64,000 nucleotides of DNA from Alteromonas salexigens (lineage in GTDB: Bacteria; Pseudomonadota; Gammaproteobacteria; Enterobacterales; Alteromonadaceae), in assembly GCF_025628895.1 (NCBI RefSeq), contig NZ_JAOTJC010000004.1:424388-488387 (forward strand), written 5' to 3'. The notes under the pieces were generated by a model that saw only the letters and a program-made list of their open reading frames with translations, was not told the origin of the DNA and ran no database searches. The number at the start of each line of letters is the position of its first letter. Position 1 is the stretch's first letter. Made by a program: the position numbers and the translations under genes. Below are positions 1 through 64,000 of the stretch, piece by piece.

Positions 1-1805
1 CACTGGATAAGCCCTTTAATGTCGCGGTGCAGCCCACCCCGCTAAACGTGAGCGTGAGCAGTCACTGCTGGCAGTCCCGGGCCGAAGGCAGTCTGTGTAT
101 TAAAGACGTGCTGTATAAAGACAACAAAGCGAGTTGGTCGGTGGATGCGGACGCCCTGCCTCTCGGGATCTGGGCCAGTGAGCTGGCCGGCGACCTGGTA
201 CCGGAAGCCCCGGAGGCCACCTTGTCCGTGACCACGCAGGGCGAGGTGGGAGTCAATACGCCTATGAAGGCGCGCTTTGAAGCGGCGGTGACGCCTGCCA
301 AATGGACACTGGGCAAGGAGCGCCCCATTGTTATTACGCTTAACAGCATTACCGCCTCGGGCGTGTTCGAAAACGACGAGCTGCAGGCCAGCGCGGAATT
401 CGTCAGCACCGAACTGGGCGCAGTCAGTGCATCGCTCACCACCTCGCCACTGGCCGATAGCCCTCCGCTGGCGGGCAGCATTCGCTTTAAGGGGCTGAAT
501 GTAAAACCGTTAAAGCCGTTATCGCCGGCTATCCGCGAACTGTCAGGACAGCTCGACGGCGATATAGCGCTGGATGGTACGCTGTTCGCGCCAGCCTTAA
601 CCGGTACCCTGACCCTGAACGACGGCGCATTGGATGTGCAGGATATGCCGGTGTCGCTAAGCAACTGGCAGCAAACTGTCACTCTTGAGGGTAAACGAGC
701 CAGTTTTGACGGCAGCTTCATGCTGGGTGAGGGCGACGGCAGTTTAAGCGGAAATGTGAACTGGCAGAACGATCTGGAGTTTACCGCCAACCTCAAAGGC
801 ACAGAGTTTGAGGTCCGCCAGCGTGATATTCGCATGAAGGTGTCTCCCGACCTGACCGCCAGCGTATCGAAAGAAAAAATTGATGTCTCGGGCTCGGTGA
901 ATATTCCCTGGGCGCGCATCGTTATTGAAGAACTGCCGGAAAACGCAGTGTCGCCCTCCAAAGATGTCCACCTGCGCGGCGAGCCCCCCTCAGATGATCC
1001 GCTGGATGTGGTACACGCGTCGGTCATGGTAAACATTGATAAAGCCAAAACCGGTGAGGTGAAACTGGAAGCTTTCGGGCTGACCGCCAATTTGCACGGC
1101 GGGATAAGAGTCAATACCCAGCCCTCGCTGGTGGGCTATGGCGACCTGCAAATCCTTGATGGCCGGTATCAGGCCTATGGCCAGAACCTGGTGATCCAGA
1201 CCGGTGAAGTGCAGTTTAACGGCCCGATTGAGCAACCTTTGTTGTTGGTAGAAGCTATTCGCGACCCGGCCAAAACACAGGACAACGTAATTGCGGGGAT
1301 CCGCATCGATGGACCCGCTGACAGTCCCAATGTGAATCTGTTCTCTGACCCGTCAATGGATCAACAGAATGTGTTGTCGTACTTGCTGACCGGCGAAGGG
1401 CCTGATTCAGAGCGTACCGACCCCAATTACAACGCCCTGTTGCTCGGATTCGGGTTGTCGAATACCGAGTCACTGACCGGACAGGTGGGCGATGCACTGG
1501 GTATCGAGGACTTTAGCCTGAGTGCCAGTGAAACAGGTGTCAGCGTGAGCGGGCAGCTTACTGACCGGCTCTCGGTAAAATACAACGTGGAAGTGGCGGC
1601 GCTCCAGTCAGACGCCACCAACAACACCTTGCGTCGCCGCCAGAAGCCGCCGAATCTGGCGCTACGCTACCGGCTGTTGCCTAAACTGTTTCTCGAAGCC
1701 ATTTACACGACCATTGAAGATGACAGTGAACAGGCACTGGATTTGTATTATCAGTTTTATCTGGGCGAAAACACCGACGAGCCTGAGGAAGAAGAACAGG
1801 ATTAG
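1..1805 (+). CDS. tamB: TamB, translocation and assembly module subunit (3' part, cut by window start)
   Basis: Inner-membrane-anchored periplasmic protein that works with the outer-membrane protein TamA in envelope biogenesis (lipid transport and outer-membrane protein assembly). The reading frame is open to the first base of the window with no stop upstream, so this is the C-terminal ~600 residues of a protein that is usually over 1,200 aa. The GTG at 27 is internal, not a start. The visible part is rich in alternating beta-strand repeats and ends in the TamB C-terminal (DUF490) domain. Its conserved stretch, a DPSMDQQNVLSYLLTGEGP-type motif, lies about 150 residues before the end. The tail is acidic (EPEEEEQD). 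The next gene converges on it, and the two overlap by 4 bp. Confidence 0.93.
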   Translation, partial: LDKPFNVAVQPTPLNVSVSSHCWQSRAEGSLCIKDVLYKDNKASWSVDADALPLGIWASELAGDLVPEAPEATLSVTTQGEVGVNTPMKARFEAAVTPAKWTLGKERPIVITLNSITASGVFENDELQASAEFVSTELGAVSASLTTSPLADSPPLAGSIRFKGLNVKPLKPLSPAIRELSGQLDGDIALDGTLFAPALTGTLTLNDGALDVQDMPVSLSNWQQTVTLEGKRASFDGSFMLGEGDGSLSGNVNWQNDLEFTANLKGTEFEVRQRDIRMKVSPDLTASVSKEKIDVSGSVNIPWARIVIEELPENAVSPSKDVHLRGEPPSDDPLDVVHASVMVNIDKAKTGEVKLEAFGLTANLHGGIRVNTQPSLVGYGDLQILDGRYQAYGQNLVIQTGEVQFNGPIEQPLLLVEAIRDPAKTQDNVIAGIRIDGPADSPNVNLFSDPSMDQQNVLSYLLTGEGPDSERTDPNYNALLLGFGLSNTESLTGQVGDALGIEDFSLSASETGVSVSGQLTDRLSVKYNVEVAALQSDATNNTLRRRQKPPNLALRYRLLPKLFLEAIYTTIEDDSEQALDLYYQFYLGENTDEPEEEEQD

Positions 1806-2401
1806 TCGCCGGTGTCTCCGCAGGATGTACCGTTTTGGTGCTCACGCTGCAGTGCTTCCAGTTCGGCTTGCTTCTGTAAAAAACGTTGCTGGCGCCGGTG
1901 TGCCCAGATATAGCAAACAGTCATTGCCACTGTCACCCCAATAAGGGCAATCAGCGCCGGCCCTTGCCGTGAGGCCGGCAGGTCGCCGGTGGCAAACATA
2001 GCGCCAAAGATAAGTAGCAAGAGCACTTCAGAAATCCAGGCGGAGTGCCTGGTAAGGCGGGCAATTTTCGCGTTATTGTGCATTTGCCGGATCAACAACG
2101 CCAGGTAATCCGCGGTGGTGGTCTGAAAGCCACGCACCGCCAGCCACCGTAACCTCACCAGCATCACTACCATGGGCAATGTGATTAGCATCACCGCTAC
2201 CACCAGACTGGCAGCAAGGGTAGACAAGTCGTGCCACAAATACCCCAGATAGACGATCACGCCCACCGTACTGAGCAGATCGAATGCCAGGTAGCTGCGT
2301 TGGCGCCACACCTGGCGTCGGCAGTCCTGCCTGATACGGCGAACATCCAGTGGCGGCGTGGGTTGTTGTTGCCATAGTTTTTGAAGATCGTCAGTTGGCA
2401 T
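1802..2401 (-). CDS. Four-helix membrane protein, probable partner (anti-sigma role) of the ECF sigma factor
   Basis: 199 aa, unrecognised family. A cytoplasmic-looking N-terminal segment (1-37, starting MPTDDLQKLWQQQ) is followed by four hydrophobic stretches at about 38-58, 62-84, 123-143 and 150-170. A basic/acidic tail follows. Its start overlaps the end of the upstream sigma-factor gene by 11 bp, so the two should be translationally coupled. An inner-membrane protein encoded directly after an ECF sigma gene is commonly its anti-sigma factor. However, I do not see the HxxxCxxC zinc anti-sigma motif, and the multi-helix layout is unlike the usual single-helix anti-sigma proteins. The regulatory role is therefore inference from context. 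Confidence 0.75.
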   Translation of the reverse strand: MPTDDLQKLWQQQPTPPLDVRRIRQDCRRQVWRQRSYLAFDLLSTVGVIVYLGYLWHDLSTLAASLVVAVMLITLPMVVMLVRLRWLAVRGFQTTTADYLALLIRQMHNNAKIARLTRHSAWISEVLLLLIFGAMFATGDLPASRQGPALIALIGVTVAMTVCYIWAHRRQQRFLQKQAELEALQREHQNGTSCGDTGD

Positions 2402-2897
2402 GGTCGTTCTCCAGATGTTTGGTTACCGCGGCTCTGGCGCGTTTAAGCAGCACCCCCACATGGCTGGTGGTGAGGCCACAAATTTGGGCAATTTCCTGAT
2501 AGGACAGTCCTTCGAGGGACAAGGTTAACACCTGGCGTCCCGGCAGTGGCAGGGTACGGACCGCCTCCAGCATTTGTGTCAGCATGCGCTCCTGCTCTGT
2601 GTGATGCTCTGGAGACCAGCGCATATCAGCGGCACTGTCCTGTTGCTCGTCATAGGCCACCGTGCCAGGTACGCGTACCTGGGAGGCCACATGGGACACC
2701 GCACGGTTGTGCGCCACTTTAAGAATATAGGTTTTCACACTACTGTCGCCCTTAAAGCGAGCCAGCGCCTGCCACACAGCCAGCGCAATTTCCTGCAACA
2801 ACTCCTGTTGCAGCGCGTAATTGGCTTCATAGCTGCTGGCGACCCGGCCGAGCAGGGCTCCATATTGGTCAAAAAGCGTCGCGAAATCCGGTTTCAA
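2391..2897 (-). CDS. RNA polymerase sigma factor, ECF (sigma-70) family
   Basis: 168 aa, a typical ECF length. Region 2 spans about residues 10-75 and includes the core-binding/-10 recognition helix with FKGDSSVKTYILKVAHNRAV. Region 4 spans about 110-165 and carries the helix-turn-helix LSYQEIAQICGLTTSHVGVL that reads the -35 element. It directs RNA polymerase to a small dedicated regulon. The regulon is unknown, but these factors usually autoregulate and are held inactive by the product of the following gene, here a membrane protein. A perfect 14-bp inverted repeat lies about 60-90 bp upstream of the start codon. Subgroup assignment would need a profile search. Confidence 0.9.
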   Translation of the reverse strand: MKPDFATLFDQYGALLGRVASSYEANYALQQELLQEIALAVWQALARFKGDSSVKTYILKVAHNRAVSHVASQVRVPGTVAYDEQQDSAADMRWSPEHHTEQERMLTQMLEAVRTLPLPGRQVLTLSLEGLSYQEIAQICGLTTSHVGVLLKRARAAVTKHLENDHAN

Positions 2898-2953
2898 GTG
2901 GATCCTGTCGGTTAAAGGTAAGCAGGTAATTTACTTCGGTTAGTCTTGCTTGC

Positions 2954-2989
2954 GCAAAAAATATTACGCCGGCCTGTAATATTTTTTGC
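2954..2989. repeat. Perfect 14-bp inverted repeat between divergent genes
   Basis: Left arm GCAAAAAATATTAC (2954-2967) and right arm GTAATATTTTTTGC (2976-2989) are exact reverse complements around an 8-nt loop. It sits between the divergent ECF sigma gene and the PspB-like gene. The stem is AT-rich and carries a run of six A or T at each end. It therefore looks more like an operator or DNA-binding palindrome than a GC-rich intrinsic terminator, although a weak bidirectional terminator cannot be excluded. Confidence 0.7.
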
Positions 2990-3065
2990 CCATGGCCGAC
3001 TAGCTCCCTGTAAACCATTTGCCGTAACGCCCCCGTGTTACGGCTTGCTAACAGAGGAACTAGTT

Positions 3066-3320
3066 ATGGAAACCGTGATTTTTGTAGCCTTATTTGTCGT
3101 CTTCGGCGGTATTACCTTACTGACCAGCTACCTTGATGCCAAATACCAGTGGCGTTTAAATGACTGGCTGAACGGACGCTGTAGTAATCCGTTTGAACGC
3201 CGGTCAGCCACTGAAACTGATGAGCCCCGCGACGAACTGAAAGCGCGCATTGAAACCCTGGAGGCCATCGTGACCGAGCCGGCCTATGAACTGAATAAAA
3301 AGATTAACGCCCTCAAATAA
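3066..3320 (+). CDS. PspB-like small membrane protein
   Basis: 84 aa starting at ATG 3066, preceded by AGAGGAAC at a good spacing. Upstream in-frame codons from 2946 would run through the intergenic palindrome and are rejected. There is one N-terminal transmembrane helix (about 1-22), a basic/polar linker, and a C-terminal amphipathic helix with RIETLEAIVTEP. That helix resembles the RIxxLExIL coiled segment of phage-shock protein B. PspB acts at the inner membrane with PspC and PspA, but no pspA, pspC or pspF is nearby. The match is short and may only reflect a generic small helical membrane protein. Confidence 0.65.
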   Translation: METVIFVALFVVFGGITLLTSYLDAKYQWRLNDWLNGRCSNPFERRSATETDEPRDELKARIETLEAIVTEPAYELNKKINALK

Positions 3321-3448
3321 CGGTGTTGGTAACCGTCGGCTATGCGCTTGCTACCAGACAGGTGAACGGCCATACAAGGCGGCGGTCAGCGACTGGCAAA
3401 GCCGGGGCATGCGGACACCGCCCCCCGCTAACGCTTGTTACGCGTCAT

Positions 3449-4378
3449 TCAGCTTTTTAAATAGCACGCGAGCTGGCTAATGGCATCATCAAGGAGCCGC
3501 TGGCGAGCGGCTTGCGCTACCCAGGCGCTGTGCGGCGTGATAAGTAAATTGGCTACCTCCTCGGTCAGCAAAATATGGTTGGCGGGTGGCGGCTCCTCAC
3601 TTAACACATCCAGTGCCGCCCCGCCGATGCGCTGTTCCTGCAACGCCTGTAACAAGGCGGTTTCGTCAATTAAGCCGCCGCGGGCGGTATTAATGATAAA
3701 CGCATGGGCGGGCAATGCGGTTAGTACGTCGCTATTCACCAGTTGATGAGTATCCTCACTCAGCTGGCAGTGCAGGCTTAATACGTCGGTCTCGGGTAAC
3801 AGGCTCTGCAACGCGGGCCGTGGATCGTGGGTCTTACCGGGGCGGGCGGCAATGGTAACCCGCATACCCAGTGCGCGATACAGTGCCTCCACCCGTTTGC
3901 CTAAGGCGCCGTGGCCTACAATCACTGCGTGCTTGCCCGCCAGCTCGACCACCTGATGGTCGAGTAAACAAAACTGCGGTGCTCCGGACCAGCGCCCCTG
4001 TTGTACGTCCCGGTGATAGTCAGCGAACCGGGTGGCCAGGTTTAACAGCAACATCAGGGTATGCTGGGCGACCGCATCGGTGCCATATCCGGCAACATTG
4101 GCGACCTGAATGCCCTGTTGCTGGCACCAGTCCACCGCCACATTGTTGAGCCCGGTAGCCAGCACGCCGATATAACCGCACCGGGAGTCCGCCAGCTCGT
4201 CAGCACCCAGCTTCACCTTGTTAGTCAGGACAATATCGGCGTCGGCAATGCGACTGCGGGTTTCGCTGGCGTCGGTATAGTCGTAACGCTGCCAGGTGAC
4301 GGGCAGCGCATCAAGTTGCGTGGTATCGAGAGAGTGGGGCGCCAGCGTGGCCCAGTCCAGAACTACACCCTGCGTCAT
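3449..4378 (-). CDS. D-2-hydroxyacid dehydrogenase (NAD-dependent, glycerate/hydroxypyruvate type)
   Basis: 309 aa from ATG 4378. The start is chosen because AAGGAGGG lies just upstream and because it overlaps the preceding stop by ATGA. A longer frame would run far into the thioesterase gene. Family marks are a Rossmann motif GHGALGKR in the middle, the INTARGGLIDE loop, GGAALDVLSEEPP with the catalytic Glu, and TPHSAW with the catalytic His near the C-terminus. The enzyme interconverts 2-ketoacids and D-2-hydroxyacids with NAD(P)H. Substrate class (hydroxypyruvate, glyoxylate or D-lactate) cannot be told from motifs. It is last in the proBA-thioesterase-dehydrogenase string. Confidence 0.9.
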   Translation of the reverse strand: MTQGVVLDWATLAPHSLDTTQLDALPVTWQRYDYTDASETRSRIADADIVLTNKVKLGADELADSRCGYIGVLATGLNNVAVDWCQQQGIQVANVAGYGTDAVAQHTLMLLLNLATRFADYHRDVQQGRWSGAPQFCLLDHQVVELAGKHAVIVGHGALGKRVEALYRALGMRVTIAARPGKTHDPRPALQSLLPETDVLSLHCQLSEDTHQLVNSDVLTALPAHAFIINTARGGLIDETALLQALQEQRIGGAALDVLSEEPPPANHILLTEEVANLLITPHSAWVAQAARQRLLDDAISQLACYLKS

Positions 4379-4812
4379 AGTCCCTCCTTGATCGTCTCCA
4401 GCGCGGTTTGTACTTTTACGGGCAAAGGCACTGCCTGATCGGTCTGACGGTTGACGAACACCTGCACTACCAGACCGTGGGCCACCCGTCGCTGTCCGTC
4501 GCCGGCGTACACAGCCAGTCCGTATGTCACCGAACTGCGTCCGATTTTCACCACCCGCATGCCGACGTGCATCGCCTCCGGGTAGCTGGCGGGTGCCAGA
4601 TACTGACACTGCGAGCTCACCACATAAGCCACCACCTGTCCCCGCTGCACATCCAGACCGCCCTGCTCAATTAAAAACCGGTTTATGGCGGTATCAAAGA
4701 AGCTGTAATAGGCCACATTGTTGATGTGCCCGTACGCGTCATTATCCTGCCAGCGAGTGGCAAGAGTGATTTGATAAGGGTAGTCCTGTAAGGATGGGGT
4801 GATGTCTGACAT
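4375..4812 (-). CDS. Hotdog-fold acyl-CoA thioesterase
   Basis: 145 aa, the normal length for the 4-hydroxybenzoyl-CoA thioesterase/YbgC-like group. The N-terminal motif TRWQDNDAYGHINNVAYY contains the catalytic Asp and the HINN turn typical of this fold. It should hydrolyse an acyl- or aryl-CoA thioester in the cytoplasm; the substrate is unknown. Its stop overlaps the dehydrogenase start (ATGA), so the two are likely co-translated. The gap of 74 bp to proA suggests read-through from proBA, but an independent promoter is possible. Confidence 0.88.
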   Translation of the reverse strand: MSDITPSLQDYPYQITLATRWQDNDAYGHINNVAYYSFFDTAINRFLIEQGGLDVQRGQVVAYVVSSQCQYLAPASYPEAMHVGMRVVKIGRSSVTYGLAVYAGDGQRRVAHGLVVQVFVNRQTDQAVPLPVKVQTALETIKEGL

Positions 4813-4886
4813 GGTGAATCCGTTGCTGACCGGTCTGGATAACGAGCATACGCGGCTGCCTGCTGAATTGCTACGTATGTAGTGGA

Positions 4887-6140
4887 TCAGGGCTGGCGCA
4901 CTTCACCGTCGCCCAGTACCACAAATTTTTCAGTGGTAAGGGCATGGGCCCCCATGGGGCCGTAGGCGTGCAGTTTGCTGCTGGAAACACCAATTTCCGC
5001 GCCCATACCCAGCTGCTCACTGGTGGCAAAACGTGCCGATGCATTCACCATCACCACCGCTGAGTGCACGTCCTGAATAAATCGCTGGGCGGTCTGATAA
5101 TGGTCGGTAGCAATGACATCGGTATGGCCGGTGCCGTGCTCGCGAATATGACCTACGGCGTCGTCGTAGCTGTCTACCACTTTAATGGCAATCTCCAGCG
5201 CCAGGTACTCGGCCTGCCAGTCGCTGCGCACAGCCGGCATGGCCTCGTCGAAATAGTCGATGGCCCGCTCACAGGCGTGTACCACCACCCCGTGCGCCGC
5301 ACACAGCCTGGCCACGTGAGGGAGCAAGCTGGCGGCCTGGTCCACATGCACCAGACAGGTTTCCAGTGCATTGCAAATATCAGCGTGCCGGGTTTTACCG
5401 TCTTCCAGCAGTGCCAGCGCGGTGTCGTGACGGGCATGTGCGTCCACGTATAAATGGCACACGCCTTTGCGGTGCTGAATGACCGGTATCCGGCTGTGAT
5501 CGGTAACAAATTCAATCAGCCCTTCACCGCCGCGGGGGATAACCAGGTCAATATCCTGCTTCAGTCCCACCAATTGTTTTAGTATGGTTCGGCTCGGGTT
5601 GGGCACCAGCGTAACCAGTGCCGGGTCCAGATCATGCTCTTTAAGCACATGATGGATACAGGCGGCTAACGCCAGGTTAGAGTGCAGAGCTTCATTACTG
5701 CCCCGCAAGATCACCGCATTACCGGCTTTCAGACACAGCGCAGCGGCGTCAGTCGTTGTTTGCGGGCGGGCTTCGTAAATCATGGCAATCACCCCCAGCG
5801 GAATGCGCATTTTACCCACCTGAAGGCCACTGGGCAGGGTGTGCATCTGGCTCACTTCGCCCACAGGATCCGGTTGTGCGGCAATGTCCGCCACTGCGTT
5901 GGCGATACTCATCACCCGTTGCTTGGTCAGCATCAACCGGTCTACCACCGTTTTATCGTGTCCCTGCGCACGGGCATTTTCAGTATCCAGGTTATTGGCA
6001 TCAAGAATGCTGTCGGTTTGGGCCACAATATGCTGGCTGATTGCCATTAACAGTTTGCGTTTTCGTTCTGCACTGAGGGCAGCAATGGTGACTGACGCGT
6101 TGCGCGTCTCGCGGGCGGCCTGCTGAATGGAAAAACTCAT
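4887..6140 (-). CDS. proA: Gamma-glutamyl phosphate reductase (proline biosynthesis)
   Basis: 417 aa from ATG 6140 (MSFSIQQAAR), the same length as the E. coli enzyme. An in-frame extension to 6185 would overlap the proB terminus and is unlikely. ProA reduces L-glutamyl-5-phosphate to glutamate-5-semialdehyde with NADPH, the second step to proline. The aldehyde-dehydrogenase-superfamily fold is shown by the cofactor-binding region (EARPQTT, ILRGSNEAL) and by the catalytic-Cys region KTRHADICNALETCLVH. The C-terminus has the conserved GPMGAHALTTEKF. It follows proB by 48 bp on the same strand, the standard proBA order. Confidence 0.97.
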   Translation of the reverse strand: MSFSIQQAARETRNASVTIAALSAERKRKLLMAISQHIVAQTDSILDANNLDTENARAQGHDKTVVDRLMLTKQRVMSIANAVADIAAQPDPVGEVSQMHTLPSGLQVGKMRIPLGVIAMIYEARPQTTTDAAALCLKAGNAVILRGSNEALHSNLALAACIHHVLKEHDLDPALVTLVPNPSRTILKQLVGLKQDIDLVIPRGGEGLIEFVTDHSRIPVIQHRKGVCHLYVDAHARHDTALALLEDGKTRHADICNALETCLVHVDQAASLLPHVARLCAAHGVVVHACERAIDYFDEAMPAVRSDWQAEYLALEIAIKVVDSYDDAVGHIREHGTGHTDVIATDHYQTAQRFIQDVHSAVVMVNASARFATSEQLGMGAEIGVSSSKLHAYGPMGAHALTTEKFVVLGDGEVRQP

Positions 6141-6188
6141 GATGATATCCCTGCTCGTTCGGTTGACTCTGCCCTGTCCGGGCAATAG

Positions 6189-7304
6189 CTAACTGTCTTG
6201 ACGGCTGGACAACAGCACCAGGTCATCCCGGTGCACCACGACCTCACTACTAGCATAGCCTAAGGTCTCACGAATTTGTTGTGACTTCATCCCCTGTATT
6301 TGGGTAAGTTCCATATCCGAAAACAAGCTAAGCCCTTTGGCAACGAGGGTGTCCTGACAATGAATTTCCACCGCATCACCGGGCCTGAATTGCCCCCGGA
6401 CCTGACAGATCCCGGAGGGGAGTAGCGAGGCCCCCCGCGTTACGAGCGCATCCCGGGCGCCTTCATCAACACTGATCACACCACGGGTGCGCAGGGTGTG
6501 GGTCAGCCATAAGCGCCGCGCATTCCCCCGCGGCTGAGTGGCATGAAACAAGGTGCCGGGAATGTTTCCTTCCAGCAGGGCATCGAATGTTTGCCCCCGC
6601 CGACCATTTACAATCAGTGTTTGAATTCCGCTGTGGGTGCATTTCTCTGCTGCTTCAATTTTGGTGCGCATGCCGCCGGTGCCGACGGTGCTGCCTGCGC
6701 CGCCTGCCCGCTGATAGACAGATTCATCAATGCGCGTGACCTCGGGGATCAGCGTGGCATCTGCATGTTTACGGGGGTCAGCAGTGTACAACCCGTCGAT
6801 ATCAGAGCAAATGATCAGGGTATCCGCCTCAGCAACCAGTGCGGTGTAGGCGGCCAGATTATCGTTATCTCCCACCTTCAGTTCGTTGACCGCCACCGTG
6901 TCATTTTCGTTCACCACCGGTAACGCGCCGTGTTTTAACAGCTCGCGCAGCGTATTTTTTATATTCACATAGCGGGTACGGTCATGGAGGTCGTCGGCGG
7001 TGAGCAGCACCTGGGCACAGCGCGCATCGAAAAACCGTTGCCAGTTAGCCATCATCTGGGTCTGCCCAATAGCCGCCATGGCCTGTTTTTCGGCAATAGA
7101 AGGGGGGTGGGTCAGGGGAACACTGCGGCGGCCTGCCGCTACACTTCCTGACGACACCACTATCACTTCTTTGCCGGCCTCCCGGCTGGCAGTAATAAAA
7201 CGTGCAAGGGGCAGTAAAAAGCGCGCTTCACACGCGTTACCTTGCGGCGCAATCAGGGCGCTGCCTACTTTAAGGACGGCACGTTGCCAGTGGAATGAAC
7301 TCAT
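6189..7304 (-). CDS. proB: Glutamate 5-kinase with C-terminal PUA domain
   Basis: 371 aa from ATG 7304 (MSSFHWQRAVLKVGSAL). The amino-acid-kinase domain occupies about 1-255, with VVSSGSVAAGR, NENDTVAVNELKVGDNDNL and a GTGGMRTKIEAA segment. A PUA domain fills the C-terminus (VISVDEGARDAL onward). The enzyme phosphorylates glutamate, is the first committed step to proline, and is normally feedback-inhibited by proline. No strong Shine-Dalgarno precedes 7304. An alternative ATG at 7340 is equally poor, and a small inverted repeat (7325-7343) lies between them in the leader. Confidence 0.95.
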   Translation of the reverse strand: MSSFHWQRAVLKVGSALIAPQGNACEARFLLPLARFITASREAGKEVIVVSSGSVAAGRRSVPLTHPPSIAEKQAMAAIGQTQMMANWQRFFDARCAQVLLTADDLHDRTRYVNIKNTLRELLKHGALPVVNENDTVAVNELKVGDNDNLAAYTALVAEADTLIICSDIDGLYTADPRKHADATLIPEVTRIDESVYQRAGGAGSTVGTGGMRTKIEAAEKCTHSGIQTLIVNGRRGQTFDALLEGNIPGTLFHATQPRGNARRLWLTHTLRTRGVISVDEGARDALVTRGASLLPSGICQVRGQFRPGDAVEIHCQDTLVAKGLSLFSDMELTQIQGMKSQQIRETLGYASSEVVVHRDDLVLLSSRQDS

Positions 7305-7324
7305 GGGTGACAGCAAGCAAACTG

Positions 7325-7343
7325 CGTATGCCGTAAGCATACG
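7325..7343. repeat. Short inverted repeat in the proB leader
   Basis: CGTATGC (7325-7331) and GCATACG (7337-7343) are exact reverse complements around CGTAA, about 20 bp upstream of the chosen proB start. It could be an operator or a small leader hairpin affecting translation. The arms are only 7 bp, so chance is possible. Confidence 0.4.
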
Positions 7344-7495
7344 TCACATTTCTATGCGGAAACAAGCGCCTTGCAACGGCTTTTTTGCGGCGAAGGCAAG
7401 CCTTTTAACGGCCAAAAACTGGTAATTGAATGAACAGGGCTTATACAATGGCCGACTTCATTTGTGTTTCTTTTCATCAGTAGCAAGGAATCTGC

Positions 7496-9961
7496 ATGAG
7501 TAGACGTAACCGCCATCTGTTCTGGGTTATCCCGGTGCTGTCCATGATGGTTCAGCTGCCAGTCGCCACCGCAGCAATAAAACAAACAAAAGGCGACTTC
7601 GAAGACAAATTCAGACAACTCGATGAAGTGCTGCCTACCCCCAATGTGTACCGCAACGCCGCCGGCGAGCCCGGTCATCAGTACTGGCAACAAAAAGTCG
7701 ATTATCAGATTGATGTCACGCTGAACGAAGACGAGCGTCGTCTGGAAGCCAGCGAAACCATTACTTATCAGAATAACTCACCGGATACGCTGAAATATTT
7801 GTGGATCCAGCTGGACCAGAATAAATTCCGTAACGACTCGATGTCGGCGCTGTCTACTAATTTTGGTGGTATTGGCAATCGCGGTCCTGCTACCCAGAGC
7901 GGCTCAGCAGACAAACCAGCTAAACTGAGCATGGGCGCACTGCGCCGCCAGCAGTTCGTGGAAGATCACGAACTGGGTTACGAGATCTCACGAGTAGAAA
8001 ACAAGGCCGGTAACGATTTGCATCATGTGATCGTCGGCACCCTGATGCGGGTAGATTTAGCCAAGCCACTGAAGCCCGGGGAGCAGGTGACTTTCGATAT
8101 CGACTTCTCATTCAATATAGTTGAGGAAGACGCGGTATCGGCGCGTGCCGGTTACGAGCACTTCCCTGACGATGCCCGGGAAGGCGGCAATGATATTTTC
8201 CTGCTGGCGCAATGGTTTCCGCGGCTGGCCGCGTACACTGACTACGAAGCCTGGACTAATAAAGAGTTCATCGGTCGCGGTGAGTTTACGCTGGAGTTTG
8301 GTAATTATGACGTAAGCATTACGGTGCCGGCCGACCATATTGTGTCGTCTACCGGGGTACTGCAAAACGCCGATGATGTGTTAACGGAAACCCAGCGCGA
8401 ACGCCTTAAAGAGGCGGAAACCGCCGAGCGAACTGTGTTTATCGTCACACCCGAAGAAGCGCTGGAAAATGAAAAGGCCGGCACAGATAAAACCAAAACC
8501 TGGCGCTTCCAGGCAGAAAACGTCCGTGATTTTGCCTGGGCCTCATCGCGTAAGTTTATGTGGGACGCCCGGGGTTTTCAGCAGGGCGGCGATGTTCAGC
8601 CCCTGGTGATGGCTATGTCGTTCTACCCCAAAGAGGGTGGCGACTTGTGGAAAAAATATTCCACCGAAGCCGTTATTCATACTATGGACGTGTACAACCG
8701 CTTTTCATTCGACTACCCGTATCCGGTAGCGCAGTCGGTGAACGGCCCGGTGGGCGGCATGGAATACCCCATGATCACCTTCAATGGTCCACGTACCGAG
8801 TTACGTGACGATGGTTCACGTACCTATTCGCTTGCCGAAAAGCGTTTCCTGATTGGCGTGGTTATTCATGAAATCGGTCACATATACTTCCCCATGGTCG
8901 TGAACTCAGACGAACGTCAGTGGACCTGGATGGATGAAGGTCTGAACAGCTTCCTGGATGGCGTGGCCGGTCGTGAATGGGATCCTAATATTCCATGGGG
9001 CGTAGAGCCGCGCGATATTACCGGGTACATGAAGTCATCTACTCAGGTACCAATTATGACCCAGTCTGACTCGGTATTACGGTTGGGGCCTAACGCATAT
9101 ACGAAACCTGCCGCGGCACTGAATATACTGCGTGAAACCATTCTCGGTCGTGAGCTGTTTGATTTTGCGTTCAAAGAATATGCCCAGCGCTGGATGTTTA
9201 AACGTCCCACGCCTGCCGACTTCTTCCGGACTATGGAAGAGGCCTCCGGGGTCGATCTTGACTGGTTCTGGCGCGGTTGGTTCTATTCAACTGACCACGT
9301 AGATATCTCCATTGACCGGGTGTACAAGCTACGCCTGGACACCGAAGATCCGGATATCGATTTTGCCCGCCAGCGCCAGACCGAGCAGGACAAGCCGTTG
9401 TCGCTGACTGTTGAGCGTAATGAACAGGAAGGCAAAAAACTGTGGGTAGAGCGTTTTGATGACATCAAAGACTTCTACGATGACAACGATCAGTTCACTG
9501 TCACCAACAAAGATCGCAACAAGTACCGTAAGTTCCTGAATAAACTGGAGCCCTGGGAGCGTAAAGCGTTTGAGCGTGCCGTACGTGAAGACAAAAACTA
9601 TTACGTTCTGGAATTCTCTAACCAGGGTGGTCTGGTGATGCCAATCATTCTGGAGCTGGAATATGCCAACGGCACTACCGAGATGATGCGCATCCCGGCC
9701 GAAATCTGGCGCCGTACGCCGAAAGCGGTCAGCAAACTGATTGTGACCGAGAAAAATCAGGAACTGGTAAGTGTCACCGTCGATCCACGCTGGGAAACCG
9801 CAGATGTGGATGTAGAAAACAACCACTACCCGCGCCGTATCATTCCGTCGCGGATCGAGGCTTACAAATCCAAGCCCCGCTCGGGCAAGGTGTATCGCGA
9901 CCTGATGCACGAAATTAACACCGAGCTGGACGAAGATGCTGAGGATGACGATGACAACTAA
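7496..9961 (+). CDS. Secreted M1-family zinc metallopeptidase
   Basis: 821 aa with a signal peptide (about 1-27, cleaved after VATA). It is preceded by AAGGA. The gluzincin zinc site is HEIGH at 458-462 with the third ligand Glu at about 481 (WTWMDEG). The M1 substrate-recognition element appears as GGMEYPM (about 420-426), a variant of the family's GAMEN. A Tyr in GPNAYTKP is a candidate transition-state residue. It should be an aminopeptidase acting in the periplasm or on the cell surface on peptide nutrients. The C-terminal ~200 residues, acidic at the end, are less conserved. The downstream DUF6702 gene overlaps its stop. Confidence 0.92.
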   Translation: MSRRNRHLFWVIPVLSMMVQLPVATAAIKQTKGDFEDKFRQLDEVLPTPNVYRNAAGEPGHQYWQQKVDYQIDVTLNEDERRLEASETITYQNNSPDTLKYLWIQLDQNKFRNDSMSALSTNFGGIGNRGPATQSGSADKPAKLSMGALRRQQFVEDHELGYEISRVENKAGNDLHHVIVGTLMRVDLAKPLKPGEQVTFDIDFSFNIVEEDAVSARAGYEHFPDDAREGGNDIFLLAQWFPRLAAYTDYEAWTNKEFIGRGEFTLEFGNYDVSITVPADHIVSSTGVLQNADDVLTETQRERLKEAETAERTVFIVTPEEALENEKAGTDKTKTWRFQAENVRDFAWASSRKFMWDARGFQQGGDVQPLVMAMSFYPKEGGDLWKKYSTEAVIHTMDVYNRFSFDYPYPVAQSVNGPVGGMEYPMITFNGPRTELRDDGSRTYSLAEKRFLIGVVIHEIGHIYFPMVVNSDERQWTWMDEGLNSFLDGVAGREWDPNIPWGVEPRDITGYMKSSTQVPIMTQSDSVLRLGPNAYTKPAAALNILRETILGRELFDFAFKEYAQRWMFKRPTPADFFRTMEEASGVDLDWFWRGWFYSTDHVDISIDRVYKLRLDTEDPDIDFARQRQTEQDKPLSLTVERNEQEGKKLWVERFDDIKDFYDDNDQFTVTNKDRNKYRKFLNKLEPWERKAFERAVREDKNYYVLEFSNQGGLVMPIILELEYANGTTEMMRIPAEIWRRTPKAVSKLIVTEKNQELVSVTVDPRWETADVDVENNHYPRRIIPSRIEAYKSKPRSGKVYRDLMHEINTELDEDAEDDDDN

Positions 9962-10478
9962 GGTGTTTCGACGCCTGCCACAGTGGTGCCTGGCGGCACT
10001 GCTGCTGGTGATATCAACAGCGGCGTCAGCGCATCAGATCAAAGCCGCCATTACCACGGTGCTGTTTAATCCCAGAACCGAGAACATAGAGGTAATGCAC
10101 CGGTTTAATTTGCATGATGCCGAGCACGCCGTGAAGATACTGTTTGATAAGTCAGCCGACATTATGGCGGATGCAGATACCCAGCAGGCATTCGCCGGGT
10201 ATGTGGCAGAGCATTTTGCCCTGCTGAATGCAGCGGGCGAACGCCTGACACTGAATTCGGTAGGGTATGAGACTGAAGGTAAGTTTTTCTGGGTATACCA
10301 GGAAACCGCTCAGCCTCCTGAATTGGCGGGATTGAAGATCCGCCACGATGCGTTACGGGAGTTATGGCCCAGCCAGGTCAATACCCTCAACGTGGAGGGC
10401 AACGGGCCGCTAAAGACCCTGACCTTCACCGATAGTGTGACGCTGCTGGAAGTCGGCTTCGATCGGGCACATCAGTAA
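9951..10478 (+). CDS. DUF6702 family protein, secreted
   Basis: 175 aa from ATG 9951, which is preceded by GAGG at six bases. Earlier in-frame ATGs at 9936 and 9945 are less well placed. A signal peptide ends near ASAHQ. The mature part has the family pattern HQIKAAITTVLFN...IEVMHRFNLHDAEHA. The function of DUF6702 is unknown. In many bacteria, as here, it sits next to an M1 peptidase, and the two genes overlap by 11 bp. The pair is probably one transcript ending at the terminator at 10504-10528. Confidence 0.85.
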   Translation: MTTKVFRRLPQWCLAALLLVISTAASAHQIKAAITTVLFNPRTENIEVMHRFNLHDAEHAVKILFDKSADIMADADTQQAFAGYVAEHFALLNAAGERLTLNSVGYETEGKFFWVYQETAQPPELAGLKIRHDALRELWPSQVNTLNVEGNGPLKTLTFTDSVTLLEVGFDRAHQ

Positions 10479-10503
10479 CCACTGATGCCCGCAAACATTG
10501 TAG

Positions 10504-10528
10504 AAAAGCGCCTTCGGGCGCTTTTTTT
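10504..10528 (+). terminator. Intrinsic terminator after the M1 peptidase/DUF6702 unit
   Basis: AAAAGCGCC and GGCGCTTTT pair around a TTCG tetraloop, followed by a run of seven T (10522-10528). It starts 26 bp after the DUF6702 stop. Confidence 0.93.
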
Positions 10529-10702
10529 ATTCCAGGCGCCGGTGATGGGCGATGGATTACATCAGGGTACCTGGCTTGCACTGTGCCGGTAAGTAAATAA
10601 GCGTGGCTGGACCGGGTTTGCAACGGGCAGCGTAGCCGGCTTGCTGATCCAAATGCTGGCGCAGATGGTTTAAAGCCCACCAGCAGTAAACCCGGAAACA
10701 CT

Positions 10703-12019
10703 ATGAGTAATGACAAACCCGGGCGGCGGGTCCCTACCGGGCGTATTGCCCGGGTAGGGCGCTTAGGTGCACTTGCCGGCCGCATAGCCACGAACGTGGT
10801 CACCCGGGGAGCCGGGCAGTGGGCGACCGGTAAACGGCCCACATTGTCGGGCTTACTGATGACCCCCGCCAATATTACCCGCATCGCCGATCAACTGGCC
10901 ACCATGCGCGGGGCGGCCATGAAGATTGGGCAACTCATCTCAATGGACGGGGGCGACTTTTTGCCACCGGAACTGGCTGAGATCCTTGCCCGCTTGAGGG
11001 ATAACGCTGAGCCGATGCCGAAAGCGCAGCTTATTGAGGTGCTGGCAAACCAGTGGCAACCTGACTGGCAGGACACGTTACTGTATTTTTCCTTTACGCC
11101 GGTAGCGGCGGCCTCGATCGGCCAGGTGCACAAAGTGATTACGCTGGACGGAGACATCCTCGCCATTAAGGTGCAGTACCCAGGTGTGAAAGCGAGTATT
11201 GACGCAGATGTCGACAACGTGGCTACGCTTATCCGCCTGTCCGGGCTGATACCGAAAGACGTAGCATTACAAACCATTCTGGATGACGCCAAAGCACAGT
11301 TACATCAGGAAGCGGACTACCAGCGTGAAGCAAAGATGCTTAGCCGTTACCGGCAATTATGCACGCCGTATACCCGCTTTGAAATCCCGCAGGTGGTGGA
11401 GAGTCTTACCACCGATACCGTGCTGGCCATGACTTACCATGATGGCATACCTATCGAAGAGCTCACCACGGCCAGTCAGGGGATCCGCGACGCAGTTATG
11501 GCTGCTCTGATGACCTTGTTCTTCCGTGAGGTGTTCGACTTTCAGCTTTTACAAAGCGATCCTAATCTGGCGAATTATCGCTATCGGCTCGCTGACGACA
11601 AACTGATCTTGCTGGATTTCGGCGCTACCCGAGAAATACCCGATGCCATCAGCCGTGGCTATCAACAGCTATTACAGGCGGCCGCCGATGAGGACACCAA
11701 GCGTATGGCAGTCACCGCGTTAGCGCTGGGGCTCATACTACCGTCCCACTCCGCGCTTCAGCGTGACGCCGTCGTTGCGATAGGCATGCAGGCCTGTGAA
11801 TCCATTCGCCACCAGGGTGCCTACGACTTCGGCAATTCCGACCTGCTCGTGCAGTTGCATGATATGGGCATGGCCCTTACCTATGAACACAACTTCTGGC
11901 ATGTCCCGCCAGCCGATGCGCTGTTCATTCACCGTAAACTGGGGGGGCTGTATATGCTGGCTAAACGCCTGGGCGCCAGAATGGACATGCGGGCTATTGC
12001 GGCTCCCTGGCTGGATTAG
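10703..12019 (+). CDS. ABC1/AarF (UbiB/COQ8-like) atypical kinase
   Basis: 438 aa. The COQ8/UbiB-family landmarks are present. These are the KxGQ motif (AAMKIGQ, Lys74-Gln77), the alanine-rich nucleotide loop AAASIGQV, and the ion-pair lysine in LAIKVQYPG. The catalytic-loop segment QSDPNLANY and the metal-binding LDFGATRE follow. The family supports ubiquinone biosynthesis or lipid transport. The protein is shorter than E. coli UbiB, lacks its C-terminal transmembrane helices, and is closer to the COQ8/ADCK3 type. It is monocistronic, and the biochemical substrate is unknown. Confidence 0.9.
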   Translation: MSNDKPGRRVPTGRIARVGRLGALAGRIATNVVTRGAGQWATGKRPTLSGLLMTPANITRIADQLATMRGAAMKIGQLISMDGGDFLPPELAEILARLRDNAEPMPKAQLIEVLANQWQPDWQDTLLYFSFTPVAAASIGQVHKVITLDGDILAIKVQYPGVKASIDADVDNVATLIRLSGLIPKDVALQTILDDAKAQLHQEADYQREAKMLSRYRQLCTPYTRFEIPQVVESLTTDTVLAMTYHDGIPIEELTTASQGIRDAVMAALMTLFFREVFDFQLLQSDPNLANYRYRLADDKLILLDFGATREIPDAISRGYQQLLQAAADEDTKRMAVTALALGLILPSHSALQRDAVVAIGMQACESIRHQGAYDFGNSDLLVQLHDMGMALTYEHNFWHVPPADALFIHRKLGGLYMLAKRLGARMDMRAIAAPWLD

Positions 12020-12049
12020 CCGTCCACCGCGCTAATTACGTGGTGGCGT

Positions 12050-12358
12050 TCAGTAAGGCAGCGCCATACTAAACGGTAAGGCAACCTGATCGGCGCTTTT
12101 CGGCGGGTTGCCAATCATTTCATCATAGGGAGTATCGTGCTTCATCACCGCACGATCGACCTGACAATGGGCGAAGGTTTCGCGGATTTGGCCGGCACTG
12201 AAAAACCGTTTCGGGTGGCCTTGTTTGTCGTACACCATACCGGCTTTATCAGCCGTAGCCAGATAGACAAGATAAATGTTCATTTCGTAAGACTGAACTT
12301 CCAGGTACTCAATGCGCAATCCCTGCGGGCTAATTTCATCAAGGGTGAATTTTTGCAT
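12050..12358 (-). CDS. DUF6482-like small protein
   Basis: 102 aa from ATG 12358 (MQKFTLDEISPQG). A TTG start seven codons upstream (12379) is possible but poorer. It is a soluble alpha/beta protein with the pattern IEYLEVQSYEMNIYLVYL and a conserved KRFFSAGQIRETF helix, as in the DUF6482 proteins of marine gammaproteobacteria. Function is unknown. It lies 26 bp downstream of the sterol-desaturase-family gene on the same strand, so it is probably co-transcribed. Confidence 0.7.
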   Translation of the reverse strand: MQKFTLDEISPQGLRIEYLEVQSYEMNIYLVYLATADKAGMVYDKQGHPKRFFSAGQIRETFAHCQVDRAVMKHDTPYDEMIGNPPKSADQVALPFSMALPY

Positions 12359-12384
12359 CAGGCACTCATATAGGAACAACCTGG

Positions 12385-13632
12385 TTATTTACGTAACGGC
12401 GCTTTTTGAGGTTCATCCTCCTGGCTGAATTCGTCTTCCTCACTGCGAATGACCGTCAGCAGCCACACCAAACTGATGGCGTGTGCCACCAGTAGCACAA
12501 TCACCACCGCGCCCGGCAAGCCACTGGCCAACCACAATAACGGTATTGCCAGTAACCGGGGGCCTTCCATCGCCAGCGCCGCTTTCGAGCGCTGCAGCAC
12601 CCACCCTATCTGCATACAGGATATAAACACCGAGACCATAATCACGGTGGTACCCAGACTGGTGAGGTTATCAAGGGTAAGCAGCAGGTAAACGGTCATT
12701 GCCAGCATCACTATATGCTGAACAAAGCAGTACCGACTCACCCGCGCCCCAAGCGCCGGATCGTATTTTACGAAATCGGCGAGCGGTTGCTTTTGAAGCG
12801 GGAACCGGGCGGCCACGTCCGGCGGACGCCAGCCTGTGCGACCAAACCAAACCCGCCATTTGTCTTTCCAGCGCGCAGTGTGATAGCTGTCCTGCCAAAG
12901 CTGGGAATACACCTGTAAATTAGCCCACAGGGGGTTAAAGCTTTTCAGCGCCCCCCGAATGCCATAAACCGGCGGCACATTCCGTAACTCCGGCATATAG
13001 GTACTAAATAGCCGATCCCAGAGAATAAATACTCCGCCGTAATTTTTGTCAATGTATACCCGGTTTTGGGCATGGTGCACCCGGTGGTTAGACGGTGTCA
13101 CGAAGACGGCCTCCAGCCAACCCAGCTTGTCAATATACTGGGTGTGTACCCAAAACTGATACACCAGATTCAGGGCGGCTACCGTGATCACCATTTCCGG
13201 GGGAAACCCCACCACGGCCATGGGCAAATAAAAGATCCAGCTCAAAAAACTGCCGCTGGTCTGCCGCAATGCAGTGGTCAGGTTGTAGTCCTCACTGGAG
13301 TGATGCACCACATGGGCGGCCCAGAGCACACTGACTTCATGGCCCAGCCGGTGATTCCAGTAATATAAAAAGTCATACAATACGAAGGCCACCAGCCAGA
13401 TGTACCAGGCCTGGGACAGCTGGTACTGGGCAAGGGCGTCAAACACCACCAGGTATAAGGTAAAGGGCAGTAACTGATGCACAATAGTCATCAGCCGTGA
13501 CAGAACCCCGGCACTGAGGCTGGTAAGCGCATCATTGAGGCGATAGTGCCCGCGCTGAGCCCGACGGTCGGCCCACAGTTCGAGACCGATGAGTAAGAAA
13601 AAAGCCGGAATGGCGTAAAGTATAACTGTCAT
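12385..13632 (-). CDS. Sterol desaturase / fatty acid hydroxylase family membrane protein
   Basis: 415 aa integral membrane di-iron enzyme. The histidine boxes are HRLGHE, HVVHHSSEDYN and HRVHHAQN, in the order and spacing of the family. Several hydrophobic helices precede and surround them. About 110 residues at the C-terminus contain further transmembrane helices and an acidic tail. The substrate (lipid, sterol-like or ether lipid) cannot be inferred. It is transcribed divergently from the DUF3014 gene across a 260-bp promoter region. Confidence 0.88.
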   Translation of the reverse strand: MTVILYAIPAFFLLIGLELWADRRAQRGHYRLNDALTSLSAGVLSRLMTIVHQLLPFTLYLVVFDALAQYQLSQAWYIWLVAFVLYDFLYYWNHRLGHEVSVLWAAHVVHHSSEDYNLTTALRQTSGSFLSWIFYLPMAVVGFPPEMVITVAALNLVYQFWVHTQYIDKLGWLEAVFVTPSNHRVHHAQNRVYIDKNYGGVFILWDRLFSTYMPELRNVPPVYGIRGALKSFNPLWANLQVYSQLWQDSYHTARWKDKWRVWFGRTGWRPPDVAARFPLQKQPLADFVKYDPALGARVSRYCFVQHIVMLAMTVYLLLTLDNLTSLGTTVIMVSVFISCMQIGWVLQRSKAALAMEGPRLLAIPLLWLASGLPGAVVIVLLVAHAISLVWLLTVIRSEEDEFSQEDEPQKAPLRK

Positions 13633-13844
13633 GAGTGCCGCGATCTTTTTTAATTATTGTTGTTTTATTGCGCACAAAACGCAAGTTTTGTCCGAGTTTG
13701 GGCTACGCTAATCCCACGGTGTCAGAAACTGAATGATTAAAAAAGATCAAATTCTGGCGAAATTCAGTAGAAACCTGATAGAAAAGAGGAATTTGTCCGT
13801 TCGCGGAACCAATCTGTCTGTTGAACTTCCAATAATACGTACAA

Positions 13845-13866
13845 TGTCTGATAGTATTATCTGACA
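13845..13866. promoter_or_regulatory. Near-perfect inverted repeat upstream of the DUF3014 gene
   Basis: TGTCTGATA (13845-13853) and TATCTGACA (13858-13866) form an inverted repeat with one mismatch around GTAT, 27 bp before the start codon. The position suits an operator or a 5'-UTR hairpin. The rest of the 260-bp divergent region (13633-13892) is AT-rich, contains one small repeat (CAAAAC-GCAA-GTTTTG at 13675-13690), and holds no evident gene. Confidence 0.45.
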
Positions 13867-13892
13867 AGGAATTAGATTACGGTGGAGACAAT

Positions 13893-14750
13893 ATGAGTGA
13901 AGAGTCAGAAAAACGTACACTAACCCCCCATATTTTGATCATTGGCGCGGTAGTCATTGTCATTCTGGCCGTGTTGTTCTGGCCGTCGGGCGACGATACC
14001 GACGACGTGTCGCAGCAACCGGAGGTAACCGAGCCGGAAATGCAGATGCCCGATGAACCGGAAGTGATTGAGCCGGCGCCCGCTCCATCCACTGTAGAAT
14101 TAGATCCTGATGCCGAAGCCCAGCCCATGCCGGAAACCCCGGAGATCGAGCCTGAACCACTGGACACCAGCGATGTGGCCATCAAGGAAGCACTGGCAGA
14201 AGTAAGCCAGGAGAACAAAGACGAGGTCAACCGGATCCTGGTCAATGAAGCGCTGCTACAACGGTTTGTGGTGTCGGTGACAAATCTTGCAGACGACAAA
14301 ATGGCGCCTAACCACCAGCTGGTCACGCCGCCCGAGCAGCCGTTCCGTACCTACACACAGGCCGATAAAGAGTGGATTGATGCCGCCAGTTACAAGCGCT
14401 ATACGCCCTATGTAAATATGCTGGAGTCGTTCGACAATGAGGCGTTACTGAACCTGTACGACACCTACAAAGGCGATATTCAGAAAAAGTATGCTGAAAT
14501 TGGCGATCCTGACCAGCCCTTCAACGACGTTATGGTAGATGCCATTAATCAGTTATTGGATACCCCGGAAGTGCCCATGCCGGTAGAAGTGTATACCGAC
14601 TCGGTGGCGTATAAATTTGCCGATCCTAAGCTGGAGTCGCTCAGCGAGCCGCAAAAACAATTGTTGCGGACCGGCCCGGATAACATGCGGCGGATTAAAG
14701 CCAAGCTACGCGAGATTAAAGCGGTGCTGCAAGAAAATGGATATCAGTAG
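13893..14750 (+). CDS. DUF3014 domain protein, single-helix membrane anchored
   Basis: 285 aa with a GGAG ribosome site. One N-terminal transmembrane helix (about 13-32) is followed by a proline/acid-rich linker (about 35-95, many PE/EP repeats) and a folded C-terminal DUF3014 domain (about 100-285). The topology suggests a periplasmic globular domain on a long stalk. Function is unknown. Its last 14 bp overlap the DUF1285 start, a coupling that suggests a joint role. Confidence 0.88.
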   Translation: MSEESEKRTLTPHILIIGAVVIVILAVLFWPSGDDTDDVSQQPEVTEPEMQMPDEPEVIEPAPAPSTVELDPDAEAQPMPETPEIEPEPLDTSDVAIKEALAEVSQENKDEVNRILVNEALLQRFVVSVTNLADDKMAPNHQLVTPPEQPFRTYTQADKEWIDAASYKRYTPYVNMLESFDNEALLNLYDTYKGDIQKKYAEIGDPDQPFNDVMVDAINQLLDTPEVPMPVEVYTDSVAYKFADPKLESLSEPQKQLLRTGPDNMRRIKAKLREIKAVLQENGYQ

Positions 14751-15315
14751 GATCCAACAACAGTTAGCCGGGACCGAATCCGGGTCCCGGCCCATTCCGC
14801 CGGTGGAGGACTGGGATCCGCCTTTTTGTGGCGACATGAATATGGTAGTCACGCTGGATGGTCGCTGGTTTTATGAAAACTCACCTATTGGCCGCCCTGC
14901 ATTGGTCAGGCTATTCGCATCTGTGTTGAAAAAGGAAGCCGACCGCTATTATCTGGTTACACCGGTAGAAAAAATTGGCCTCACCGTCGAAGACGTGCCG
15001 TTTGTTATTACCAACTGGCAACAGGAAGGAGACAACTATATTCTGACTACGCAGACCGGAGACGATTGTGAAGTGGGCGAGAGCCACCCCATTGAGCTGC
15101 GGCCACCACCGGCGGCTCTGGCCGATCCTGACGCCACCCCCATCCCGTATATCAAGGTTCGACGTAACCTGTGGGCGCGCCTGCATCAGAACGTCTACTA
15201 CCAGTTGCTGGTGCGGGCCACCAGCACCACAGACGACAACGGTGTCACCCGTCTTACGTTAACCAGCAATGGTCACACCTACACGCTGGGTGAAATGCAG
15301 ACGGGTCAGGCCTGA
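14737..15315 (+). CDS. DUF1285 family protein
   Basis: 192 aa from ATG 14737. The frame is open further upstream inside the DUF3014 gene, but that part is not protein-like. The N-terminal motif PPVEDWDPPFCGD and the following DGRWFYENSPIGRP are diagnostic of DUF1285. These cytoplasmic beta-rich proteins have solved structures but no firm function. It overlaps the upstream DUF3014 gene by 14 bp and is translationally coupled to it. Confidence 0.9.
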   Translation: MDISRIQQQLAGTESGSRPIPPVEDWDPPFCGDMNMVVTLDGRWFYENSPIGRPALVRLFASVLKKEADRYYLVTPVEKIGLTVEDVPFVITNWQQEGDNYILTTQTGDDCEVGESHPIELRPPPAALADPDATPIPYIKVRRNLWARLHQNVYYQLLVRATSTTDDNGVTRLTLTSNGHTYTLGEMQTGQA

Positions 15316-15428
15316 GTTGCTGGCATACCTGCGGCTGTCTCAGTATGCCGTTACCTGTCGTATCTGTCTTTGTGTTGATGTCGTCCTTACCTTAGAGTGA
15401 AATTCGAACAACAACAGGGAACTTATCC

Positions 15429-16712
15429 ATGAAAAAAACGCTCTTGGCTGTAGCTATCGGTACGCTGTCTTTCACGACCCATGCGGCCACCTTGATCCAC
15501 GCCGGCAAAGTCTTTACCGGCACCAGTGATGATATCCAGGACGCCATGACCATTGTGGTCGAAGATAACAAGATTGCTGCCATCACTGACGGCTATCAGT
15601 CAGCCGATGAGGGCGATACGGTTGTTGATCTTAAAAATGCCACGGTGATGCCCGGTTTGATGGACATGCACGTACACTTGTCGTCTCAACACAATGGCCC
15701 ACAGACCTATCTGGCCCGTTATACCCTTAATGAAGCTGATCTGGCGCTGCGTGCAGCAAATTATGCCGAGAAAACCCTGATGGCAGGCTTTACCACCGTG
15801 CGTAACCTGGGTGACGGTTACAACGAGACGGTGGCACTGCGTAATGCCGTAGACAAAGGGCTCTTTCCCGGCCCGCGCATTTACACCGCAGCAAAATCCA
15901 TTGCCACCACCGGCGGTCATGCTGACCCAAGTAACGGCATGTCACGCAGTCTGCGCCCGGATACCGGTCCAGAGGACGGAGTGGTAAACGGCGTGGCGGA
16001 AGCCAGAGAGGCTGTGCGTCAACGTTATCAGGATGGCGCAGATGTCATTAAAATCACCGCCACCGGCGGCGTGTTGAGTGTGGCAAAGAGCGGCCAGAAC
16101 CCGCAGTTTATGGATGATGAGGTGAAAGCCATTGTCGATACGGCCGCTGATTATGGCATGACTGTCGCTGTACACGCCCACGGAAAAGAGGGCATGAAAC
16201 GGGCAATCCGCGCCGGCGTAGACTCTATCGAACATGGCACCTACATGGATGAGGAAGCTATCGCGCTGATGAAAGAACACGGTACATACTATGTACCCAC
16301 CATTCTGGCCGGCGCCTTCGTGGCCGAGAAAGCGAAAATTGATGGGTACTTCCCAGACATTGTGCGTCCCAAAGCAGCCGCTATTGGCCCCTTGATCCAG
16401 GAAACCTTCGCCAAAGCGTATCAGGAAGGCGTGAATATCGCGTTTGGTACCGACAGTGGGGTTTCAGCCCATGGTGACAATGCACAGGAATTCGCATTAA
16501 TGGTAGAGGCGGGGATGCCGGCCGCAGCAGCGCTGCGCAGTGCCACAGTGGCTACTGCCGACTTACTTGGCGTAGCGGATAAGCTGGGTACGCTGGAAGC
16601 GGGTAAGCTGGCGGACATCATCGCGGTATCCGGCGACCCGCTGGAAGACATTACCAGCATGGAAAAAGTCTCATTCGTCATGAAGGACGGCACCATTTAC
16701 AAGCAACCCTGA
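15429..16712 (+). CDS. Secreted amidohydrolase (imidazolonepropionase/prolidase-like)
   Basis: 427 aa with a clear signal peptide (about 1-19, THA/A). Metal-dependent amidohydrolase motifs are MDMHVHLS (His81 and His83), the lysine region VIKITATGG, the metal histidines in VHAHG and EHGTYMD, and the catalytic Asp in GTDSG. It belongs to the periplasmic group annotated as Xaa-Pro or N-acyl dipeptidases. It probably cleaves a peptide or amide in the periplasm. It is followed after 6 bp by a DedA/YqaA-like membrane gene. Confidence 0.9.
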
Positions 16713-16718
16713 TAAGTC

Positions 16719-17309
16719 ATGGCCGTCAGCAAAGCAATTAAGCGTCGTACCCACAGGCTGGTGAAGTCAAAGCACATGCTCAAGGGCATAACGGTGGCCT
16801 CATTTCTGGAGTCCACCATTGTGCCGGTCCCGCTTGAAGCCGTTCTGGTGCCACTGATGCAGGCGCGGCGGGAGCAGTTGTGGCTGATTGCGCTGATGGC
16901 GACGGTAGGTTGTGCAGTTGGCGCCTTGTTTGGCTATGCGCTGGGCTACTACCTGTTTGACGTGCTGGGTGACTGGCTGATCCAGCTACTCTCCAGCCCC
17001 GAACAGTTTGAACAGGTAAAAAGTAAAATGGCTCGGGAGGGCTTCTGGTTTGTGCTAACTCTGGGCGTCGCGCCCATTCCCTTCCAGATAGCCATGCTGG
17101 CCGCGGGTGCCACCCAGTACTCCCTACCATGGTTTTTGCTGGCCACGGTGCTTGCCCGGTCGTTACGCTACTTCGGTCTGGCGCTGGTGGTCTATATTGC
17201 CGGCAATGAAGCCGAACGCCTGATCAGACGCTATAATTTTCGTGCTATTGCCTTCGCCACAGCAGTAGTACTGGGTTTGTGGGCGCTATCGGCGTGGCTG
17301 GGAGGCTAA
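16719..17309 (+). CDS. YqaA/DedA-like VTT-domain membrane protein
   Basis: 196 aa with an N-terminal basic segment and about four to five hydrophobic helices. The VTT/SNARE-associated signature is seen in the SFLESTIVPVPLEAVL helical hairpin, a Gly-rich helix (GCAVGALFGYALGYY), and FWFVLTLGVAPIPFQIAMLAAG. Family members include lipid scramblase- or flippase-like proteins such as DedA. The specific role here is unknown. It starts 6 bp after the amidohydrolase stop. Confidence 0.85.
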   Translation: MAVSKAIKRRTHRLVKSKHMLKGITVASFLESTIVPVPLEAVLVPLMQARREQLWLIALMATVGCAVGALFGYALGYYLFDVLGDWLIQLLSSPEQFEQVKSKMAREGFWFVLTLGVAPIPFQIAMLAAGATQYSLPWFLLATVLARSLRYFGLALVVYIAGNEAERLIRRYNFRAIAFATAVVLGLWALSAWLGG

Positions 17310-17596
17310 GATACCCCCTTTATTCTTCTCACTTGCTTTGTGTAACGCCAGGAAGTGCAGAGAAGGAGAACCCTGCTGTGACCGCCGGCCCGATGCGACC
17401 AGCTTCGGGCCGACTCCACGGTAGCCCGCGCTCCAGTTATACATGCCTGTACTACAGTACCTCAGTGACCGTCAGAACCGTCTCCTTCTGCAATTTTTTG
17501 CCGGGCAGCAAGTGCACACGCCAGGTAGGACCGCCAAGCTGGCCTGTTTCTTGAAAAGCCTCCTATACTTATTGGCTTTTCACAGGAATCTTCAAC

Positions 17597-18394
17597 ATGA
17601 ATGAGCAACCCAAATGGGTAAGTGTTGTAGCCGGCGCGGGCTATAGCGCCAAAACAGTGATGTATTGCATGCTGGGGCTGTTTATATTGTCCTCGGCAAT
17701 ATCTGCCTTCGGCAGTGAAAACACTACACAGCAAAACGTATTTCAGACTGTTAAGTCCCAGCCTTTCGGACAGGTAATGCTGACCGTCCTGATAATCGGC
17801 CTTATCTGCTACACCATCTGGCGCTGGCTGCAAGCCGCCCTGAATACTGAAGACCTGGATATGAGTAATGGTAAAGACATCATTATGCGGGTGTTCCTGT
17901 TTGTCTCAGGGGTACTTTACGCAGGGGTGGCTTACCTGGGTCTGAAAGTGCTTACCGGCGAGCAAAGCGGTAAAGGCGGCGGCAGTAGTGAAGATATGAC
18001 CGCCCAGCTCATGCAGTATCAGTGGGGCCAGCTACTGGTAGGAGCCATTGGTGTGACCATTCTCATCTTTGCCTTTATCCAGTTTAAGCATGCGTACACT
18101 GGTGACTTCATGAAGAAGTTTAAACACAGGGAGCTGTCTTCTGAGGAGCAAAAGACCACCCGTACCGCCGGTCGTCTGGGTTACACAGCGCGAGGCGTGG
18201 TGTATGTACTGGTTGGGGGTTTCTTTGCCATTGCCGCGTGGCGGCACAACCCGGAAAAAGCCGGTGGTCTGCAACAAGCGTTGAGTACGCTGACTGAGCA
18301 GGCCTTTGGTCAGCTTCTGCTGGGTGCAGTGGGTGCCGGCTTTGTGCTGTTCGGTATTTACTGTGCCTTTGAGGCCCGCTATCGCCGGACCTAA
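17597..18394 (+). CDS. DUF1206 six-helix membrane protein
   Basis: 265 aa made of three internal repeats of about 80 residues, each with two transmembrane helices. Each begins with a short GYSAKTVMY / [12 protein letters not shown] / [13 protein letters not shown] type helix. This is the layout of DUF1206. The function is unknown. The 287 bp upstream contain no convincing gene. The 3' end converges with tusA: the two stops overlap by 4 bp, and a strong hairpin follows immediately. Confidence 0.85.
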
Positions 18395-18648
18395 GTGTTA
18401 AGACCCTTCCTTATCAGGTACTGATAAGGAAGGGTCTGTGTTTGTGTGGCCACCAGGGTGTGGTCCATAAACCGGCAAAAACTGGGGATATCCCGGGTGG
18501 TGGCGGGGTCGTCGGCAGTCACGCAGACGCTCTCGCCCTCATTCATTTTACGGATTTGCAGGCGAACCATCATCACCGGTTCCGGGCAACGCAGCCCCAG
18601 AGTATCCAGCTGATGATCGGCCTGCGCAAAATCGTCAGAAGTGCTCAT
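18391..18648 (-). CDS. TusA-like sulfur carrier protein
   Basis: 85 aa with the TusA signature [13 protein letters not shown], including the active-site Cys that carries a persulfide. The second conserved part, [13 protein letters not shown], is also present. TusA-type proteins relay sulfur for tRNA thiolation and related pathways. This copy follows pyrE after a 9-bp gap and is probably part of the rph-pyrE transcript. Codons for its last 15 residues lie inside a 17-bp perfect hairpin (18401-18437). It may be TusA itself or a paralogue such as a YedF-type protein. Confidence 0.85.
18401..18437. repeat. 17-bp perfect hairpin inside the tusA 3' end, at a convergent gene junction
   Basis: AGACCCTTCCTTATCAG (18401-18417) and its exact reverse complement (18421-18437) are separated by only GTA. 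It lies 7 bp beyond the DUF1206 stop and within the last codons of tusA. No good T-run follows on either strand, so it is not a standard intrinsic terminator. It may block transcription from both sides weakly or protect the mRNA 3' ends. Confidence 0.85.
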
Positions 18649-18657
18649 AGTGCGAAA

Positions 18658-19299
18658 TCAGATACCGTAATTGTTGCGATAACGGGTAATGGCAGCAATA
18701 CTGTCATCATAGCCACCGACTTCTTGCAGATAGGCTACCACATCCCCCAGAGTCACAATTGCAATCACCTGAGTGGAGAAGTCACGCTCTACTTCCTGAA
18801 TAGCGGACAACTCACCCTGACCGCGCTCCTGTCTGTCCAGCGCAATTAACACCCCGGCCAGACTGGCATTGTTTTGCTCAATCAGGGTCATGGACTCGCG
18901 GATGGCTGTACCTGCGGTAATCACATCATCCACCAGCATCACCCGTCCGGCGAGCGGACTGCCTACCAGATTGCCGCCTTCACCATGAGTTTTGGCTTCT
19001 TTGCGGTTAAAGCAATAGGGCACGTCCTGATCATGATGGTCGGCCAGTGCCACAACGGTAGTAGTGGCAATAGGAATGCCTTTATAAGCCGGACCGAACA
19101 GTACATCGAAGGGCACTCCGGCATCTTCCAGCGCAGCGGCGTAATACCGGCCCAGCCGGGCTAAATCACCGCCCCGGTTAAACAGTCCCGCATTGAAAAA
19201 ATACGGGCTCTGGCGGCCGGATTTCAGGGTAAATTCACCAAACTTCAGGACGCCGCGTTCAATAGCGAATGCAATAAACTCGCGCTGGAATGCTTTCAT
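18658..19299 (-). CDS. pyrE: Orotate phosphoribosyltransferase
   Basis: 213 aa, the same length as E. coli PyrE. It converts orotate and PRPP to OMP in pyrimidine synthesis. Visible motifs are the N-terminal [32 protein letters not shown], the flexible loop [11 protein letters not shown], and the PRPP motif [13 protein letters not shown]. It lies 8 bp after rph, too close for the intercistronic UTP-sensing attenuator known in E. coli. Confidence 0.97.
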
Positions 19300-19307
19300 G
19301 GGGCCCC

Positions 19308-20021
19308 CTACGCCAGTGCGGCTTTCTGAATGTCGAACAGCTCACGCAGACCATCACGGGCAATTTCCATCATTTCCTGCATTTCGTCGAAGGAGAAAGG
19401 TTCGCCTTCTGCGGTACCCTGAACTTCAATCAGTTTGCCGGTTTCGGTCATGACCACGTTCATATCTGTTTCTGCTTCAGAGTCTTCAGAATATTCCAGA
19501 TCGGCAATGGGGTTGCCGTTATAGATACCCACCGACAACGCCGCAATCATATGCTTAAGGGGATTCGTTTTAATGATGCCCTTGGCACGCATATAAGTGA
19601 GCGCGTCTACCAGCGCAACACAGGCACCGGTAATCGCAGCAGTGCGGGTACCGCCATCGGCCTGAATAACATCGCAGTCCAGTGTCAGGGTATTTTCGCC
19701 CAGTAGTTTCAGGTCTACTGCAGCGCGCAGCGAGCGGGCAATCAGCCGCTGGATTTCCAGAGTCCGACCACCCTGTTTACCCCGCGCCGCTTCACGGGCA
19801 CTGCGGGTATGGGTCGCGCGGGGCAGCATGCTGTACTCCGCCGTGATCCAGCCTTTTCCCTGACCTTTCATGAAACGCGGAACACCTTCTTCCACAGAGG
19901 CGTTACACAGCACTTTGGTATTACCAAACTCAACCAGCACCGAACCTTCGGCATGGCAGGTATATTGACGGGTAAGGGTAACGGGACGGATCTGACTGGC
20001 GGTTCTGCCGCTTGGACGCAT
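19308..20021 (-). CDS. rph: Ribonuclease PH
   Basis: 237 aa, full family length. It is a phosphorolytic 3' exonuclease that trims tRNA 3' ends. It begins [14 protein letters not shown] and contains [41 protein letters not shown] and the [16 protein letters not shown] active-site segment. It is not truncated, unlike the K-12 allele. It is first of the rph-pyrE-tusA unit and divergent from yicC. The 314-bp region between them (20022-20335) must hold both promoters, and no other gene is seen in it. Confidence 0.97.
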
Positions 20022-20335
20022 AGTGCATTCCTTATTGTTGGGCTACGAATAATAAGCGCTAAGTATAACGCAGGAGGGGCCTGGCATGAAAATGAAAATC
20101 GGCGCAACGGGGTTTGAACAGGTTGCGGTTTTCGCCGCTTATACCTGCTTAACTGCGACCTGCATTGCTAATTACTGAAAGCGCGTTGCTTCAAATTACG
20201 GGGCGTTTACGCCCTCTGCGATACCTTACCAGTTCTCAGATGATAAAGGTTTAAACATATAACTTATTTACTTGTACGGTTAAATGGCTAGGGTTAGGGT
20301 AGAATAAATAAAGGAAGTCACAATCAGGATTCACT

Positions 20336-21199
20336 ATGATATACAGCATGACAGCGTTCGCCCGGGGCGAAATTAAACAGGAATGGGGCACCGCGGTGTG
20401 GGAAATCCGCTCGGTTAACCAACGGTTTCTAGAAACCTTTTTCCGCCTGCCTGAACAGTTCCGCGCACTGGAGCCCATGCTACGTGAACGCTTCCGAAAG
20501 CGCCTGGCCCGGGGCAAAGTAGAATGCGCACTGCGTTTTACCGCCAACGATGCCGCAGTAGGTAAGCTAAACCTTAACGAAGATCTCGCCAAACAAATAC
20601 TGCATGCGGCTGACTGGGTGCAGGCGCATGGCCAGTCCACCGGTGTAAACCCGCTTGATGTGCTTCGCTGGCCGGGTGTGATAGCCTCTGAAGAAACGGA
20701 CATGGATGCTATCCAGGCACAACTACTGGACGCGTTTGATAACACGCTGAATGATTTTGTGGAAGCCCGTGGAACTGAAGGCACCACGCTGAAGTCACTG
20801 ATTGAACAACGCCTGGATGGCATTGAGCAGGAAGTAGTGAAAGTCGCCGAACAGATGCCGGAAGTGCTGAACTGGCAGCGAGAGCGTATTCAAACCCGCT
20901 TTGAAGAAGCCAGGGTGGAACTGGAGCCAGGCCGGCTGGAACAGGAAATGATTTTACTGGCTCAAAAGGTGGATGTTGCCGAGGAGCTGGACCGGCTGAA
21001 TTCCCATATTAAGGAAACTCGTAAAATCCTCACCAAAGGCGGAGCTGTGGGCCGTCGCCTTGATTTCATGATGCAGGAATTCAATCGCGAGTCGAACACC
21101 CTGGGTTCAAAGTCCATTAACAGCGATATAACCCAGTCGGCGGTAGAGCTGAAGGTACTGATTGAACAAATGCGTGAGCAGATTCAGAATATAGAATAA
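20336..21199 (+). CDS. yicC: YicC family endoribonuclease-related protein
   Basis: 287 aa. It begins with the hallmark MIYSMTAFARGE and ends with the DUF1732 segment (FMMQEFNRESNTLGSKS ... MREQIQNIE). The E. coli relative has been reported as an RNase affecting the small RNA RyhB. The position opposite rph is conserved in gammaproteobacteria. AGGA precedes the start. A terminator follows at 21230-21261. Confidence 0.94.
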   Translation: MIYSMTAFARGEIKQEWGTAVWEIRSVNQRFLETFFRLPEQFRALEPMLRERFRKRLARGKVECALRFTANDAAVGKLNLNEDLAKQILHAADWVQAHGQSTGVNPLDVLRWPGVIASEETDMDAIQAQLLDAFDNTLNDFVEARGTEGTTLKSLIEQRLDGIEQEVVKVAEQMPEVLNWQRERIQTRFEEARVELEPGRLEQEMILLAQKVDVAEELDRLNSHIKETRKILTKGGAVGRRLDFMMQEFNRESNTLGSKSINSDITQSAVELKVLIEQMREQIQNIE

Positions 21200-21229
21200 T
21201 TACTCGAATCATTATGCACCAACGTATTT

Positions 21230-21261
21230 CGCCGCTGAGAGCCCTCTTCAGCGGCGTTTTT
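21230..21261 (+). terminator. Intrinsic terminator after yicC
   Basis: CGCCGCTGA (21230-21238) pairs exactly with TCAGCGGCG (21248-21256) and is followed by TTTTT and further T-rich sequence. Confidence 0.9.
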
Positions 21262-21288
21262 ATAATTGTTTTAATCATGGAGTCCGCT

Positions 21289-21756
21289 ATGCGCACTGGT
21301 TTAATTTTATCAGCCTGTTTCCTGGCCGTTCCGGTAGTTGCAGACACCAACAAACAGCGTATACATGCCGTGCTCAATGACCTGCATACTTTCGCTGCCG
21401 ATGCGAATGGGAAAAGCTACTTTTCGTTGTACTCACCTAATTCCATGTTTATCGGCACCGATGCCAGTGAAACCTGGTCAAAAGAGGAGTTTCAGGCTTA
21501 CGCTCAGCCTTATTTCAGCCAGGGTCAGGGATGGACTTATACGATGACAGAACGCACTGTCACGGTCGCTGAGAGTGGCCAGGTGGCCTGGTTTGTGGAG
21601 ATGCTCCACAATGATAGCCTGGGTGTTACACGTGGAACCGGGGTATTACAGAAATCCGAAGGGGAGTGGCGGGTCGAGCAGTATCATCTGACGCTCCCCG
21701 TGCCGAATGCGATAATTGGTGAGGTGGCGGCCTCGGTTCGGGCTCACGCTAATTAA
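21289..21756 (+). CDS. NTF2-like (SnoaL/DUF4440-type) exported protein
   Basis: 155 aa from ATG 21289, which has GGAG just upstream and begins a signal peptide (MRTGLILSACFLAVPVVA). The longer frame from 21214 would start inside the yicC terminator and is rejected. The mature part has the cone-shaped NTF2-like pattern: an N-terminal helix pair (HAVLNDLHTFAADANGKSYFSLY), then strands ending in GTGVLQKSEGEWRVEQYHLT. Such domains bind small molecules or act as nuclear-transport-factor-2-like enzymes. No catalytic residues can be assigned here. Confidence 0.78.
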   Translation: MRTGLILSACFLAVPVVADTNKQRIHAVLNDLHTFAADANGKSYFSLYSPNSMFIGTDASETWSKEEFQAYAQPYFSQGQGWTYTMTERTVTVAESGQVAWFVEMLHNDSLGVTRGTGVLQKSEGEWRVEQYHLTLPVPNAIIGEVAASVRAHAN

Positions 21757-21759
21757 CAG

Positions 21760-21780
21760 CGCCACCCGGTAAGGGTGGCG
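21760..21780. terminator. Hairpin between convergent genes
   Basis: CGCCACCC (21760-21767) pairs with GGGTGGCG (21773-21780) around GGTAA. It lies 4 bp after the NTF2-like stop and 28 bp before the OmpA-like stop on the other strand. T-runs are weak on both sides, so termination is plausible but not strong. Confidence 0.6.
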
Positions 21781-21807
21781 TGATTGGTCACTTACTCAGA
21801 ATACCTA

Positions 21808-22449
21808 TCAGGTATTGTTCTGCGTCAGCGGTTGAATTTCCAGCTCAACCCGACGGTTCATTTGGCGGTTCGACGGGCTGGTATTAGCAACCTTGGGTTG
21901 GTATTCACCCAAACCTACCGCAGTGATACGGGTGGGGTTGACGTTAAAGGACGTGAGCTGCATTTTCACGGCATTGGCGCGACGCTCTGACAGCCCCTGG
22001 TTGTACTCGGCCGCGCCGGTATCATCAGTGTGACCTTTGATCATCAATACGGTTTTCTCATACTCGTTAAGCACCTTTGCCACGTCATTGAGTACCGGAT
22101 TAAAGTTTGGGCTAATGGAAGCGCTGTCTGTAGCAAACGTGATATCGCCGGGCATGATCAGACGCAAGTTATCGCCTTCGCGGACCACCTGCACGCCGGA
22201 GTCAGAGAGTTCGTTTCGTAACTCTTCTTCCTGTTTATCCATGTAGTTACCAATGGCACCACCGGCAATGGCACCTACTGCGGCGCCCCACGCGTAACGG
22301 CTTTTATCATGATCGCCCGTGGCTTTACCCAGAATGGCGCCCATTACCGCGCCAATGGCCGCACCCTTCTGGGTATTTGAAGGGTTATTTGCACAGCCAC
22401 CAATGGCTACTGACGCAGCAAGTAAACTTACAGCTAATGTCTTTTTCAT
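21808..22449 (-). CDS. OmpA-family lipoprotein with glycine-zipper segment (YiaD-like)
   Basis: 213 aa. A lipoprotein signal ends in the lipobox AIGGC. A glycine-zipper region follows (GAAIGAVMGAILG ... GAAVGAIAGGAIGNY, about residues 28-67). The C-terminal OmpA domain (about 95-205) binds peptidoglycan and carries IKGHTDDTGAAEYNQGLSERR and NRQMNRRVELEI. It likely tethers the outer membrane to the cell wall. The 236 bp upstream (22450-22685) contain an imperfect GGGTGACCGT-type hairpin near 22610-22641 but no gene. Confidence 0.92.
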   Translation of the reverse strand: MKKTLAVSLLAASVAIGGCANNPSNTQKGAAIGAVMGAILGKATGDHDKSRYAWGAAVGAIAGGAIGNYMDKQEEELRNELSDSGVQVVREGDNLRLIMPGDITFATDSASISPNFNPVLNDVAKVLNEYEKTVLMIKGHTDDTGAAEYNQGLSERRANAVKMQLTSFNVNPTRITAVGLGEYQPKVANTSPSNRQMNRRVELEIQPLTQNNT

Positions 22450-22685
22450 AACGTCCTCGTCACTCTGTTATTTTCGTCAAAGAGAGTTACAGCAAGTCCT
22501 GTTCCAGTTTAGCCTAACAGGCGAAACATACCCATAATAGCCGCTGAAAGCTGAACCAGAGGTAAACAGAAGTGGGAAAGTCAGTCGCCGGGCGGGGGCG
22601 GTAGCAGCGGGTGAAACCGTAAAATCTACACGGTCACCCTTTCTGGCGCGCAAATATTATGCAGCGGTGTTGCTTTACGGCGACG

Positions 22686-23900
22686 CTACTGATTTACCAC
22701 CCGTTCAAAAAACGCCTGTACATCAATATTGTAGTCACCAGGTTGCACGGCTTTTTCAATACGCATGGTACTGGTGACAGCGAGGTCCACGTCTTTAAGT
22801 TCAAGGTAGTGATTATTGCGGGCCGAATAGAATACCCGGATTTTGGGCTTGTGGGCATTCTCGGTTTGCTCAGTTACCACTGCCAGCCGTTCATTGCTCA
22901 ACAGCACAATACTGCCGACCGGGTATACCCCCATACACTTAATAAACTGTAAGACCAACTCTTTATCGAGCTTGTGAGGAGAGTCGGCGACCAGGATCTG
23001 TAGCGCGCGCTGGCTGGGCATGCCCTGCTTGTAGCAGCGGTCGGCGGTCAGCGCATCGTACATATCAGCAATGGCCAGCATGCGGCCTTCCTGACTGATT
23101 TCATCGCCCCGACTGCCGTTCGGATAGCCGTAGCCATCCAGTCGCTCATGGTGCTCAGAGACGGTGCGGATAAGGTGCGCCGGGATATTTTCTTCTTCAA
23201 GCGCCTGAACACCATAAAACACGTGGTCGCGCATGATGTTCATTTCCATATCGGTGAGCTTGCCGGGCTTATGCAGAATGCGGTCCGGAATACGGATTTT
23301 GCCAATATCGTGCAGAAAACCTGCGTGCGCCAGGTCGTTGACCTGTGTTTCATCCATACCAATAAAGCGACCGAAATTAGCCAACAGAATCGCCACGTTT
23401 AACGAGTGTTCCAGAAGATAATCGTCTTTTTCACGAATTTTTGTCAGACACAGCAAGGCATCGGGATTGCGATCGATAGACTCCACCAGCTTATGCGAAA
23501 ACTCACGGGGGATCTTATCGTCAAAAGGCAGACCTTTTTGTACCGCATTCAGCAATTGCTTCTGAATGCTTTTACCCTGTTTATGTAATTTCTGGGCGCG
23601 GGTGAGTTCATCCTCAAACCTCACCGAGCGGCTGCCATATTCAGGTTTTGAAGCACGTTGCTGAGGTGATGGCACGTCAGGGTCAGTCGTCGGCGAGGAG
23701 GGCGCAGGATCGAACGCTTTGCTCTCATCAATTACGACCTTTTTTACGCCCTTGGTTCTGAGCGTGTCTACCACTGCCTGATTCGTCACCTTGCCCTGGC
23801 TTTTAATTTTTACTTTGCCAGATTGTTCGGCAATCTGGTGTACATACATGCCCGAGGCCAGGTCGTTGATACTGATGGTTTTTAGTGTGCGTTCCGTCAT
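22686..23900 (-). CDS. HD-GYP domain cyclic-di-GMP phosphodiesterase
   Basis: 404 aa. An N-terminal DUF3391 domain (about 1-130) is followed by an HD-GYP domain. The metal site includes HDIGK (His197-Asp198) and HH at 250-251. The GYP motif is at 258-260 (LDGYGYPNG). KIRIPDRILHKPGKLTDMEM is also typical. It should hydrolyse c-di-GMP to pGpG/GMP, lowering signalling for biofilm and motility changes. It is transcribed alone, and the DUF3391 domain probably gives regulatory input. Confidence 0.93.
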   Translation of the reverse strand: MTERTLKTISINDLASGMYVHQIAEQSGKVKIKSQGKVTNQAVVDTLRTKGVKKVVIDESKAFDPAPSSPTTDPDVPSPQQRASKPEYGSRSVRFEDELTRAQKLHKQGKSIQKQLLNAVQKGLPFDDKIPREFSHKLVESIDRNPDALLCLTKIREKDDYLLEHSLNVAILLANFGRFIGMDETQVNDLAHAGFLHDIGKIRIPDRILHKPGKLTDMEMNIMRDHVFYGVQALEEENIPAHLIRTVSEHHERLDGYGYPNGSRGDEISQEGRMLAIADMYDALTADRCYKQGMPSQRALQILVADSPHKLDKELVLQFIKCMGVYPVGSIVLLSNERLAVVTEQTENAHKPKIRVFYSARNNHYLELKDVDLAVTSTMRIEKAVQPGDYNIDVQAFFERVVNQ

Positions 23901-23966
23901 TCGAATTATTTGCTGAAGTTATCCTTTCATCCGGAGCGTATTATACCACGCCCGTGATTAAATATA

Positions 23967-24305
23967 CTATCCGCTCAGCTCCACTAACAAGGTATACAGA
24001 TCGGGTTTCCACACCACCTCCCGCATTTTTACCCGGCCGTTAATAACGCTAATTCCCTCGTCCGTGAGGAGGATACGCTGTTCGGTAAACTGTGCAAAGC
24101 CTGCTGAAAAAGCCAGTCTCCCATCGCTGCGCACCACACGGTGCCAGGGGACAGTCTCTTCGCACTGGAGCAGACACCGTCCTGCCAGTCTGGCCCGCCC
24201 GGGTAAGCCAGCCAGGTCTGCAAGCTGGCCATAGCTGACAACACGACCCACCGGCACCAGCTTTAGTACCTGCAACATTTGCTCGCAGGCAGGTTTTTTC
24301 GGCAT
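23967..24305 (-). CDS. Alkyltransferase-like protein (ATL), MGMT family without the acceptor cysteine
   Basis: 112 aa from ATG 24305, preceded by GAGGGG. It has the methylguanine-DNA methyltransferase DNA-binding fold: VGRVVSYGQLADLAGLPGRARLAG. The PCHRV active-site motif reads VPWHRVV, so the alkyl-acceptor Cys is replaced by Trp. ATL proteins bind O6-alkylguanine without repairing it and hand the lesion to nucleotide-excision repair. The gene is divergent from the DTW-domain gene, with only 31 bp between starts. Confidence 0.88.
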   Translation of the reverse strand: MPKKPACEQMLQVLKLVPVGRVVSYGQLADLAGLPGRARLAGRCLLQCEETVPWHRVVRSDGRLAFSAGFAQFTEQRILLTDEGISVINGRVKMREVVWKPDLYTLLVELSG

Positions 24306-24336
24306 ACTTGACCCCTCGTTATTCGAACCATCTATC

Positions 24337-24924
24337 ATGCGCGACTATTGCTCACAATGCCATTATCCCCTGCGCACCTGCGTGTGCGCACATGTGCAAC
24401 AGGTGCACAGCCCCGTTTCCGTGTGGTTGATACAACACCCGCGAGAGCGCGACCACGCTAAAAACACGGCGCGGCTGGTCAGCCTGTGTGTGCCTGACGC
24501 CCACTGCATACCGGCAGACGATAACCAGCGGATAAACAGCCTTGCTGACCGTTGTCAGCAACAGCCCAGCGCGGTGATCTACCCGGGCCCGGCGAGTATG
24601 CCGTGGGAATCTCACGCTGAAGACGCCCCGCAGGCATTCACTAATCTGGTATTTTTAGATGGCAGCTGGCGTCAGGCAAAAGGATTGTGGCTGGCACACC
24701 CATGGTTACAGAGGCTGCCCAGTTTTCATTTCTCCGCCAACCCGGCGTCAGCATATGCCATTCGGCATACGGACGGTGAGCATCATCTGTCTACACTGGA
24801 GGCGGTGGCGTACAGTCTGACCACCGGGTATGGAACAGACACAGCTGCGCTGCTGCGTCTTCAACACGCCATGCAGGCGCACTGGCAGGGTCCGGCATGC
24901 CATCGCCGGGGACACAATCGCTAA
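24337..24924 (+). CDS. DTW-domain tRNA-uridine aminocarboxypropyltransferase
   Basis: 195 aa. An N-terminal zinc-type cluster CSQCHYPLRTCVC is followed by LIQHPRERDHAKNTARL and the family's DxxW signature LDGSWRQAKG. The C-terminal HHLSTLEAVAY is also conserved. TapT/DTWD enzymes use S-adenosylmethionine to make acp3U in tRNA. The DTW motif reads DGSW here, within family variation. The 3' end overlaps the stop of the convergent GST gene by 4 bp. Confidence 0.85.
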   Translation: MRDYCSQCHYPLRTCVCAHVQQVHSPVSVWLIQHPRERDHAKNTARLVSLCVPDAHCIPADDNQRINSLADRCQQQPSAVIYPGPASMPWESHAEDAPQAFTNLVFLDGSWRQAKGLWLAHPWLQRLPSFHFSANPASAYAIRHTDGEHHLSTLEAVAYSLTTGYGTDTAALLRLQHAMQAHWQGPACHRRGHNR

Positions 24925-25517
24925 CCCATCGACACGAATCCCGGCTGGGTTGTGATAAGTTCAAGCCAGTATCGAATAGCCGGGAAGGGCGCTAAATCGA
25001 ATCCCCCCTCGTCAGCCACATGGGTGTAGGCAAACAGAGAAATATCCGCCAGCGAAAACTGCTCACCAAGCAAGTAGGGCGTGCGACTTAACTGCTGTTC
25101 CATAACCTCAAGGGCACGATAGCCTGCGGCGTGTTTTGCTTCGTATTCTTCACGGCGGGCAGCGGGCAAACCCAGATATAGTTTAATGAAGCGGGCTACT
25201 GCAATATTCGGCTCATGGCTGTACTGTTCGAAAAACTGCCATTCCAGCATCTTTGCGTGCTCAAAGGGCGTCGTTGGCACTAGTGCAGTGCCCGCGGCCA
25301 GGAAATTCAGAATGGCGTTAGATTCGGTAAGGATCCGGCCGTCATCAAGTTCCAGTACCGGGATTTTACCGGCGGGTGCTTTTTCCAGAAACGTGGGGGA
25401 ACGGGTATCCCCGCGCAGAATATCCATGTGGGTCCACTTGCAGGTTTGTCCTGTTAACGCCAGTAGCAGTTGAATTTTGTAACAATTGCCCGAGCGTTTG
25501 TCGCCGTAGATGCGCAT
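24921..25517 (-). CDS. Glutathione S-transferase family protein
   Basis: 198 aa. A thioredoxin-like N-terminal domain (RIYGDKRSGNCYKIQLLL; the glutathione contact is in ILTESNAILNFL, about 62-73) precedes an all-helical C-terminal domain with the conserved N-capping region YLLGEQFSLADISLFAY. It conjugates or reduces substrates with glutathione in the cytoplasm. The active-site Ser/Cys lies in SGNC. The specific class and substrate are not determinable. Confidence 0.9.
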   Translation of the reverse strand: MRIYGDKRSGNCYKIQLLLALTGQTCKWTHMDILRGDTRSPTFLEKAPAGKIPVLELDDGRILTESNAILNFLAAGTALVPTTPFEHAKMLEWQFFEQYSHEPNIAVARFIKLYLGLPAARREEYEAKHAAGYRALEVMEQQLSRTPYLLGEQFSLADISLFAYTHVADEGGFDLAPFPAIRYWLELITTQPGFVSMG

Positions 25518-25548
25518 AAAACCTCCCTGTTAATGCCCGGTACCCCGG

Positions 25549-26559
25549 TTAGATTGTGAAGTACTCCGCCAGCGACAGACAGGCCCAGGACAGAGGGATA
25601 AGCAAAAACGCCCCCACTATCTTCAGCGACTGACGAAGATCGATAGGCCAGACGGACATCGACTGTATGTCTTCAATTTGATCCTGGCAGCGATTCAGAG
25701 AGCGCAACAGGTCCTGTTTGTGCCGGGGTTTACTGGCGGCCTGGTCATAGATATCCTGCATGCGCGCAGTTAATCGATTGACTGCCTGGACTTTGAGATT
25801 TTTCATCACGGTCTGCATGCGGAACACAGGCAGCAACAGATAAAGAAACAGTCCACCTCCAAAAATACTAAGCAGCACAATATCGATGGTGGGAATGTCC
25901 TTTCCGAACCAGAAAACCGGCACGATCAATAAACTAAATACTGCATGAATAGCGTTACTCAGGCCTAAGTCTGAAAACGGCTTAAGTAGTTTAATCTCTG
26001 ACAGGCCGTTCCCGGCGGAGGAGATCAGACGGCGGCTAATGAAGCGGGTGGTAGTGGTGACTTGTAACAGGTAAAGCCAGATAAAAAACCAGAACGGTAC
26101 CGCAGTCACGTTCAGCAGTAGCACGCCAATTTGCAGGTCGAGCGCCAGCAGCCCTTCACTGGCCAGGTACACAGTCGTTACCAGTAACGCAATAGAGGCG
26201 GCAATAATCACCTGATGTTGCAGCCAGCGGGTTAGCACATCGCGGTAATAACTGAACTCTGTCATGCGCTGCTGGGCAATCAGGTAGCTGACAATAGTAG
26301 ACGCTGTGCGTCTGTGTAAAAGGCGCACGTTAAACCATAGATAACCGGTGACAATGGGCATACCCAGCGCAGCGTTAAAGTCTCGCTGTGCGCGTACCTC
26401 GCCCGCTGACGGCAGGGTAAGGGTGCCGGCCAGATAATTTAAGGTAAGAGTAATCAATACGTATGCCAGCGGTATCACCCATAAAGCCATGGCGGCCGGC
26501 GACATATAGCGGCTACTCAGCGGCATGGCTGTAGGGTTACCTGAAAAGGGACTGTGCAC
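25549..26559 (-). CDS. Multi-pass membrane protein of unknown family
   Basis: 336 aa with about six to eight hydrophobic helices (around residues 24-45, 62-82, 118-140, 145-175, 205-225, 228-248 and 312-333). A soluble helical stretch at about 255-305 resembles a coiled coil (VNRLTARMQDIYDQAAS...). I do not recognise the family. A later start at Met12 or Met19 is possible. It lies 31 bp upstream of the GST gene on the same strand, but no functional link is evident. The 159 bp before it (26560-26718) show no gene. Confidence 0.7.
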   Translation of the reverse strand: MHSPFSGNPTAMPLSSRYMSPAAMALWVIPLAYVLITLTLNYLAGTLTLPSAGEVRAQRDFNAALGMPIVTGYLWFNVRLLHRRTASTIVSYLIAQQRMTEFSYYRDVLTRWLQHQVIIAASIALLVTTVYLASEGLLALDLQIGVLLLNVTAVPFWFFIWLYLLQVTTTTRFISRRLISSAGNGLSEIKLLKPFSDLGLSNAIHAVFSLLIVPVFWFGKDIPTIDIVLLSIFGGGLFLYLLLPVFRMQTVMKNLKVQAVNRLTARMQDIYDQAASKPRHKQDLLRSLNRCQDQIEDIQSMSVWPIDLRQSLKIVGAFLLIPLSWACLSLAEYFTI

Positions 26560-26718
26560 GAAAGACTTCTACTTAGAAATTTCTATTTTTGGCTAGTTTA
26601 CTCCCATCATGGGGGTAGGCCAAGTTAATCAACCAGATGCCTCGTGCATCCGGAGCCCGGTACTTCCCTGTTCAGGATTTAAGCGTAACCCCCTTTATAC
26701 AATTATCAAGTATGAGGG

Positions 26719-27066
26719 CTATTCTGACCACACTGCGAATTCACTGCCACCGGGTTCACTGAAATGAAACCGCTGGCCGCCGGGAAACGCGAAAATGGGC
26801 TTCACAATACGCCCACCGGCCTTTTCTATCTGTTGCCGGCACGACGCCAGGTCCTCACAGTAAAACACTACCAGCACACCGCCGGTGCGTGTAAGTGACG
26901 GTGTATCGGCGTGATAAAAGCCGCCCTGCATCTCCGGCGTATCAAACGCACTGTACTCTCCACCGTAATCGGTGAATTGCCAGTCAAAAACCTCTGTAAA
27001 GAACGCCTTGGTGGCCGGCAAGTCTGAAGAGGGTACTTCCAGATAATTAATGGCCTTGTTTCTCAT
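26719..27066 (-). CDS. VOC-family (glyoxalase/bleomycin-resistance-like) protein
   Basis: 115 aa, one VOC domain of two beta-alpha-beta-beta-beta modules. The N-terminus INYLEVPSSDLPATKAFFTEVFDWQFTDYG and the C-terminus HFSEPGGSEFAVW are typical. The metal-ligand positions are only partly occupied, so it may bind rather than transform its ligand. No target is predicted. Confidence 0.88.
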   Translation of the reverse strand: MRNKAINYLEVPSSDLPATKAFFTEVFDWQFTDYGGEYSAFDTPEMQGGFYHADTPSLTRTGGVLVVFYCEDLASCRQQIEKAGGRIVKPIFAFPGGQRFHFSEPGGSEFAVWSE

Positions 27067-27216
27067 TCCGTTGCTCTCCGCCGTGTAGTGTTTTTGTGTC
27101 GGTCAGGGTGACGCAGAATCTGCATGATCCCCCTGCTGTAGGTGAGTTGAGTGCACCCTATTGCTGCCCGTGGTTCCCTTCCCCCCCCCGCAGCCGTTCT
27201 CTTAAACGTAAACGAA

Positions 27217-27232
27217 GGAGCCGGGAGGCTCC
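27217..27232. repeat. Small GC-rich hairpin in a gene-free interval
   Basis: GGAGCC-GGGA-GGCTCC, a perfect 6-bp stem, lies in the 300-bp interval between the VOC gene start and the atpC stop (27067-27366). The same interval contains a run of nine C (27181-27189) and the atp terminator. No gene is seen. Confidence 0.5.
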
Positions 27233-27321
27233 CTGTATGCTCACGGCGAAAAACGAACTGCTGTCAGTCGCGGGATCAGTATAGTCATAGCGCGTGTATA
27301 CGCCATACTTTTACAGGCAAT

Positions 27322-27346
27322 AAAAAACCCGGCCGGAGCCGGGTTT
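27322..27346 (-). terminator. Terminator of the atp operon
   Basis: On the minus strand AAACCCGGC pairs with GCCGGGTTT around TCCG, followed by a run of T. It starts 20 bp after the atpC stop, as expected for the end of the operon. Confidence 0.93.
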
Positions 27347-27366
27347 GCTTATAACTACTGAATTTA

Positions 27367-27783
27367 TTACTTGCGCAGCTTCTGAATAAGTCTCAGCTGA
27401 GCAATAGCTTCGGCCAGCTCTTGAGCGGCTTCGGCGTAGTTAAAGTCAGCGCCTGGGTTGGCGATGTGCTCTTCTGCACGTCGTTTGGCGTCTTCTGCTG
27501 CCTGTTCGTCGAGGTCTTCCGCGCGAACCGCAGTATCAGCCAGTACAGTGACGGTACCAGGTTGTACTTCCAGTACACCACCCGCTACGTAGATAACTTC
27601 TTCTTCACCGTGCTGTTTCACCAAACGCACCATACCAGGTTTAATAGCAGTGATCAGTGGCGCGTGTCCGGGATGGATACCCAGCTCACCTTCGCTACCT
27701 GTCACCTGAATGTTTTCAACGCGACCAGAAAAAATTTGCTGTTCTGCGCTGACTACGTCCAGATGCGTTGTCATTGCTGCCAT
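27367..27783 (-). CDS. atpC: F1Fo ATP synthase epsilon subunit
   Basis: 138 aa. The N-terminal beta-sandwich ([13 protein letters not shown] ... [24 protein letters not shown]) and the C-terminal helical hairpin ([11 protein letters not shown] ... [10 protein letters not shown]) match the family. It couples and auto-inhibits the rotor in the central stalk. The start at 27783 has AGGAGG five bases upstream. It is the last of nine genes in the operon. Confidence 0.97.
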
Positions 27784-27847
27784 GTGAACCTCCTGATTAG
27801 GTACGTAAGCTTAATGTCACAGAGCTGGTGCTAAGCACCAGTCATGC

Positions 27848-29248
<1,401 letters not shown>

Positions 29249-29269
29249 TTATCTCTTCTAAACCTTTGC

Positions 29270-30130
29270 TTACACCGCTGCGGCACCGCTGACAATCTCA
29301 CTGATTTCTTGTGTGATTGCAGCTTGACGCGCTTTGTTATATACCAGTTGCAGATCATCAATCAGGTTGCCGGCATTGTCGGTTGCAGATTTCATTGCAA
29401 CCATTCGGGCAGCCTGCTCAGATGCAGCGTTTTCTACCACGCCCTGGTACACCTGAGACTCAATGTAACGCACCATCAATGATTCCAGGATTTCCCGTGG
29501 ATCTGGCTCGTAAATGTAGTCCCAACGATGCTTATAGTCGTCGTCATCAGACTTAGGCAAAGGTAATAACTGATTGCTCACTGGGGTTTGTGTCATGGTA
29601 TTGATGAAGTCGTTGAATACCAGGTAAACCCGGTCCAGCTTTCCTTCGTCATATGCTTTTAGCATGACACGTACTACGCCAACGATATCGCTGACGCTTG
29701 GCTTGTCGCCCAATCCAGACTCAGCAGCTAATAAGTTGCCACCGAACCGATTGAAGAAACTACATGCCTTTGCCCCTAACGCTGCGAAGTCCACTTCTAC
29801 ACCCTTTTCCTGCCAGTCTTTGACTTGCTGGGTGACGAGCTTAAATTCGTTGGTGTTCAAACCACCACATAAGCCCCGGTCAGTGGAAATCACAATGTAA
29901 CCAACACGTTTAACCTCACGCTCTTCCAGATATGGATGGCGATATTCCAGGTTACCGTTGGCAATGTGACCAATCACTTTTAGCATGCTTTGTGCGTATG
30001 GGCGGCCAGAGGCCATGCGTTCCTGCGCCTTTTTCATTTTCGACGCAGCAACCATTTCCATCGCACTGGTAATCTTTTGAGTATTCTTGATACTCCCAAT
30101 CTTACCTTTTATCTCTTTACCGCTGGCCAT
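29270..30130 (-). CDS. atpG: F1Fo ATP synthase gamma subunit
   Basis: 286 aa, the rotor shaft of F1. The long N-terminal helix ([29 protein letters not shown]) and the C-terminal helix ([31 protein letters not shown]) form the coiled coil. The central Rossmann-like part contains [12 protein letters not shown]. Normal length, and it follows atpA by 57 bp. Confidence 0.98.
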
Positions 30131-30187
30131 GACTATCTCTCCGATTACTCAACGTATGTGCTGGCCATTACAGCCAGCACCCGGTGA

Positions 30188-31729
30188 TTACCAAGTTTGT
30201 GTCGCTTTAAAGTTTGTTAAAGCGTCATTCAACTTCGATGCAATCTCGTCGTTGTAGTTACCTGTTTCGTTGATAGTCTTCATCAGGTCAGCATGTTCGC
30301 TGTTCATGTAAGAGTGCAGAGAGGCTTCAAAATCCAGGATTTTGTTCAGCTCTACATCTTTCAGGAAACCTTTCTCTACCGCGAACAGGGATACACCCAT
30401 GTCGGCAATGGACAGTGGCGTATACTGTTTTTGTTTCATCAGCTCGGTAACACGCTCACCGTGCTCAAGCTGTTCACGGGTAGCTTCATCAAGGTCAGAA
30501 GCAAACTGCGAGAACGCCGCCAGTTCACGATACTGAGCCAGGGCCAGACGAATACCGCCACCCAGCTTCTTGATGATTTTCGTCTGTGCAGAACCACCAA
30601 CACGCGATACTGATACACCGGCGTTAACCGCAGGGCGGATACCGGCGTTGAACAGGTCAGTTTCCAGGAAGATCTGACCATCAGTAATCGAGATTACGTT
30701 GGTTGGTACGAATGCAGATACGTCACCCGCCTGGGTTTCAATGATAGGCAATGCCGTCAGTGAACCCGTTTTGCCTTTCACTTCACCTTTGGTGAAGTTT
30801 TCTACGTACTGCTCGTTAACACGGGCGGCACGTTCCAGCAGACGTGAGTGAAGATAGAATACGTCACCCGGGTATGCTTCACGACCTGGTGGACGCTTCA
30901 GCAGCAGTGAAATCTGACGATACGCAACGGCTTGCTTAGACAAGTCATCGTATACGATCAGAGCATCTTCACCGTGGTCACGGAAGAATTCACCCATGGT
31001 ACAACCAGAGTAAGGTGCCAGGTATTGCAGCGCTGCAGATTCAGACGCAGAAGCGGCAACCACAATGGTGTGCTCCATGGCGCCGTGCTCTTCCAGCTTA
31101 CGTACTACGTTAGAAATAGTAGAAGCCTTCTGGCCTACTGCAACGTAGATACACTTAATACCCGTGCCTTTCTGGTTGATGATCGCATCAATCGCCATGG
31201 CAGTTTTACCGGTCTGACGGTCACCGATTAACAGTTCACGCTGTCCACGACCGATTGGGATCATGGCATCAACTGACTTATAACCCGTTTGTACTGGCTG
31301 GTCTACCGACTGACGTTCGATTACGCCAGGGGCAATTTTCTCAACCGGTTCAAAGCTGGCTGCGTCAATTGACCCTTTACCGTCAATAGGCTCACCCAGG
31401 GTGTTAACTACACGACCCAACAGGGCGCGGCCAACAGGAACTTCCAGGATACGGCCAGTAGATTGTACTTTGTCGCCTTCCCGTAGGTCAGCGTAAGGTC
31501 CCATAACAACGGCACCTACTGAGTCACGCTCAAGGTTCAGTGCAATAGCATAGCGACCACCAGGTAGCTCAACCATTTCACCTTGCATTACATCGGCCAG
31601 GCCGTGAATGCGGATAATACCGTCGGTTACTGCGACGATCGTGCCTTCATTGCGTGCTTCACTGGTAACATTGAACTGTTCAATTCTTTTCTTGATCAGT
31701 TCAGCAATTTCAGTGGAATTAAGTTGCAT
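30188..31729 (-). CDS. atpA: F1Fo ATP synthase alpha subunit
   Basis: 513 aa, identical in length to the E. coli protein. It carries the non-catalytic nucleotide sites. Walker A is GDRQTGKT at 169-176. Also visible are the arginine-finger region ([12 protein letters not shown]-like, here [11 protein letters not shown]) and the DELSP-equivalent C-terminus. It lies 13 bp after atpH. Confidence 0.98.
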
Positions 31730-31742
31730 GCTCTTATCCCCG

Positions 31743-32276
31743 TTATGCTTGCAACGCGTCTGCGAGACGGTTCAATTTCGACTTCACGGAACCATCAATA
31801 ACTGTATCACCGGATTTAATTACTAAACCGGCGACCAGGGCAGGGTCCACGTTACAATTAAGCTTCACTTTACGTGCCAGACGTTTTTCCAGTGTCGTTG
31901 CCAGCTCTGTTTGTTGAGCGGCGGTCAGTTCTGAGGCTGACGTGACGTCGACTTCCACTTCTTTGTCGTACTCGGCCTTAAAGGCATCGAACATAGCGGA
32001 AATTTCAGGTAATACTGGTAAACGATTATTTTCAGCCAGAACCTTCACCAGGTTCTGTCCGTGTTCGTCAAGCTGGTCACCGCAGATATTGTTGAATATC
32101 TCTGCCAGTGTGTCGGACGCGACCGCACCAGTCAGTAACTGATGCATGTCGTCATTGCGAACCACTTGTGCAGTAAACATCAACATATCCTGCCATTTGG
32201 CTACGGCGTTGTGCTCGACAGCAAAATCGAAAGCAGCTTTAGCGTAGGGACGAGCAACGGTTGTCAATTCAGACAT
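31743..32276 (-). CDS. atpH: F1Fo ATP synthase delta subunit
   Basis: 177 aa, the normal length. The N-terminal helical domain ([16 protein letters not shown]) binds the top of F1. The C-terminal part ([29 protein letters not shown]) matches the family and binds the b-subunit stalk. It is co-directional and 14 bp downstream of atpF. Confidence 0.97.
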
Positions 32277-32290
32277 GGCTCATCTCCTTC

Positions 32291-32761
32291 TTAAAGCTCT
32301 GCGACAAGTTTTTCAACAATGTCGTTTTGCGCTTGTGCATCGATTTCACGTTGTAAGATCTGTTGTGCGCCGGCCACTGCCAGGGCAGCCACCTGCTTAC
32401 GCAGATCTTCTTTGGCACGATTGCGTTCAGCTTCAATCTCGGCATAACCAGATGCGATGATTTTTTCACGCTCGGCATGACCTTTCTGCGTTTCTTCGTC
32501 AACCAGTTGGTTGGCGCGCTTCTTGGCCTGCTCGATAATTTCAGCTGCTTGCGCTTTCGCGTCTTTTAACTGCTCAGTCGCTTTCTGCTGAGCTAGCTCA
32601 AGGTCTTTCTCAGCACGATCAGAAGCGGCAAGCCCATCGGCTATTTTCTTCTGACGTTCTTCGATCGCACCCATTAGTGGCGGCCATACATACTTTTTGC
32701 AGAACCACACAAAAACGATGAATGCGATAGATTGACCAATAAGAGTGGCGTTAATATTCAC
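32291..32761 (-). CDS. atpF: F1Fo ATP synthase b subunit
   Basis: 156 aa, as in E. coli. One N-terminal transmembrane helix ([25 protein letters not shown]) is followed by a long, charged coiled coil (about 30-140) that forms the peripheral stalk as a dimer. It begins [10 protein letters not shown], a canonical start. Confidence 0.98.
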
Positions 32762-32807
32762 GACCGCTCCTCCTCATAAATGTTCGCTAATAGACTTGAG
32801 TTTAAGA

Positions 32808-33029
<222 letters not shown>

Positions 33030-33120
33030 TTACGTCTCCGATTTAAGTTATTTAAAGTTAAAGTTAAAAGTAAAACTCGTGTTACGCGTGTAGCAGCCAG
33101 GCTACTACACGCCTAATAGG

Positions 33121-33957
<837 letters not shown>

Positions 33958-34043
33958 TTAACCCAAATTGTAAAGTGTGAAAATCTGTTGAGTTCCCGGG
34001 AGGTACGCCGTTCTTATCGCACCTGTGTTGCCGTACGCGGTCA

Positions 34044-34436
34044 TTATTCTGATTGTTGCGTATTGTCCCGGAATAAGGCCAGCCAGTAGCTGACCGTCGT
34101 TATGACGTAGCCGATAATTACCGGCAGGGGAGATGCTTGTAACCCCATAAATGCCACAACGAACAAAATCATTGTCAGTGCCAGTTTTATTTTTGCGCCC
34201 TGGCTAAAGCTCCTTGCCACCAGATTACTCTGTCTGGCACCGGCGTAACGAAATGCAAAGCCGGCAAATATAAGTGTGGGTAGAATGCTGACCACTGCGC
34301 CACAGGCGAGCGATAAGGCAGTGTGCGCGTTACTGAAGACCACGCCAGCCAGAATCAGGATAAGTGCCGTAACACCTTGGAAAAACATTCCTTTTTTGGC
34401 TATTTTCTTGCCCTGACCCACCAGGTCTCGACTCAC
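34044..34436 (-). CDS. atpI: ATP synthase accessory protein I
   Basis: 130 aa from GTG 34436, which has AGGA nine bases upstream (GCAGGATGTCGCA). A longer TTG start at 34466 would leave only a 5-nt leader from the mapped-looking promoter and is less likely. Four hydrophobic helices (about 27-47, 53-73, 83-103, 107-125) follow a basic N-terminus. AtpI helps assemble the c-ring. It is first in the operon. Confidence 0.88.
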   Translation of the reverse strand: MSRDLVGQGKKIAKKGMFFQGVTALILILAGVVFSNAHTALSLACGAVVSILPTLIFAGFAFRYAGARQSNLVARSFSQGAKIKLALTMILFVVAFMGLQASPLPVIIGYVITTVSYWLALFRDNTQQSE

Positions 34437-34477
34437 TGCGACATCCTGCTTGTTCTTACCCAACAAAAAGCGTCAGA

Positions 34478-34505
34478 AGTATACTGATTTACCGATAATT
34501 TTCAA
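34478..34505 (-). promoter_or_regulatory. Promoter of the atp operon
   Basis: On the minus strand TTGAAA (34500-34505) and TATACT (34478-34483) are separated by 16 bp. The predicted start near 34471 gives a leader of about 35 nt to the GTG of atpI. The match to sigma-70 consensus is five of six and five of six. Confidence 0.75.
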
Positions 34506-34642
34506 CAATACATCGCGTGTTGAAAGTGAATCTGAAAATTTTCACGCAAACTATCGGATTGCGACAGCATTCTACCCTGAAAGTGGTTACTTTGCGACCT
34601 TTGCAAAAGGGGCGGGGAACACCCAGGTGTAAACAACCTAAC

Positions 34643-35524
34643 CTATTGAAATTTTGATATTATTCCATCGAGTTGTTCGAGGTCATTGAAGTTAATTACC
34701 ATCTTACCCTTGCCTTTGGCGTTGTGATCAATACTCACCGGCGCACCGAGGTTTTCAGACAAACGGTTCATCAGACTTTTGACATCCGGGTCAATGGTTT
34801 TTTCCGGTTTGGGTTTCGCCGGCTCCAACAACTTACGCACCAGCTTTTCTGTATCGCGTACTGTCAGCCCTTTACCTGAAACAGTCTGTGCCGCTTCTGA
34901 CTGCGCCTCACCATCGAGTGCCAATAAGGCACGGGCATGGCCCATTTCGATGTCGCCGTGCTCTACCAGCAGTTTTACGTCATCGTTCAGGTTATTCAGG
35001 CGCAGTAAATTGGTGACAGTAGTACGGGATTTACCCACTGCTTCCGCGACTTCCTGATGGGTCAGCTCGAAGTCGGACATCAGGCGGTCTAATGCCTGGG
35101 CTTCTTCCATGGCGTTAAGATCTTCGCGCTGAATATTCTCAATGAGCGCAATGGCCACTGCGGCTTCATCCGGCACGTCTTTAACCAGACAGGGGACTTC
35201 ATCAAGCTGGGCAAGTTGCGCGGCGCGCCAGCGACGTTCCCCGGCAATAATTTCATAGCGGTGATTATCTACCTGGCGTACCACGATGGGCTGAATCACA
35301 CCCTGCGATCGAATCGACGAGGCCAGCTCTTCCAGGGCATCTGGCGACATGTCCTTACGGGGCTGATATTTGCCCGGCACCAGATACTCAATGGGTATCT
35401 TACTGAGTTCGCTTTGTGGAGGGGAAGTATCAGAATGTGGCTGTTGTTTTTCTCGGTCAGAAGACTGGCTGGTTGCCAGTAACGCGTCTAAACCGCGCCC
35501 CAGGCCTCTTTTTTTCGCTGACAT
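34643..35524 (-). CDS. parB: Chromosome partitioning protein ParB (CTP-dependent parS-binding clamp)
   Basis: 293 aa. N-terminal ParB/CTPase domain with GKYQPRK and GERRWRAAQLA (about 95-105); helix-turn-helix LTHQEVAEAVGKSRTTVTNLLRL; C-terminal dimerisation domain ending at the stop. It loads at parS sites and spreads, marking the origin region for ParA. Two parS sites are present in recF, 14-16 kb away. It follows parA by 42 bp. Confidence 0.96.
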   Translation of the reverse strand: MSAKKRGLGRGLDALLATSQSSDREKQQPHSDTSPPQSELSKIPIEYLVPGKYQPRKDMSPDALEELASSIRSQGVIQPIVVRQVDNHRYEIIAGERRWRAAQLAQLDEVPCLVKDVPDEAAVAIALIENIQREDLNAMEEAQALDRLMSDFELTHQEVAEAVGKSRTTVTNLLRLNNLNDDVKLLVEHGDIEMGHARALLALDGEAQSEAAQTVSGKGLTVRDTEKLVRKLLEPAKPKPEKTIDPDVKSLMNRLSENLGAPVSIDHNAKGKGKMVINFNDLEQLDGIISKFQ

Positions 35525-35566
35525 AGTATCCTCAAATGCCGGCTCCTGCCGGCCATCCCGTGTTGC

Positions 35567-36367
35567 TTAACTGGCTTTCGCCGGGGGCTGTGCCGATTTA
35601 TCCCGGCGGCGCAGAATTTCACCGGCCAGAGCCAGGTAGGCTTTGGCACCAGTAGACGATTTATCATAATACATTGCCGGCGCGCCGAAACTGGGCGCTT
35701 CGGCCAATCGCACGTTACGTGGGATTACCGTGCGGTAAACCTGCTCACCGAAGTGGCGCTTCAGTTGCTCAGACACGTCATTGGCAAGCCGGTTACGCGG
35801 ATCATACATGGTTCTGAGAACGCCTTCTATGGTTAGGTTTGGATTCACCACCGAGGCTAACTTTTGAATTGTGTCCATTAATGCCGTCAGACCTTCCAGT
35901 GCATAATATTCGCACTGCATCGGCACCATCACCGAGTCTGCGGCAGCCAGCGCGTTAACCGTTAACTGGTTCAGCGAGGGCGGGCAGTCGATGAACACAA
36001 AATCGTAATAGTTCATGACGGGCTTTAGCGCATTGCGTAATCGAACCTCACGGGCAAAACACTCCATGAGCTTGATTTCAGCGGCAGTAACATCGCCGTT
36101 GGCGGCAATGAGATCGTATTTGCCCGACGTATTGCGCACAATCACTTCGTCTGCGGGCTTTTCTTCAATCAGTAATTCATACGCAGTAGCATCTACATCA
36201 TACTTGTCCACACCACTGCCCATGGTGGCGTTGCCCTGCGGATCCAAATCGATTAACAGCACCTTGCGCTTAGTGGCGGCCATGGAGGCGGCCACGTTGA
36301 CTGCGGTGGTGGTCTTTCCCACACCACCTTTCTGATTCGCTATCGCAATAACCTTTGCCACTTTCAA
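35567..36367 (-). CDS. parA: Chromosome partitioning ATPase ParA (Soj-like)
   Basis: 266 aa, lacking an N-terminal DNA-binding extension, as in chromosomal ParA/Soj. The deviant Walker [11 protein letters not shown] begins near residue 14. The Walker B region is [10 protein letters not shown], and a [14 protein letters not shown] segment is conserved. It binds DNA non-specifically when ATP-bound and moves ParB-parS complexes. It follows rsmG by 5 bp. Confidence 0.97.
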
Positions 36368-36372
36368 TCCCG

Positions 36373-37026
36373 TTACGCTTTTGTGATCGTTACCAGATGT
36401 CTCTCGCCTTCGAGGCCCGGTACTGTCAGGTTGTGCACCTTTGTGATCTGAAAGTGATCACTTACTTCGTCTATTTCCGACTGGGGGAACTGCCCTTTGA
36501 GCGCGAGAAACTCACCCTGAGAATCTACCAGATGCGCGCACCAGTGCAACATATCTTTTAACGAGGCAAAGGCGCGACTGATAACCCCGTCGTAGGGAGT
36601 GTCAGGTTGATGTTTTTCTACCCGGGTCTGCAGTGGCGTGGCATTGGTAACGCCCAGCGCATACAGCGACTGCGTCATAAAACGCACCCGTTTACCCAGA
36701 CTGTCCAGCAGGGTGAACTGCACATCCGGCAGTACTATGGCCAGTGGGATACCCGGCAAGCCCGGCCCGGTGCCTACATCGATCACCTGACTCCCGGAAA
36801 TAAAGGGTTTCACCGCCAGAGAGTCGAGCAGGTGTCTGACCACCATGTCTTTTGGCTCGCGCACCGAAGTCAGGTTGTAGGCTTTGTTCCATTTGTTGAT
36901 AAGCAGCACGTACTCAATGAGCTGACTCCGCTGATTATCGGTGATACCGGACAGACCCAGCTTCTCAATACCGTCGTCCAGTAAGGCTCGCAGTTCCCCG
37001 GCGTTTACATTATTCATTTCACTCAC
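36373..37026 (-). CDS. rsmG: 16S rRNA (guanine527-N7)-methyltransferase
   Basis: 217 aa. Class I SAM-dependent fold with [21 protein letters not shown], the cofactor loop, and a central [11 protein letters not shown]. Its product makes m7G527 in 16S rRNA. The rsmG-mnmG order (formerly gidB-gidA) is conserved. The start overlaps the mnmG stop by 4 bp (ATGA). Confidence 0.97.
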
Positions 37027-38924
37027 GCACTTTTCGCTTCATGTTTACGTAACATGCCGTGTTTTTTCAGATACACCAGTAACAGCGAGATAGCCGCCGG
37101 CGTCACACCTGAGATCCGTGACGCTTTGCCAATAGTCTCTGGGCGCGCTTCGGACAGCTTTGCTACGACTTCGTTTGACAAGCCAGAGATTTGGGCAAAA
37201 TCGAAATCCACGGGTAACAGGGTGTTTTCATGACGCTGCGCCTTGGCAATTTCGTCCAGTTGACGGGCGATATAGCCAGCGTACTTAATTTGAATTTCGA
37301 CCTGTTCGGCGGCAATGGGATCCTGCAGGCGCGGACCCAGCGATTCAATTTCCATTAGCTGGCTGTAAGTCATTTCCGGACGCCGGATTAACTCTTCCAG
37401 CGAGTGTTCCCGGCTGACCGGATTTTTCAGCATATCATTAAGTTGTGGCGCGGCAGCATGCTCGGGGTGGATATACTGAGCCCGCAAACGTCCCAGCTCT
37501 TGCTCTACCTGTTCCCTCTTCTGATTAAACGCCTGCCAGCGATCATCGTCCACCAGCCCGATCTCACGACCCAGCGCAGTTAACCGGCTGTCGGCGTTAT
37601 CTTCACGCAGTAACAGGCGGTATTCGGCCCGGCTAGTAAACATGCGGTAAGGTTCTTTAGTGCCCATGGTGGCCAGATCGTCGATCAGCACACCCATGTA
37701 AGCCTGGTCGCGACGCAGGATCATCGGATCTTTCTGTTGTACCTGCAAAGCCGCGTTAGCGCCGGCTACCAGCCCCTGTGCACCGGCTTCTTCATAGCCG
37801 GTGGTGCCGTTAATCTGGCCGGCAAAGAACAATCCGTCGATAAATTTGGTCTCCAGCGTCTGGCGCAGATCCCGGGGATCGAAGAAATCATATTCAATAG
37901 CATAACCCGGGCGGACTATGTGCGCGTTCTCAAAGCCGCGAATCGACCGGACCATCGCCATCTGCACATCAAAGGGCAGGCTGGTTGAGATGCCGTTCGG
38001 ATATACTTCGATGCTGTTCAGGCCTTCCGGTTCAACGAAGATCTGATGCGAGCCTTTGTCGGCAAAACGCATAATTTTATCTTCGATACTGGGGCAATAC
38101 CGCGGCCCCACGCCTTCGATGAGACCGGTGTACATTGGGGAGCGGTCTAGTCCACTGCGAATGATCTCGTGGGTATTTTCGTTGGTGTGGGTGATGTAAC
38201 ACGGTATTTGACGGGGATGCATCGAGCGATCACCCATGAACGACACGACCGGCACTGGATCGTCACCAGGCTGCTCCTGCATGACGCTGAAGTCCAGGCT
38301 GCGTGCATCAAGCCGGGCAGGGGTGCCGGTTTTCAGGCGATCGACCCGGAAGGGCAAGGCCCGCAGGCGGTCGGCTAGTGCGATAGACGGCGGATCGCCT
38401 GCCCGCCCACCGCGGTAATTTTCAAGCCCAATGTGAATCGTTCCGCCCAGGAACGTCCCTACAGTGAGTACCACGGTTTTTGCACTGAATTTAAGGCCCA
38501 TCTGCGTGACGACACCGGTGACGCGATCGTTTTCCACGATCAGATCATCCACGCTCTGCTGGAACAGGGTCAGGTTGGGCTGGCTTTCAACAGTTTTACG
38601 AATGGCATGCCGGTACAGCGTGCGATCAGCCTGGGCGCGGGTTGCCCGGACGGCCGGGCCTTTACTGGAATTCAGGGTACGAAACTGGATCCCGGCATGA
38701 TCCGTGGCCAGGCCCATAGCACCGCCCAAGGCATCAATTTCTTTCACCAGATGACCTTTGCCGATCCCGCCGATCGCAGGATTACAGGACATTTGTCCAA
38801 TGGTTTCAATGTTATGGGTCAGCAGCAGGGTGTTTACACCCATACGAGCTGAAGCCAAGGCAGCCTCGGTACCGGCATGACCGCCACCGACTACAATGAC
38901 ATCGAACGCTTGTTGATAAAACAT
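37023..38924 (-). CDS. mnmG: tRNA uridine-5-carboxymethylaminomethyl synthesis enzyme MnmG
   Basis: 633 aa. The FAD-binding N-terminal motif is [19 protein letters not shown]. Conserved elements [18 protein letters not shown] and [22 protein letters not shown] carry the NAD/FAD folding region, and the C-terminal helical domain ends before the ATGA overlap. With MnmE it installs cmnm5 groups on U34 of several tRNAs. Its gene begins 139 bp from the first GATC of oriC, the classic gidA position. Confidence 0.98.
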
Positions 38925-39101
38925 GAAAAACCTCGTAAACCTGATGAATCCAGTCTCTTCCGGCCAGTCAGTGCTGTCAGAAAAAGGGCGCGTATTTTAG
39001 CTGATGTGAGCGCTAATGGAAATGGCTAAATATTCTTCAGTGAGATGCAGAAAAGAGAAAGTGGATCGCTTTAGTGATCTTAAGATCTATGTAGATCTCT
39101 T

Positions 39102-39117
39102 TATTTTTATATTTATT
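39102..39117. repeat. AT-only 16-mer, copy 1 (DNA-unwinding-element candidate)
   Basis: TATTTTTATATTTATT, identical to 39509-39524. It directly overlaps the 13-mer-like region beside mnmG and is the prime site for duplex melting. Confidence 0.75.
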
Positions 39118-39508
39118 AAGATCGCCAATATCTGTTGATAAGCCTGTTTTTCCGATTAAAACCATCAGGTTATAGCGATCACAACATTGTTAACTAAGGA
39201 TCGGTTTCCCCCTTGTGATCCTGTGCATAACCGGTGTATTTATCCACAACGCGATTCTTCTGAAAAACTGTCCCGTTGGAGATCAAAGCTTATACACAGT
39301 GGATCAGAGGATCCTATCCACAGGGCTGATCATGATGTGATCAGGTTGGGGATAAGATGTTCGCTGGATCGCAATAGTGATCAAAAAAAGCCCGCTGTAT
39401 AAGGGTTTGATCGCGATCCCACTGTGGATGAGATCTTTTCCACAATAAGACGCAATTCTGATCTGCACGGGATAAAGCGTGCTGTGAATAAACTGATCAC
39501 ACAGTAAA

Positions 39509-39524
39509 TATTTTTATATTTATT
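39509..39524. repeat. AT-only 16-mer, copy 2
   Basis: Identical to 39102-39117, at the far side of the DnaA-box array, 18 bp beyond the box at 39483-39491. The two copies bracket about 390 bp of boxes and GATC sites. Confidence 0.75.
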
Positions 39525-39667
39525 GTGACAAAACGTGTAAAACCACGGTTTTCGTGCGGCTGCGCCGGCCAATACTCTGTCAATTAAGCCAGCGTATACC
39601 CCTCTGACGCAAAGTCGTCGGTATCCTGATCTAATGCGCAATACTGTTTAGGAAGGAGAGGATCCCG

Positions 39668-39853
39668 GTGTTGAACAGGGCAATGAGGATAGCGTTGAGA
39701 CGACTGGATTGGAATATGTCCGCATGGCGTGGCTACCTGAGGGAATGGCCACAGCCAAAGTCTCTGGCGCAATTACGCATAATGAGGCTGATACACGCGC
39801 GTGCTGTGCGCTATGGCTTAATAAATTCCACAGACGCGCGCAGATACAAATAA
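39668..39853 (+). CDS. Possible small basic protein between oriC and dnaC
   Basis: 61 codons from GTG 39668 with AAGGAG nine bases upstream. The predicted protein is strongly basic and tryptophan-rich (for example RLDWNMSAWRGYLREWPQP), with no recognisable domain. It reads towards dnaC on the opposite strand. Only the strong ribosome-binding site and clean frame support it. A chance ORF is quite possible. Confidence 0.3.
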   Translation: MLNRAMRIALRRLDWNMSAWRGYLREWPQPKSLAQLRIMRLIHARAVRYGLINSTDARRYK

Positions 39854-39882
39854 ACAGCGGGGTAATTTAACTGACAGGCTTG

Positions 39883-40704
39883 CTAGCGAACCTGGTTAGG
39901 CTGATAACGACTGCTGGTAGCCGGAGCGTCAGCTTCATCCTGACCCAGGCTCTGACGACGACTGGGGCCCGAGAAACGCACTTTGTAGGTGTCGTACTCG
40001 CGGATAGACTCAAAGCAGTAGCGGCCCAGCGCGTGTTCCAGCTCATTCAGGTTATGGTTAGTAATGAGGATACAGTTTTTCTTGTTCACCAGCCGCTGGC
40101 GCAGCAGGTTGCCCAGCCAACTCTGGGTATTTTTCTTCAGCACTGATTCGTTGACACAGACCTCGTCGAGGATCAGCAGATCCACATCCAGTAACTCCTG
40201 ATTGATCTCACGAAACTTCTGACCAATATTGTCCTGGGCGTTGAAGTCATAAGAGGAGTAACGCATCTCCTGTAATGTCGACAGCTGACGGTAGAGTACA
40301 GAAATTTCATACTGATCGATGAGTTGATGGGCGATGGCACCGGCAATATGAGATTTACCGCGGCCATAATCCCCGTAGAACAGCATCATATGCGAACCAC
40401 TCTGACGCCAGGCGGGATCATCATGCGCGGCGATAAATGACTGGGCAATGGAGACCGCCTCAATCACATCGTCGCTGTCTTCCACCAGGTTGGCGAAGGT
40501 CCACTTGGGATTAAGATCAGAACGGCCGTGAATAGCTTCTACGCGCTGTTTCTTAGCACGTTGCTGGATCTGACGCACTTCTTCATTGGCCTGACGCTCA
40601 TAGTGTTTGCGCATGTCTTTGTAATCGATCACCGGTTGGCGGGTATCGAACGACTTACCCATCGAGCGGGCCAGATTAGCGATTTTGTCTTTGAATGAAT
40701 CCAT
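39883..40704 (-). CDS. dnaC: DnaC-like AAA+ ATPase, probable replicative helicase loader
   Basis: 273 aa. Walker A GDYGRGKSH at 111-119 and Walker B LLILDEV near 180 belong to the DnaC/IstB AAA+ group. The N-terminal ~70 residues are helical and basic, and the C-terminus ends in a disordered tail. DnaC loads DnaB helicase, and here it sits directly behind a DnaT-like gene, 5 bp apart. In E. coli dnaT-dnaC are far from oriC, but here they flank it. It could instead be an IstB-like ATPase, but the DnaT neighbour and the origin argue for helicase loading. Confidence 0.85.
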   Translation of the reverse strand: MDSFKDKIANLARSMGKSFDTRQPVIDYKDMRKHYERQANEEVRQIQQRAKKQRVEAIHGRSDLNPKWTFANLVEDSDDVIEAVSIAQSFIAAHDDPAWRQSGSHMMLFYGDYGRGKSHIAGAIAHQLIDQYEISVLYRQLSTLQEMRYSSYDFNAQDNIGQKFREINQELLDVDLLILDEVCVNESVLKKNTQSWLGNLLRQRLVNKKNCILITNHNLNELEHALGRYCFESIREYDTYKVRFSGPSRRQSLGQDEADAPATSSRYQPNQVR

Positions 40705-40709
40705 AGCGG

Positions 40710-41372
40710 TTACGGCTTCTTCTTAGTGGCGTATTTTTCTACCAGTTTGCGGGCATTATCATCTGCTTCAATGCCGGGCGCAACCTTGACTTGCTGGGTA
40801 CCGACCTTGCGGGTTTGCAATTGACCGGTGGCCAGCCGCTTACGTTTCAGGCTGTAGGCGAACTTCTGTGTCCACTGGAAGTGACTGAAAACAGAGGCGG
40901 GCCGGCCCAGCCAGTATGCCACGAATTCGCCAATGTCGTCTTCGTCATAGTCCAGATCGATAAGTCCCAGCAAGGCACACATTTCAGCGAACAGGGCGTC
41001 ATCTGGCCGCCAGTTTACCTGCATGGGCTGGTGCTGATGATGCAGATGGGCAAATGCGTCCTGCTCGGCGGCAATCAATGGTAATAACACCGCCACGCCG
41101 TTGAGTGACTGCTCATAGGTGTAGGCCTCAGGCAACGCCACCAGTCCCTGCTGTTCCAGCTGGCGTAGTAAACTGTTCACCTGCCGGCCACGGGTATAGG
41201 TTGATTCAGGCTGATCGCCATTTAACAGCGTAAGCAATGCCTTGTATTGCAGGGGCGAGCTACTGGCGGTGCTGACTACTGCGTCAGGCCGCAACCCCAG
41301 GCAATACAGCACCCGCGCATCATTGGATAACGGCTGACGCAGTGCATACAATTCGGCATCGTTCAGTGCCAT
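40710..41372 (-). CDS. dnaT: DnaT-like primosome protein
   Basis: 220 aa. The C-terminal region (about 145-180) has the DnaT motif: FVAYWLGRPASVFSHFQW, then KFAYSLKRKR, the single-strand-DNA-binding and PriB-contact part. The N-terminal half is helical and unlike E. coli DnaT in detail. It is preceded by mioC (2-bp gap) and followed by dnaC. In E. coli DnaT acts with PriA/PriB in replication restart. Its place beside oriC is notable. Confidence 0.78.
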   Translation of the reverse strand: MALNDAELYALRQPLSNDARVLYCLGLRPDAVVSTASSSPLQYKALLTLLNGDQPESTYTRGRQVNSLLRQLEQQGLVALPEAYTYEQSLNGVAVLLPLIAAEQDAFAHLHHQHQPMQVNWRPDDALFAEMCALLGLIDLDYDEDDIGEFVAYWLGRPASVFSHFQWTQKFAYSLKRKRLATGQLQTRKVGTQQVKVAPGIEADDNARKLVEKYATKKKP

Positions 41373-41374
41373 GA

Positions 41375-41809
41375 TTACACCGTAACTGTGCGATCGAGCC
41401 AGGCCACGGCTTCGTCTTCAGGAATAGGGTGGTTTAACACATCGATGTGAAACGGTTCCGCCAGGATCGTGGCGTTGGCTGCGGTGAGGAGCTTTTCCAT
41501 CGTCATAGCGCCATGACAAAAGGTGTCGTAGCTGCTGTCACCCAGACCAATGATATAAGCGTTCACCGCTGACAAGTCCTGACCTTCCAGCTGGGCGGCG
41601 AATGGCTGAATATTGTCTGGCAGATCGCCGGCGCCGTGAGTAGATGTGCAGATGATCCAGGTGCTGTCCTGGTCGATGGCTTCAAGGTCAGGATCCAGCT
41701 GAATACTGACTTCGTGCTGCTTGGCTTTGAGGGTGTCTGACAAAGCATCAGCCACATATTCTGCCGCGCCTAACACGGAACCCACAAGGATCGTAAAATG
41801 TTGTGACAT
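41375..41809 (-). CDS. mioC: MioC flavodoxin-like protein
   Basis: 144 aa flavodoxin fold with FMN-binding loops STHGAGDLPDNI and IGLGDSSYDTFCHG. MioC is the E. coli gene next to oriC whose transcription enters the origin. Its biochemical role (biotin synthase activity, electron transfer) is loosely defined. Here mioC also reads towards oriC, with dnaT and dnaC interposed. It lies 3 bp after mnmE. Confidence 0.92.
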   Translation of the reverse strand: MSQHFTILVGSVLGAAEYVADALSDTLKAKQHEVSIQLDPDLEAIDQDSTWIICTSTHGAGDLPDNIQPFAAQLEGQDLSAVNAYIIGLGDSSYDTFCHGAMTMEKLLTAANATILAEPFHIDVLNHPIPEDEAVAWLDRTVTV

Positions 41810-41812
41810 AGG

Positions 41813-43201
41813 TTATTTACCGATACAGAAAGACGAAAAGATTTTGCCCAGTAAATCGTCCGACGTAAATTCGCCGGTGATTTCACACAGTGCCTGATGA
41901 GCCAGTCGCAGCTCTTCAGCCAGCAGTTCACCGGCCATGCTGTCATGCAGCTGCTGGTGACCGCGATGGACGTGTTCGGTAGCCAGGGCGAGGGCATCTA
42001 AATGCCGGCGGCGCGCGATAAACTGCCCTTCAGTGGTGGTATCCAGTCCCATAGTGGCGGCCAGATGCTCGCGCAGTAGCGCCACACCATCGCCGGAGCG
42101 GGCAGATAAGTTGATGACCGTTACCGGACCGTGGGCGGTATCCACCTGTTGCTCAGAGACACTGGCGGCGGATAAATCGACTTTATTGCGCACCACTGTG
42201 GTGGGGATCCCCGCGGGCAGGCGTTGCATAAACTCCGGCCAGATTTCATAGGGATCAATGACATCGGTCTCGGTGCTGTCGACCACAAATAACACCCGGT
42301 CGGCGTCATTAATGGCCTGCCAGGCACGCTCAATCCCTATTTGCTCGACTTTATCCGGGCTCTCGCGCAGGCCGGCAGTATCGATGATATGCACGGGCAT
42401 ACCGTTAATGTGGATATGTTCTTTTAGGACATCCCGGGTAGTCCCGGCAATTTCAGTCACAATGGCGCTGTCCCGGCCCGCCAGCGCATTCAGCAGCGAG
42501 GATTTACCGGCATTAGGTCGCCCGGCTATGACTACTTGCATACCGTCACGTAGTAAACTGCCTTGTTTGGCCTGATCGGCCACCCGTGCAAGAGAAGACA
42601 CGATGGTGTCCAGATCGCCCGCCACCTTGCCATCAGACAGAAAATCAATTTCCTCTTCCGGAAAATCGATCGCTGCTTCCACGTACATGCGTAAATGAAT
42701 AATCTGCTCTGACAGGTGCTGTATCTGGGCGGAAAATTCACCCTGCAACGAGCGCAGTGCACTGCGTGCCGCTTGTTTCGACGACGCATCAATCAGATCG
42801 GCGATGGCTTCGGCCTGAGCCAGATCCAGTTTGTCGTTAAGAAATGCCTGCTCACTGAATTCCCCCGGGCGTGCCAGACGGGCCTTGCCGGTGGCCAGGA
42901 CAGCATCCAGCATCATGTCCATTACCATTTGGCCGCCATGACCCTGCAATTCCAGGACATCTTCACCGGTAAAAGAATTGGGCCCGGCAAAAAACAGCGC
43001 AATACCCTGGTCAATCACCTGACCCTGGGCGTCATAAAAGGGCGTGTACACAGCCTGTCGCGGGGGCAGGGTTTGCTTTACCAGCGCGCTGGCAACGTGG
43101 CTGGCAGCCGGACCGGATACCCGTACAATGCCCACGCCGCCACGACCCGGTGCGGTGGCCTGGGCAGTAATGGTTTCCTGATTGCTGAATGCGTCAGTCA
43201 T
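41813..43201 (-). CDS. mnmE: tRNA modification GTPase MnmE
   Basis: 462 aa. N-terminal formyl-THF-binding domain (about 1-120), helical domain, inserted GTPase with [16 protein letters not shown] and TAGLRE, and the C-terminal CIGK motif (Cys needed for function). MnmE and MnmG make cmnm5U34 in tRNA; here they lie on either side of the origin region. It starts 7 bp after yajQ. Confidence 0.98.
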
Positions 43202-43208
43202 AATGGTA

Positions 43209-43691
43209 TTAGTCGCGGAAATTCTTAAACTGGAACGGCTGACCTAAGTCGGCTTGCTTGATCAGGCTCATAGCGGACTGTAAGTCATCGCGCTTTTTAC
43301 CCGTGATACGCAGTTCGTCGCCCTGAATGGCGGTCTGCACTTTCATTTTTTCGTCTTTAATCAGCTTGACGATTTTCTTGGCCACAGGCTGTTCAATGCC
43401 TTCTTTAAACGCAATGGTCTGACGATAAGTTTTACCGGTATGGTCGTATGGCTTAACGTCCATCGCCGAGGTATCCAGATTGCGTTTGGCACAGGCGGAA
43501 CGGAACATGGATTCCATTTGCTGTAACTGGAAGTCGGCTTCCGCTTTCATCACCACGGTTTTTTCTTTGTACTCAAAACTGGCGTCAACATTCCGGAAGT
43601 CAAAACGGGTGGTCAGTTCGCGACTGGCGTTTTCAGTGGCGTTGCGCACTTCTTCCATATTAATTTCTGATACTACGTCAAATGATGGCAC
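43209..43691 (-). CDS. yajQ: YajQ family nucleotide-binding protein
   Basis: 160 aa. Two ferredoxin-like domains; begins [15 protein letters not shown] and contains [17 protein letters not shown] and [12 protein letters not shown], all conserved. YajQ proteins bind c-di-GMP or nucleic acid. It heads the tight run yajQ-mnmE-mioC-dnaT-dnaC and is separated from yidC by a terminator-like hairpin (43711-43736). Confidence 0.95.
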
Positions 43692-43710
43692 GTGTTAGTC
43701 CTCTGTTAGA

Positions 43711-43736
43711 CAAAACAGCCCGCGTCGGCGGGCTGT
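43711..43736 (-). terminator. Hairpin after yidC, probable terminator
   Basis: On the minus strand ACAGCCCGC pairs with GCGGGCTGT around CGAC and is followed by TTTTG. It lies 15 bp after the yidC stop and separates the rpmH-rnpA-yidD-yidC unit from yajQ. Confidence 0.75.
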
Positions 43737-43751
43737 GTTGGTTCATATTAA

Positions 43752-45428
43752 TTAGCTGGTTTTGATGCCCCGTTTTTCCATGGAGGCGTAAATCATCTTC
43801 GCCTGGATGAGGGTGATGACGTTACTGATTAACCAGTATAGTACCAACCCGGCAGGGAACCACAGGAAGAACACACTCATCATGACCGGCATCCACTGCA
43901 TAATTTTCTGCTGCATAGGATCGGTAATGGTGGTGGGCTGCAGCTTCTGCAACAGGTACATGCTGGCACCGGTCAGTACCGGCAACACAAAGTACGGGTC
44001 TTTCACCGACAGGTCAGTGATCCACAGCGCGAAGTCGGCGTGACGTAATTCTACACTTTCCATCAGCACCCAGTACAACGCCAGGAAAATTGGCATCTGC
44101 AGTAACAATGGCAGACAGCCACCCATCGGGTTCACTTTTTCCTTACGGTACAACTCCATCATCGCCTGCGACATTTTCTGCTTGTCGTCGCCAAACCGGT
44201 CTTTCAGTTGCTGCATCTTCGGCGCCAGATTCCGCAGTCGGGCCATTGACTCGTACTGCTTCTTGGTCAGCGGATACATGGCCCCTTTCACGATGATCGT
44301 AATCAGGATGATGGCCACACCCCAGTTACCCACCAGGCCGTGGAGGAACATCAGCAATGAGAATAACAGCTGGGACAGCCACCAAAGGATGCCGTAATCC
44401 ACTGTTAAGTCGAGACCGTGAGCTAACTCAGCCAGTACTTCCTGGTTCTTCGGACCCATGTACAGGGTGCTGGTTGCGGTGCCAGTGTCACCACTTGCAA
44501 TTTGCAGTGGTGCCCCAAGATAGCCGATAACAGCAAACTGGTCGCGCAGATTCCGGCTGTACAGCGTATTGGATTGATCCTGCGGCGGTACCCAGGCAGA
44601 CACAAAATAGTGCTCCAGCATGGCTACCCAGCCAGCAGGCGTGGTGATGCGCAATTTACCGTCTTCAATATCACCAAAAGAGTACTTTTCGTAACGATCG
44701 TCTTCGGTGGAGTAGGCCGCGCCGCGGTACGTAGGCATAAACATATTACTGTCGTCTTCGTACTGCATGGTCTGCTTCAGTTGACCGTATGGCTGTACTG
44801 TAGCGGTTTGGGCGGTGTTATTGGCCACCGTATAGGTCACATTGACCTGATGGCTGCCGCGGGTAAAGTGAAATGTCTTGGTGACCTGCAAGCCTTCGTT
44901 GTTACGCCAGGTCAGTGGCACGGCCAGCGTGTCACCGGTTAACTGGTATTCGGTCTGTTCGGCGTTGTACACCGGGCGGCCGCTGCTGTTTGCATCGGGG
45001 CCGTTAGCACCAATCAGCCCACTTTGCGCTACGTACAGTCCCTGACTGGCACGCAACAGGCTGTAGGGCTCTTCGGCACCCTGAGTGACCGGGTACTGCA
45101 ACAGATCGGCGCTAACGACATCACCGCCAAGCAGGTCAATACGTAAGTCCAGCGTATCTGTGGTAACCGCTATGGATCGCGTGGCGGCAGTGGCTGACTG
45201 GCTGCTCAACTGAGGTGTCTCAGAGGCGGGCACATCGGCGCTGCTTTGCGGAATGTCGGTATCACCTGACTGGCCATCATCAAATGAAGGCACACCCTGT
45301 GACTGCTGGGCTTGTTCTGTGGCTGCAGGTTCTGCAGGCTGAGGACCATAGTCCTTATGCCACTGCTGCCAGAGTAAAAAGCTAATCAGGGCGAGGCCGA
45401 TGATCAGAAAACTACGTTGCGATTCCAT
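43752..45428 (-). CDS. yidC: Membrane protein insertase YidC
   Basis: 558 aa from ATG 45428 (MESQRSFLIIG). In-frame codons up to 45488 lie within yidD and are rejected. An N-terminal helix, a large periplasmic domain (about 60-340) and five conserved C-terminal helices (from GILWWLSQLLF on) make the Gram-negative YidC/Oxa1 layout. The cytoplasmic LAPKMQQLKDRFGDDKQKMSQAM loop is intact. It inserts inner-membrane proteins, including the ATP synthase c subunit encoded in this window. Confidence 0.97.
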   Translation of the reverse strand: MESQRSFLIIGLALISFLLWQQWHKDYGPQPAEPAATEQAQQSQGVPSFDDGQSGDTDIPQSSADVPASETPQLSSQSATAATRSIAVTTDTLDLRIDLLGGDVVSADLLQYPVTQGAEEPYSLLRASQGLYVAQSGLIGANGPDANSSGRPVYNAEQTEYQLTGDTLAVPLTWRNNEGLQVTKTFHFTRGSHQVNVTYTVANNTAQTATVQPYGQLKQTMQYEDDSNMFMPTYRGAAYSTEDDRYEKYSFGDIEDGKLRITTPAGWVAMLEHYFVSAWVPPQDQSNTLYSRNLRDQFAVIGYLGAPLQIASGDTGTATSTLYMGPKNQEVLAELAHGLDLTVDYGILWWLSQLLFSLLMFLHGLVGNWGVAIILITIIVKGAMYPLTKKQYESMARLRNLAPKMQQLKDRFGDDKQKMSQAMMELYRKEKVNPMGGCLPLLLQMPIFLALYWVLMESVELRHADFALWITDLSVKDPYFVLPVLTGASMYLLQKLQPTTITDPMQQKIMQWMPVMMSVFFLWFPAGLVLYWLISNVITLIQAKMIYASMEKRGIKTS

Positions 45429-45438
45429 AGAGGTCTCT

Positions 45439-45708
45439 TTATTTTGAGTGTTTATCTTGTTGTTTTTCAGGTACCGGGTCGTAACCACCGGCGTGCAAAG
45501 GGTGGCATTTTAATATGCGTTTAAGGGATAACCAACCGCCAAATACCAATCCGTGTGTTTTTAATGCTTCAATGGCGTAAAAAGAACACGAGGGATGGAA
45601 CCGGCAACGTTGGCCCAGCATAGGAGACAGGCACCACTGATAACATTTTATCAGCAGTAAAGGTACCGCTATCAGGCAGCGTTGCAGCGCTTGGTTAATT
45701 TTCGCCAT
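45439..45708 (-). CDS. yidD: Membrane protein insertion efficiency factor YidD
   Basis: 89 aa. The family core [33 protein letters not shown] contains its conserved cysteines. It overlaps the rnpA 3' end by 37 bp, as in most bacteria. A small amphipathic membrane-associated protein that aids YidC. Confidence 0.96.
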
Positions 45709-46031
45709 AACTTATCCAGTTGCGCGTAAATTTCCTCGTTACTCATGCCATCGGCACCCGATTTACCTACAACGATAATGTCCACGCACGGCAAAGCATG
45801 CTTTTTATGACGGAAACTTTCTCGAATTAAACGCTTTATACGGTTACGTTGAACCGCTTTTCGAATACGTTTTTTGGAGAGTGTGATGCCTAGTCTTGGC
45901 GCCGGTTCACTGTTGTGACGGGCAAGAATAGTAAAAGCAGGAGATACCGCAGGAATGGCGTCATTAAAGACGTAGGTAAAGTGGGAGGGAGTTAACAGAC
46001 GTAACTCCCTGGAAAACTGATTTTCGCCCAC
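45672..46031 (-). CDS. rnpA: Ribonuclease P protein component
   Basis: 119 aa if started at GTG 46031 ([14 protein letters not shown]), the family's usual N-terminus; a TTG at 46046 directly after the rpmH stop would give 124 aa. The RNR signature [22 protein letters not shown] is exact. The subunit helps RNase P RNA bind precursor tRNA. No Shine-Dalgarno precedes either start, so translation is probably coupled to rpmH. Confidence 0.95.
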
Positions 46032-46046
46032 TTTGGGATCGTACAA

Positions 46047-46181
46047 TTAAGCTGAAAGGCGAGCGCGACCTTTAGCACGGCGAGCTGCCAGTACTTTACG
46101 ACCATTTTTGGTCGCCATACGAGCACGGAAACCGTGAGAACGCTTGCGCTTTAAGTTGCTCGGTTGAAATGTTCTTTTCAT
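46047..46181 (-). CDS. rpmH: 50S ribosomal protein bL34
   Basis: 44 codons from ATG 46181: begins [19 protein letters not shown], then [16 protein letters not shown], and ends AKGRARLSA. It is a complete, canonical bL34 of the large ribosomal subunit. It is the first gene of rpmH-rnpA-yidD-yidC. The rnpA frame begins at the next base, and the dnaA promoter region lies divergently upstream. Confidence 0.98.
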
Positions 46182-46423
46182 GACCAAAGTCTCACTTATT
46201 TAGTTAAACGAAGGCGGGGTTTACATTGTCAGTCTGTTGTCTGTTCGACAACTCGCTGGTCAATGGCTACCTGCCATCCAAAAAGGACGCTGAATTCTAG
46301 AGATCTCGGGGCTTGGTGTCAATCAATAATCCGGCTTTTAACGCACAAATGGGCGTTTTTTTCACCGCCAGGGTGAAGTGCCACTAAAATTTCGCAAAAA
46401 AATTTTCTGATTGTCTTGAAATA

Positions 46424-46664
46424 TGTGAATAACTGTTAACTAATCGCAAGGTTATCCACAGAGGTAGCAGGGGAAACGTCAGATCGCAAGTAAATTTTAC
46501 ACGATCGACGCGGCTGATCATCAATACAGTGGTTTTGATTATCGCGATCGCGATCATCAGTAAGCAAAAGAATAGTTAATTAAAATCAATGGTTTATTAT
46601 CTAGATCTTAAAGATCGTGAAAGATCAAGATTTACATTCTGTTGATAACGTAAGATAATCCACA
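46424..46664. promoter_or_regulatory. dnaA promoter region with DnaA boxes and a GATC cluster
   Basis: Between rpmH and dnaA (46182-46802, no gene) are an exact DnaA box TTATCCACA at 46452-46460(+), a box at 46424-46432(-, TTATTCACA), and weaker ones at 46640-46648(-) and 46656-46664(+). Eight GATC sites lie within 46482-46626. This fits DnaA autoregulation and Dam/SeqA control of dnaA. It is also the place where oriC lies in pseudomonads, so it may be a remnant or auxiliary origin. Confidence 0.8.
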
Positions 46665-46802
46665 GCGATAAAAAAACGACAACAAAATTTCTCGCTGATA
46701 CCCTCATTGCACCGGTCTGGCCTCTCGCGCTGGACAGGCGTTTTCTTGTCTTCACTTATAGCAATGATGGCCATCCAGCGTAACTCGGAGCTAGGTTACA
46801 CC

Positions 46803-48305
46803 ATGTCACTTTGGAATTTATGTCTGGAGAGATTGCGCCAGGAATTGCCCACGCAACAATTTAGCATGTGGATAAGGCCGCTAACGTCAGACGAAGACGA
46901 GCAGGTTGTTACCCTCTTTGCCCCCAATCGATTCATTCTTGATTGGGTGCGCGATAAATATCGCGACAAGATCACGGAACTGTTCGGCGAGTTTGCGAAT
47001 GGCCACGCCCCTGAACTCAGGCTGGAAGTCATGAGTAAAGCGCCGGTGTCATCACCTGCGCCGGCGGCACCGCGTCAATCTACAAACCGGCAACCACCGT
47101 CATCATCGTCAATGGACGCATTTCAGACTGCTGCCGATAACTTACAGTCTTCTTCCAGGCCGAATCATTCGCGTACGCCAGCGCATGGGTCCGGGCACAA
47201 TCATAATGGTGAGCAGCGCGCACCCGTATCACCGGTGCAAACCAGTAAGCCAAATGTTATTCCTATTCCGGAAGGGGTAAAGCATAAGAGCAATATTAAC
47301 CCCACATATCAGTTTGAGAATTTTGTTGAAGGTAAGTCGAACCAACTGGCCCGCGCCGCAGCGACTCAGGTCGCCAATAATCCGGGCGGCTCGTATAACC
47401 CGTTGTTTATCTACGGGGGCACCGGTTTAGGTAAAACCCACTTATTGCATGCGGTGGGCAACGGCATTATGGATAATCGTCCGAATGCCAAAATTGTTTA
47501 TATGCATTCAGAACGCTTTGTGCAGGACATGGTAAAAGCGTTGCAAAATAATGCTATTGAAGACTTCAAGCGGTTCTACCGGTCAGTGGATGCGCTGTTA
47601 ATAGATGATATTCAGTTCTTCGCCAACAAAGAGCGCTCACAGGAAGAATTTTTCCATACCTTTAATGCGCTGCTGGAAGGTAATCAGCAAATCATACTGA
47701 CGTCTGACCGTTACCCTAAGGAAATCGACGGGGTAGAGGACCGGCTGAAATCCCGTTTCGGCTGGGGCCTGACGATTGCCATCGAACCGCCAGAGCTGGA
47801 AACCCGGGTAGCGATTTTAATGCGTAAGGCGGCCGAGAACCGCATCCATTTGCCGAATGAAGTGGCGTTCTTCATTGCTAAACGGTTACGCTCCAATGTT
47901 CGTGAATTAGAAGGCGCGCTTAACCGTGTCATCGCCAATGCAAACTTTACGGGCCGGCCTATTACGATTGACTTCGTGCGTGAAGCGCTTCGCGATTTGC
48001 TCGCGCTGCAGGAAAAACTCGTCACGGTAGATAATATACAGAAAACGGTCGCTGACTATTATAAAATCAAGGTCTCTGACATACTGTCAAAACGCCGCAG
48101 CCGCAGCGTGGCCCGTCCGCGTCAGGTCGCCATGGCATTGGCCAAGGAATTGACCAATCACAGCTTGCCTGAATTAGGGAATGCGTTCGGAGGCCGGGAC
48201 CATACTACGGTACTGCATGCGTGCAGAAAAATAGATCAGCTTAGAGAAGAAAGTCATGATATAAAAGAGGACTATAAGAACCTCATACGGACATTGTCTT
48301 CTTAA
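46803..48305 (+). CDS. dnaA: Chromosomal replication initiator DnaA
   Basis: 500 aa from ATG 46803 ([11 protein letters not shown]). An in-frame GTG-type extension to 46707 is not protein-like. Domain I (about 1-75), a long Gln/Ser/Pro-rich linker II (about 80-160), AAA+ domain III with Walker A GGTGLGKT at 205-212 and Walker [10 protein letters not shown], and DNA-binding domain IV with [15 protein letters not shown]. It binds the DnaA boxes of oriC and melts the AT region. First of dnaA-dnaN-recF-gyrB. Confidence 0.98.
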
Positions 48306-48329
48306 CGACCGAGGCGAGATTGAGCACTC

Positions 48330-49430
48330 ATGAAATTTACCATTAGCCGCGAAAACTTTTTACAGCCGTTACAACTTGTGTCTGGTGCCGTAGAGCGCCG
48401 CCATACATTGCCAATACTTTCCAATGTATTAATAAAAGTGAGTGAAGACGCACTCTGGCTGACAGGTACAGATTTAGAAGTCGAGCTTATTTCTAACGTT
48501 AAGTTAGAAGGCGAATATGAGGAAGGGGAAATTACCGTTCCGGCCAAAAAGCTGTTCGACATTATTCGCGGCATTTCGGATGGTACCGATATTTCTTTCT
48601 CGCTGGATGGTAATAAAGCTCTCATTCGCGCCGGACGTGGACGCTATACCTTATCTACGCTTTCGGCCAATGATTACCCCAATCTGGAAGACTGGGAAGG
48701 GGAAGTCGAGTTTGAGATTTCCTGCAGCGACTTAAAGCGTCTTATCGACAGTACCCACTTCTCAATGGCCCAACAGGACGTCCGTTATTATCTCAATGGT
48801 ATGTCGCTGGAAACTGAAGAGAATATCATTCGCACGGTAGCCACCGATGGACACCGGCTCGCCTTATGCCGGCTGGAATATAATGATGCCTTACCTGGCC
48901 GCCAGGTGATAATCCCGCGCAAAGGTGTGCTGGAAATTTCTCGCCTGATTGGCGAGGACGACAAACTCATTAAGATCCAGCTAGGGGCTAATCATTTACG
49001 GTTATTTTCCAGTGAATTCATCTTTACCAGTAAGCTGGTAGACGGCCGTTTTCCTGACTATCGCCGGGTCCTGCCGAAAGACGGTGATAAAACAATTCTG
49101 GCCAGTAAAGCCGTTTTAAAAGATGCATTCTCTCGCGCCGCTATTTTATCTAACGAGAAATTTCGCGGTGTCCGGTTGAACCTGTCTTCTGGTGAATTAA
49201 AGATCACAGCCAATAACCCGGAACAGGAAGAAGCTGAAGAGATTGTTGACGTTGACTACCAGGGCGAAGACTTAGAAATCGGCTTCAACGTGGCGTATCT
49301 CATTGATGTTCTCAATGCACTGGTGTCTGATCAAGTGAAAATCAGTCTGTCTGACTCCAACGCCAGTGCGTTGATTGAAGACGCGACTGACGATGCTGCC
49401 CTGTATGTCATTATGCCCATGCGGCTTTAA
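48330..49430 (+). CDS. dnaN: DNA polymerase III beta sliding clamp
   Basis: 366 aa, the same length as in E. coli. Three repeated domains form the ring. The N-terminus MKFTISRENFLQPLQLVSGAVE and the C-terminus ALYVIMPMRL are canonical, the latter forming part of the cleft for clamp-binding motifs. It follows dnaA by 24 bp. Confidence 0.98.
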   Translation: MKFTISRENFLQPLQLVSGAVERRHTLPILSNVLIKVSEDALWLTGTDLEVELISNVKLEGEYEEGEITVPAKKLFDIIRGISDGTDISFSLDGNKALIRAGRGRYTLSTLSANDYPNLEDWEGEVEFEISCSDLKRLIDSTHFSMAQQDVRYYLNGMSLETEENIIRTVATDGHRLALCRLEYNDALPGRQVIIPRKGVLEISRLIGEDDKLIKIQLGANHLRLFSSEFIFTSKLVDGRFPDYRRVLPKDGDKTILASKAVLKDAFSRAAILSNEKFRGVRLNLSSGELKITANNPEQEEAEEIVDVDYQGEDLEIGFNVAYLIDVLNALVSDQVKISLSDSNASALIEDATDDAALYVIMPMRL

Positions 49431-49513
49431 TGGCTGCCAGTCTTACCTCTATTAATGGCGTGGTCAGTACAGGGCTGCCTGAACTGCCACGTTACATCCC
49501 TTAGGTTATCAGT

Positions 49514-53031
<3,518 letters not shown>

Positions 53032-53055
53032 CACGCATTCAAGGTGACTACTAAG

Positions 53056-53088
53056 AAAGCCCGGCCACAGTGCCTGGCTTTTCTATTT
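53056..53088 (+). terminator. Terminator after gyrB
   Basis: AAAGCCCGG (53056-53064) pairs with CCTGGCTTT (53073-53081), with one mismatch, and is followed by TTTTCTATTT. It starts 25 bp after the gyrB stop. Confidence 0.75.
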
Positions 53089-53194
53089 CCAGGCAGGGTT
53101 TTACAGAATGCGCTGTGAAAATTGAAGCGCACTGACCATAGGAGTAACATAGCGGCAGCTTAGCTCTTTTACGATTAACAGAAAGGTGGAAAAC

Positions 53195-53434
53195 ATGGCG
53201 CAGTGGATATACAAAATCTGCTTTTCTTTTTGCATGTCATTACTGCTGTCACTGCTAATGTCGGGGTGGGTGACCTACCTGAACCTTGGGCTAGACCATA
53301 ACTTCTGGGGCAACTGGATGCAGGCGTTTTTATTAGCATGGCCAGCAGCATTCGCCATCGCAGTTTGTTTTGGTGGCGTGGTGGGCATATTGGCAACGAA
53401 ATTGTCACAGCGCATCATTGGCTGGGTTCAGTAG
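53195..53434 (+). CDS. DUF2798 family small membrane protein
   Basis: 79 aa from ATG 53195, which has AGGTGG at six bases. A GTG at 53186 is in frame but poorer. Two transmembrane helices (about 5-28 and 42-65) are joined by a short loop. WMQAFLLAWPAAFAIAV is typical of DUF2798. The function is unknown. It is a lone gene between two terminators. Confidence 0.78.
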   Translation: MAQWIYKICFSFCMSLLLSLLMSGWVTYLNLGLDHNFWGNWMQAFLLAWPAAFAIAVCFGGVVGILATKLSQRIIGWVQ

Positions 53435-53476
53435 CGTTATCATTATTGCTACCCGATTAAACAGAAAGGCAGGGCA

Positions 53477-53500
53477 TAAAAAAGGCGGCTAATGCCGCCT
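53477..53500 (-). terminator. Terminator of the lipoprotein gene (minus strand)
   Basis: On the minus strand AGGCGGC pairs with GCCGCCT around ATTA and is followed by a run of six T. It begins 28 bp after the stop of the 53529-53972 gene. The hairpin is usable on the other strand too, but lacks a T-run there. Confidence 0.88.
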
Positions 53501-53528
53501 CTGAGAGGTTTTCCGTATAAGGCTAAGC

Positions 53529-53972
53529 TCAGCCCCGGCGGGTAATCAATAAGCGTATCTCATTGCCACTGGCCGCCATAATCGTAAACCGATAGGTGCC
53601 GGTTTCGGTAGGCGTAAACTGTAATGTTTCTGAGTCGCCGGCGCAGACCAGGTAGCTGGTAGAATTAAGGCTTACCGGCTGACCCTTATACTTGCCACCG
53701 CAACTCTGTGCCGGACTCCAGTTTTCATCTGAGACCTTAAAGTCATAGGGCTGTCCGTCAGCAATCAATTCAACATCGACCTGCCAACCTCCATTACCTT
53801 GTGTGAACTGGTAGTCAGGGGAGGCTTCCCACCAGTTAAACACGCCCCGTAAATAAAGCTCAGAAAATGCGATATCAGGCTCAGATGACATGCCCGGAAC
53901 TGAAATCGACCCGGTACTCGAACAGGCCGAGAGTGTCAGCATCATACTAAGTAAAGCAATTTTCTTAAACAC
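53529..53972 (-). CDS. Lipoprotein with a pullulanase/CBM48-like early-set domain
   Basis: 147 aa. A lipobox LSACS ends the signal (Cys17). The mature domain resembles the carbohydrate-associated E-set folds found before glycoside hydrolases: LYLRGVFNWWEASPDY, then WQVDVELIADGQPYDFKVSDENW, with two extra cysteines (CGGKYKGQPV, LVCAG). Such modules bind alpha-glucans, but whether this stand-alone copy does is unknown. It sits alone, flanked by glyS and a terminator, with a GC-rich hairpin in its leader (53986-54019). Confidence 0.8.
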   Translation of the reverse strand: MFKKIALLSMMLTLSACSSTGSISVPGMSSEPDIAFSELYLRGVFNWWEASPDYQFTQGNGGWQVDVELIADGQPYDFKVSDENWSPAQSCGGKYKGQPVSLNSTSYLVCAGDSETLQFTPTETGTYRFTIMAASGNEIRLLITRRG

Positions 53973-53985
53973 AGTATCCTCTTAT

Positions 53986-54019
53986 GCGCCCGGGTAGTTA
54001 ATCGTTAATAACCGGGCGC
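53986..54019. repeat. GC-rich hairpin between glyS and the lipoprotein gene
   Basis: GCGCCCGG (53986-53993) and CCGGGCGC (54012-54019) are exact reverse complements around an 18-nt AT-rich loop. There is no T-run. It may act as a glyS transcript end or as a leader structure of the downstream lipoprotein. Confidence 0.6.
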
Positions 54020-54037
54020 GTTGAACATAGTAGACAG

Positions 54038-56110
54038 TTACGCTTTTGCCAACTGAGATATATCGGCCGTGGTCAGGAACAGCTCACGTAGTAACGCCAA
54101 TAAAGCCAGACGGTTGTTACGTACCGCCTCATCGTCAGACATGACCATCACGTTGTCAAAAAACGCATCGATAACATCGCGCAAAGTGGCAAGCTCAGAC
54201 AGTACAGCAGGGTAATTATGTTCAGCCGCTGCAGCGCGAACCTGCGACTCTGCGCCCTGCAAAGCATCGTACAATGCTGTTTCGTACTGGTTATCGAACA
54301 GAGTCGGATCAACCTGTGTGGAAACATTACCAGACTGCTTGGCCAGAATATTCGCAACCCGCTTGTTTGCTGCGGCCAGCGCCTCTGCCTGTTCAAGCTG
54401 TTTGAAGTCCGACACCGCTGCTACGCGGGCCGCGTAGTCTGAGGGCTGGGTAGGGCGGCGAGCAGACACGGCCTGAATAACATCGATGCTAATTCCCTGA
54501 TCCTGCAACAGAGCCACAAACCGGCCCAGCACAAAATCAACTACCTGGCTGTGCAGCTCATCGTTAGACAGCTTGTCGCCATAGACACTGGCGGCGTGCG
54601 CCACCATATCGTCTAAATCGACAGTAAGGTTCATCTCTACACAGATACGCAAGACACCAATAGCGGCGCGACGCAGTGCAAAGGGATCCTTGTCACCTTT
54701 AGGTAACTGGCCAATACCAAAAATACCCACGAGTGTATCCAGCTTATCCGCCAGCGATACCGCCGCGGCTTCTTTACTGGATGGCAGGGTGTCACCCGCA
54801 AAGCGCGGCAGATATTGCTCGTAGAGGGCGCGGGCCACGACCGGATCTTCGCCGTCGTTCTGTGCGTAGTACATGCCCATCACGCCCTGAACATCAGGGA
54901 ACTCCATGACCATGTTAGTCATCAGATCGGTTTTTGACAGCAGACCTGCACGCTCAGCAAGTTCGCCATCGGCACCGATGCGGTCGGCAACGAAACGTGC
55001 CAAACGGGCGATCCGGGCGGATTTCTCTTTCAGTGTCCCCAGCTGTTTTTGGAATAACACTGAGTCTAACGAGTCAAGCCGGCTCTCGAGTGTCTGCTTT
55101 TTATCATTGTTGAAGAAGAACTCAGCATCCGCAAGGCGAGGGCGGATCACCTTTTCATTACCGGAAATAATCTGGGCCGGGTCCTGGCTTTCAATGTTAG
55201 TGACGAACAGGAAAGTGTTGGAGAGGTTGCCTTCACTGTCCAGCAGAGGCACATACTTCTGATCATCCTTCATGGTATAAATCAGCGCCTCTTTGGGCAC
55301 GTCGAGGAAACCTTTTTCGAAGCTGGCGGTAAGCACGACTGGCCATTCCACCAGGCAGGCAATTTCCTCTAACAGGGCATCATCGTAGTCGGCGTGCAGG
55401 TTAAGCGCGCTGGCATTGGCCTCAAGGGCTTCCCGGACCTTATCTGCGCGGGCCTGGAAATCAGCTACCACATAGTGGGACTCCAGTGCCATGGCGTAGT
55501 TATCCGCATGATCAAGCTCGAACGTTGCCTCACCATGAAAACGGTGGCCCTGCACCACACGGCCACTGGGCAGACCCAGAGCCGTGATGTTGACGACTTC
55601 ACTGCCATACAGCACGGCGAGGGTATGCACCGGCCGGATAAACTGGGTGTTGTAATTTCCCCACCGCATCGGCTTAGGGATAGGCAGTTTGGCGATAGCC
55701 TGATTGAGCAAGGATTCCAGCAGTGCTGTCACGGGTTGACCGGGCACATGGGCTTTGTGCAAAAGCCATTCGCCTTTGTCAGTGACCAAGCGCTCGGCGT
55801 CAGCTACCTCAATACCGTTACCACGGGCCCAGCCCAGAGCTGCTTTAGTAGGGTTACCCTCACTATCAAAGGCCGCTGAAACAGCCGGACCGCGCTTCTC
55901 CACTGTTTTATCTTGCTGGCTTTCTGCCAGCTCGGTGACGTAAACCGCCAGACGGCGGGGAGCGGCAAACCAGCTTACCGATGCAAACGGAAGTTCAGCA
56001 GACTCCAGCGCCGCGCGGAACAGGCTGGCAAAACTTTCACCCAATGACTTCAGAGCGGTAGGCGGGAGCTCTTCTGTGCCTAATTCAATTAACAGGTTCT
56101 CGGTTCTCAC
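54038..56110 (-). CDS. glyS: Glycine-tRNA ligase beta subunit
   Basis: 690 aa, the E. coli length. The N-terminal [17 protein letters not shown] is diagnostic, with the core PIPKPMRWG and [11 protein letters not shown] and the anticodon-binding C-terminal helices. It pairs with GlyQ to make the alpha2-beta2 enzyme that charges tRNA-Gly. It overlaps glyQ by 4 bp. Confidence 0.98.
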
Positions 56111-57018
56111 GCTGACTGCTCCTTATTGCACAATGGAAATCCTAGCGACTCACGGGCGGCGTAATAGCTTTCTGCACAGGCTTTGGCCAGTGTCCGGACC
56201 CGTAAAATATAACGTTGGCGCTCAGTCACTGAAATAGCGTGGCGGGCGTCCAGCATGTTGAAAGCGTGAGAGGCTTTCATAACCTGTTCGTAAGCCGGTA
56301 AGGGCAGGTTATTTTCAATCAGCAGTTTACTACTGGCCTCACATTCATCAAAGGTACGGAATAGCGATTCGACGTTGGCATAGTCAAAGTTGTAGGTGGA
56401 CTGTTCAACTTCATTCTGATGAAAAACATCGCCATAGGTCACAGTACCCATAGGGCCGTTCGTCCAGATCAAATCGTAGATGGAATCGACTTCCTGAATA
56501 TACATGGCCAGGCGCTCAAGCCCGTAGGTGATCTCACCTGTGACCGGCTTGCACTCCAGCCCACCGACTTGCTGGAAATACGTAAACTGGGTTACTTCCA
56601 TGCCATTTAACCAGACTTCCCAGCCCAGGCCCCATGCACCGAGAGTCGGCGATTCCCAGTTATCTTCCACAAAGCGAATGTCATGCACCAGCGGGTCAAA
56701 ACCAAGCTCTTTCAGTGAGCCAAGATACAGCTCCTGAATGTTATCCGGCGACGGTTTCATCATGACCTGAAACTGATAGTAATGCTGCAGGCGGTTGGGG
56801 TTTTCACCGTACCGGCCATCAGTGGGACGGCGGCATGGCTGTACATAAGCGCTGCTAATGGGCTCCGGGCCTAATGAGCGTAAGAATGTCATAGGGTGAA
56901 AGGTGCCTGCGCCCACTTCCATATCTAATGGCTGAATGATGACGCAACCCTGGCGTGCCCAGTAATCCTGAAGCGCGAGGATTAACCCCTGAAAGGTCTT
57001 AATATCGTATTTCTGCAT
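56107..57018 (-). CDS. glyQ: Glycine-tRNA ligase alpha subunit
   Basis: 303 aa from ATG 57018 ([20 protein letters not shown]), the family start; upstream in-frame ATGs at 57036 and 57072 add non-homologous residues. Conserved [36 protein letters not shown] and [18 protein letters not shown] make up the class II catalytic core. It is first in glyQS, divergent from tag. Confidence 0.97.
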
Positions 57019-57149
57019 ACATTCGCTGCTTTTCATTTCTAACTGACTATTTAAAGGTGGCATAGTATACAATTTGTCAGGCGCTGTATGTAGGCCTGTC
57101 GCCGGGAAATAGCTACAAATTCACCTAATCAGACACAGTGAGATGTGAG

Positions 57150-57734
57150 ATGCAAACAGACGTAAAACGATGTCAGTGGGTATCACAGGACCCAGAGTAT
57201 CAACGGTATCACGATGAAGAATGGGGCAGACCGGTCACTGACAGTCAGGAGCTATTCGCCAAGCTATGTCTGGATGGCCAGCAAGCGGGATTGTCGTGGA
57301 TCACTATACTGAAGAAGCAGCCTGCTTACATGGCCGCGTTTCACGATTTTGAGCCGCACAGGGTGGCGCAAATGGGCGAGGAGGATGTCGACAGGTTAAT
57401 GCAGAATACCGGCATTGTGCGCAACCGGCTTAAGTTGCGTTCTGTAATCACAAACGCCCGGGCAATGATTGAGATAGAGCAGCAGCAAAGTTTTGCCGAC
57501 TTTATCTGGCAGTTTACTGAAGGTAAAACGCTGGTGAATGCGTGGACGTCAGCTGAACAGGTGCCCACCGCCACCAGGGAGTCGCAAGCCATGTCACGTG
57601 CACTTAAGAAAGCCGGCTTTAAGTTTGTGGGGGAAACCATTTGCTATGCGTTTATGCAGGCCGTGGGGATGGTTAATGACCACGAAACTGATTGCTGGTG
57701 TTACGAAGCGTGTTGTGAAAGCGCCCGCCGCTAG
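57150..57734 (+). CDS. tag: DNA-3-methyladenine glycosylase I
   Basis: 194 aa from ATG 57150; GTG 57138 is the alternative. HhH-superfamily glycosylase with the Tag-specific CQWVSQDPEYQRYHDEEWG, the active-site Glu near ELFAKLCLDGQQAGLSW, and the C-terminal zinc-binding CWCYEAC with an upstream His. It removes 3-methyladenine from alkylated DNA. Divergent from glyQ. Confidence 0.95.
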   Translation: MQTDVKRCQWVSQDPEYQRYHDEEWGRPVTDSQELFAKLCLDGQQAGLSWITILKKQPAYMAAFHDFEPHRVAQMGEEDVDRLMQNTGIVRNRLKLRSVITNARAMIEIEQQQSFADFIWQFTEGKTLVNAWTSAEQVPTATRESQAMSRALKKAGFKFVGETICYAFMQAVGMVNDHETDCWCYEACCESARR

Positions 57735-57768
57735 ACGTGCTACGGGCGTTGGTAAGGGGAAGTACAGG

Positions 57769-58218
57769 TTACAGGGCGTGGCAGTATTCTTTCACGGCTG
57801 GCAGTTCTGCCAGTACCTGTGACTCGTGTTCTGACTCAATTTGTTCCCTGGCTTTATCCTGCTTACGTTTTTCAGCTTTGCTCAGCTTTTTTCGTTCATC
57901 CAGTATAGCAAACCCACTTACCGCCACGAACAGATCATGAAGGTGGGGGAACTTGGCCCGGTAATCGGGTTTAGGATCCACGGGCAGGGCATTTAACAGA
58001 TTCACAATACGAATAACGCCTTCTGAAAGCTCGCACTGCTGCTGTTCCATTGCCATGGAAATAGTCAGGATGCTTTCCGTGATCGTGCCAATTCGCTTAT
58101 CCCTGGCTGCCTGATGACGGGCAGTCTGCAGTTTAAGTTGGTACATCAACCGGCCGGCATAAAACCCCAGCGCCAGGGTAGTCACAACAGCGATTACCGC
58201 CAAGATGGTCCACAACAT
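57769..58218 (-). CDS. DUF2489 membrane-anchored protein
   Basis: 149 aa. One N-terminal transmembrane helix (about 3-22), then a helical cytoplasmic domain including DKRIGTITESILTISMAMEQQQ, which is conserved in DUF2489, and a Lys/Glu-rich coiled coil (about 107-135). Function is unknown. It follows yihI by 11 bp, an arrangement frequent in the order, so they are probably co-transcribed. Confidence 0.87.
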   Translation of the reverse strand: MLWTILAVIAVVTTLALGFYAGRLMYQLKLQTARHQAARDKRIGTITESILTISMAMEQQQCELSEGVIRIVNLLNALPVDPKPDYRAKFPHLHDLFVAVSGFAILDERKKLSKAEKRKQDKAREQIESEHESQVLAELPAVKEYCHAL

Positions 58219-58229
58219 CCTATACCTCG

Positions 58230-58745
58230 CTAGCGCTTGTAATCGTCTATATCGATAGCATCAAGGCCATCTAACGGATCATCGTCGTCCTCTTCCGCAT
58301 CATCGTAATCGGTGATGCCAAGCAATTCACAGACGACGTGGTGTCTGGCCATCTTCTCATCCACATAGGCCTGTTCAGCCTTGCTGATAGCCTGGTCGTC
58401 ATCCAGTTTGTCCAGTAGCGCAGCCAGTTTAGTATCTGCTTCCAGCGCGGCTAACTCCTGCTCAGGGGTGGCGTACTTTGGCGCTTTAGGTTGCTTAGCC
58501 GGTGCACTTGCCGTAGGCGGGGTTAAATCTATTGGCTTTTTACTGCCTACCCGGGGATCTTTCGCCTGTTTTGACTGGCTATGGCCAGACGACGATTGTT
58601 CGACATTGTGGCGATTTCCGGCTGGTTTACCCTTATGCTTCTTGGGCTTTTGTGCAGAGGCTGGTTTTGGTTTGCCAGGCTTGCGGTCGGGATCTTTGCG
58701 AACGCCGATCAGACCAACTTTGCGCGATTTTTTGCTTCGAGCCAT
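58230..58745 (-). CDS. yihI: YihI, GTPase-activating protein of Der
   Basis: 171 aa. A very basic, low-complexity N-terminal half (SKKSRKVGLIGVRK, K/P/S-rich, about 1-90) is followed by an acidic C-terminal half (about 95-171, ending with a DDAEEDDDD-type tract). This bipartite charge is characteristic. YihI stimulates the GTPase of Der (EngA) and so modulates 50S assembly. Confidence 0.9.
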   Translation of the reverse strand: MARSKKSRKVGLIGVRKDPDRKPGKPKPASAQKPKKHKGKPAGNRHNVEQSSSGHSQSKQAKDPRVGSKKPIDLTPPTASAPAKQPKAPKYATPEQELAALEADTKLAALLDKLDDDQAISKAEQAYVDEKMARHHVVCELLGITDYDDAEEDDDDPLDGLDAIDIDDYKR

Positions 58746-58802
58746 AACATCCTTCGGATAGGTTGATAAATGAAAATCTTACTGCGTTATTATAACGCGG
58801 AT

Positions 58803-59447
58803 TCAGCCATGCTTCTGCAACAAAACCACATCTTTATCAACAAAGGTGGCATGAAAGCCATAGCGTGCGGCAATAAATTCGAATGTAGCCGTGGAATAAA
58901 ATGCTACATGGGTGGGGTCGTTCTTATAATGCCAGTGCGCAAAGCGTGTGGCACTGATCACCCGTTTGGTCATTATAACCAATATGCCTGCGGGGGTGAG
59001 ACAGTCTGTAAGTATGCGGAGTTCCCGGGCAGGGTTGTGAAAATGCTCAATGGCTTCGGTACAGGTTATAAAGTCATAGTGGTGGCTAAGTACCGAGGGC
59101 TGGGCATGAAAAATAGGATCGTACACCGACATGGTCATGCCGGCGTCACTGAGCATTTCTGCCAACACAGGCGCGGGGCCACAGCCAAAATCTAATCCAC
59201 GGGCAGGGGGCGTGAGCTTATCTAACAAGGGGGTTGTAACCCGGCTTAAAAACTTTCGGTAGCCCGGATCATCAGAGGCGTTTTCGTGCAGCTGATACTC
59301 TGCCGTTTCCTGCTTAAGTGAGGGCAGGCTGTCAGGGTGGACAAATACCAGTTCGCAGCGATTGCACTGAAAGTAATGGCGGCGCTTGTCCTGATGGTAG
59401 TGTTGGGTGTGGATGTGTTGGCACAACGGGCAGGGAAGCTGAGACAT
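58803..59447 (-). CDS. Class I SAM-dependent methyltransferase with N-terminal zinc ribbon
   Basis: 214 aa from ATG 59447; the frame extends to 59471 but that part is inside the terminator region. The zinc ribbon CPLCQHIH ... CNRC is followed by the methyltransferase motif LDFGCGPAPVLAEML and a post-I region CTEAIEHF, the UbiG/UbiE-like pattern. The target is unknown; the zinc ribbon suggests a specific protein or RNA target. Separate from yihI by 57 bp. Confidence 0.85.
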   Translation of the reverse strand: MSQLPCPLCQHIHTQHYHQDKRRHYFQCNRCELVFVHPDSLPSLKQETAEYQLHENASDDPGYRKFLSRVTTPLLDKLTPPARGLDFGCGPAPVLAEMLSDAGMTMSVYDPIFHAQPSVLSHHYDFITCTEAIEHFHNPARELRILTDCLTPAGILVIMTKRVISATRFAHWHYKNDPTHVAFYSTATFEFIAARYGFHATFVDKDVVLLQKHG

Positions 59448-59474
59448 ACGCTGAGAATTACAGAGAACCAAAAA

Positions 59475-59505
59475 AGAAAAAGGTGATGGCCTGAACCATC
59501 ACCTT
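59475..59505 (-). terminator. Intrinsic terminator on the minus strand in a gene-free interval
   Basis: On the minus strand AAGGTGATGG pairs exactly with CCATCACCTT around TTCAGG and is followed by TTTTTCTTTTTT. It ends a transcript coming from the 59510-59790 region, which holds no evident normal gene. Confidence 0.93.
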
Positions 59506-59707
59506 ACATTATTGAGTGTCAGATGACACCTCTCCCGTTTTTGCACCTCTGTGTGCAACTGGCTTCCTTTCGGTGCTCCCCTTTTTGCTTTTTTTAGCAG
59601 AGCCGACGTTTGTTGTTTTAGGTCTTCCTGACGCTTTATTGTCGTAACCAAGCCTGTTTATTATTGTTTTTCAGACTGGGTAGTTTCAGTTTGGATTACT
59701 GAAACTA
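59475..59707 (-). ncRNA. Candidate structured small RNA (or start-less small ORF)
   Basis: On the minus strand, TTGTAT (59736-59741) and TATTCT (59714-59719) with a 16-bp spacer predict a start near 59707. Exactly there lies a 10-bp perfect stem (TAGTTTCAGT/ACTGAAACTA, 59681-59707). Two further hairpins (59541-59558; 59516-59529) precede the terminator at 59475-59505. That gives an RNA of about 230 nt with four stem-loops and four GGA triplets. In one frame 59509-59670 is open for about 50 codons with protein-like, Lys-rich content (AKKSKKGSTERKPVAHRG), but it has no ATG, GTG or TTG near its 5' end. The 340-bp interval holds nothing else. Confidence 0.55.
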
Positions 59708-59713
59708 GGCAGT

Positions 59714-59741
59714 AGAATACAGCAAAATTTTAAAAATACAA
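59714..59741 (-). promoter_or_regulatory. Candidate promoter for the small RNA
   Basis: Minus-strand TTGTAT at 59736-59741, 16-bp A/T-rich spacer, TATTCT at 59714-59719. The first stem-loop of the predicted RNA starts 7 bp downstream. Confidence 0.55.
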
Positions 59742-59787
59742 CTTTTTTACTAACAAAATATTAACAGAGTTGTCATTAAAGTGTCAC

Positions 59788-60411
59788 TTAGTGCAAGCCG
59801 GCCACATAATTTGACAGGATTTCAATGTCTTCGTCGGTCAGCTTCGAGGCAATGTCACGCATCATGCCATTCATGTCGTTGTGACGGGTACCTGAGCGGA
59901 ACGCTTTCAGTTGCGCTTCGGTATATGCAGCATGCTGACCACTGATGTCCGGGAAGCCTGCCAGTCCCATACCATTACCCTGCGGACCATGACACGCGAT
60001 GCAGGCAGTGATACCACGCTCTTCGTCGCCACCCTGATAAAGCGCGCGGCCAGGCTCTACAAATTCCTCAGGGGTTTCGCCCGGGGTCATTTCCTGGCTG
60101 GCAAAATAGGCTGCCAAATCTTGCATATCCTGAAGTGACAGGGGCGCTGCCATGCCGTTCATTACTGCGTTGTTACGCCCTTCTTCGCCACCCGTTTCAG
60201 CTGCAAGTTTAAACTCCTGCAGTTGCTTGACTAAATAATCAGGGTGCTGATCGGCAATCTTAGGGTTCATTTCAATCATGCTGTTACCATCTGGGCCATG
60301 GCATGCTGCGCAAACTGCAGACTTCGCTTTTCCTGCCTCTGCGTCACCCTCAGCAACAGCTGTGGCGGACAAACCCAAAGACATACAGACCAACAAACAG
60401 AGTTTTTTCAT
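59788..60411 (-). CDS. Di-heme cytochrome c4
   Basis: 207 aa from ATG 60411 with a signal peptide ending ATAVA-E. Two heme c sites, CAACH and CIACH, lie in two similar halves, each with a distal Met-rich segment (NAVMNGMAAPL; NDMNGMMRDI) supplying the sixth ligand. It is a periplasmic electron carrier towards cytochrome oxidases. Transcribed divergently from engB across a 172-bp region, and followed by the candidate small RNA region. Confidence 0.93.
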   Translation of the reverse strand: MKKLCLLVCMSLGLSATAVAEGDAEAGKAKSAVCAACHGPDGNSMIEMNPKIADQHPDYLVKQLQEFKLAAETGGEEGRNNAVMNGMAAPLSLQDMQDLAAYFASQEMTPGETPEEFVEPGRALYQGGDEERGITACIACHGPQGNGMGLAGFPDISGQHAAYTEAQLKAFRSGTRHNDMNGMMRDIASKLTDEDIEILSNYVAGLH

Positions 60412-60583
60412 AATCAATCTCTTAAAAGGAACCAACGGCTAGCGTGATATACGTGATATCATGCGTATTTTACACATTTACTGCGCCAGAAAAACCTATT
60501 CCATGATAAAACTATGGTTTTACACCTTTTTATCACAGAACAGGTGTTCATAGATCTAGACAAAAGGTAGACACAGCAAGGCC

Positions 60584-61183
60584 ATGACATATTTTACCAA
60601 CGCCAAGTTTCAAATGAGTGCACCGGATATCAGCCACTTGCATCAGGACGATGGTATCGAGGTGGCATTCGCTGGCCGCTCGAATGCGGGAAAATCCAGC
60701 GCGCTCAATACCCTAACCCGACAAAAGAACCTCGCCCGCACCAGTAAAACGCCCGGACGCACCCAAATGATCAACGTGTTCGAGTTAGATGAACAACGTC
60801 GTCTGGTTGATTTGCCGGGGTACGGCTTTGCTCAGGTGCCGCTGGCTATGAAGAAAAAGTGGCAGAAATCACTGGGTGAGTACCTGCAAAAACGGAAAAC
60901 ATTGCAAGGCCTGGTCGTATTGATGGATATTCGCCACCCCTTCAAAGATTTGGATCAGGAGCTTATACACTGGGCGGTTAGCGCAAACTTACCAGTACTG
61001 GCGTTGTTGACCAAGTCTGACAAGCTTAAGGCCGGCAAACGCAAAGCCCAGCTGCTGATGGCACGGGAAGCGGCTCTGGCATTCTGTGGAGATGTCACGG
61101 TGCATACGTTTTCGTCGCTGAACCGGCAGGGGCTGCCCGAACTGGAACAGGTGCTGTCCACCTGGCTGCAGCTAGATAAATAA
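60584..61183 (+). CDS. engB: Ribosome-biogenesis GTP-binding protein EngB (YihA)
   Basis: 199 aa TRAFAC-class GTPase. G1 GRSNAGKSS near 31-39, the TPGRTQMI switch, G3 DLPGYGFA, G4 TKSDKLK and a C-terminal FSSLNRQGL. Needed for 50S maturation. The engB-spf-polA arrangement with convergent engB and polA is that of E. coli. AAGG precedes the start. Confidence 0.96.
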
Positions 61184-61195
61184 GCCTGGTACAAA

Positions 61196-61223
61196 TAAAA
61201 ATGCCCCATCAGGTGATGGGGCA
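61196..61223 (-). terminator. Second minus-strand terminator downstream of Spot 42
   Basis: TGCCCCATCA (61202-61211) pairs exactly with TGATGGGGCA (61214-61223). On the minus strand it is followed by TTTTTATTT. It lies 130 bp beyond the Spot 42 terminator and 13 bp after the engB stop. It may be a backup, or it may end an unannotated transcript. On the plus strand there is no T-run. Confidence 0.85.
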
Positions 61224-61353
61224 AAAAGGACTGAGAGAAAACACATAAACCGTAACTAAGAGCCCGCTGCCGGCAATTAGTTCCATCAAATCTGCACTTT
61301 TCTTCTAAACGGGCACACATAGCCTGCCTGCTACTAACACCGAATTTAAGACA

Positions 61354-61425
61354 TAAAAAAACCCCGGCAAATTGCCGGGGTTAAAGCAAAGGTTTGAAAA
61401 CAGCTTTCTCACCTCTGTACCCTAC
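61354..61425 (-). ncRNA. spf: Spot 42-like small regulatory RNA
   Basis: On the minus strand the RNA begins GTAGGGTACAGAGGTGAG, matching the 5' end of E. coli Spot 42 over its first 15 bases from memory. Next comes a stem of AGGTGAGAAA with the later TTTTCAAACCT, then a terminator stem AACCCCGGC/GCCGGGGTT and seven T. Length is about 72 nt, clearly shorter than the 109-nt enterobacterial RNA. Location between polA and engB is the diagnostic synteny. Spot 42 is an Hfq-dependent regulator of carbon metabolism genes. Confidence 0.9.
61355..61382 (-). terminator. Terminator of Spot 42
   Basis: AACCCCGGC (61360-61368) and GCCGGGGTT (61374-61382) form the stem; on the minus strand it is followed by a run of seven T. 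Confidence 0.94.
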
Positions 61426-61432
61426 GCGTGCT

Positions 61433-61460
61433 AGGGTAACGTAGCGCAAAAAAAAGGCAA
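61433..61460 (-). promoter_or_regulatory. Spot 42 promoter (predicted)
   Basis: Minus-strand TTGCCT (61455-61460), 16-bp spacer with a T-run, TACCCT (61433-61438), and the RNA 5' end at 61425. An inverted repeat TAGGGT/ACCCTA (61419-61424 with 61432-61437) overlaps the -10 and start. No clear CRP half-sites are seen upstream. Confidence 0.6.
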
Positions 61461-61537
61461 GAAAAAATTGTAATTAAATTACCAAAAAGAGGCAATGGCG
61501 CCACTTTTTGGTGCAGTTACTGTAATGAAATTACCTT

Positions 61538-64000
61538 TTAATGGGCCTCATCCCAGTTTTTTCCCTGGCCGGCCTCCACCAGCAGGGGCACTGACAAGGT
61601 CGCCGCCTGCTCCATGAGTTCGGTGATGCGTGCAGTATGAGCGGCCAGCGAGTCGGTCTTGATTTCAAACACCAACTCATCATGCACCTGCATCATCATC
61701 GATACCTCGGCATGCGCTTCCTGCCTGATCCAGTCATCCACTTTAATCATCGCCATTTTTATAATGTCGGCAGCCGTGCCCTGCATGGGCGCATTAATAG
61801 CAGCCCGCTCGGCACCTTTACGGCGTGCACCATTGCTGGCTTTGATGTCCGGTAAGTAGAGCCTGCGTCCGAACACGGTTTCTACATAACCTTTCTGTTT
61901 CGCCAGTTCTCGAGTGCTGTCCATATATTCCAGCACCCCGGGATACCGTTCAAAGTACAGGTCCATATATTTCTGGGCATCATGACGGGGAATATTAAGC
62001 TGCTTGGCCAGCCCGAATGCTGACATGCCATAAATCAAGCCGAAATTAATGGCTTTGGCGCTACGTCGCTGTTCACCGGTGACGTCATCCAGCGCCACAC
62101 CGAAGACTTCTGACGCGGTGGCCCGGTGGATATCCTGGCCCTCGGAAAACGCCGTGAGTAAGCCTTTGTCTTTTGACAGGTGGGCCATGATCCGCAGTTC
62201 AATTTGTGAGTAGTCGGCGGCGACAATGGTGTAGCCGTCCCGGGGCACAAAGGCTTGTCTGACCCGCCGGCCTTCTTCATTACGAATGGGGATATTCTGC
62301 AGATTAGGATCGGTTGACGATAATCGGCCCGTCGCCGTGACAGCCTGATGGTACGACGTATGAACGCGACCGGTGCGATGATTAATCATCTTCGGCAGCT
62401 TGTCAGTATAGGTGTTTTTTAGCTTGGTCATGCCGCGATATTCCATGATCTTATGCGGCAGTGAATACTCCAGGGCCAGTTCCTGCAATACTTCCTCAGA
62501 GGTAGATGGCGCGCCTTTCGGGGTCTTTTTGACGATCGGCAGTTCCATCTTTTCAAACAGGATGTGTTGCAGTTGCTTGGTGGAGCCCAGATTAAAGGTT
62601 TCTCCGGCTTCCTCGTGCACCGCTTTTTCAAGCTTATCAATGCGGGTAGCGAGATCCTGACTTTGCTGCGCCAGTTGCTGGCTGTCGATCAATACACCCA
62701 TCTGTTCCATCCGCGCCAGAATGCTGGCAACGGGCATTTCCACGTCAGTCAGCAAGGCTTTCAGGGCCGGTTCAGCCTGAATTTTTTCCCATAGCACCAG
62801 GTGTAGACGCAGAGTGATATCGGCGTCTTCCGCGGCGTAGGGCGCGGCTTCTTCCAGAGCAATCTGGTTAAAGGTAAGCTGTTTGGCGCCTTTACCGGCT
62901 ATATCCTCAAAACGAATGGTTTTATGACCCAGATACGCCAGCGCCAGTGAGTCCATATCATGGCGGGTGGCAGTACTGTTCAGCACGTAGGATTCCAGCA
63001 TGGTGTCGAAGGCAATACCGTCGAGAGTGATGTCATAATTTGCCAGTACGTTCTTATCGTATTTCAGATGTTGGCCGACTTTCTTAACATCAGCGCTTTC
63101 CAGCAGCGGCTTAAGGGTGTCGAGCACATAGTCTCTGTCGAGCTGCTCGGGGGCATCCGGATAATCATGGGCCACCGGCACATAGGCTGCCTTACCGGGT
63201 TCCGTACAAAACGACAGGCCGACCAGTTCAGCTTCCATATAGTTCACACTGGTGGTCTCAGTATCAAAGGCAAACAGCGGCGCGTCCTTCAGGGTCTGTA
63301 CCCAGCTTTCAAATGCCTCTTTGGTTAATACGGTGTCGTATTGACTGCGATCGATAGCCGGGGATAAGCCGGTTTCTTCTTTATCGCCCTGAGACTCAGC
63401 CACGGTTTCTGCCGCAGAGTCAGCCGTGACTTCGGCGTGCCAGCGCTTGAATTCATATTCGGCAAACAGCGTACTCAGTGCCTGATTGTCGGCCTCAGTA
63501 GGGCATAGGGTTTCAGGGCTGTAGTCCAGTTCCATGTCTATCTTAATAGTCGCCAGCTCATAGGATAACCGGGCCTGTTCCTCGTATTCCGCCATTTTCT
63601 TGGCCATGGTCTTGCTGCCACGGAAAGACAGGTCGGCGATTTTGTCGAGGTTTTCATAGATGGCGTCAATACCACCAATACCATTGAGCAGTGCCTGTGC
63701 ACTCTTATCGCCTACACCGGGCACGCCGGGGATATTATCGACTTTGTCGCCTTTCAGGGCCAGAAAGTCGATCACCAGTTCCGGTGGAATACCGAACTTC
63801 TCTTTTACCCCGTCAACGTCCATCAACTGGTTGGTCATGGTGTTGATCAAGGTGACGTGCTGATTAACCAGCTGCGCCATATCTTTATCGCCGGTACTGA
63901 TCAGGGTGTCGATCCCTTTCTCGGTAGCAATGTGCGCCAGCGTGCCGATAACGTCGTCAGCCTCTACGCCGTCCTCCACAATAATCGGCAGGCCCATGGC
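61538..64000 (-). CDS. polA: DNA polymerase I (5' end cut by the window edge)
   Basis: The frame is open through the last base, so roughly the first 105-110 residues are missing (an ATG at 63997 is internal). Visible are most of the 5'-3' exonuclease domain ([38 protein letters not shown]), an intact 3'-5' proofreading site ([10 protein letters not shown]), and the polymerase motifs ([14 protein letters not shown], the [20 protein letters not shown]-helix, [10 protein letters not shown]). It removes primers and fills gaps. The gene reads towards spf and engB. Confidence 0.97.

Follow-up and report, generated by a model that had tools for sequence, protein, structure and literature searches.

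We found that a structured non-coding RNA of Alteromonas salexigens sits where csrC sits in E. coli and is oriented as csrC is, with cytochrome and methyltransferase genes inserted. Most probably this RNA is a reduced member of the Csr family at the csrC locus. We give a probability of about 0.6 to the reading that the occupant of the csrC locus is a Csr-family small RNA that descends, together with enterobacterial CsrC, from the same gene, and that it is now a low-valency CsrA antagonist. The analysis was of a 64,000-nucleotide stretch of contig NZ_JAOTJC010000004.1 (the window), and coordinates are positions within it. The genes of the locus are:

61538 to the end of the window, minus strand: polA (from locus context)
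60584..61183, plus strand: engB/yihA (TIGR03598 over cut-off)
59788..60411, minus strand: cytochrome c gene, of c4 type by the name given in the first-pass annotation (PF00034, two stretches)
58803..59447, minus strand: methyltransferase gene (PF13489 over cut-off)
58230..58745, minus strand: yihI (NF003560 and PF04220 over cut-off)

The RNA gene is flanked by the cytochrome and methyltransferase genes, so that the order in the window is engB (plus), c4, RNA, methyltransferase and yihI (all minus), with a minus-strand DUF2489 gene after yihI. The order in E. coli K-12 is polA, spf, yihA (minus), csrC (plus) and yihI (plus), and the accessible text of a Salmonella study (PMC2515195) places csrC between yihA and yihI, oriented relative to both as in E. 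coli. Like csrC, the window RNA lies between engB/yihA and yihI, on the opposite strand to the former and the same strand as the latter. It is this agreement with E. coli in locus and strand that carries the step of descent from csrC. CsrC of E. coli, Salmonella and Yersinia (RF00084, RF02767) is alike in locus, strand and length (~245 nt), in having several small hairpins and an intrinsic terminator, and in matching the covariance model described below. By contrast, CsrC has 13–17 GGA motifs and the window RNA 4, no match is left between the bodies of the two RNAs when the terminator is taken out, and the c4 and methyltransferase genes intervene at the window locus, unlike at the csrC locus. 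The gap between polA and engB (61184–61537) contained no Spot 42 match at threshold; weak Spot 42 matches were seen at loci L144–L146 of family f15 and at a Lacimicrobium locus (L062).

The RNA gene and its elements, all on the minus strand, are:

59751..59766, minus strand: direct repeat TGTTA-N6-TGTTA just upstream of the -35-like element, a possible regulator site (from match count)
59736..59741, minus strand: -35-like TTGTAT (from sequence; pair conserved)
59714..59719, minus strand: -10-like TATTCT, 16 nt from the -35-like TTGTAT (from sequence; pair conserved)
59470..59707, minus strand: small RNA gene, ~235 nt, the CsrC-locus RNA (start predicted from the promoter)
59681..59707, minus strand: 5' hairpin of 10 bp, TAGTTTCAGT/ACTGAAACTA (from sequence and fold; partly conserved)
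59622..59632, minus strand: hairpin 1, GUC-AGGAA-GAC, loop with GGA (two-sided changes in 2 of 3 pairs)
59575..59603, minus strand: helix 2, GCUCU/GGAGC (two-sided changes in 5 of 5 pairs)
59595-59581, minus strand: A-rich (ARN)n loop of helix 2 ((ARN)4-AAG in 40 of 42 sequences)
59542..59557, minus strand: hairpin 3, UGCAC/GUGCA (two-sided changes in 4 of 4 counted pairs)
59531..59538, minus strand: conserved block ACGGGAGA (CGGGAGA invariant in 23 loci found by whole-RNA similarity)
59516..59529, minus strand: hairpin 4, GUGUC-AUCU-GACAC (all cells paired; it hardly varies and so gives little covariation evidence)
59470..59505, minus strand: intrinsic terminator, an 11-pair stem (59505-59480) and then a T-run (from terminator scan and covariation)

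The first-pass annotation had proposed a small RNA delimited by a promoter-like pair and a strong terminator, and both elements are present. A TTG-N16-18-TGTA pair lies upstream of the RNA at 58 of 68 related loci, compared with 5% of shuffled sequences, and nine of the ten loci that miss it are Glaciecola or Ningiella types. The window pair was absent from the 5 sites returned by a simple sigma-70 scan of positions 58500–61000 (2.8 expected). The terminator stem is followed by the T-run as described, and the number of terminator-like sites in the same interval (4, compared with 2.6 expected) is not above chance. As judged from the sequence, the RNA would be transcribed in A. salexigens from its own promoter, as a free-standing, terminator-ended RNA behind cytochrome c4. 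The TGTTA-N6-TGTTA pattern has 2 matches in the window, compared with 0.14 expected, and 1 of 100 shuffles had as many; TGTTAA of the upstream repeat is invariant in 23 aligned loci, and the repeat is partly kept across Alteromonas types. We take the repeat at 59751–59766 to resemble an ArcA box.

We conclude that the window locus is a structured non-coding RNA, on the basis of its conservation, of compensatory changes in its pairs, and of the behavior of the one competing reading frame. The 232-nt stretch 59706–59475 folds at -66.7 kcal/mol, compared with -46.6 (sd 4.5) for dinucleotide shuffles (z -4.5; 0 of 200 shuffles as low). In an alignment of 42 non-redundant sequences, a five-helix structure, which was set by hand and drawn from the window sequence, had 94.0% of its cells paired, with two-sided changes in 17 of 26 pairs, a level reached by 0 of 500 shuffles. 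With the terminator left out and hairpin 3 realigned, 97.8% of cells paired and 11 of the 17 pairs showed two-sided changes, a count that none of 500 shuffles reached; the terminator stem itself had two-sided changes in 7 of 9 pairs. Sliding the helix partners by 1–3 columns reduced pairing to 31–53%, a comparison in which drawing the structure from the window favors it over the slid versions. The covariance check in relatives that had been set beforehand thus came out in favor of a structured small RNA, with the stems kept and compensatory changes present, and the two further stems noted at the outset, TGCAC/GTGCA and GTGTC/GACAC, are hairpins 3 and 4. The perfect 10-bp stem noted at the predicted start (59707–59681) is also there; its conservation is partial, a first helix of at least 6 bp being present in 22 of 42 sequences of Alteromonas type, 4 of 16 of Aliiglaciecola type and 5 of 10 of Glaciecola type (14–20% in shuffles). 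The hairpin 1 loop contains GGA in 37 of 42 sequences, including the window, and runs of at least five ARN units occur in 41 of 42, compared with 11% of shuffles. Among 23 aligned loci, a 50-aa reading frame at 59499–59651 is open in the window alone, and a small protein encoded there was rejected on that basis.

We mapped the distribution of the RNA at several levels of relatedness. Besides the genome of origin, a DNA search recovered it from 22 of 23 genomes of the same genus, and from none of 16 genomes that belong to other families of the order; at the sole same-genus miss (G009) the RNA was recovered by the covariance model. A degenerate 24-base pattern identified 65 loci, mostly in Alteromonas, Aestuariibacter, Aliiglaciecola, Bowmanella, Glaciecola, Lacimicrobium and Salinimonas; ACGGGAGA and hairpin 4 are fixed by construction in these loci. 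The expected setting, between cytochrome c4 and a methyltransferase, was borne out in its upstream half, the cytochrome match ending 203–369 nt upstream of the motif in 65 of 65 loci, but only in part downstream, an adjoining methyltransferase being found in 46 of 65. A covariance model trained on 42 sequences, all Alteromonadaceae RNAs (model R1), matched 170 of 246 genomes of the family at E <= 0.001.

Across the order, R1 matched 96 of 295 genomes at E <= 0.1: 21 in family f1, 20 in f6, which we take to be Shewanellaceae, 4 in f15, 14 in f18 and 37 in others. f18 is Enterobacteriaceae-like, since Rfam Spot 42 and CsrC are both found at its loci. The loci inspected were 15 of the 20 from f6, all 4 from f15, all 14 from f18 and 22 of the 37 from other families. 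All 15 f6 loci lie downstream of c4, with yihI in range in 14, and all 4 f15 loci are surrounded by polA, engB, c4, the methyltransferase and yihI. Among 20 fetched weak f1 matches, yihI is in range for 17, c4 and engB accompany 2 others, and 1 lies at a contig end without neighbors; c4 is out of range at 12 of the 19 with expected neighbors. In f18, the match lies between engB and yihI in 13 of 14 genomes, and 9 of these 13 loci score as Rfam CsrC or Yersinia CsrC above gathering; another has CsrC at 46 bits (cut-off 61), and three have no CsrC above threshold. One of the 22 loci from other families (L149, f16) is upstream of yihI. The other 21 matches (f2, f7, f8, f9, f10, f11, f16, f21, f27) lack the expected neighbors and were discounted as chance hits or hits to the terminator.

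We also searched with a model from which the terminator had been removed (model R2). R2 matched all 15 f6 loci and all 20 weak f1 loci in the same places (E up to 0.18), and found f6 genome-wide at E 4e-6 to 8e-3. Two of the four f15 loci matched at E 0.004 or better and the other two at 0.07 and 0.21, and f15 was not found genome-wide at E 0.1. Outside f1 and f6, R2 also gave a few matches (f2, f7, f8, f11, f18, f27). At E up to 1 it matched none of the 13 syntenic f18 loci, nor the f16 locus, nor E. coli csrC. R1 scored E. coli csrC at 26.3 bits, and the antisense terminator alone at 21.4 bits. Because R2 misses csrC and the terminator gives most of the R1 score, the connection with enterobacterial CsrC depends on locus, strand, GGA richness, terminator likeness and weak Rfam matches in f6, not on the body of the RNA. 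Those Rfam CsrC matches were seen at 4 of 8 scanned f6 loci (L128, E 0.0017; L129, 0.0026; L138, 0.021; L135, 0.077), that at L138 being on the terminator only. The f6 transcript (L128–L143) seems to be ~600 nt long, and ACATTTAAGATATAAGAATAAA is conserved early in the RNA in the loci whose sequences were read, except L138.

No Rfam family reached the gathering threshold in the window. Under permissive settings CsrC matched the window terminator alone, at 11.5 bits compared with a cut-off of 61, and the seven sub-threshold Rfam matches (E up to 10) were judged to be chance, except perhaps this one. Rfam CsrC (RF00084) was over its cut-off in 0 of 59 genomes of the family and gave nothing at E up to 1 when searched against the A. 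salexigens genome. No UvrY/GacA box-like site with up to 3 mismatches was found between the RNA and engB; the box at csrC is weakly symmetric even in E. coli, according to the available part of PMC4682653. A methyltransferase leader or riboswitch was rejected, as the gene was not found at 19 of 65 loci and no Rfam family reached threshold. At locus L029, positions 7014–7067 gave a sub-threshold match, probably by chance, to NsiR1 (34.7 bits; cut-off 39), a cyanobacterial RNA family.

We next consider GGA motifs. The window RNA has 4, compared with 3.7 in shuffles, and 116 of 200 dinucleotide shuffles have as many; classifying it as CsrB-type by GGA count alone was therefore rejected, 4 being the chance level. 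In the folding ensemble the 4 motifs have hairpin-loop probabilities of 0.09, 0, 0 and 0, a weak measure by which the averages for two genuine CsrC loci are only 0.19 and 0.25. Related RNAs vary widely. The f18 CsrC controls have 13–17 GGAs (9 loci), f6 RNAs 11–18 over a fixed 620 nt (15 loci), f15 RNAs 9–11 in 300 nt (4 loci) and RNAs of other f1 genera 7–13 in 300 nt (20 loci). Sequences of Aliiglaciecola, Bowmanella and Lacimicrobium types have 8–9 (mean 8.1, compared with 5.4 shuffled; 0 of 200; 16 sequences), Alteromonas types 3–7 (5.1, compared with 4.2; 0 of 200 for the sum; 42 sequences) and Glaciecola and Ningiella types 2–4 (2.7, compared with 2.9; 143 of 200; 10 sequences), in groups that were assigned by record title, whose related sequences are not independent and in which loci with no genus assignment are pooled with the Alteromonas types. 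In the stretch of up to 900 nt upstream of yihI, GGA density was enriched (p 0.03 or less) at 7 of 30 loci from the order: 4 of 4 in f18, 1 of 6 in f25, 1 of 2 in f10 and 1 of 1 in f5. No enrichment was seen there at 6 f8 loci (one too short to test), 5 in f21, 3 in f27, 2 in f11 and 1 in f6; at this f6 locus the methyltransferase gene intervenes, and the stretch searched may not extend as far as the RNA. The proposal that the four GGAs offer CsrA contacts therefore stands in part: the count is 4 and the locus is that of a Csr system, but the motifs are few and not enriched. A CsrA-sponge role for the window RNA is uncertain because it has only four GGAs, no more than chance.

The A. salexigens genome contains csrA, and outside the window it contains a separate CsrB-like RNA, L089 (G000:C10:94108-94433 and flanks), with 37 GGAs in 550 nt and an RF00018 match of E 8.5e-9 that is below the cut-off. 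CsrA titration in this organism need not, then, depend on the window RNA. L089 has a UvrY-box-like site with 2 mismatches ~170 nt upstream, not significantly frequent (17 of 200 shuffles reach the count), and it lies ~150 kb from csrA on the same contig. By locus-tag distance, its position would fit the Aln1 region of A. macleodii.

In the ancestral mode of a Csr RNA, GGA motifs would capture CsrA dimers and thereby keep CsrA away from the mRNAs that it regulates. The reduced RNA, ~235 nt long with 4 GGAs, would bind one or a few dimers, the contacts kept being hairpin 1 and ACGGGAGA, and the larger CsrB-like RNA would act alongside it. One reason to read the RNA as Csr-family is that its syntenic homologs in f6, f15, other f1 genera and the Aliiglaciecola types are GGA-rich. 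It is probably still a low-valency CsrA antagonist, since the hairpin 1 loop keeps its GGA and the genome has csrA; CsrA binding itself, like descent from CsrC and the direction of change in GGA number, is what we infer. That a modest number of sites can suffice is indicated by Pf3 of Pseudoalteromonas fuliginea, which with only 9 GGAs binds CsrA in EMSA (accessible text of PMC11882849).

The same data could reflect a change of function. An RNA descended from csrC might have given up CsrA titration and now work with Hfq by base pairing, or with another protein, a reading that we consider possible but doubtful. An ARN tract followed by a U-rich terminator is the rule for Hfq contact. By sequence, the (ARN)n loop and U-rich end of the window RNA would suit Hfq, with the ACGGGAGA region as a pairing seed. 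The near-universal (ARN)4-AAG loop and long ARN runs are consistent with this, as are the separate CsrB-like RNA with 37 GGAs and the chance level of GGAs in the window and the Glaciecola types while the core structure is under selection. Arguing against it are the GGA kept in the hairpin 1 loop and the behavior of Salmonella CsrC, which was not Hfq-enriched (63 compared with 64 cDNAs, in the available portion of PMC2515195). More specifically, and tentatively, csrC of the Alteromonas–Glaciecola group may have been converted from a CsrA sponge to another kind of regulator, with titration left to the large CsrB-like RNA; its GGA sites would have decayed to chance, and selection would have kept the covarying core, the ARN loop and the ACGGGAGA-hairpin module.

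The absence of a covariance-model match between the RNA body and f18 CsrC or E. coli csrC would also be expected if an unrelated small RNA had arisen at, or moved into, the csrC locus and replaced csrC. We regard this as improbable, as matches to the body were obtained at the f6 loci (15 of 15) and the weak f1 loci (20 of 20), whose RNAs have the locus and GGA richness in common. Least probable is that there is no separate gene, and that the sequence belongs to the c4 mRNA as its 3' end or to the methyltransferase gene as a 5' leader with an attenuator. The RNA is indeed on the same strand as both genes, no same-strand terminator-like site lies between c4 and the RNA in the window, and the T-run ends only 22 nt before the methyltransferase ATG. 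However, the promoter pair is conserved at most related loci, the methyltransferase is missing from 19 of 65 loci and c4 is out of range at many weak f1 loci, a hairpin and T-run directly follow c4 in the 6 f6 loci whose sequences were read, and no Rfam leader family was found. A reduced CsrC-locus RNA of the Csr family remains our preferred reading.

Csr-type RNAs have been described in related bacteria. Aln1a–c of Alteromonas macleodii Te101 belong to the same or a near genus and differ from the window RNA in being rich in A(N)GGA motifs and in lying between Te101_04650 and Te101_04655 (accessible text of PMC5864184). Pf1, Pf2 and Pf3 of P. fuliginea have 25, 21 and 9 GGAs (open portions of PMC11882849 and PMC9927453). 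Pf2 and Pf3 have been expressed in an E. coli K-12 strain without csrB and csrC and assayed through glycogen. CsrB1 and CsrB2 of Shewanella oneidensis have many AGGA/ARGGA motifs and differ in lying at SO_1615–SO_1617 with UvrY boxes; a third candidate, CsrC, lies between mutM and SO_4727 and is not UvrY-dependent (available text of PMC3171408). In the open main texts searched, we found no report of the window RNA in Alteromonas or relatives, and neither Alteromonas nor Shewanella is named in the main text of a paper that predicts CsrA-binding RNAs (PMC5568370). The RNA may be among the 127 chromosomal small RNAs counted in A. macleodii Te101 (accessible text of PMC5864184). The description of the RNA as new accordingly holds insofar as no Rfam family reached threshold and no report was found, but not for its locus, which is already known as that of csrC.

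Csr RNAs usually lack sequence conservation and are hard to find, as stated in the available text of PMC11882849. Here, a single RNA can be followed by its locus and covariation through several genera and into a second family, and Rfam misses it. Its CsrA-type sites range from 2–4 to 13 within one family, a natural series for asking what minimum of GGA sites is enough for a Csr RNA and whether its function can change. If true, conversion would offer a traceable example of an RNA that titrates a protein exchanging that partner for another, in marine bacteria in which Csr control has been linked to copiotrophic growth (accessible text of PMC5864184).
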